In this document: piece by piece, positions 1-24,019 of the stretch | How the letters are laid out: each line of letters opens with the position of its first letter | Numbering within the stretch: the first letter of the stretch is position 1 | Source of the DNA: a virus | DNA length: 24,019 bases | Direction: 5' to 3' (one strand) | Virus record (IMG/VR): IMGVR_UViG_3300035698_012146 | Coordinates: 1 to 24,019 of that record | Translations under genes and position numbers: made by a program | The notes under the pieces: model-generated | The model's input: the letters and a program-made list of their open reading frames with translations, nothing else | What the model was told of the DNA's origin: nothing | The model's database searches: none

Positions 1-109
1 CTTCATTCTCCATCATCTCTCTACGAAATAACTCCAGCCTCGCCTTAGTCTGACCTTCGTTAGAAAGACCTTTAAAACCTGGATGATTTTCTAACTCAAT
101 AAGTGTCAT
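1..109 (-). CDS. N-terminal fragment of a probable DNA-ejection / virion protein (cut by window edge)
   Basis: Only the first 36 codons are present, and the gene runs off the left edge. The start ATG is at 109-107, with AGGAG five to six bases upstream. That Shine-Dalgarno site is formed partly by the TAG stop of the preceding gene, which argues for coupled translation. The visible protein starts MTLIELENHPGFKGLSNEGQ and continues as a charged helix with KARLELFRREMM. An 'xPxFxxLsxexQ' opening followed by a basic helix is, as I remember it, common at the N-terminus of podovirus ejection proteins and virion transglycosylases. The position, last in the late operon after two other ejection candidates, agrees with that. 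The function is an inference from a short fragment; the reading frame itself is well supported. Confidence 0.7.
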   Translation of the reverse strand, partial: MTLIELENHPGFKGLSNEGQTKARLELFRREMMENE

Positions 110-117
110 TGAATCTC

Positions 118-2280
118 CTATTTGCCGTAAGAATTAACAGCACCTTCAAGTGGTCCAAGAATTTTATCAATTTCAGCATCTTCACCTTCGAGAACTGGCC
201 CGTCTGTTGTTTCCGTTGTTGTCTCCTGGTCCTTTACTATAGGAAGCATATCTGTAATATCTTTAGGTCCAAGTATCCACTGAAATAACGCATACCTTCT
301 CGCTGGTTCTGTTTTACCTTTTACAACAACTCCCCCATTAGCTTTTACATAAGCTTCTTTAAGATTATCCCATGCTGATGCAAAAAGAGGACTGTCATTA
401 TAAGCTTTAGTTAACTGAGCTTCACTACTTATCCCATTATTCTCTTGATAATCCGTAACAACTTTCTTCGCTAGTTCATATCTTTTATTTGTAGCATCTT
501 GTGCATTCTCTTTCTCTATTTGATAGAGTTTATTAACTTCTATAAGCATTTTCTGTTTTTCAAAGTATTTGTTATTATCTAATTCTTCTCGACTTAACCC
601 AAATTCTTTAAGAGCCATCTCGTTATTCATTCTTGCTTGTTCAAGATCTGCCTCAAGTTTGATCGCTCTGAGCTGATAATCAGCAAACTTTAGATTTTGT
701 TCAGCAGTATAGGCTTCACTTTGAGCAAGAGCGACATCTGCTGAGGTGGTGAAGAAATGACGAGAAGCTGCTTCAGGAGAGCCGAAGGCTTTGATAATGA
801 TCTCATTCCTCCATTCAGGGAATTTATCAAAGTCGTATTTATCTGCGGTAGATAATGCCCTTCCTTGATGAGTTAATGTCCTTCTTAATGCTTTCGCTGA
901 TTCGGGGTATTGAGTTGAGAATGCCCTCTCTCCATCTTTTGGAATGAAAGATACATCTTCTTCAACAACTGCCTTAGCCGCCTCATCAGCTTTTACTATT
1001 TCACTATAAACCGTCTGTGCCTTGACTGAAGAACCACTAACTTCTGTAGTCATTACTGCTGGATCGGGATGAATGATCTTGACCTGAATAGAATCTCCCT
1101 CATCGAACTTAGCTTCGAAATCAGCTCTACCTTTGGGGAAGTCACTCTTGTTTAGATTCCAAATACCATCACTATAGATTTTAGTTTGAGCCTCTTGTTC
1201 TTCGGTAGAGAGCTTATCCCAAGTTGCTTCTCCAGTATATCCTTTAGCTATTGAAGTAGAGAGGGTGGCGTAGTCAACATCAGCTCCAACGAGAGCTGTT
1301 TTATCGAAGGTAAGAACCCCGCCTTCTACTGTACCAACAGTCCCCACTCCTGTAACACTTTCAATAGTTTCTGAACCTTCAGAAATTATTGTCGTCTTTC
1401 CCGGAATAGTCTCCCCAGGAAGAACTTCTTTAGGAAAGAATTGAGCAATTTCTGCCGGTGGTTCCGCCATAACATAACTCGGATCAGCTCGTTTCTTTTC
1501 TCTTTCTCCTTGAATAAACTCACCCATTCTTCTCTCAATTTCTTTACGGTCCATGGAGATTATTGAAGTTCCTCCACCAGAAGCTTCTACTTTCCCTTTA
1601 ATCTTTCCATGTTCTTTTTCATACATACCTAAAAAGTCTTCTAACACTGTAGGTATAGGAGTTAAATCTTTATGTCCCATAAACTCAGGCCATCGTTTTG
1701 TACTACCCTGACTTTCTCTATCCTCTGTAGTCATCGTCACCGGAGCAATTGTCGTTTTCCTTTCTCCAGTTAATTCTGCTGTTGGGTCGAAGGCTGGTGT
1801 AGCTTCTGGGGTAGAAGGGACTGCCGTATCTTCCTCTCCTTCACCAGCTACTATCTCCTTTTCTTTCATCTCATCGATAGTAGTCTTTACATCCTGATAG
1901 GTTACCTTCCCTTCACCATGAGTTAGCCAAGAGGTATAAGCTGCTTCAGCTACCATTGCTGGTTTGACATCCCCGGTAGAGAATTCATGAGTCAACGCTT
2001 TCGCTGTTTTATCATCGTAACCCATGAGATGAAACAATGAGGTAAAGTTCCCTTCGAATTTGTCAGCGATACCTACCCAACCAAGAGGGTCGATATCAGC
2101 GTATTTACCAAGGAGATCCATAGTGGCTACTACATCGAATTCTCTAGTTTTTTCATCAAGCTCCCTTCTCCTCTGAGCTAGAGTAAAAGAGTCTTTCAAC
2201 ATCGTTGAAGAGTCTCGTAATGCTCCTAGAATCGGGTTCTCTCTTCCACTTTGTCTTACATTTGGACTACTTATTGCCAT
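118..2280 (-). CDS. large coiled-coil virion protein, DNA-ejection (internal virion) candidate
   Basis: A 720-residue soluble-looking protein with no signal peptide or membrane span. The start ATG at 2280 has AGGAG about seven bases upstream. Residues 1-60 are helical and charged. The middle (about 150-480) is rich in Thr, Glu and Pro and looks partly disordered. Residues about 514-607 form a long alanine/glutamate/lysine-rich helix typical of a coiled coil, followed by a small C-terminal domain ending EGAVNSYGK. I recognise no catalytic motif. Its size, coiled coil and place after the nozzle gene and before another ejection-like gene match the internal proteins that podoviruses (P22 gp7/gp16/gp20, T7 gp14-16) eject ahead of their DNA. 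That role is inferred from context; sequence similarity to those proteins is not evident to me. The stop is TAG at 118-120. Confidence 0.75.
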   Translation of the reverse strand: MAISSPNVRQSGRENPILGALRDSSTMLKDSFTLAQRRRELDEKTREFDVVATMDLLGKYADIDPLGWVGIADKFEGNFTSLFHLMGYDDKTAKALTHEFSTGDVKPAMVAEAAYTSWLTHGEGKVTYQDVKTTIDEMKEKEIVAGEGEEDTAVPSTPEATPAFDPTAELTGERKTTIAPVTMTTEDRESQGSTKRWPEFMGHKDLTPIPTVLEDFLGMYEKEHGKIKGKVEASGGGTSIISMDRKEIERRMGEFIQGEREKKRADPSYVMAEPPAEIAQFFPKEVLPGETIPGKTTIISEGSETIESVTGVGTVGTVEGGVLTFDKTALVGADVDYATLSTSIAKGYTGEATWDKLSTEEQEAQTKIYSDGIWNLNKSDFPKGRADFEAKFDEGDSIQVKIIHPDPAVMTTEVSGSSVKAQTVYSEIVKADEAAKAVVEEDVSFIPKDGERAFSTQYPESAKALRRTLTHQGRALSTADKYDFDKFPEWRNEIIIKAFGSPEAASRHFFTTSADVALAQSEAYTAEQNLKFADYQLRAIKLEADLEQARMNNEMALKEFGLSREELDNNKYFEKQKMLIEVNKLYQIEKENAQDATNKRYELAKKVVTDYQENNGISSEAQLTKAYNDSPLFASAWDNLKEAYVKANGGVVVKGKTEPARRYALFQWILGPKDITDMLPIVKDQETTTETTDGPVLEGEDAEIDKILGPLEGAVNSYGK

Positions 2281-2298
2281 TGTTTATCTCCTATAATT

Positions 2299-3108
2299 CT
2301 ATGGAGTGAAGTCTACTGTGCCACCACCACCACCACCACCGGGTGAGGATGATCCTGTTGTTGTCGTTTTTGTTTCATCTTTATCAAAAGCGCCACTAAT
2401 TTTACCACCTAGATAAGAACTAAGTAAATTAACAACACTTGCCATCATATCTTGATTACTGATGTAATCAGGATTGTCAACATACGTTGGCTGCCACCAT
2501 TCAGGCATCCCGAGAGCTGATGCTGAACCAAGGCCCTGACCGAGAAGGTTACCGAAAGCTGACATATCCTGTCCTCTCTGACTAAGTGCTGTTTCAGTAA
2601 AGAGCGAAGGCGCAGTCGACAACCCAGTTCCTAAGAGAGAACCGAGAAGACTGGTCTGAGCTGATAGAGCTTGATTATAGAATCCCCCCCTAACCTCAGC
2701 CCCTTTCTCTATTCCAGTCTGTATCGTAGCGCCTGAGTAAAGGGCGTTATTCCCCGAGAACTGACTAAGGACATCATCAACAGCTTTACCAGCTTGAAGA
2801 TCTCCTTGTTCAAAAAGAGAGGCGATTAAGGGATTAGTTGTTTTCGAGGTTATGTCACTCAATCCGGGAGCGAGAACATTGAGAAAGTAATCAAAGCCTG
2901 CTGTAGGATCTACCTCATTTCCTAACGAAGAAGCAAGTCCTTCTTTAGCGAAATTGAGAATTCCGGCATTACCGTCGGAACCGTAGAGTAGACTTTCTAA
3001 TTGCTGCGTTCTGTCCGCGTTGACATTGGTAACATCATCTTTATTTCCCACTGTCATGAGAGCCTCACCACTACCACCAAAGTTTCTAAAGATCCTACAG
3101 CCTATCAT
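2299..3108 (-). CDS. Gly/Ala/Leu-rich virion protein with polyglycine tail, ejection-protein candidate
   Basis: A 269-residue protein. The ATG at 3108 lies in an ATGA overlap with the stop of the upstream GNAT-like gene and has a near-consensus GGGAGGTGAT site, so this start is preferred to the downstream Met18. Residues about 50-230 are rich in Gly, Ala, Ser, Leu and Gln with repeated amphipathic LLGSLLG / LLGQGLG / LLSSYLG segments, as in proteins that insert into or cross membranes. The C-terminus is a low-complexity linker with a run of seven glycines, encoded by repeated GGT triplets at about 2321-2340. There is no known enzyme motif. The amphipathic composition and the position between the nozzle and large coiled-coil genes suggest a pore or ejection protein. 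That is an inference. Confidence 0.7.
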   Translation of the reverse strand: MIGCRIFRNFGGSGEALMTVGNKDDVTNVNADRTQQLESLLYGSDGNAGILNFAKEGLASSLGNEVDPTAGFDYFLNVLAPGLSDITSKTTNPLIASLFEQGDLQAGKAVDDVLSQFSGNNALYSGATIQTGIEKGAEVRGGFYNQALSAQTSLLGSLLGTGLSTAPSLFTETALSQRGQDMSAFGNLLGQGLGSASALGMPEWWQPTYVDNPDYISNQDMMASVVNLLSSYLGGKISGAFDKDETKTTTTGSSSPGGGGGGGTVDFTP

Positions 3109-3584
3109 ATCATCACCTCCCGCTTTAATATACTATAAATATGAACATCAATAAGATTTCCATTATGCCTTGCCTTGTTTCTCATCTTCCCCTCGTGAAC
3201 AAAATTCATCTTCCGAGTTAAGAAACTCTTTATCGCGTGAGCATAGTCAGCTACTTGAGTATCTATTCTCTCCAGGTCATAGGTCAAGAACGCCCAGATA
3301 AGACATTCTTTCAGTAACTCAGTCCTTGGGGAGAGTTTATGATCGAAGAAAGAGAAATGAACTTCACCAGAAAGGTGAGGAACAATCTTTCTCATTAACA
3401 TTATTCCATTCTCAATCTCTAAAATCGAAGTAGCTGGGTCGAGAAATTGCTTAACGAAGGTTTCTGGGTTCCTCGTATCATCATGAACGAAGAGAGAATC
3501 GTAGTGTCTCATCTTATCCCATAATTTCGTCAACTTTTCTAGAGAATAAGAAGCAAGAACGACGCCTTTAGGTAACTCTAACAT
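3105..3584 (-). CDS. GNAT-like acetyltransferase-fold protein, possible virion component
   Basis: A 159-residue protein. A TTG one codon upstream (3587) is in frame, but the ATG at 3584-3582 overlaps the TGA of the nozzle gene as TGATG and has GGAGG seven bases upstream, so I take the ATG. The C-terminal third (residues about 115-156) reads like the end of a RimJ/RimL-type GNAT domain: AHAIKSFLTRKMNFVHEGKM, then an NG-x4-D turn, then IYSILKRE. The usual R/QxxGxG/A acetyl-CoA pyrophosphate loop is not obvious; the equivalent stretch has only SPRTELLKE. It may therefore be a degenerate or structural GNAT fold. It sits among ejection-protein candidates, which hints at a virion role over metabolism. 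The fold assignment is moderate and the catalytic activity uncertain. Confidence 0.7.
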   Translation of the reverse strand: MLELPKGVVLASYSLEKLTKLWDKMRHYDSLFVHDDTRNPETFVKQFLDPATSILEIENGIMLMRKIVPHLSGEVHFSFFDHKLSPRTELLKECLIWAFLTYDLERIDTQVADYAHAIKSFLTRKMNFVHEGKMRNKARHNGNLIDVHIYSILKREVMI

Positions 3585-5401
3585 CAAGTCAACCTCCCTT
3601 GCGTCTCTTTCCCTCTCGCCTTTCCTTCGAAGACATATTCAGTCACTAAGTACGGTTCAACTGCCGAGTTTGAAACAAAGCGGAATCTTCCAATCCCACC
3701 CATGAACCTAAAGTTCGTCCGTCCTTCAGTCTTTCCCGCCGCTATTGTCATTGTTCCGAGAGATTTCCAATCATCTCCTCGATTGTTCGATCCTTCAACA
3801 GAAAAGATTAGAGCAGTATTTAAGCTCTCTTCAATTTTTAAAGAAACCTTTGTCCAAACTTTAGTAACGTCAGGAGAACCGAGATCATAATCCGGGGTTG
3901 TTATCTCAGCCTGAATCGCTGTACCATCATGATTCGCATCTCCAGTTTTTAAAAAATAATAAAGCGAAGTGCCGACTCCGATGTAGAAAAAGGTTTCATC
4001 GCTATTGAGTCCGGTCAGAGCTACCCAGGTTGAGAAGTTAGTAAATCCCCCAGCCCAGGTATCAGCTACGGTAAGAACTCCGGCAAGAGCGAGGTCAGTC
4101 CAGGCAGTATCCTCTATTGTCTTCGAAACAGCTAACATCGTCGCTGCTCTTGTTACCTTACTCCAAGATTTCGACTGCCAGTCGAAGGCCCAGAGTTGTT
4201 CCATCTCTATCCCGTTCTTAGGAAAGCCGATGACGATTCTGGAATTTTCATAATCAGTTATGGCAAAAATCTTATAAGGTCTTTGGCATTTCTGTATTGT
4301 CTCTTTAACTACCGGGGTACCGATCGGTTCAAGCTGGCCCCTGCCGGAGAGGAAGTAGACATTATCCTTTCCTACCCAGAAATGACCATCGAACCAACGA
4401 GTGACTGCCCGTTGTCCAACGAGGCCGATACCCCCTGTATCAAGTTGACGGAAAGAAACTGGTAAGGTCGATAAATTAGTATCTGATCCTAGCCAAATAG
4501 CATCTTCAAAATAGGCTACTAAAAAGTTACTCATTCTAAGTAACTTCCTCAATCTCCCTGATTGATAAGGCAGGTCGAGATAATCAGCAACATCAAAAGT
4601 GTCGTAGTTACCGATTCCAAGATTGCTCCATCTGATCCTACTTCGGTAAGCAGTACCCGATTCCGTGGTGTACCCTATCCAAATTCTGTCATTATAATAA
4701 CCTATTATATGAGGTTTATAAGCCAGAGTCGCTGAGTAATCTTCAAAAGTCGTTCCGTCGAAAGAGTAGATATTCCTCGTTCCGTCTGTCATCAATAATC
4801 TATTATGAGCTACAGTGTAATCAACGAAAGAATCATACACCGTGGAGAATGCTCTCCTAATCGAGTAATCAGATCCAGCACCAAAGGTCCCCGTTGCTGC
4901 GGTCTTTATCGTGATCTGTGTATTACTATCTACTGTATCAATAACCACCGACTCAGGGCCATCACCAGAACCATTAGCATCAAGAACGACAATGTCCCCT
5001 TCCTGAAGCTCTTGTCCTGTCCAGGTAGTTCCTGATCCTGTAATCGTTGTACTTGATACAGTAATCGTCCCTACAGCATAGGTCCAATAAACTCCAGTAA
5101 GTCCAGAAACTGCAAGTTTATAGCAATATTTCTGATCAACTGCTGCGGTGAACTGATCTCCATCAGTCTGCCAAACATCCTGAAGAAGAGAATAGGGAGG
5201 GTAAGTACAGGTGATTCCTGAACCGTAAGCGAATAACCCCCCTATCCTTTTCAACCCCTCTGGTTTAGAAAGAAAGCCTTCGAGATCGAGAAATCCACCG
5301 GTCGGAATCCCCTGAGGAGGAAGGTTAAGAATGATTCCTTTATTCAAAGGACGGTATGGTATCTGTTGCGTTGTCCCTGGAATAAGGGGGTAGTCACTCA
5401 T
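3584..5401 (-). CDS. tail nozzle / DNA-stabilisation protein, P22 gp10-like
   Basis: A 605-residue beta-rich protein, the likely distal nozzle or plug of a short tail that keeps packaged DNA in the head. The ATG at 5401 overlaps the end of the upstream membrane-protein gene by eight bases and has GAGGTG seven bases upstream. The N-terminus carries a 'PL..GI.LNLPP..IP.GGF..LEGFLSKPEGL+R' pattern. Many beta-propeller blades follow (NRLLMTDGTRNIYSF, NDRIWIGYT, DGHFWVGKDNVYFLSGRG, LWAFDWQSKSWSKV). The C-terminus has a typical 'WTKVSLKIEESLN...RFRFV...' module. Residues about 110-184 look like an inserted small beta domain. The pattern matches phage stabilisation proteins of the P22 gp10 type as I know them. 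This gene is the main reason to call the phage a podovirus. Confidence 0.8.
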   Translation of the reverse strand: MSDYPLIPGTTQQIPYRPLNKGIILNLPPQGIPTGGFLDLEGFLSKPEGLKRIGGLFAYGSGITCTYPPYSLLQDVWQTDGDQFTAAVDQKYCYKLAVSGLTGVYWTYAVGTITVSSTTITGSGTTWTGQELQEGDIVVLDANGSGDGPESVVIDTVDSNTQITIKTAATGTFGAGSDYSIRRAFSTVYDSFVDYTVAHNRLLMTDGTRNIYSFDGTTFEDYSATLAYKPHIIGYYNDRIWIGYTTESGTAYRSRIRWSNLGIGNYDTFDVADYLDLPYQSGRLRKLLRMSNFLVAYFEDAIWLGSDTNLSTLPVSFRQLDTGGIGLVGQRAVTRWFDGHFWVGKDNVYFLSGRGQLEPIGTPVVKETIQKCQRPYKIFAITDYENSRIVIGFPKNGIEMEQLWAFDWQSKSWSKVTRAATMLAVSKTIEDTAWTDLALAGVLTVADTWAGGFTNFSTWVALTGLNSDETFFYIGVGTSLYYFLKTGDANHDGTAIQAEITTPDYDLGSPDVTKVWTKVSLKIEESLNTALIFSVEGSNNRGDDWKSLGTMTIAAGKTEGRTNFRFMGGIGRFRFVSNSAVEPYLVTEYVFEGKARGKETQGRLT

Positions 5402-5621
5402 CGTTTTTCACCTCTTTCTTCACCTCTTTCTTCACTCCTTGTACCGCTCTCTTAGCGAGATAGGCCATGGTGATTGCTCCGGCGAAAGAAACTATCTGCA
5501 CCGTTGGTAATGTTTTCTCAGTAAAAATTTCGAGAACAAGAGAGAGAATGAGGACAATGTTCCAGAAGATAGTCAGTAACCAAGTCCTTGATTGAAGTTT
5601 CTTCTTCATCTCTACTTCCAT
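5394..5621 (-). CDS. two-helix membrane protein, holin candidate
   Basis: A 75-residue protein with two predicted membrane helices: residues about 13-33 (TWLLTIFWNIVLILSLVLEI) and about 43-60 (IVSFAGAITMAYLAKRAV). They are joined by a short polar turn (TEKTLPT), and the lysine-rich tail KKEVKKEVKNDE should face the cytoplasm. The ATG at 5621 has GGAGGGG six to seven bases upstream and overlaps the phosphoesterase gene by ten bases. The internal Met5 is less well placed. Size, topology and position three genes after the broken holin-like gene and two after the amidase fit a class II holin, which would release the amidase to the cell wall. It could instead be a membrane-anchored virion or accessory protein; no family signature proves holin function. 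Confidence 0.75.
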   Translation of the reverse strand: MEVEMKKKLQSRTWLLTIFWNIVLILSLVLEIFTEKTLPTVQIVSFAGAITMAYLAKRAVQGVKKEVKKEVKNDE

Positions 5622-6343
5622 ATTCTCCCCTCCCAGATAAAGGATTGGTCGATGATGTTAATCGGATAGAGCTGAAAGTTTCCATCATCTTTAACATAGA
5701 CCACAGCAAACCCTTGTTGCCAACCCATGGGTTGACCTTTAAGATAATCAGGTTGAACATCAGAACAGCAACCCAAGGTCCAACATTGAACCTCTTCGTT
5801 AAAATTCGGCACTACCCTAGAGAAAGTCTGAAAGCGATGCACATGACCCATAACGACATTACCAAGATAAACATCAAGATGTTTCCTAGCGGGGTAAAGT
5901 CCTGCCCAAAAGCCGTGGATAAAGTTAATCTTCCCTCTCCGGTAGGGTTGTTTGAGTTGAGGAAAATAACGAACTCCTCTCTTTTTAAAATCAAAAACTT
6001 TCGGATACTCGACAAAACCTTCCCAACGAGGGTCTGACGTAACCAACCTGTCAACTCTTTCATCATGATTCCCCTGTAATATCGTCAAATCCTTTGTCCA
6101 TCTTTGAAGAAAATCGAGATCCTTCTTCGCTAGATCAAAATCGGCAACTAACCTTCTTCCTTCGAGATGTTTTAAATTATCCCGATCGAAAGAACTAAGG
6201 TAGTTCAGATCCAACCAATCACCAAGGTCAACGGCAAAATCTGGCTTCATTGACTTAATGAATTTCTTAATCAGAGAATACGTAGGATGTTCCTCTTTCG
6301 TAGCATCAAGATGTTTATCAGCAATGATAATTCCCATTTTCAT
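5612..6343 (-). CDS. calcineurin-like metallophosphoesterase
   Basis: A 243-residue protein with the full calcineurin-like motif series: D-x-H (D9, H11), GDWLD (residues 41-45), GNHDER (91-96), FIHG (141-144, H143) and GHVHR (166-170). These residues bind two metal ions in phosphodiesterases and phosphatases of this superfamily. An ATG six codons upstream (6361) is in frame. The ATG at 6343 lies in an ATGA overlap with the amidase stop, like many junctions in this operon, and puts the first motif at the N-terminus, so I choose it. The substrate is unknown; phage members may be nucleases or nucleotide/protein phosphatases. Its place between the amidase and the two-helix membrane protein means it is expressed late, with lysis genes. 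Family certain, role unknown. Confidence 0.85.
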   Translation of the reverse strand: MKMGIIIADKHLDATKEEHPTYSLIKKFIKSMKPDFAVDLGDWLDLNYLSSFDRDNLKHLEGRRLVADFDLAKKDLDFLQRWTKDLTILQGNHDERVDRLVTSDPRWEGFVEYPKVFDFKKRGVRYFPQLKQPYRRGKINFIHGFWAGLYPARKHLDVYLGNVVMGHVHRFQTFSRVVPNFNEEVQCWTLGCCSDVQPDYLKGQPMGWQQGFAVVYVKDDGNFQLYPINIIDQSFIWEGRIWK

Positions 6344-6930
6344 TTTTCTAACATACCCCATTCTTTGTGTTCTTGATCAATCTTCCTCAAGAACCTATGC
6401 CATTCTTCTTCGTTTTTAACAAAATATTTAGGACATATTTTTTCAGTGATGTCATAATGACGAAAGATATTGTCGGTGGTTAGTTCATGTTGCTTCAACA
6501 ACGATCCTCCTAAGAACGCCCCCGCCTTAATCGTTTCGTCGGTAAACTTACCTGAAGAGTCTGGATGGCATAGTTCGATACCAATCGTACACCAATTTGG
6601 TGTAGACCTTCTTTTGTTGTAAGTATACCCATGAAATGAGTTAAAGGCAAGGAGAGTATATTCTCTAGCCCCTACGTGGTAAGCTATTTCATCATCGGGG
6701 ATGACCTGGAGAATTTCCCCATCGATGCCGATAATGTAGTGAGCTGAAGCGAAACGATCTCGCTTTCTGTCGTTCTCATCCTGATTCGCTAACATCTCGA
6801 AATAACGTCTCGTAACGTCATTTTCCTGACCCGAAGCTCCTGTATAGTGATAAACTATTCCAAGTACTTCAGTTAGCTTTTCCCCTGGTCGAGAGAAGGG
6901 GTTGATCGGAAGTAATTTCTTTACTATCAT
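6340..6930 (-). CDS. endolysin, N-acetylmuramoyl-L-alanine amidase (Amidase_2 type)
   Basis: A 196-residue single-domain amidase that would cut the bond between N-acetylmuramic acid and L-alanine in peptidoglycan. The zinc ligands expected for the T7-lysozyme/PGRP fold are visible: H28 in IVYHYTG, H158 in FRHYD and C166 in KICPKYF. The supporting motifs are ASAHYIIGIDGEILQVIPDD (residues 61-80), AYHVGA, IGIELCHPD with E119, and DIT-x-K-x-CP. There is no signal peptide and no separate cell-wall-binding domain, so it should depend on a holin for export. The ATG at 6930 has AGGGAG six to seven bases upstream, directly after the interrupted holin-like frame. The stop forms an ATGA overlap with the phosphoesterase. 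Confidence 0.9.
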   Translation of the reverse strand: MIVKKLLPINPFSRPGEKLTEVLGIVYHYTGASGQENDVTRRYFEMLANQDENDRKRDRFASAHYIIGIDGEILQVIPDDEIAYHVGAREYTLLAFNSFHGYTYNKRRSTPNWCTIGIELCHPDSSGKFTDETIKAGAFLGGSLLKQHELTTDNIFRHYDITEKICPKYFVKNEEEWHRFLRKIDQEHKEWGMLEK

Positions 6931-6931
6931 C

Positions 6932-7027
6932 TTAGCTCCCTACGGTGATATTAAAAAGGCCCTTAAAAAATAACATAATCTTATCCCAATTAGAAACGAC
7001 AGAAACGATGATACCTATTGTTCCAGC
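6932..7027 (-). pseudogene. in-frame continuation of the holin-like gene after the TAA, encoding its membrane helix
   Basis: Reading straight through the TAA at 7030-7028 gives 31 further codons, beginning AGTIGIIVSVVSNWDK and ending KGLFNITVGS, then TAA at 6934-6932. The first part is a convincing membrane helix, and the W-D-K that follows is a typical interface end. No ATG, GTG or TTG lies near its beginning, and the only ATG is within the last third, so it cannot be a separate gene. The end falls one base before the amidase ATG, the tight junction seen for real genes here. I therefore read 6932-7240 as one 102-codon gene split by one stop codon. Confidence 0.6.
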
Positions 7028-7240
7028 TTAAACAGCTCTCCTGCCTAGAATCTGTTTCCAACTGACTGAAGAAGAAGAACCCTGATGAGCATTCTGAATT
7101 AAAGAACATTCTGTCTTCGTTACCATATTGTCCTTTAATTCCTTAACCTGACGAACCACACCATCAGCACCATTTGTCCCGTAAAAACCATACCAAAGTT
7201 GATCAATAGTCTCTCCCTGGGTCTTTGGTTTTGTTGCCAT
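7028..7240 (-). CDS. truncated holin-like / membrane-anchor protein (70 aa, ends at an in-frame TAA)
   Basis: The ATG at 7240 has AAGGAG about six bases upstream. The 70-residue product has an IDQLWYGFYGTNGADGVVRQ opening and a coiled-coil stretch (KELKDNMVTKTE). This resembles small phage proteins next to lysins that end in one membrane helix, of the XhlA-like type. Here translation ends at TAA (7030-7028) just as the hydrophobic part begins (SWKQILGRRAV). The same frame continues beyond the stop for 31 codons encoding a good membrane helix, up to a second stop that sits at the ribosome-binding site of the amidase. As annotated, the product lacks its membrane anchor. It is probably a nonsense-mutated or misread holin partner. 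The family is from memory; the interruption is seen directly. Confidence 0.7.
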   Translation of the reverse strand: MATKPKTQGETIDQLWYGFYGTNGADGVVRQVKELKDNMVTKTECSLIQNAHQGSSSSVSWKQILGRRAV

Positions 7241-7264
7241 GCTCTCTCCTTATGTTATTAACTT

Positions 7265-9343
7265 TTAATTTTCTGCAAAAAAGACAATTGATCCGATATC
7301 AACCCAAGTATTAACTCCTGTAGAAATGGCACAAACTCCGTTAGCATCAATTCTTATCTGCCCAAAAAGATTAACACTTGAGACTGGACAATGAAAAGCA
7401 GTACCGCTTGCACCACTTGGTCGATAGCCTACAGGTAATGTAAAACAAGTACTACCAACAGTTCCGTCTTTCATAAGTCCTTTACAATGAACATAACCCA
7501 TAGCATCTTTTCTAAACGCGCAAGTAGGGAAGCTAGAACCAAAGTTTACCCAACTATTAGCAAAAGCAGGTTCAGAAGTAGCACCAATTTCGTGCCAGTC
7601 CTCATCACTCCCTGCGGCTATTCCGCCCTGGGTAGTTGTCAGTTCTACTTTTATTCGGGGGGTTGTGCTGGCAATTGGCCCTTTCATTGTAAGCAAACCG
7701 CTGGCTTTCACGGCGACAAGAATCGTACCACCTTCAACGGTTAATTCTTGACCCACGCCCAAGTTGCCGTCTATATCTCCATCCCCTGCCACATCCAGGT
7801 CCCCAGCAGTGTGAAGGTTGACAGAAAATGTTGCTAGCAAACTATCTACTGTACATCTGATACCTCCAGCAGAAACAATATAAAACTCGTCTTCTGCTTG
7901 ATCATAAATGATACCTCCTTTATCATTATCATCTTCATCGCCGAAATGAATCCAAGAGGCCCCCGTGGTTTTGTTGGATAATATACTGATCCCACTATCT
8001 GCATTACCATCCAACACCAACATAGCCTCAGCCTTGGGCGTAGCGCCAGATTTAACACCGTCACTTCCAACTATCGTAACTCGTTCTTCAAACAATGATT
8101 TAAAATCATCACTTGACCCGTCGATATTTCCTATCCTGATCCTATCTGCCCAGGCTCCGCTAATATAACGCTGAAACACCATTTCATCAGCGTCGATATA
8201 GACTCTTTCAGAGCCATTAGCCGGGGTAGCATCTGTCGCTACTTCGATAGTGACTAATACCCAATCTGATCCATCCCAACGACGAAGTTCGTTATGATTA
8301 TCAGTATTATACCACATATCCCCCACCCCATCAGCCGTTGGTGTCGATCCAGCGTAAAAGACTTTAAGTTTTCCATCTGCTATCGTTTTCGCAGCAGCAG
8401 CAATGGCGTTCAGTAACTTCGTTCGTTCATCATAATAATCTTCCCAAACACCATCCCAAGTTGCTCTTATTATCGTTGTTGTTGTTGCCATGTTAGAAAA
8501 AACAGTAACTGTTGTATTAAGATAAAGATTGAGAGCCGCGTAAGCAGTATCAAAATCAGCATCAGAAACACTAAACAACGTAGCTTGAACTGGTATCGTC
8601 CCTGTTGTTGCAGTACCCTCAACTACAATATCATCCCAAATTGGTTTAATCGTTAACTTCTCTACCGGGGTAATTTTAGCATCATCAGCGATATCATCGA
8701 GTAATCCATTAGCTATTCCAGCATTAGTAATCCCCGTCTGAGCATTTGCTTCAGCAACCCCTGCTGCTGTTTCCTGAACTGCTATATAAAGATAAGCCTT
8801 CCCGATAGCGTTAGTAGCTGCTGCTCTCCATATAATGTCCACTTCAGCAACCCCTGTACTACCACCAGTAGTGTTCTGATAACGATAGATCGCTTCAGTA
8901 GAAGCTTCAGTAAGGGGAGTAGCGAAGTCAGTATCAATCCAAATATCACCAAAAGATATAGTATCCCCTGGTGGGGCAGGGGGTTCGTCTTGATAAAAAC
9001 CTACAATCTCCCCATCAGCAATAGCCTCGACAACACCAAGTTCAGTCGAAGTTGCTGCATCAGCGAAGTAATCCTCTACCGAGGTTGAGTCCATCTCTGT
9101 TATCGTAATCGATCCAGGGACTATTTCAGTCGCTGTTACAGCATCGGTACCGACCTTAAAGATCCATCCAGTCTTCAATCGAATCTCTGGACTCTCGTCA
9201 GTGATTGATGGATCATCAAACTCGAAAGCAGAATAGGGAAACATTCTTGCATCAACAGCTTCTTGATCCACTGACCCAGAACGAACATCAACCTTGATCC
9301 CGTCCCCTCTCGTTAACTCAAGTTCATCATTAAATATTGCCAT
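7265..9343 (-). CDS. tail fibre / host-recognition protein
   Basis: A 692-residue modular protein. The start ATG at 9343 has AAAGGG upstream. Residues 1-130 form the likely virion-attachment part. Residues about 222-315 contain a 'KITPVEKL...YAALNLYL...WDGVWEDYYDERTKLL' helical segment known from long phage tail proteins. Residues 341-362 carry the fibre motif GDMWYNTDNHNELRRWDGSD. Residues about 455-490 read HFGDEDDNDKGGIIYDQAED, a common shaft motif. The last 100 residues (W598 to end), with GYVHCKGLMKDGTVG, FTLPVGYRP and a closing IVFFAEN, are a beta-sandwich receptor-binding tip. Binding to the host surface is inferred from this architecture. It follows the C1q-like fibre gene and precedes lysis genes. 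I see no enzymatic depolymerase motif. Confidence 0.8.
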   Translation of the reverse strand: MAIFNDELELTRGDGIKVDVRSGSVDQEAVDARMFPYSAFEFDDPSITDESPEIRLKTGWIFKVGTDAVTATEIVPGSITITEMDSTSVEDYFADAATSTELGVVEAIADGEIVGFYQDEPPAPPGDTISFGDIWIDTDFATPLTEASTEAIYRYQNTTGGSTGVAEVDIIWRAAATNAIGKAYLYIAVQETAAGVAEANAQTGITNAGIANGLLDDIADDAKITPVEKLTIKPIWDDIVVEGTATTGTIPVQATLFSVSDADFDTAYAALNLYLNTTVTVFSNMATTTTIIRATWDGVWEDYYDERTKLLNAIAAAAKTIADGKLKVFYAGSTPTADGVGDMWYNTDNHNELRRWDGSDWVLVTIEVATDATPANGSERVYIDADEMVFQRYISGAWADRIRIGNIDGSSDDFKSLFEERVTIVGSDGVKSGATPKAEAMLVLDGNADSGISILSNKTTGASWIHFGDEDDNDKGGIIYDQAEDEFYIVSAGGIRCTVDSLLATFSVNLHTAGDLDVAGDGDIDGNLGVGQELTVEGGTILVAVKASGLLTMKGPIASTTPRIKVELTTTQGGIAAGSDEDWHEIGATSEPAFANSWVNFGSSFPTCAFRKDAMGYVHCKGLMKDGTVGSTCFTLPVGYRPSGASGTAFHCPVSSVNLFGQIRIDANGVCAISTGVNTWVDIGSIVFFAEN

Positions 9344-9352
9344 AAAATCCCT

Positions 9353-10150
9353 TTAAATCACCCGATGAATTGACATCTGATTATACGCCGCTTCTCCAAG
9401 AGAGTTGACAGCTCCTGCTGAATCTTGAAACAGTTTGAAGTAATAAGATTCACCCGCTGTCAGACTGACTATTCCACTGACCTGACTATCCAAAAATCGT
9501 TCATACGCAACATCAGGATAAGAATAGGTTCCTGCAATTAACTGAGTTGCCCCATACCAAAAACCAAGTACCCAACGATCTCCTGCTGTCCATGTTGTTC
9601 CTGCACTCATTACTCTACCGTCAATGTGATAATATCCTGTAGTAGCAGGGACGAAGGCCCCCGTTGCTTCATCATATTCCTTAAGAATATCATCATCTTC
9701 AACATTGAAAATCACCGTAGTCCAGGCCCCATCAGCCATCGCTTGCGCCGTTGTTTGATTAGCTAAAACCACCGTCCTAGCTCCTTCAAGAGGACCGACT
9801 GCTTTCCAATCACTACCGTCGTAGTAATAGAGAATACTATCATCAGAATCTATCCAAAGCCTTCCAGCGTCGGTAGAAGAGAGATTTGTTGAAGCATTCG
9901 GTCTTGTGGTAGGTTCAGCGTCAGCATAGTAAGCTACGGCAGATCCTTCTCGATGAGTTCCGTCAAGAAGAGGAGCGCCGTTAGTACTGTCTCCAGTGTA
10001 AGTAAAATGCTCATTCTTCAATCGTTCAAGATAAGCAGTCTTAACCTCTCTTATCTCACTCGCTCCCTGACTCGGTGAATCGCTATCTGCTGGATTTAGT
10101 ATCCAACTTCCGTCAGCAGTCGTCGCTAATAAAGACCATAATAAATTCAT
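9353..10150 (-). CDS. C1q-like tail fibre or tail appendage protein
   Basis: A 265-residue protein starting in a TAATG overlap with the adaptor gene, with AGGGAGAG just upstream. Residues about 1-65 may be the attachment part; a linker with GRLWIDSDDS and YYYDGSDWKAVG (residues 97-119) follows. From about residue 125 the pattern (AWTTVIFNVEDDD, TGYYHIDGRVMSAG, WVLGFWYGATQLIAG, SGIVSLTAGESYYFKLFQDS, NQMSIHRVI) fits the C1q/TNF-like jelly-roll that forms trimers at the end of many phage fibres. The protein probably binds the host surface or decorates the tail with the larger fibre encoded just downstream. The domain call rests on pattern recognition and is moderate. The start and frame are firm. 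Confidence 0.7.
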   Translation of the reverse strand: MNLLWSLLATTADGSWILNPADSDSPSQGASEIREVKTAYLERLKNEHFTYTGDSTNGAPLLDGTHREGSAVAYYADAEPTTRPNASTNLSSTDAGRLWIDSDDSILYYYDGSDWKAVGPLEGARTVVLANQTTAQAMADGAWTTVIFNVEDDDILKEYDEATGAFVPATTGYYHIDGRVMSAGTTWTAGDRWVLGFWYGATQLIAGTYSYPDVAYERFLDSQVSGIVSLTAGESYYFKLFQDSAGAVNSLGEAAYNQMSIHRVI

Positions 10151-11115
10151 TATTCTCTCCCTAAGTTACCGAAATCGTAATCTCGTTCATACTCTATCTC
10201 ATAAGTCGACACCGTTCGTCTCATAAAATCATCGAATCTCTGACCAACTGACCAAGCTTCTGTCGGAGCCTGTTGTCGAGAAAACCCCCAACGCATACAC
10301 CAAAGAACGATACCATAGTGAAACATCTCAGGAATCTCTGGTTCATCATCATCTTCTGAAAGAGAGGTCGGTCCTCGATAATACTCTAGCTTATACCATC
10401 TACTATCTCCCGGTGCTCGTTCGAAAACAAGTTGATTCCCATACCGTCTCCATTGCCTCGGATCTCCAGTGTCGGTATGAAGGGAGATAGAGTCAGCAGT
10501 TCGGTCCATTCGATCGAAGGTTATCTTCTGCTCCAGGTCTGATACTTTGAGAATATCGATCAGGTTCCCAGTTGATCGGTAACGATCAGTTTCTGCTGGT
10601 AATGAGATATGCTCCGTAGCCCAAGCGTGGGTTGATGGAAGGAGGAGAAAGAATGCTTTGTACATATAGAAAGTATCAGCAACAGCGGGAGCAGTACCGA
10701 AGTCAGTATGCACCGTTGCTGTCCGTGTCGTACCATCGTAGTCGACGATCTTCATCGTTTCTGACCCTATCGTGATCAACCAGCTATTATATTGATCATC
10801 ACTAGTCCCTACCGAGGTAGCTGCTGTACCGTTGAAGGTAAAGGTTGTTGGGAGAACTACGGTAGATACCGTTCCAACAGCAGCTATCGTCCCCGTAGCG
10901 TAGGTAGTCTTAAAATAAAGCTCATCCATCAAATTCCTTAACCGAAGGATTCTTCCCGATGACTTATCTTTCCAAGATGCTATCTCTCTCTGAGCTTCAT
11001 TAACTGCCCAATTCAATAACGGACCATCGCTATACTGAACATCAGTATCCGGGTCAAGATCTTGAGGCTCCCCGATCTGTTGCCATATTTCGTTTCTAAT
11101 AAACTCTAAAGTCAT
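10150..11115 (-). CDS. head-tail connector / adaptor protein (gp4-like role)
   Basis: A 321-residue protein; the ATG at 11115 is preceded by AGGAGAAAGG. The N-terminus (LEFIRNEIWQQIGEP, LLNWAVNEAQREIASWKDK, residues 4-52) and the C-terminus (PEMFHYGIVLWCMRWGFSRQ, residues 262-281, then a helix ending TYEIEYERDYDFG) form the helical frame usual for proteins that dock under the portal. Residues about 75-155 look like an inserted beta domain (TIGSETMKIVDYDGTTRTAT). The order portal, capsid, adaptor, nozzle agrees with a head-completion role. The family pattern is known to me from many podovirus and siphovirus structural operons, but the exact family is not certain. It is translationally coupled to the C1q-like fibre gene by TAATG. 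Confidence 0.65.
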   Translation of the reverse strand: MTLEFIRNEIWQQIGEPQDLDPDTDVQYSDGPLLNWAVNEAQREIASWKDKSSGRILRLRNLMDELYFKTTYATGTIAAVGTVSTVVLPTTFTFNGTAATSVGTSDDQYNSWLITIGSETMKIVDYDGTTRTATVHTDFGTAPAVADTFYMYKAFFLLLPSTHAWATEHISLPAETDRYRSTGNLIDILKVSDLEQKITFDRMDRTADSISLHTDTGDPRQWRRYGNQLVFERAPGDSRWYKLEYYRGPTSLSEDDDEPEIPEMFHYGIVLWCMRWGFSRQQAPTEAWSVGQRFDDFMRRTVSTYEIEYERDYDFGNLGRE

Positions 11116-11124
11116 ACCTTTCTC

Positions 11125-11391
11125 CTATTGGTAGAAAACTAAAACAAATCCTGAATCTATGGTATCTACATCAATTCCATCAGTCATGTTAAAGAAAGGG
11201 AGAATATCGATAAAGTTTGCCCCGTCAGCTACGGAATGCCAAACAATATCTCCCGCTGTGTCGTTGATAATCAATTCATGATCAGCGGTTGTACCATTAA
11301 CCCAACGAAGATAACGAATAGCTAATCTCCCCGTTATCGCATCAGTCGATGTTATCTTCTGAACCTTTCCCCGAATTCCAGTTACTGCCAT
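11125..11391 (-). CDS. small beta-rich virion protein, paralogue of the 92-aa protein encoded at 14817-14539
   Basis: An 88-residue protein. The open frame extends 34 codons further upstream (to 11493), but the ATG at 11391 has AAGGAGG eight bases upstream and overlaps the stop of the 50-aa gene as TAATG. The upstream extension also overlaps that gene in another frame, so I choose 11391. The sequence has a GRLAIRYLRWVNGTTADHEL segment, a DTAG turn and an ending DGIDVDTIDSGFVLVFYQ. The same series (D..xGRL, W..G.T..H, DTAG, GxxVDxxxSGxVxVF) occurs in the 92-aa protein, so the two are paralogues. It is probably a small head or tail decoration protein. No function can be assigned from sequence alone. 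Confidence 0.8.
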   Translation of the reverse strand: MAVTGIRGKVQKITSTDAITGRLAIRYLRWVNGTTADHELIINDTAGDIVWHSVADGANFIDILPFFNMTDGIDVDTIDSGFVLVFYQ

Positions 11392-11543
11392 TAAGTAACC
11401 CTCCTTGAAGAACCTAAGTACCGATTCCGTCTCCGTCTCCATCGATCGAAAGAGGGGAGACCATAGATTGTAAAATAATAACCAGTAAACCAATTCCCCG
11501 TCGTTGTTTTAGTAAAGAAATTCTCTGTAAAATAACCAGCCAT
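11391..11543 (-). CDS. 50-aa protein of unknown function
   Basis: A small gene coupled on both sides. Its ATG (11543-11541) overlaps the TAA of the 288-aa gene as TAATG, and its TAA (11393-11391) overlaps the ATG of the 88-aa gene as TAATG. It fills the space between them exactly. The first 34 residues (MAGYFTENFFTKTTTGNWFT, then GYYFTIYGLPSFDRW) are aromatic and look like a small beta structure. The arginine-rich end (RWRRRRNRY...SSRRVT) is partly forced by the purine-rich ribosome-binding site of the next gene. The upstream Shine-Dalgarno (AAGGG about ten bases away) is weak, so it probably depends on translational coupling. Function unknown; a minor virion component is possible. Confidence 0.65.
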   Translation of the reverse strand: MAGYFTENFFTKTTTGNWFTGYYFTIYGLPSFDRWRRRRNRYLGSSRRVT

Positions 11544-12409
11544 TAACTACCATCCCTTGTACCAACCGCTGTCCTGTTCCCGTTAGCATCTAAAGTAGCT
11601 GAGAGTCTATTTTTACTATCTGCCGTATCTCGGTAAACATGAGTCACTCCACCACCGCCAGAAGATTTTCCCGTCAGTACCGATAACATCAAACTCTGAG
11701 CTTCTTTTAGCGTTATCGTTCCTTCAACCACTCCAGCAAGAACGGCAGTGACTATTTCAGCAGCAGTGGGAGCAACCCCGGCGGCATCGGGTACTACTGT
11801 ATTTGCGCTGTCCGTTCCCCGCATCGCCGTGAGCGGAATAGCCGCAATGTCAGCAGAAATATCAGCACCTACAGCCGAGCCAATGGTTGTCGCGAGAGCC
11901 GCGTTATCAGTACCACGCATCGTGGTCGGGATATTGGAAATGTCTGTCGGGAGGTTGGCCGACGCAAGCTCGTCAACGTATCCGGCCCGCGCTGCTGTCC
12001 ATGCCGAGGCAAGTGCCGCACTGTCGGTGCCGCGCATATCGGTGTTTGTCGTTGTGGTGCCAACTGTCTGACTTGCCATAGCCGTGTCTAAATCAAAGGC
12101 ATGTTCTGCCGAAGCGTTGCCATAGGTCTCTATTTTTAGAATCTCATCAAGCCATACCTTAGTCGCCGAGTCTACGATATACACTGTAATCTCAGCCGCT
12201 TCCATCTCTGTCGAGGTCAGCGTGAGCGAGTAGCCCATGCCTTCATCTACAAAGTCGTTGGTACAGGTAGCGTCGGCCCCCTGGTCCTTCCTAATATTAC
12301 AATCAGTCCCGGCGTCGGCAGCGTCAACCCGAAAGTCTACGCCATCCACCTCGAACAAAGCGAAATTGACTATTGTTTCTACGCCGTACTTCCTAAGATA
12401 TTCTTGCAC
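11543..12409 (-). CDS. phage structural protein with MRGTD repeats
   Basis: A 288-residue protein starting at GTG (12409-12407), with GGAGG seven bases upstream and directly after the TAA of the 410-aa gene. Residues about 15-110 form a beta domain (FALFEVDGVDFRVDA, DEGMGYSLTLTSTEMEAAEI, KIETYGNASAEHAFDLD) that I know from many phage structural operons. Three MRGTD motifs follow at residues 125-129, 164-168 and 196-200, each with Ala/Asp-rich spacers. The C-terminus has a GGGG linker and RDTADSKNRLSATLDANGNR, a recurrent ending in such proteins. The role is probably a tail or head fibre-like component. Base composition by eye is more GC-rich than in flanking genes, as for the next two genes upstream, which suggests acquisition as a block. 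Confidence 0.75.
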   Translation of the reverse strand: MQEYLRKYGVETIVNFALFEVDGVDFRVDAADAGTDCNIRKDQGADATCTNDFVDEGMGYSLTLTSTEMEAAEITVYIVDSATKVWLDEILKIETYGNASAEHAFDLDTAMASQTVGTTTTNTDMRGTDSAALASAWTAARAGYVDELASANLPTDISNIPTTMRGTDNAALATTIGSAVGADISADIAAIPLTAMRGTDSANTVVPDAAGVAPTAAEIVTAVLAGVVEGTITLKEAQSLMLSVLTGKSSGGGGVTHVYRDTADSKNRLSATLDANGNRTAVGTRDGS

Positions 12410-12410
12410 T

Positions 12411-13643
12411 TTACTGCCTCCGCCTTCGTAATACTACTATCGAGCCGACTGCTGCCGGTACACCCAGGGCCAACGCTGCCCACTTCCGAACTGTGCCATC
12501 AGCCGCCGAGTAATTCAGTGTCCAACCGCCTGCGTCAAAACTGGTTAGGGTTGCGTCGTGCATTGCCGTACCATCGTCTAAATCATAATTGATAGCTACG
12601 TCATCGCAGACCGATTGTGTATCGCTTGTATCTTCGGCATCCTCGGACTGCGCCCCCACTGTAAACTCTTCGCTTGCGGTAATGACGCTGACATTGAATG
12701 AGTAAACATCTGCCACGTCTATCGTATTTTCTGCGGTACATGGAGAACCGAGCATCATCAAGAAGCTTGGTTGAAAGCCTATCCCGGCTGTCGCATCTGC
12801 TCCGGTTGCTGTCGGTGAATCTTGGGAAGTGAGGCTCTTTGAAACGTTGGCAGAAAAATCAAAAGACAACCAGCCGAAATCATCCGACCCGCTCCCCCCA
12901 TTGCGAGTCGTTACATCAAAAGCCGTGGATGAAATAGCGGTAACTTCTCCGTACCATGTCCACGCACCGGCGTGTAGTTGCCCCATAACACTGTCATTCC
13001 GAACGTCTTGAAAATTGGCAACAACATCAAGGCTGTCAGGCCCACTCATTGCCATTTGACGCTGAGTCAATGAGCCATCGTCAATCACCATGCCATAAGA
13101 AAATATATTGTGTGAGGAACCACCATCACTTGCCAAACCCGAACAAGCAAAAAGAACTAAATCATTCGGATGTCCAGTTGTTATTGTGACCGCATTATCA
13201 ACCGTTGAATGAGCTGTACCAACTCCCACCGTAACATTCTCAATATCCGTTCCACCATAGAAAACGGCAATGACATACTTCGCCGTTCCCATCGCATCTG
13301 TCCAGTTGATTCTAATACCATCAGTTATCCAAGAATCAAAAGCGGCAACTCCATCTGTTGAACCAGATTCCACCAGTATATGCAAACAAGCATCAGAGTC
13401 TTGAACTCTATTAGTATCCGAGGAACTTTGTGCATCCTCATCAGACACACCAAAACACCATTCGTTTGTCCCATCAGTTGCACCAATACCAATAACACCC
13501 CCCGGATTAACTTCCGAACCAGATTCAGCACCACTCAGATAAAACATTACCGCTTTCGGCGTTCCGAATCCAGCGATAGTTATATCCTGCGTTCCGGTTG
13601 CTGTGTCGGTTAAAAATCTGACGGCTCTAATATCAAGTGACAT
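12411..13643 (-). CDS. three-module beta-rich virion protein, possible capsid or tail decoration
   Basis: A 410-residue acidic protein; the ATG at 13643 has GAGGAA five bases upstream. It looks built from three tandem modules of about 125 residues: about 9-130, 140-262 and 271-394. The first and third share the clearest pattern: a T-x-TG start, G.P.(F) then EDAQSSSDTNRVQD (residues 69-82) versus EDAEDTSDTQSVCD (334-347), then D.......G....NW/NY..A.GT. The middle copy keeps the 'TTGHPNDLVLFACSG' start and a closing W..F. There are few lysines and many Ser, Thr, Asp and Gly, as in extracellular beta proteins. It ends in a hydrophobic stretch plus RRRRQ; the arginines coincide with the ribosome-binding site of the next gene. 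The function is unknown; surface decoration is inferred. Confidence 0.75.
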   Translation of the reverse strand: MSLDIRAVRFLTDTATGTQDITIAGFGTPKAVMFYLSGAESGSEVNPGGVIGIGATDGTNEWCFGVSDEDAQSSSDTNRVQDSDACLHILVESGSTDGVAAFDSWITDGIRINWTDAMGTAKYVIAVFYGGTDIENVTVGVGTAHSTVDNAVTITTGHPNDLVLFACSGLASDGGSSHNIFSYGMVIDDGSLTQRQMAMSGPDSLDVVANFQDVRNDSVMGQLHAGAWTWYGEVTAISSTAFDVTTRNGGSGSDDFGWLSFDFSANVSKSLTSQDSPTATGADATAGIGFQPSFLMMLGSPCTAENTIDVADVYSFNVSVITASEEFTVGAQSEDAEDTSDTQSVCDDVAINYDLDDGTAMHDATLTSFDAGGWTLNYSAADGTVRKWAALALGVPAAVGSIVVLRRRRQ

Positions 13644-13651
13644 TTTTTCCT

Positions 13652-14101
13652 CTACGGCCCGACTGTTTTCAAGCCCGTTAATGGGGCAAGGAGTAAAGTA
13701 CCCGTCACTAAATAGGCATAACGTGACGTAGGGTCCACGGCCAGCGGGTCATTCGACCACGCGATTGTTGATTCAGAAATCGCTCCATAAGCAGTCTCGC
13801 CTACCGCACTTACACCGATATAGTAATAGCCCCTGTACAGCGCCGATAAATCCACGGTGCTTTCTGCTACCAGTACGTTACCGAGAAATACACAATTATC
13901 ACATCCCGGCGCGAGAGCGTAGTACACGTTGTAAGATATGATATCATCGGATAGAAAAGGTTCGCCGCTTACATCCGTAGTGGGCGCGTTCCATACAATG
14001 ATCTGCGGAATCATCCCGCTGTACACGATATCAACATCTGCCGGTTGCCCACACGCCGCGAACGCCACGAAAAACATCAGTGCGATAAGTAACTTTTTCA
14101 T
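13652..14101 (-). CDS. putative lipoprotein with a fibronectin type III-like domain
   Basis: A 149-residue protein. The ATG at 14101 lies in an ATGA overlap with the 57-aa membrane-protein gene. MKKLLIALMFFVAFAAC is a signal sequence with Cys17 at a lipobox-like site; F at -3 is unusual, A at -2 and -1 is good. After this, residues about 25-117 resemble a fibronectin III domain (DIISYNVYYALAP, CVFLGNVLVAESTVDLSALY, GYYYIGVSAVGETAYGAISE). Cys67 and Cys70 could form a disulfide. If lipidated, it would act on the host envelope, for example in superinfection exclusion, or it may be a virion protein whose hydrophobic N-terminus is structural. Expression with a two-helix membrane protein favours an envelope role. 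That is inference. Confidence 0.75.
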   Translation of the reverse strand: MKKLLIALMFFVAFAACGQPADVDIVYSGMIPQIIVWNAPTTDVSGEPFLSDDIISYNVYYALAPGCDNCVFLGNVLVAESTVDLSALYRGYYYIGVSAVGETAYGAISESTIAWSNDPLAVDPTSRYAYLVTGTLLLAPLTGLKTVGP

Positions 14102-14271
14102 TTCTTAACTCCATTAATCAACGCAACGATTGCGGCGATTGTAGCAAAAGAGAGACCAACAATGCCGGAGGTATTTCCAACATCACCACCAGAAAGAGCA
14201 ATAGCCCCTGCACCAATAGCAACAGCAATTGCTCCACCGATTCCTAAAATCTTCCTCATCTTCTCTGTCAT
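14098..14271 (-). CDS. 57-aa two-helix membrane protein, second holin-like candidate
   Basis: A small gene joined by ATGA overlaps at both ends: its ATG (14271-14269) overlaps the TGA of the coiled-coil gene, and its TGA (14100-14098) overlaps the ATG of the lipoprotein gene. The product starts MTEKMRK and has two hydrophobic helices at residues about 8-27 (ILGIGGAIAVAIGAGAIAL) and 36-53 (GIVGLSFATIAAIVALI), split by SGGDVGNTS, with a short basic tail NGVKK. Small size, two helices and charged ends fit a class II holin or a small membrane anchor. It lies far from the amidase and beside a lipoprotein, so a role in membrane modification or exclusion is just as possible. The reading frame is strongly supported by the double coupling. 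Confidence 0.7.
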   Translation of the reverse strand: MTEKMRKILGIGGAIAVAIGAGAIALSGGDVGNTSGIVGLSFATIAAIVALINGVKK

Positions 14272-14483
14272 AACCCCGCCTCCCTCTCTTGTATCTTCAT
14301 CATATTATCTAATCTCTCTAAATGATGAAATCTCTTCTTCGATCGTTCGATAGGTTCTCTATTCTCTTTTTCACCTTTCTCTACTCTCTTTTCCAAGTTT
14401 TCGATTCTATCATTTAGGATCTCAAAAATAGAATCAATAGCCCCGTAGAGAATTCTCTCTCTTTTTTTTCTAAAAAAAAACAT
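14268..14483 (-). CDS. 71-aa coiled-coil protein, possibly with a longer N-terminus reached by frame slippage
   Basis: The ATG at 14483 gives MFFFRKKRER, a helix (ILYGAIDSIFEILNDRIENL), then a charged coiled coil (EKRVEKGEKENREPIERSKK) and a basic end. The stop is in an ATGA overlap with the membrane-protein gene. The start lies on a T9 run followed by A-G-A8. A better-placed Shine-Dalgarno site (AGGAAAG) belongs to a short upstream frame at 14529-14470. Loss of one T, or one slip on T9, would fuse that frame to this one to make an 86-residue protein. The site upstream of 14483 (AGAAGAAG) is weaker. Possible roles are a cytoplasmic partner of the adjacent two-helix protein or a minor virion protein. 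Function unknown. Confidence 0.6.
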   Translation of the reverse strand: MFFFRKKRERILYGAIDSIFEILNDRIENLEKRVEKGEKENREPIERSKKRFHHLERLDNMMKIQEREAGL

Positions 14484-14529
14484 AATCTTCTTCTGTACAT
14501 CGAATTACATTTATTCCGTGTGTTATCAT
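14470..14529 (-). CDS. 19-codon upstream frame, possible true start of the coiled-coil gene
   Basis: ATG at 14529-14527 follows AGGAAAG with good spacing, overlapping the TAG of the 92-aa gene. It encodes MITHGINVIRCTEEDYVFF and stops at TAG (14472-14470), at the end of the T9 run. With eight Ts instead of nine the frame would continue directly into the coiled-coil protein as ...DYVFFRKKRER. It may be the authentic N-terminus displaced by a homopolymer error, a transcriptional-slippage gene, or a leader peptide that couples the 92-aa and 71-aa genes. As an independent 19-aa protein it has little support. Confidence 0.35.
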   Translation of the reverse strand: MITHGINVIRCTEEDYVFF

Positions 14530-14538
14530 ATTTCTTTC

Positions 14539-14817
14539 CTATGCTAAGAATACATCAACAACCCCAGAACCGAGGACATCGACCTCAAGGCCGTTAAGTA
14601 AGATCGGTGTACCGAAGCTAACGGTAATCTCTTGACCAATAACTCCAGCGGTGATCGGACCGAAGATAAGCGCTCCTGCGGTATCTTTCATTGCCATAGT
14701 ATGCGTAGCATTAGTTGATCCTGACCAGGTAAAACCTTTAACAACTAACCTACCGGCTTGGGTATCTGCCGCAGCGCCATAGTGTAGTGATCTCCATTCA
14801 TTATTTACTACTGACAT
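14539..14817 (-). CDS. 92-aa beta-rich virion protein, paralogue of the 88-aa protein encoded at 11391-11125
   Basis: The ATG at 14817 follows GAGGAG by eight bases. The product has an N-terminal SLHYGAAADTQAGRLVVKGF, a W-S-G-S-T-N-A-T-H turn, KDTAGALIFGPITAG and ends LNGLEVDVLGSGVVDVFLA. It is probably all beta. The order and spacing of conserved positions match the 88-aa protein about 3.2 kb downstream. Small proteins of this composition are frequent in phage head modules as decoration or head-tail joining components, but I do not recognise a named family. It lies between the zinc-ribbon gene and the coiled-coil/membrane cassette. The stop TAG overlaps the ribosome-binding region of the next frame. 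Confidence 0.75.
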   Translation of the reverse strand: MSVVNNEWRSLHYGAAADTQAGRLVVKGFTWSGSTNATHTMAMKDTAGALIFGPITAGVIGQEITVSFGTPILLNGLEVDVLGSGVVDVFLA

Positions 14818-14850
14818 TTCATTCTCTCCTCGTTTTTAGTCTCTAATCCT

Positions 14851-15051
14851 TTACGCATCAAGATAATGTCGATACTGATTGCAATAATAAGCACCCTTTA
14901 TCTTCGTCAATTTTGAAACAGGGTAACTGAAGCCACAGATAGAACAGAGTTCCCATTTCTGAAAACTCTGTTTCCCCTTTGTTGAGAATTCTGCCTGTAT
15001 CATTGTTGTACTGTTTCCTGTACCGTCGTCAACTATGGTATATTGAGCCAT
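14851..15051 (-). CDS. 66-aa zinc-ribbon-like protein
   Basis: The ATG at 15051 has GAGGGATC just upstream and is the first gene after the terminator at 15066-15090. The C-terminal half has C36-x2-C39 in WELCSICGFSYP, then a K-rich turn, then C57 in AYYCNQYRHYLD. Related small phage proteins, as I recall them, have 'W..C..CGf..p.s.l......+.C..C.D'. Here the expected fourth cysteine is Y60, so zinc binding would need H62 or would be lost. The N-terminal 30 residues are a polar beta stretch. Its role is unknown; small zinc ribbons in this position, just after capsid genes, are common. Gene reality is well supported by spacing and motif. Confidence 0.75.
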   Translation of the reverse strand: MAQYTIVDDGTGNSTTMIQAEFSTKGKQSFQKWELCSICGFSYPVSKLTKIKGAYYCNQYRHYLDA

Positions 15052-15065
15052 AAGATCCCTCTAAT

Positions 15066-15090
15066 GAAGAAAGGGGGACTTTCGTCCCCC
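15066..15090 (-). terminator. intrinsic terminator after the capsid block
   Basis: On the minus strand the RNA forms a 7-bp stem GGGGGAC / GTCCCCC (15090-15084 with 15079-15073) closed by a GAAA tetraloop, followed by TTTCTTCATT. It lies between the beta-helix gene and the zinc-ribbon gene. The T tract is modest, so it may act as an attenuator that keeps capsid transcripts higher than the genes downstream. No clear promoter is visible in the 15 bases between it and the next gene, so some readthrough is expected. Confidence 0.8.
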
Positions 15091-15103
15091 AATCTTTTAT
15101 TCT

Positions 15104-16060
15104 CTATGCAGTAAGAGCAACACCCGAAGTGGCGAAGGTTGGTACTGCACCTGCTACGTAAATAGCTACACCGGCCTGAGCCATTACGGTACAATCAACG
15201 GAAGCGCAGTCTTTAAGTAAAACTGTTCCATGAGTCTGAGCTGCACCAAAACCGACAGCATGTGCCGGAGTTCCGGCACCGAGTAAGTTGTTAAGAAAGA
15301 CACAGTCTTTCATCAATAACATCCTTTCAACATCGGTAGCGTTAGCTCCGTAAACCATTACCTTATCAGTATCATCAGCTTTTGCTAAAAAGAGACAATT
15401 CTGAAAGTAAGCATCACGGCACTTTTTGCCACTCAGTGTTGCTGTCAAAAGAACATTCGCTCGAATATTCCCTGTCGTGTTCGCGCTAGAGCCGAAAGTA
15501 CAGTTGAAGATCTGAGTAGAATCTCCGTTATGAAGAAACTCCGAAGCACCGGCATCGTCGAGATCGCTTGATTTGTAGAATTCACAATTGCTGTAAACTG
15601 TATATTCTCCACCCTCGGCGATAGTATAGAGTCCTTGAGCTACTGTATTGCTACTGGAGAACTTAATATTTCGAAACGAATTCCTCACTCCAGTATTCTG
15701 CATCGCTGCAATATCAGTAGCGGCAACAGTTACTCCGATAGAAACTCTAGCATTTGGTCCGTACTGTCTCCCACCAGGATCATATCCGAAGATATGAACT
15801 CGATTCTTCGCTACCGTTAGCATAGCAGCGAGTGAATGTTCAGTATTACCAACTAAAGCAATACCTTCATTTTTATTAGTCGTCAACAGAGTGTAAGCAG
15901 CGAGAACTGTCTTTTTGGGCGTGTCTATCGAAAGCCCATCATAAGCATCGCTCCCGCTACCATAGTCGACGAAGTAAACTTTGGTAAGTCCCTCCGGCAT
16001 TCCGTTACTAACCGGAGCACCATAAGAGGCTACACCATTTGGAAAATTAGTTGCTGGCAT
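15104..16060 (-). CDS. beta-helix head-associated protein
   Basis: A 318-residue protein; the ATG at 16060 has AAGGAG seven bases upstream and follows the capsid gene by 11 bases. It opens MPATNFPNGVASYGAPV. Residues 28-60 (VYFVDYGSGSDAYDGLSIDT then PKKTVLAA) are the usual lead-in of right-handed beta-helix phage proteins. Rungs are marked by repeated N/D-C-x-F steps: NCEF (158-161), NCTF (186-189), NCLF (221-224), DCVF (252-255) and DC at 284-285, which suggests a cysteine ladder. I recall close relatives sitting directly after the major capsid gene, so a capsid-attached fibre or decoration is more likely than a tailspike. No catalytic residues are evident. It ends just before the terminator. 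Confidence 0.75.
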   Translation of the reverse strand: MPATNFPNGVASYGAPVSNGMPEGLTKVYFVDYGSGSDAYDGLSIDTPKKTVLAAYTLLTTNKNEGIALVGNTEHSLAAMLTVAKNRVHIFGYDPGGRQYGPNARVSIGVTVAATDIAAMQNTGVRNSFRNIKFSSSNTVAQGLYTIAEGGEYTVYSNCEFYKSSDLDDAGASEFLHNGDSTQIFNCTFGSSANTTGNIRANVLLTATLSGKKCRDAYFQNCLFLAKADDTDKVMVYGANATDVERMLLMKDCVFLNNLLGAGTPAHAVGFGAAQTHGTVLLKDCASVDCTVMAQAGVAIYVAGAVPTFATSGVALTA

Positions 16061-16071
16061 ATTTTATCTCC

Positions 16072-16995
16072 TTAAGCCCCTGGATTTCCGTAGCCACCCT
16101 TATAGTCCATGCAGAAAACAGCGAATCGCTGAATTGCTTTAAACAAAGCGTTACCGGTGTAGAAATCATCAGCCGACTCTAACCTAGTTTGGTCTTTCCA
16201 ATAGAGTCTGAAGTCGAGCTGTTTAGAAGTGAGAAACCATGCGGTAGATGAGGTAAGGTACCTCGATACCATGTAATTCCATCCAGAAGGAACAATGTTA
16301 TTTCCTGGATTGACGGTGTTAACGTCATTGTTTGCGGAATTAACTTGATACTCAGTCTGAAGTAGTTTACCCGCTGTCCAACGAAGTTCAGTTGGTACGA
16401 GCAGGAGATGAGGATCGAACTGAAGCGGAAACCCAGCTTCGTCAACAAGACCATCGTAGTATTCGTAAGCAGCCTGTAACGTGGTCTCTGAAAGAGAACC
16501 CGCCGTCGACGGTTCGTTTGCGATAGTCTCTCCACTTTTCAGCGTAGAGTGATCAGTGGTAAAGATTGCTCCAGCATCCCAACAAGTGTGCGTAGTTGAT
16601 GCAAAACCGGAATTGAAAAGATCCCAGAAAACAGCATCGGGTTTAAAAGATGCGCTCTTGGAGAGTTTCTTCGGCATCTGTTTGAAATTACCGAATAGAT
16701 CATCTTTCATCATTTCCTCGGTAATCTGAAAACCAAGACCGTACTTGGTGTAGTAAACTGTTTTCTTATTCCCTTCGACAGGAAGATCAAAAGTCAGTCC
16801 ATTACCTTCTGTTATCGTCTGAAGTGCTCCGAGAGGAGAGATCTCACTCTCGATGTAGTGATTGCCCGGAGGTGCGGTCTGCACCTTGGCAACTGCCTGA
16901 TATTCTCTCTTGTAACTGGTATAGTCATCGAAAAAGATATTATTAATATCCCGGTCAAGATGATTACCAAATACTCCTGTATTACTTATAGCCAT
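16072..16995 (-). CDS. major capsid protein, HK97-fold
   Basis: A 307-residue protein with the strongest ribosome-binding site of the head block (AGGAGGT, six bases from the ATG at 16995), as expected for the most abundant virion protein. Visible features are an N-terminal extended region with DYTSYKREYQAVAKVQTAPP (E-loop-like), YGLGFQITEEMMKDDLFGNF, DAVFWDLFNSGF with H/D-rich residues after it (FTTDHSTL), LLLVPTELRWTAGKLLQTEY and a closing FAVFCMDYKGGYGNPGA. This is the pattern of Mu gpT-like and related HK97-fold capsid proteins. There is no cleavable prohead protease domain and no protease gene nearby, so maturation is probably without large proteolysis, with the separate scaffold protein encoded two genes upstream. 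Position between the decoration-like and beta-helix genes supports the call. Confidence 0.85.
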   Translation of the reverse strand: MAISNTGVFGNHLDRDINNIFFDDYTSYKREYQAVAKVQTAPPGNHYIESEISPLGALQTITEGNGLTFDLPVEGNKKTVYYTKYGLGFQITEEMMKDDLFGNFKQMPKKLSKSASFKPDAVFWDLFNSGFASTTHTCWDAGAIFTTDHSTLKSGETIANEPSTAGSLSETTLQAAYEYYDGLVDEAGFPLQFDPHLLLVPTELRWTAGKLLQTEYQVNSANNDVNTVNPGNNIVPSGWNYMVSRYLTSSTAWFLTSKQLDFRLYWKDQTRLESADDFYTGNALFKAIQRFAVFCMDYKGGYGNPGA

Positions 16996-17011
16996 TGGTT
17001 ACCTCCTAACC

Positions 17012-17485
17012 TTACTTATTCGCCAGAACAGGGAAGAAATACGAACGAAGAACGATGAAACGGACTCTGGTGTTCGCCCCTACTTCAGAATTCGGATCAT
17101 ATCCTATGATCTGAATAACGTCTTCAGTCGTCGCGTTTTCGTTCACTTCCATAATCGAAGTAGCCCCTTCGATATCCACTGCGGTATTGATCATCGTAGT
17201 TGCGAAAGTACCTGAACACTGCCCTTCAAAGACTGAACCAGGAAGAGCGGGGTAGTAAAGTATTTTCTTCGATGTTGCTGCGGTAACTACGGTCTCTGCC
17301 GCGAAACCTAAGAGCTGCGGTGAATTCGATACCGCGATGTCAACCTGTCCTGCGGTAGAGGCCACGATAATAGCATCGCCTTTAGTGATGGTGGTATTGA
17401 TCAGGGTATCCCCTTCCACCATTTCCTCATGGCCGTAAAAAGACTTTACAAAAGTAAAGCCGTTTGGATTGTCTGTATTTGCCAT
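17012..17485 (-). CDS. head decoration / capsid-stabilising protein candidate
   Basis: A 157-residue beta-rich protein directly upstream of the major capsid gene; the ATG at 17485 has AAGGAG seven bases upstream. It opens MANTDNPNGFTFVKSFYGHE, an N-terminal pattern that recurs in small head proteins next to capsid genes. It continues with alternating short strands (LINTTITKGDAIIVASTAGQ, SPQLLGFAAETVV, ILYYPALPGSVFEGQCSGTF) and ends VRFIVLRSYFFPVLANK. The KGD...G...G.A...V pattern fits the beta-tulip or capsid-decoration type that cements HK97 capsids. The role is inferred from position and pattern; the gene itself is certain. Confidence 0.7.
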   Translation of the reverse strand: MANTDNPNGFTFVKSFYGHEEMVEGDTLINTTITKGDAIIVASTAGQVDIAVSNSPQLLGFAAETVVTAATSKKILYYPALPGSVFEGQCSGTFATTMINTAVDIEGATSIMEVNENATTEDVIQIIGYDPNSEVGANTRVRFIVLRSYFFPVLANK

Positions 17486-17504
17486 CCATTGTCTCCTTTA
17501 TTCT

Positions 17505-18248
17505 TTAGTCAGTAGAGGAAAAGTTTTCTCGGTTAAGCTGTTCCTGAGTCAACGGAATTCCACCCGCTCGTCTCATTTCATCAGCCGCCGAACTCTCTAC
17601 CCCAACTGCTAACTTTCTTGACTTTTCTCGGATGACCCTTTGTCTTTCCTCGTAAAGTTCTTTAGGTATCTCGGTGAGAATTAACTCATCGATTCCCTGA
17701 TAACTCACCCTATGGGTGTTTCCCGTACCTCGGTGGAAGGAGTTGACGTTGGGATCAACTGTCGCAACGTATCCATCCCTTGCCCACTGACTCTGTTCGT
17801 CGGTCCGTCGCCAGTAGTATTCCTTGTTCGGGTCTTTTCCGCTTACCTCTAATCTCGAAGAAGCCATTGCCATCCTCGGATCGACGGAAATATCACTCGG
17901 CAACTCTCTAGCCTTTGCTTCGCTATTGAATCGCCAAGTACCATAGGAAGAAAGATATCGTTCCCTATTCTCTTTAGAAAGAGTCTTTACTATGTTGTCA
18001 GGTAGCTGACTGAAAACCCCTTCATCGGGAAGAAAGAAAATATCTCCTTCTTTATTGTAAGATAACACTTCTTCTTCCGTTGTGTCAAGGGTTATTATCT
18101 TCCTTTTCTCTTTTTCTTCGATTATCTCCTCTTTTTCTACTGTCTCCATTGAGCTATCGTTGTCTATTAAAGGAGTTTTCTCACCTTCCTCTATTTTCTC
18201 CAATATCTCTTCTTTTCTCTCTTCTCTCTCTTCTCTCCATTTTGCCAT
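17505..18248 (-). CDS. accessory head-module protein of unknown function
   Basis: A 247-residue protein whose ATG (18248) follows the scaffold TAG without a single spacer base; AAGGGG lies about nine bases upstream. Residues 1-60 are a very charged helix with runs of Glu, Lys and Arg. A central part contains LEVSGKDPNKEYYWRRTDEQ and ARDGYVATVDPNVNS (about 133-170). A 'KDPxxxYxW' motif followed by 'GY' is familiar from phage proteins encoded near scaffold and portal genes. The end is helical and basic (KELYEERQRVIREKSRKLAV) followed by QEQLNRENFSSTD. Its coupling to the scaffold suggests a head-assembly partner. No enzymatic motif is seen and I would not assign a function. Confidence 0.75.
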   Translation of the reverse strand: MAKWREEREERKEEILEKIEEGEKTPLIDNDSSMETVEKEEIIEEKEKRKIITLDTTEEEVLSYNKEGDIFFLPDEGVFSQLPDNIVKTLSKENRERYLSSYGTWRFNSEAKARELPSDISVDPRMAMASSRLEVSGKDPNKEYYWRRTDEQSQWARDGYVATVDPNVNSFHRGTGNTHRVSYQGIDELILTEIPKELYEERQRVIREKSRKLAVGVESSAADEMRRAGGIPLTQEQLNRENFSSTD

Positions 18249-19040
18249 CTATTTTAACCCCTTTCTCTTCAGTGAGAGATAATATTCTTTCTGGCTCAAC
18301 CCGATCATAGCAGCCTGTTCTGCCTCTTGTGGTGTAAGATGAACCACTTTCTTCGCTCCGGTCTGTCCTGGATTGACAGTGCTTGATTCAGTGTGACTAA
18401 TCGGTAACTCCGTTTTCGCAGGTAGAATCTCTTTCCCAGATACAGCAGCGTCTACCCTTTGCTGAATAATCTCTTGAACATGCCCTGCTATAACCCTGTC
18501 GTGAACCTTGGTATAGATCTCAGGATCTTTAAGAAGGATCATCGGAGCTATCTTTTTCACCTCTTCCTCAATTTCTCCTTGATATTGTTTGTAAGTTTCT
18601 GTCCTTTCGGGATCTCTCTCCAGGTCCTTTTTCGAATGAAAAACGTTAGTCGCCATCAGTTCTTGAGCCATCGGAGCTACTTTCTTTTTATTAAACTCCA
18701 TTAACATATTGTAAGGATTATCAACCCAGCCTTCGTTGATCCTTTCCATCAGCTCTTCCTCAGTTTCTACCTTCTCTTGACTAACCTGCTGCACCGGCTC
18801 CTGCCTCTGTTGCCCCATCTCCTTTATCGCTCCGACAAGGTCAACCTGCTGTTTTGTCAACTCTAGTGAGGTCTTCATCGACTCTAGCTGCTGAATCAAC
18901 TCCTCCTTCGTCGGACCTGTCTCTTCCTCTTTCTCTTCCTGCTTTCCGACTACAACCTCAAGATCGTTCATATATTCTTGAAAGGCTAAATCAGGAACAC
19001 CAGATTCTTCCTCTTCTTCAACTACTATATCATCTGACAT
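18249..19040 (-). CDS. capsid scaffolding protein candidate
   Basis: A 263-residue, highly charged, mostly helical protein located between portal and capsid genes, where scaffolds are encoded. The ATG at 19040 has GGAGGA six to seven bases upstream and overlaps the 85-aa gene by 11 bases. The N-terminus is acidic (MSDDIVVEEEEESGVPDL); residues about 40-75 form a coiled coil (EELIQQLESMKTSLELTKQQ); the middle is polar and Gln/Glu-rich. The C-terminal 28 residues, LTPQEAEQAAMIGLSQKEYY then LSLKRKGLK, look like the basic helix-turn-helix by which scaffolds contact capsid subunits. No protease motif. The product would fill the prohead and leave before or during packaging. This is an inference from composition and gene order. 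Confidence 0.75.
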   Translation of the reverse strand: MSDDIVVEEEEESGVPDLAFQEYMNDLEVVVGKQEEKEEETGPTKEELIQQLESMKTSLELTKQQVDLVGAIKEMGQQRQEPVQQVSQEKVETEEELMERINEGWVDNPYNMLMEFNKKKVAPMAQELMATNVFHSKKDLERDPERTETYKQYQGEIEEEVKKIAPMILLKDPEIYTKVHDRVIAGHVQEIIQQRVDAAVSGKEILPAKTELPISHTESSTVNPGQTGAKKVVHLTPQEAEQAAMIGLSQKEYYLSLKRKGLK

Positions 19041-19287
19041 CAGCTTCCTCCATTGCTTCTGTTACGATATTTTCAACGAGTCGTAGAAAACTATCGTAGG
19101 CTTTTACTTTACCTTGAGCTATGTATAACTCATTCCCCTCTTTATTCCTCAGGTCCTGCTCCGCCGGCTCCCGTATCCTGCTGAATACCTTCATCACCAC
19201 CTTCCACTCCGGGCTGGCCCGGAACTCCACTAGTGACTTCACCTCCTCCTCCCGGAGTTCCCATGTTTCTGCTGTTTTGTCGTACAT
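19030..19287 (-). CDS. 85-aa protein overprinted on the portal 3' end
   Basis: The frame overlaps the last 48 codons of the portal gene (19142-19287) and then runs 112 bases beyond it. It overlaps the scaffold start by 11 bases. Its ATG is preceded by AGGAGG at 19298-19293, five bases away, inside the portal coding sequence. The protein has the pattern LREEEVKSLVEFRASPEWKV then a helix, and GNELYIAQGKVKAYDSFLRL then VENIVTEAMEE. That is the 'SPxWk...QGkixaldsllrL' arrangement of small helical phage proteins found next to portal genes. The overlapped portal segment is low-complexity Gly/Pro-rich, as expected when one frame is constrained by another. Function unknown; a portal or head-assembly cofactor is plausible. 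Confidence 0.8.
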   Translation of the reverse strand: MYDKTAETWELREEEVKSLVEFRASPEWKVVMKVFSRIREPAEQDLRNKEGNELYIAQGKVKAYDSFLRLVENIVTEAMEEADVR

Positions 19288-21160
19288 TTCCCCCTCCTAA
19301 CTGTTGGTTCTTCATTGCATCAATCGCCTCTAACATCATTTCGATATCTTTAACATTCGGTAAGTACTTCGTTGAATCAGTCTGGCCGAAAAACTCCATC
19401 ACCTCGTCCATCATTCTAGTCGCGCCGACAAAGAACTTTGCCGCTACTTGCTTTATCTCCGGTGGTACCTGCATCTGCTGTCCGTAGATCATGGGGAGTA
19501 ACTGAAATACCTGCTGTCCGTACATGGTGTAGAGTTGGATGAGGGTGAGTAAACCCTGCCTTTTAGCCTGTTCTGTCTGCTGTACGTCCGAGGTCTGTAC
19601 TGAAAAGCGGAATCTCGATGGAATGTCTTCGATGTTCATAGAGAGTACGGTTTTTAAAATCTCTTCGTGCTCTATTCTGACCAAACCCGAAAGCTGAGGT
19701 AACAGCCTCTCCCTGTTTCGGATACATTGAAAAAGAACAATCTGCCCAGCCTCGCCGTAGCCATCGTTAACCGATTCCGCTATTGCCTGAAAGACTCTAG
19801 AACCCTGCTGGGCTAGGAACATAGTCCCCGACGCCGTTGCTCCTGACTTCATCGTCTGGTCTGCAAAGCCATTAAGTGGATCACTAGCTCCCGTAGCTCG
19901 GTCAGCGTATTCTTTTGCCATAGTCTCTGCTCGAAGGGAGCCTATCGTGATATCGGGGAACTTAATCGGAATAAAGTCCTTACTCGGGTCATCGACTTGG
20001 ATGTTCATCAAGGGGCGGAACTTCATCTTAGGAGCTAACCCCCCTCCCCTCTTTGTCACGTACATCTGGAGCATAGCTAACTGCGTTCCGTCAACTCTCA
20101 TATTATGAAGAGCATCGATCTCGTCTTGCATATGTTCCGTCATCCAACCTGTACCGATGGCATAGAGTTCGTAAGGTCTTTCAAGATAGGGTATCCTAAC
20201 TATCGGCCTAATACCCAGGTCATTAATCTCTGACCGAAGAATGGTGTTATTCGTAGGATCGAACCAGACTTTGAGATCCTCAGCCACCCCATCACCATCA
20301 GCGTCGAAGTAGACGTAGGCTTCGACAAGGGCATAAATTGCGGAATCTCTTGTTATGTCAATCCCTGATCGATTTAACGACTTTTCCAGGTTCTCATCAA
20401 TTCGATCGGTTCCTCTAGCAATCACCTTCTCTACGTTGGTAAAGATCCCTTGAGCTGCCCTTTGTTGTAGTTCGTGTTCAAAAAGATAGATCAAGTGACC
20501 TACCCATGGTGCTCTCTGTACGTCATTGACGTGGGGACGGATCAGAAAGTCTTCCATACGCATTGGGATAATAGTTGGTGAATCTCTTCTAACTTTATTA
20601 ACATCTCGAAGATCACCCCCTTCCCCTCTCGCCTTAAACATCCACCGATCGATTTCCCACGGAATTTTGATAAACTGGGTGCCCATCCTGGTGAGGTCGT
20701 AGAGAATGGTGTTGTTCATCTTTCTGAGATTGAGGTGATTAGGTGACTCAGCTAAGGCATTCAGTAATGCCGTAATCGCTTCAGCCTCGTCCTGACTTTC
20801 CATCGTTTCGTCAGTCACTGTCCAGAACGGTGTCTTTTTGGCGAAAGTCTCCTTTAGTAAAGAATAGATTCCGTTAGCGTTGGTGAGAGCGAGGGGGACT
20901 GCTACGTTACTAGCCCCTGGCCAAGGATAATCTTTCTGCTCTTGCTCTGGTCTAGCCTCGCTCTGCCTTCGCCATTTCTCCCATTTATCCACCATCGCCT
21001 GTCGTTCTTCATTCTGAATCACTGAAGATACTTCATCGCCAAGGTAGGTCATTAACTCTTTCTGACTCTCTTCGTCGAGAATCGATCCTGAAGCGATTAG
21101 TTCCTCAGAATCAGCAAACCCCTCTCCTTCAGCTACTACATTGATCATTTCGTCACTCAT
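19142..21160 (-). CDS. portal protein, P22-like superfamily
   Basis: A 672-residue protein forming the dodecameric vertex ring through which DNA is packaged and ejected. The ATG at 21160 has AAGGAG seven bases upstream, 19 bases after the large terminase stop. Diagnostic pattern: KDYPWPGASNVAVPL (residues 76-90), typical of large podovirus portals, followed by AKKTPFWTV and repeated helices. The long C-terminal part has TLIQLYTMYGQQVFQLLPMI and then a Gly/Pro/Gln-rich tail from about residue 620 (GGGGEVTSGVPGQPGVEGGD). That tail coincides with the overprinted 85-aa gene. Length is close to the P22 portal (725 residues). A P22-style helical barrel is not evident in the tail, which is too glycine-rich. 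Confidence 0.85.
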   Translation of the reverse strand: MSDEMINVVAEGEGFADSEELIASGSILDEESQKELMTYLGDEVSSVIQNEERQAMVDKWEKWRRQSEARPEQEQKDYPWPGASNVAVPLALTNANGIYSLLKETFAKKTPFWTVTDETMESQDEAEAITALLNALAESPNHLNLRKMNNTILYDLTRMGTQFIKIPWEIDRWMFKARGEGGDLRDVNKVRRDSPTIIPMRMEDFLIRPHVNDVQRAPWVGHLIYLFEHELQQRAAQGIFTNVEKVIARGTDRIDENLEKSLNRSGIDITRDSAIYALVEAYVYFDADGDGVAEDLKVWFDPTNNTILRSEINDLGIRPIVRIPYLERPYELYAIGTGWMTEHMQDEIDALHNMRVDGTQLAMLQMYVTKRGGGLAPKMKFRPLMNIQVDDPSKDFIPIKFPDITIGSLRAETMAKEYADRATGASDPLNGFADQTMKSGATASGTMFLAQQGSRVFQAIAESVNDGYGEAGQIVLFQCIRNRERLLPQLSGLVRIEHEEILKTVLSMNIEDIPSRFRFSVQTSDVQQTEQAKRQGLLTLIQLYTMYGQQVFQLLPMIYGQQMQVPPEIKQVAAKFFVGATRMMDEVMEFFGQTDSTKYLPNVKDIEMMLEAIDAMKNQQLGGGNVRQNSRNMGTPGGGGEVTSGVPGQPGVEGGDEGIQQDTGAGGAGPEE
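19293..19298 (-). promoter_or_regulatory. strong internal ribosome-binding site within the portal gene
   Basis: AGGAGG on the minus strand, five bases before the ATG at 19287. It encodes part of the portal Leu-Gly-Gly-Gly-Asn stretch, so one sequence serves as codons and as a Shine-Dalgarno site. It decides the start of the 85-aa gene. Confidence 0.75.
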
Positions 21161-21179
21161 TGATTAACTCCTTTATTCT

Positions 21180-22877
21180 TTAATAACCTGCAATATTCTT
21201 TGATCGATTGACAAAAGTCTCCTCTTCCTCCACTCTCTCTATCTCTTCCTCCGGCGTCTCTGGGACAACAGAGTGCATCACTCCGAGTGAGGTCATGTCA
21301 AGTACGTCCTTTCTTAAAGATTGAGGAAAGGACCGTAATTCATCGTAGAATTCTCGATAAAAAGCCTCAACGATGAAGAGTTTATCAGCTCGGAGAAGGG
21401 GTTCGAGTGTATTTCTTATCCTAGCATCCTTATCCCCCATAGGCTGTATAGGGTTCAGTCCTAACCATTTCCCCCTTTTCGTCTGCTCATCCCGAAGGAC
21501 GTTAGCCAGGGCCTTAAACCCAGCAACGGCTTCGAAAAAGGTTGCCCTGATATATTTCGAAAACTTATTTCTTTGGTCGAAAATATTGTCGAAAAATACT
21601 GATGTTTTGAGAAATCCCACTCTCAAGTCGATTAAGATTCTCTCTCGGTAGCAGGTCGTAGCAATTACACCAGAAGCCGATCTTGATGTCTTCGCTGAAA
21701 TGTACCTCTCCGTTCCTGCGGGGTCTGCCGCAATGATAACATCGCACGTTGAGAGCGGGATCTCCGTTCTCTCGTCTCTTCCTTCCTTGTTCTTTCTCCC
21801 CAGGACTATGAACCATTCTTCCCTCCCATCGTCGTAGATCATCTCTGCTCTATTAGGAACGTAATTACTTAGTTCGGCAGTGTCGCTAGATTGTGGGTCA
21901 TTGAGATACTGAGTAGCGTAAGTCCACCAATCATCTCTCGCCATTTCATCGTAACTTTCCTGAGTAAATTCTTCAGGGAAGATGATCTTCCCATCTTCTA
22001 TCCCCTTTCGATAATAGACTAGCCATCTTCCATTCTCTATCTCTTCAAAAAGAGGAAGAGTATACCCTACGTTCTTGTAGCATCTCTTAACAATGTCATC
22101 GTAAACATCATCAACGGCATATCTTGTTCCTACGATAATAACCCGACTCCGCCGCATTGAAACGAGTAAGGTCTTTTCTGATGCCCAGAACCAAGCCCTG
22201 GTCTGGTGCATGGTCATGTTAGAACCCTGTATTGCATTAATTCCTTTCAAGCCTATCATATCGTCGATGATGTGGAGATCGTAATGATGTCCCTCGCTAG
22301 CTCCTCCGACTCCACCGGCTTCTACCGAAGGTTCTCGGTATTTCTTTGATCGATTGGGGAGAACGATTTCGGTTTCATTCCATCTCGGAGCGTTGGGTAT
22401 TGGGATATATTCTGGATAAAGCCAAGCCATTAACTCGTTACTATCGAACATAGACTTCACCGTGTGCATAAAGTCTTCAGCTTTACCAGCTATTGCGTTA
22501 GTTATTCTGATCCTGAGGTCAGGAGAGCGAAGTAATTCCCAACCGGTTCCGCCTTCGGTGACTATGGTACTCTTATAGTGACCACGAGGTATGAACATAG
22601 CACCTCGTACCCCGTCTTTTAAAAGAGACTGTCTGAAGTTACACATATCCATATGAAGGTCTTCGTTAAGAAGATCGAACGGCCCTGACCAGCCTGCTAT
22701 TATCTTTAAAAAGAACCAGAGAGAGACGAAACCGGCTTGACGTAGGGTCTCTCTGATTGCTTCAGGGTCGGTGTCCATGTATTCTGAAAGATTAGCGATC
22801 AAGTCGAGAAGAATCTCTTCAGCATCTTCACCGTCAAAAAGAGGAGCTGAAGGATGGGGAACGATTTCTAACTTCAT
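21180..22877 (-). CDS. terL: terminase large subunit (packaging ATPase and nuclease)
   Basis: A 565-residue two-domain motor. ATPase domain: Walker-A-like PRGHYKST at residues 97-104, Walker-B-like LHIIDD at 201-206, and coupling motif IIVGTRY at 247-253. Nuclease domain (RNase H-like): AADPAG with D385, FFEA with E449 and DVLDMTSL with D527 as the metal-binding acids. Unlike the usual hydrophobic-DE, the Walker B ends in DD. The ATG at 22877 is in an ATGA overlap with the 54-aa gene and follows AAAGGA, so translation is coupled. The protein cuts concatemeric DNA and drives it through the portal encoded next. The acidic C-terminus (PEEEIERVEEEE then TFVNRSKNIAGY) probably contacts the portal. 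Assignment is firm. Confidence 0.93.
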   Translation of the reverse strand: MKLEIVPHPSAPLFDGEDAEEILLDLIANLSEYMDTDPEAIRETLRQAGFVSLWFFLKIIAGWSGPFDLLNEDLHMDMCNFRQSLLKDGVRGAMFIPRGHYKSTIVTEGGTGWELLRSPDLRIRITNAIAGKAEDFMHTVKSMFDSNELMAWLYPEYIPIPNAPRWNETEIVLPNRSKKYREPSVEAGGVGGASEGHHYDLHIIDDMIGLKGINAIQGSNMTMHQTRAWFWASEKTLLVSMRRSRVIIVGTRYAVDDVYDDIVKRCYKNVGYTLPLFEEIENGRWLVYYRKGIEDGKIIFPEEFTQESYDEMARDDWWTYATQYLNDPQSSDTAELSNYVPNRAEMIYDDGREEWFIVLGRKNKEGRDERTEIPLSTCDVIIAADPAGTERYISAKTSRSASGVIATTCYRERILIDLRVGFLKTSVFFDNIFDQRNKFSKYIRATFFEAVAGFKALANVLRDEQTKRGKWLGLNPIQPMGDKDARIRNTLEPLLRADKLFIVEAFYREFYDELRSFPQSLRKDVLDMTSLGVMHSVVPETPEEEIERVEEEETFVNRSKNIAGY

Positions 22878-23038
22878 TCTTTTCCTTTTTTCTCTCTCTT
22901 CTCTCTTTTTTCAAACCTACCGCCTAGAAACTGTTCACCCTTTTTTAGAGGTTCGAGATAGTCTAGAAAGTTAATTATCTCCATTCTCTCTTCAATCTCC
23001 TCAACCTCTTCTTTATTCAGTAACGTTGATTGGTTCAT
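22874..23038 (-). CDS. 54-aa protein between the small and large terminase genes
   Basis: The ATG at 23038-23036 has AAGGAG (23051-23046) exactly seven bases upstream. The frame overlaps the last 26 bases of the upstream gene in another frame and ends TGA at 22876-22874 in an ATGA overlap with terL. The product is MNQSTLLNKEEVEEIEERME then INFLDYLEPLKKGEQF and a strongly basic tail (RFEKREKREKKGKE). An acidic helix followed by a basic tail suggests a nucleic-acid- or protein-binding peptide. It may assist the terminase complex or only serve to couple translation. No family is recognised. The precise ribosome-binding site and double overlap make it a real gene. Confidence 0.75.
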   Translation of the reverse strand: MNQSTLLNKEEVEEIEERMEIINFLDYLEPLKKGEQFLGGRFEKREKREKKGKE

Positions 23039-23396
23039 CTTTCTTCTCCTTAATCCCGGCGGCTAGGGTCTTTACCCCATTCTGTAGTTTCTCGATAAAG
23101 TCCTGACTAAAGGTCAAAGTCATTGCCGCTGCTGGGGTATTGTCTACCGTTTTACCAAGGTAACCCGCTAATTCCATTATCCGATCCGCTGCTTTAGTCT
23201 TCGCTGCTGAAGTGGGGGCTTGGAGTTCGTTGACATAGATCTGAAGAGCGGAAGAAACGTAATGTTCTCTAACGTACTCTCTCAATTCCCCTTCAATCTC
23301 GGGTAATTTCTCTATATCTTTCATTCCGTTACTTTTCCCTTTATTCTCTTTATTCTTCAAAGCCTCAATAACCGAGGTTTCCTCTTTTCTCTCCAT
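23013..23396 (-). CDS. terminase small subunit candidate
   Basis: A 127-residue protein immediately upstream of the 54-aa and terL genes, where the DNA-recognition subunit of the packaging enzyme is normally encoded. The open frame extends to 23618, but the upstream part reads as non-coding. The ATG at 23396 has AGAAGG/AAGGTG four to six bases upstream; an ATG at 23414 has a poorer site. The protein has a charged N-terminus (MERKEETSVIEALKNKENKG), a helical core (REYVREHYVSSALQIYVNEL, then PTSAAKTKAADRIMELAGYL, residues 61-80) and an acidic/basic tail. An 'a..KaaDrimELAGylGK' helix is common in small terminases. It lacks a recognisable N-terminal helix-turn-helix, so the identity rests largely on position. 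Confidence 0.65.
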   Translation of the reverse strand: MERKEETSVIEALKNKENKGKSNGMKDIEKLPEIEGELREYVREHYVSSALQIYVNELQAPTSAAKTKAADRIMELAGYLGKTVDNTPAAAMTLTFSQDFIEKLQNGVKTLAAGIKEKKDEPINVTE

Positions 23397-23446
23397 AACC
23401 CACCTTCTCTCCATTCTTTCTAACAATATACCATCGGCGAGCTTCG

Positions 23447-23530
23447 GCGACAAGGGAAGGGAGTCACCGAATAACGGAACTAATTCAAAAAGTTGGCGAG
23501 TTACTGTTGTGGAGCTTACCCCCTTGTCGC
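23447..23530. repeat. 10-bp inverted repeat in the terminase leader
   Basis: GCGACAAGGG at 23447-23456 and its exact reverse complement CCCTTGTCGC at 23521-23530 are separated by 64 bases. In the leader RNA the arms could pair and enclose a long loop upstream of the small terminase start. Confidence 0.5.
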
Positions 23531-23610
23531 GCACCACTTTTCCGGGGTGGGTGGGTAGGTCCTTTAGTGGAGAAAATGGACCTTTTAGATAGAACTGAGA
23601 TAGTGAAGCA

Positions 23611-23758
23611 TGTATCATCTTGACCCTCTTTTCCGGGACTGAATAAGTGCTTGTGGATATGTCAAATGGGAGGGGATAATGATTACTAAATCAGTGATGT
23701 ATGACTTAGTGGGTACACTTTCCCTTGTATTGTGGTACAATGTGTATCATTCTGACCC
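23611..23758 (+). repeat. 16-bp direct repeat pair
   Basis: TGTATCATCTTGACCC at 23611-23626 and TGTATCATTCTGACCC at 23743-23758 are identical at 14 of 16 positions, 132 bases apart. They are likely binding sites for a phage protein or duplicated promoter elements; TTGACC in the first copy is close to a -35 box on the plus strand. Confidence 0.6.
23652..23660 (-). promoter_or_regulatory. DnaA-box-like site, one mismatch
   Basis: ATATCCACA on the minus strand differs from the DnaA box consensus TTATCCACA at the first base. It has the same orientation as the perfect box 168 bases away. By itself it would be unremarkable; as a pair within a gene-free region it adds weight to an origin. Confidence 0.35.
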
Positions 23759-23800
23759 ATTTTACCCCATTTTTGGCCCATTTCTCGATGATTTCTCGAT
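23756..23800 (+). repeat. helically phased short direct repeats
   Basis: CCCATTT occurs at 23756-23762, 23766-23772 and 23777-23783 (steps of 10 and 11 bases), followed by TTTCTCGAT at 23781-23789 and 23792-23800 (step of 11). Spacing near one helical turn places all copies on the same DNA face, as in iterons and terminase or initiator binding arrays. Confidence 0.55.
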
Positions 23801-23819
23801 ATCTCCAATATCTCTACCT

Positions 23820-23828
23820 TGTGGATAA
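23820..23828 (-). promoter_or_regulatory. perfect DnaA box
   Basis: TTATCCACA on the minus strand, an exact match to the bacterial DnaA box consensus. It borders the AT-rich section of the leader. A one-mismatch copy lies at 23652-23660 in the same orientation. Confidence 0.55.
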
Positions 23829-23917
23829 CATGTTAATATCTTTTTTCAATTTCTTTTTTTGTTCCTTTAATAGAAGGTTATAGCTCGTTTTCGTCGTTAT
23901 GGGCCTAATTGGCATGA

Positions 23918-23947
23918 ATTATAAACTGTAACTCGTTATTCTGTAAC
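23918..23947 (-). promoter_or_regulatory. candidate leftward promoter for the late operon
   Basis: On the minus strand GTTACA (23947-23942, four of six matches to a -35 box) and TATAAT (23923-23918, perfect -10) are 18 bases apart. Predicted start would be near 23911, leaving a leader of about 515 bases before the small terminase. A CTGTAAC repeat pair (23926-23932, 23941-23947) overlaps it and could be an operator. Confidence 0.35.
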
Positions 23948-23968
23948 GATTTAAAGAAAATTATAGAA

Positions 23969-23982
23969 GTATAAAATTATAC
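23969..23982. promoter_or_regulatory. 14-bp palindrome overlapping a TATAAT box
   Basis: GTATAA-AA-TTATAC is a perfect 6-bp inverted repeat with a 2-base centre. On the minus strand it contains TATAAT (23981-23976), but no good -35 box lies at the right distance. It may be a repressor or activator operator; AT-rich chance palindromes are possible. Confidence 0.3.
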
Positions 23983-24019
23983 CCTCTTTTAATAAGTACC
24001 GGAATGACAAGTGGGTCAA

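Follow-up and report, generated by a model that had tools for sequence, protein, structure and literature searches.

XhlA of the Bacillus prophage PBSX (PF10779) is a small protein in which a coiled-coil-like head is followed by a single membrane helix at the C-terminus; it is encoded beside an amidase endolysin (XlyA) and near a two-helix protein, the holin XhlB. Vesicle production in B. subtilis depends on each of xhlA, xhlB and xlyA, a result that agrees with what had earlier been reported for lysis (PMC5589764). A gene resembling xhlA in layout and setting is present in the virus examined here (IMG/VR record IMGVR_UViG_3300035698_012146, positions 1 to 24,019; this whole 24,019 nt stretch is referred to as the window), but unlike that of PBSX its frame is broken, by a single in-frame TAA. 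An in-frame stop inside a gene is also a feature of stop-reassigned phages; these, however, recode TAG or TGA genome-wide, and the phage reassignments described in PMC11210395 concern those two codons, whereas the window has a single TAA.

A reading frame divided by one TAA

The frame lies on the minus strand, where its ATG is at 7240 and its first 70 codons are followed by a TAA (7030-7028). Beyond this stop there are 31 sense codons (7027-6935) and then a second TAA (6934-6932), which one base separates from the amidase ATG at 6930. On re-reading, the original prediction was found to have placed and described the split frame correctly. The features of the region are listed in Table 1. No segment of membrane type occurs in the 70-aa product, where the Kyte-Doolittle mean reaches at most 0.04 over 19 residues. 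The read-through frame contains a single such segment, with means of 1.61 (19 residues) and 2.05 (15 residues); it straddles the TAA, which falls at the N-terminal end of the helix. This helix is the weakest in the compared set (1.6 versus 1.8-3.0 over 19 residues), and the structure model of the read-through protein, with a pLDDT of 45, was too poor for use.

Table 1. Features of the split frame, the lysis cassette and its flanks (window coordinates).
Feature	Position	Strand	Basis
Probable ancestral lysis accessory reading frame, about 102 codons, soluble head then one membrane helix	6932..7240	-	Frame reading, codon score, intact homologues
70-codon open frame under standard decoding, without membrane helix	7028..7240	-	Frame reading, hydropathy
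In-frame TAA, probably premature	7028..7030	-	Frame reading
Orphaned 3' part, 31 coding-like codons with hydrophobic segment and original stop	6932..7027	-	Codon score, start-codon check
Endolysin, N-acetylmuramoyl-L-alanine amidase (Amidase_2)	6340..6930	-	Pfam PF01510, E 7.6e-22; PHROG endolysins
Metallophosphoesterase in cassette	5612..6361	-	PF00149, phrog_221
Intact protein with two hydrophobic segments, conserved in relatives	5394..5621	-	Hydropathy; weak PHROG holin matches
Tail-type protein upstream of cassette	7265..9343	-	Weak PHROG minor-tail match at C-terminus
Conserved tail-region protein downstream of cassette, synteny anchor	3584..5401	-	Present in 18 of 32 related records

A codon score, with codon usage learned from the virus's other genes in the window, gave +11.5 for the 70-codon head and +6.1 for the 31 codons after the stop. 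Reference windows of the latter length scored 5.7 ± 3.0 in frame and -16 ± 10 out of frame, with 0.25% of the out-of-frame windows reaching +6.1. The remaining two forward frames across the post-stop stretch scored -15 and -27, and a frameshift was rejected on these values. A restart of translation was likewise rejected, there being no start codon ahead of the helix (no ATG, GTG or TTG occurs after the TAA before codon 18). Coding-like sequence follows the stop of only three other genes among the 29 in the window, and in all three it belongs to the next gene, which is in the same frame and has its own start within 0-3 codons. The gap left by the TAA (97 nt) is the largest between window genes, most of which overlap or abut, the next largest being 55 nt. 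The codon score, the lack of an early start and the size of the gap together indicate that the 3' part belongs to the same gene, as coding sequence that is either hidden or no longer in use.

Homologues, corresponding slots and type of protein

The read-through protein matched no family in Pfam or PHROG. Direct searches with it returned only matches with E values of at least 0.9 in phage records and no relative in plasmids and viral contigs, and a two-row alignment found none in genome contigs. A scan with the degenerate motif WYGxYGxNG led to a viral sequence (L023) encoding an 87-aa protein (3840-4103, minus strand) whose first 46 residues share 50% identity with the window protein. Its frame is uninterrupted, ends in a hydrophobic helix and has a YkuD-like enzyme (sub-threshold match) downstream. 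A looser motif scan added nothing beyond L023, and WYGxYGxNG did not occur among the matches listed for genome contigs. The window's own lineage was reached by aligning the terminases and capsids of relatives, with 49 whole records being profile-searched. This lineage includes a 32.4 kb record (G025), with a terminase 41% identical to that of the window, where a homologue (profile E 1.1e-5) has an N-terminus in common with the window protein (KPKT...LDxLWY) and is a single open frame with a strong C-terminal helix. It sits between a tail gene and an M15-like endolysin (sub-threshold match), and its flanks match those of the window: both 10150-11115 and 3584-5401 have homologues there, and the start of the latter homologue is overlapped by a gene for a protein containing hydrophobic segments.

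These were the only two homologues found at the sequence level, that of L023 distant and that of G025 syntenic and from the same virus lineage. The original prediction had proposed such a comparison, and both frames are intact: neither ends at the site of the TAA or lacks the helix, and both extend past it, uninterrupted and in the same frame. The intact form in relatives identifies the 70-aa form as a truncation and, with the same-frame coding score, upholds the proposal that a TAA interrupts a single gene of the lysis type. At the N-terminus the proteins of this group have a conserved motif, KPKTxxExxDxLWYGxYGxNG, that seems to be specific to them.

Since no Amidase_2 was found in 49 related virus records, synteny was traced via the tail-region protein 3584-5401, and the region upstream of its homologue was read in 13 records. 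In four of them (G008, G042, G026 and G010), an uninterrupted protein of 75-125 aa that has a helix at the C-terminus is encoded between the tail genes and a probable lysis enzyme, and in another (G015) the protein in that slot has an N-terminal helix. The enzyme is an M15 peptidase in G010 (E 2.1e-14) and a probable M23 in G026; the enzyme slot of G008 and G042 holds a DUF261-related protein, a candidate for a lysis role. The similarity of a slot-mate to the window protein was not significant in the one case tested (hhalign E 0.4), and the slot-mates are therefore taken as positional analogues only. In the more distant G033, G034 and G035, similar head-plus-helix genes occur elsewhere in the tail region. 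Two relatives of the amidase (L002 and L003, 38-41% identity) also have a coiled-coil-plus-helix gene immediately ahead of the amidase, the slot held by the split gene in the window. The L003 protein gave a sub-threshold match to XhlA (18.7 bits, cut-off 34.7), and the L002 protein (phrog_1863) has its helix at the N-terminus, unlike the C-terminal one of the window; no sequence similarity of these two proteins to the window protein was detected. The best amidase matches from gut metagenomes (H9-H11 and H17) were dropped because of their cellular-type gene neighborhoods. The more useful result of this work is the comparative cassette, in which one uncultured lineage keeps a head-plus-helix slot near the endolysin, with the enzyme swapped (amidase, M15, probable M23).

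Holins form lesions in the membrane on their own; for the window protein, PHROG and Pfam gave no holin match. The earlier label holin-like is not supported, as a lone helix that follows a coiled-coil-like head is typical of XhlA-type accessories. That layout is seen in the read-through frame and the intact homologues, not in the 70-aa product, and the setting, with an amidase (6340-6930) and a two-segment protein (5394-5621), is that of an XhlA-type cassette. The name XhlA-like single-helix lysis accessory thus appears to suit the protein better than holin. The XhlA family of Pfam was not matched by the read-through protein (E ≤ 1), the L023 homologue (E ≤ 5) or the G025 homologue (E ≤ 1), nor was there a PHROG XhlA match for any of them, so that membership of the family is not claimed and the proposed role derives from the layout. 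A better holin candidate than the split gene is 5394-5621, which is intact and conserved in relatives, with 39% identity to a protein in the equivalent slot of G010 that is likewise beside a metallophosphoesterase. The two hydrophobic segments of this protein also agree with the earlier statement that other membrane proteins are encoded in the window. The amidase has a Shine-Dalgarno-like sequence of its own (AGGGAG) and is probably still translated.

Among related viruses (window 5394-6930; L252, L276, L277 and L023), the cell-wall enzyme is swapped and the neighboring genes stay, the enzymes near the accessory gene being Amidase_2, M15, probable M23 and YkuD-like. Small genes form a second cluster in the window (13652-14483). 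They encode a lipoprotein-like protein of 149 aa that matches L023:2479-2649 at 30%, a protein of 57 aa containing two hydrophobic segments and a coiled-coil-like one of 71 aa, and are possibly further lysis or envelope genes.

Origin of the in-frame stop

The split is most likely due to inactivation by an ordinary mutation, or to a base error, rather than to a new regulatory trick. Probably, a lysis-cassette gene of about 102 codons, coding for a coiled-coil-like head and a C-terminal helix, has been cut to 70 aa by a genuine premature TAA. By analogy with XhlA of PBSX, the intact accessory would be translated just before the endolysin, would reside in the inner membrane and would assist in cell lysis by a two-helix holin and the endolysin. 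The truncated product would be unanchored and is probably nonfunctional. As 5394-5621 and the amidase are intact, the latter with its own ribosome-binding site, lysis would probably still occur, perhaps with less force or at the wrong time. A real allele would suggest that the anchored accessory is dispensable, at least temporarily, where a two-helix holin candidate and an amidase are retained.

A sequencing or assembly substitution error in a gene that is intact in the virus itself is a less likely but serious alternative. The frame is undamaged and coding-like on both sides of the TAA, the homologues in L023 and G025 are intact, and the virus is represented by one record, a single consensus sequence, all of which is consistent with such an error. 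Against it, the other genes of the window look intact and there is no second broken frame in 24 kb, so that the assembly is not generally error-ridden and a real allele is favored. Single-base consensus errors are also uncommon in assembled short-read contigs of decent depth. We infer that the TAA is carried by the real virus.

It is doubtful that the 70-aa soluble form is functional, having lost the anchor and kept or changed a soluble role, for example as an antiholin or a regulator of the endolysin. The head holds the conserved motif and its codon score over 70 codons is clearly that of coding sequence, but both homologues and the slot-mates retain a helix, and the orphaned 3' part is still coding-like, which would have left little time for adaptation.

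Regulated readthrough of the TAA as a timer of lysis had also been suggested; anchored protein would then be made in small amounts late in infection. This is very improbable, even though the sequence between the TAA and the original stop is open and coding-like. The homologues in L023 and G025 have no stop at that site, the window has no tRNA gene, and the phage reassignments described in PMC11210395 involve the other two stop codons. All three stops serve as ordinary terminators of the 29 window genes (13 TAA, 8 TAG and 8 TGA), and TAA is the commonest. We know of no precedent, in a phage with the standard code, for the timing of lysis by low-level readthrough of a single TAA. Reassignment of the stop, which the original prediction had rightly held to be unlikely, is excluded for practical purposes, as TAA ends 12 other genes and there is no tRNA gene in the window. 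In a reassigned phage the codon would be scarce as a terminator and would lie in frame within many genes, often alongside a suppressor tRNA.

Least probable of all is that the post-stop stretch has nothing to do with the 70-aa gene and is open by chance or is a separate tiny gene. Of the out-of-frame windows of that length, about 11% are open, but 1.5% are both open and as hydrophobic and 0.25% match its codon score, the first start codon comes no earlier than codon 18, and the homologues hold both parts within one frame.

Other features of the window and its relatives

By its portal protein (19142-21160), the closest named relative of the virus is Caudoviricetes sp. vir526 (BK063670.1), with 39.5% identity. 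The listed host of vir526 is Methanomicrobiales, whereas the window encodes a peptidoglycan amidase, and members of the lineage may differ in host range or in the host assigned to them. At its end, the portal gene shares 146 bases with an 85-aa reading frame (19030-19287) in a different frame. A related contig (L005) encodes, in the equivalent place (4984-5229), a protein 33% identical to the 85-aa product, so that the two overlapping frames may be a genuine pair of genes. The capsid gene of the same contig (7383-8334) aligns as two pieces in different frames, which suggests a frameshift or a base error in L005.

What the first reader, a model, noticed from the sequence alone, without database searches (positions are those of the whole stretch)
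13652..14529. Coupled trio: coiled-coil protein, two-helix membrane protein, Fn3-like lipoprotein
Three small genes joined by two ATGA overlaps lie between capsid and tail genes, away from the lysis genes. The set (cytoplasmic coiled coil, inner-membrane hairpin, exported lipoprotein) could span the envelope. Candidate roles are an alternative lysis unit, superinfection exclusion, or a membrane-associated assembly or ejection aid. I know of no described system with exactly this composition, but I cannot search.
Basis: inference. Interest (0 to 1): 0.65.

Follow-up and report, generated by a model that had tools for sequence, protein, structure and literature searches.

The report
Orphan phage envelope-gene cassette
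A phage carries three small overlapping genes, two of them probably for membrane-attached proteins, that look like optional cargo slipped between its capsid and tail genes; no relatives of them were found, and what they do is a reasoned guess, most likely changing the infected cell's surface to keep other phages out.

Summary
On the minus strand lie A (14483-14268, 71 aa, charged, heptad-like helix), B (14271-14098, 57 aa, two hydrophobic helices) and C (14101-13652, 149 aa, lipoprotein signal), joined by two ATGA overlaps. All three frames look coding. The "Fn3" label is not supported by any search made. A starts inside a 19-codon leader frame (14529), at a T9/A8 homopolymer site.

No homologue of A, B or C turned up in phage GenBank, IMG/VR patterns, PHROGs, Pfam, NCBIfam, PADLOC or 34-40 related virus records. 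The block sits in a highly variable interval of this podovirus-like lineage, between the capsid gene and g17. Twenty-five of 25 relatives that span this interval lack it; they hold other genes there, so this is lineage-specific accessory cargo.

Best functional reading, inferred only: an envelope-acting cassette, most likely superinfection exclusion. A spare lysis unit is less likely: C does not meet the u-spanin criteria, and a lysis module sits elsewhere. Three unrelated cargo genes remain a serious rival. Interest is modest.

The parts
14268..14483 (-). A: 71-aa soluble, highly charged protein; heptad pattern at residues 16-34; basic N-terminus
   Evidence: no homologue
14098..14271 (-). 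B: 57-aa protein with two hydrophobic helices; positive ends predict N-in/C-in; helix 1 weakly hydrophobic and Gly/Ala-rich (11 of 19)
   Evidence: no homologue
13652..14101 (-). C: 149-aa predicted lipoprotein (lipobox AFAAC, Cys17), exported domain with Cys67/Cys70, weak C-terminal hydrophobic stretch
   Evidence: no homologue
14268..14271 (-). ATGA overlap A/B
14098..14101 (-). ATGA overlap B/C
14470..14529 (-). 19-codon leader frame (MITHGINVIRCTEEDYVFF, stop) with an AGGA ribosome-binding site; A's ATG lies inside it, and its stop falls at a T9/A8 homopolymer site
   Evidence: function inferred
11543..13643 (-). Rest of the same insert: 410-aa (12411-13643) and 288-aa (11543-12409) proteins, probably virion surface proteins (inferred)
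   Evidence: no homologue of the 410-aa protein in phages or viral contigs; one partial match of the 288-aa protein, 39% over half
14539..14817 (-). g10, 92-aa backbone gene upstream of the insert
   Evidence: homologues in relatives
11125..11391 (-). g16, 88-aa paralogue of g10 downstream of the insert (a longer 122-aa TTG-start form was also used as query)
   Evidence: 31% over 75 aa, E=6e-11; matches the g10 slot in relatives
10150..11115 (-). g17, conserved structural gene closing the variable interval (head-tail connector role inferred)
   Evidence: found in 17 loci
16072..16995 (-). Major capsid protein opening the variable interval
   Evidence: phrog_4523 E=7.6e-18, phrog_371 E=1.1e-16
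5394..7240 (-). Main lysis region, remote from the trio: two-TM protein 5394-5621, phosphoesterase, amidase endolysin 6340-6930, 70-aa gene 7028-7240

Best explanation
A-B-C is lineage-specific accessory cargo, inserted in the variable interval between the capsid gene and g17 of a podovirus-like phage. It is probably translated as a coupled unit and most likely acts in the host envelope. The most likely role is superinfection exclusion: C would be exported and lipid-anchored and would mask or jam a receptor or the entry path, B would sit in the inner membrane, and A would be a cytoplasmic helical partner. Shown: the ORFs, overlaps, predicted targeting signals and the insert nature. Inferred: joint action, timing, target and exclusion.
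For: Insert: the distance from capsid gene to g17 is 4957 bp here, the largest of 26; 12 of 25 relatives have 310-467 bp with one gene; none of 25 has the trio; the larger intervals of the rest hold different genes. The backbone is conserved around it. Targeting. Precedent by analogy: small phage lipoproteins exclude superinfection (T5 Llp; Llp and Cor share an intramolecular disulphide; passages of PMC9586334). The Cor locus has two further genes for predicted membrane and outer-membrane proteins, lies just downstream of tail fibre genes in unrelated phages, and is absent from close relatives that use other receptors (section 9 of PMC13164509). C also has two exported cysteines, though as CxxC.
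Against: No similarity to Cor or its T1 neighbours ST31/ST32, and only weak compositional PADLOC matches. T1 ST31 and ST32 have no predicted TM, so the compositions differ. Exclusion proteins are often made early (PMC9586334 passage), whereas the trio lies among structural genes. Without homologues no co-occurrence test was possible. C has atypical codon use for this genome, and four-base overlaps occur elsewhere in the window.
Confidence: 0.4

Rival explanations
1. Three cargo genes that happen to lie together, each with its own role or none; the overlaps reflect compact packing only.
For: Four-base overlaps occur at 4 of 26 junctions, two outside the trio. The three genes differ in GC (0.34, 0.44, 0.50) and GC3 (0.36, 0.31, 0.53). 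The interval collects unrelated genes in relatives.
Against: A double ATGA chain is rare by chance (3 in 200 Markov windows); B and C both look destined for the envelope.
Confidence: 0.27
2. Spare lysis unit: B is a class II, pinholin-like holin, C acts as a spanin, A regulates B.
For: B has two TM helices with charges giving N-in/C-in; helix 1 is weakly hydrophobic (-0.19 kcal on the octanol scale) and Gly/Ala-rich, helix 2 stronger (+4.21). No spanin candidate was seen in the main lysis region. The 70-aa gene 7028-7240 has an ochre stop before a possible TM. In relative L023 an 80-aa two-TM gene has a 1-base overlap with an exported protein gene that has C-terminal TM stretches.
Against: C's C-terminal stretch is weak (KD 1.28, octanol +2.9) against T1 gp11 (2.97, +19.3). 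C has two exported cysteines, whereas none of 58 u-spanins has a periplasmic one (PMC6139136 passage). The endolysin has no SAR-type N-terminus. The two-TM gene g23 of the main lysis region is kept in L036, which lacks the trio (E=2e-8). The trio is remote from the endolysin.
Confidence: 0.15
3. Virion assembly, surface or ejection aid: the proteins end up in or on the particle, or help it meet the membrane.
For: Location among structural genes, immediately before two probably structural proteins; other cargo in this interval in relatives looks structural by eye.
Against: C carries a lipoprotein signal and B is a bare two-helix membrane protein; neither is usual in tailed virions (general knowledge).
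Confidence: 0.13
4. Annotation artefact: A's frame is misjudged because of a homopolymer indel or slippage at 14462-14480, so that the real product is the 14529 frame fused to A.
For: The two longest A/T runs of the window (T9 and A8 on the coding strand) lie exactly where the leader frame ends and A begins; the leader has the better ribosome-binding site.
Against: B and C do not depend on it; A scores as coding in its own frame; A has its own ATG.
Confidence: 0.05

Closest known systems
Cor superinfection-exclusion locus of T1, HK022, N15, ES18, phi80 (Cor lipoprotein plus two neighbouring genes)
   Same: Small set of genes for envelope proteins including a lipoprotein, placed by structural genes, present in some relatives and absent in others (PMC13164509)
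   Different: No significant sequence similarity to T1 ST30/ST31/ST32; in T1 cor is on the opposite strand to its two neighbours; no two-TM or coiled-coil member seen in T1; Cor is 75 aa, C is 149 aa
T5 Llp
   Same: Phage lipoprotein with a cysteine pair, beside a structural (receptor-binding) gene (PMC9586334 passages)
   Different: Single gene with the known target FhuA; no homologue of C found in the phage collection
T1 gp11 u-spanin
   Same: Similar length (133 vs 149 aa), lipoprotein signal
   Different: Strong C-terminal TM in gp11 and no cysteine in the periplasmic domain of u-spanins; C matches neither well
Class II holins (phage 21 S type; type recalled)
   Same: Two helices, about 60 residues, positive ends, weakly hydrophobic Gly/Ala-rich first helix
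   Different: Not beside the endolysin; no holin family match for B
T4 Imm (recalled, not fetched)
   Same: Small membrane protein for exclusion
   Different: Not compared here

Membership tests
Cor/Llp exclusion lipoproteins | Sequence kinship to Cor | tested here: not met
   blastp of A, B, C against T1 Cor, ST31, ST32, gp11, gp13: no hit to Cor at E<=10; best hit of any kind E=0.043 over 15 residues, B to gp11
Cor/Llp exclusion lipoproteins | Lipoprotein signal | tested here: met
   AFAAC lipobox at Cys17
Cor/Llp exclusion lipoproteins | Blocks a phage receptor | not testable with these tools
   host and receptor unknown
u-spanin | Lipoprotein signal | tested here: met
u-spanin | C-terminal TM domain | tested here: inconclusive
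   KD19 1.28, octanol +2.92 versus gp11 2.97 and +19.26; contains Pro
u-spanin | No periplasmic cysteine (0 of 58 known, PMC6139136) | tested here: not met
   Cys67 and Cys70
Two-component spanin | i-spanin with N-terminal TM plus periplasmic coiled coil, next to an o-spanin lipoprotein | tested here: not met
   A has no TM (best KD19 0.35); B has no periplasmic domain
Class II holin | Two TM helices, N-in/C-in, small | tested here: met
   topology from charge distribution only
Class II holin | Membership of a holin family | tested here: not met
   no holin family for B at E<=1 in PHROGs or Pfam, E<=10 in NCBIfam
Class II holin | Permeabilises the inner membrane at lysis time | not testable with these tools
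   needs expression
Fibronectin type III domain (C) | Match to the fn3 profile or fold | tested here: not met
   profile: PF00041 none at E<=10 in the window, Pfam none at E<=1, PDB none at E<=10; fold: models too poor to judge
Lineage-specific phage accessory cargo | Absent from relatives at a variable site between conserved genes | tested here: met
   0 of 25 relatives; phmmer none for A, B, C at E<=10 in 9,428 frames
Moron in the strict sense | Own promoter and terminator | tested here: inconclusive
   no promoter-like site in the 55-base gap before A; promoter-like sites in the region are fewer than in shuffles; minus-strand terminator-like stems at 14575-14562, 14188-14157 and 14168-14156, the last two inside B

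The most novel reading that the evidence does not exclude
A, B and C form one envelope-spanning machine with no described counterpart: a cytoplasmic helical protein signals through a small two-helix membrane protein to an exported lipoprotein, coupling the stage of virion assembly to closure of the cell surface or to lysis timing, with A's level set by a slippery leader frame.
Probability: 0.06. Interest if true: 0.65.

Novelty: new member of a known kind. Interest (0 to 1): 0.27.

Why it matters
If the exclusion reading is right, this would be another, unrelated lipoprotein-plus-membrane-protein exclusion cassette, in an uncultured podovirus-like lineage, suggesting that such cassettes arise repeatedly beside structural genes. 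The firmer result is a map of an accessory slot between the capsid gene and g17 that ranges from about 0.3 to 5 kb and holds different genes in different members of the lineage.

Tried and rejected
Homologue hunts for A, B and C: tblastn in 50,697 phage records, IMG/VR patterns, one genome-collection scan with C, 40 related records for C (26, which held no record in which C is known to match, and 14) and 34 for A and B, phmmer on 9,428 stop-to-stop frames: nothing besides the window itself.

Weak family hits were rejected as compositional: phrog_21319 for C (E=0.083; the same model also rings in 6 of 14 control genomes at E<=1), phrog_1296 holin for A (0.11), FliD and Herpes_UL6 for A, PADLOC CARF3 for A (0.002) and 2TM effector for B (0.043), MYXO-CTERM for the 410-aa protein (0.63).

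Structure: AF2 of C and of its middle 101 residues gave pLDDT 32 and 40, so no fold search was run. Host: no prophage relatives by MCP; the amidase resembles phages of Bacillus and Listeria, the MCP a virus assigned to Methanomicrobiales (42.6%); host left open. The first idea of C as a u-spanin (note) was demoted after the T1 gp11 comparison and the cysteine rule. Papers: two searches for Fn3 plus lipoprotein plus exclusion or spanin in phage returned 0; broader ones were used only as listings. PMC11436027 held none of the four searched terms. The lipoprotein scan of relatives uses a home-made rule that found C and one convincing case in five contigs; its sensitivity was not measured.

Full report
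What is there. On the minus strand three small genes run 14483-14268 (A, 71 aa), 14271-14098 (B, 57 aa) and 14101-13652 (C, 149 aa), with ATGA overlaps at both junctions. Codon scores put all three frames above their own shuffles: A 0.149 against -0.825+/-0.292, B 0.447 against -0.609+/-0.283, C 0.064 against -0.541+/-0.158. C is below every other gene of the window (24 genes, scored in-sample, 0.134-0.362). Base composition differs among the three (GC 0.34, 0.44, 0.50). A chain of two ATGA junctions is seen once here and 3 times in 200 Markov-1 windows, but single 4-base overlaps also occur at two other junctions of the window.

Protein features. B has two hydrophobic helices (KD19 2.27 and 2.23), positive residues at both ends, and a first helix that is Gly/Ala-rich and only marginal on the octanol scale. 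C has a lipobox-type signal ending at Cys17, two more cysteines (67, 70), and a weak hydrophobic stretch near its C-terminus (KD19 1.28). A has no TM; its heptad pattern covers residues 16-34, a pattern that 468 of 5000 shuffles also contain somewhere. The Fn3 label failed every search made, and AF2 without homologues gave no usable model, so the fold of C is open.

The start of A. The finding's limit 14529 is the ATG of a 19-codon frame with a good ribosome-binding site, nine bases after the stop of the preceding gene. It ends at a TAG just after A's own ATG, inside T9-AG-A8, the longest A/T runs in the window. Either it is a leader that feeds ribosomes to A, or slippage (or an indel) fuses it to A. 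Nothing here decides.

The neighbourhood. The window is a structural-gene stretch of a podovirus-like genome (podovirus type inferred from gene content): terminase, portal, capsid, g17, tail genes, amidase endolysin. Related contigs were found through the capsid protein, g17 and the terminase. Of the fetched loci, 25 distinct ones hold both the capsid gene and g17 in this order. Left out of this count were eight loci that repeat the same contigs, loci L001 and L037-L040, and any locus without both genes. In 12 of the 25 the two genes are 310-467 bp apart with one gene between; in the other 13 the gap is 0.9-4.5 kb with differing genes. In the window it is 4957 bp, the largest. None of the 25 has the trio, and no frame in the fetched loci matches A, B or C (428 frames in 49 loci, some contigs counted more than once). 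Two small genes at the two ends of the window's insert, g10 and g16, are paralogues (31% over 75 aa); g16 matches the g10 slot in relatives. So the insert may have come with, or through, a duplicated g10-type gene (inference).

Lysis. The main lysis region is at 5394-7240. It holds an amidase (phrog_9611, E=1.8e-30), a two-TM protein kept in relative L036 (E=2e-8) and a 70-aa gene that has an ochre stop just before a frame that could encode a TM segment. No spanin candidate was seen there. That makes a lysis role for B and C worth testing, but C does not meet the u-spanin criteria: the C-terminal hydrophobic stretch is far weaker than that of T1 gp11, and it has exported cysteines, which 0 of 58 u-spanins have (PMC6139136, passages). 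Work on phage N4 stresses that holins need experimental validation, since they have nondescript TM domains and no conserved domains (PMC12642591, passages).

Closest precedent. The Cor locus joins an exclusion lipoprotein with two genes for predicted membrane and outer-membrane proteins, lies beside tail genes in unrelated phages, and is missing from close relatives that use other receptors (PMC13164509, section 9). T5 Llp shows how such a lipoprotein closes the receptor (PMC9586334, passages). The trio resembles this in composition, place and sporadic presence, not in sequence, and Cor's two T1 neighbours lack predicted TM helices. Exclusion genes are often early, which counts against.

Verdict. 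A real, probably co-translated, lineage-specific insert of orphan genes. I favour superinfection exclusion (0.4), with unrelated cargo genes (0.27), lysis (0.15), virion aid (0.13) and an annotation problem in A (0.05) behind. Nothing here demonstrates function, and the composition is not as unprecedented as first thought.

Noticed in passing
window 7240-6931, minus strand: The 70-aa gene 7028-7240 ends at an in-frame TAA, after which the same frame continues with a TM-like stretch to a second stop just before the endolysin gene; its position matches small genes of L004 and L007 with a C-terminal TM. Possibly an interrupted holin-type gene.
   Followed up: partly
window 14529-14462, minus strand: 19-codon leader frame overlapping the start of A at a T9/A8 homopolymer site; possible translational coupling or slippage.
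   Followed up: partly
window 14539-14817 and 11125-11391: g10 and g16 are paralogues (31% over 75 aa) at the two ends of the insert, hinting at duplication-mediated cargo uptake.
   Followed up: partly
window 12411-13643: The 410-aa protein ends in a hydrophobic stretch followed by RRRRQ; sub-threshold MYXO-CTERM match (E=0.63).
   Followed up: no
L007 14847-15032: 61-aa lipoprotein with a C-terminal TM, directly after the g18 homologue: u-spanin-like layout in a relative.
   Followed up: partly
L023 10576-11198: 80-aa two-TM gene with a 1-base overlap with a 126-aa exported protein gene that has C-terminal TM stretches.
   Followed up: partly
L035 6098-6268: 56-aa single-TM protein with a basic tail, overlapping the preceding Cys-rich (zinc-ribbon-like by eye) gene by 4 bases, in the same interval as the trio.
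   Followed up: partly
L003 5839-7187, L006 9205-9897, L009 11240-11932: Other cargo in the same interval looks like glycosyltransferase and methyltransferase genes by eye; not tested.
   Followed up: no
L004 10735-11976: Two adjacent frames (185 and 222 aa) look like one split LamG-type gene by eye; not tested.
   Followed up: no
window 16072-16995: Closest named MCP relative is vir526 (42.6%), assigned to a Methanomicrobiales host, whereas the amidase resembles Bacillus and Listeria phages; host unresolved.
   Followed up: partly
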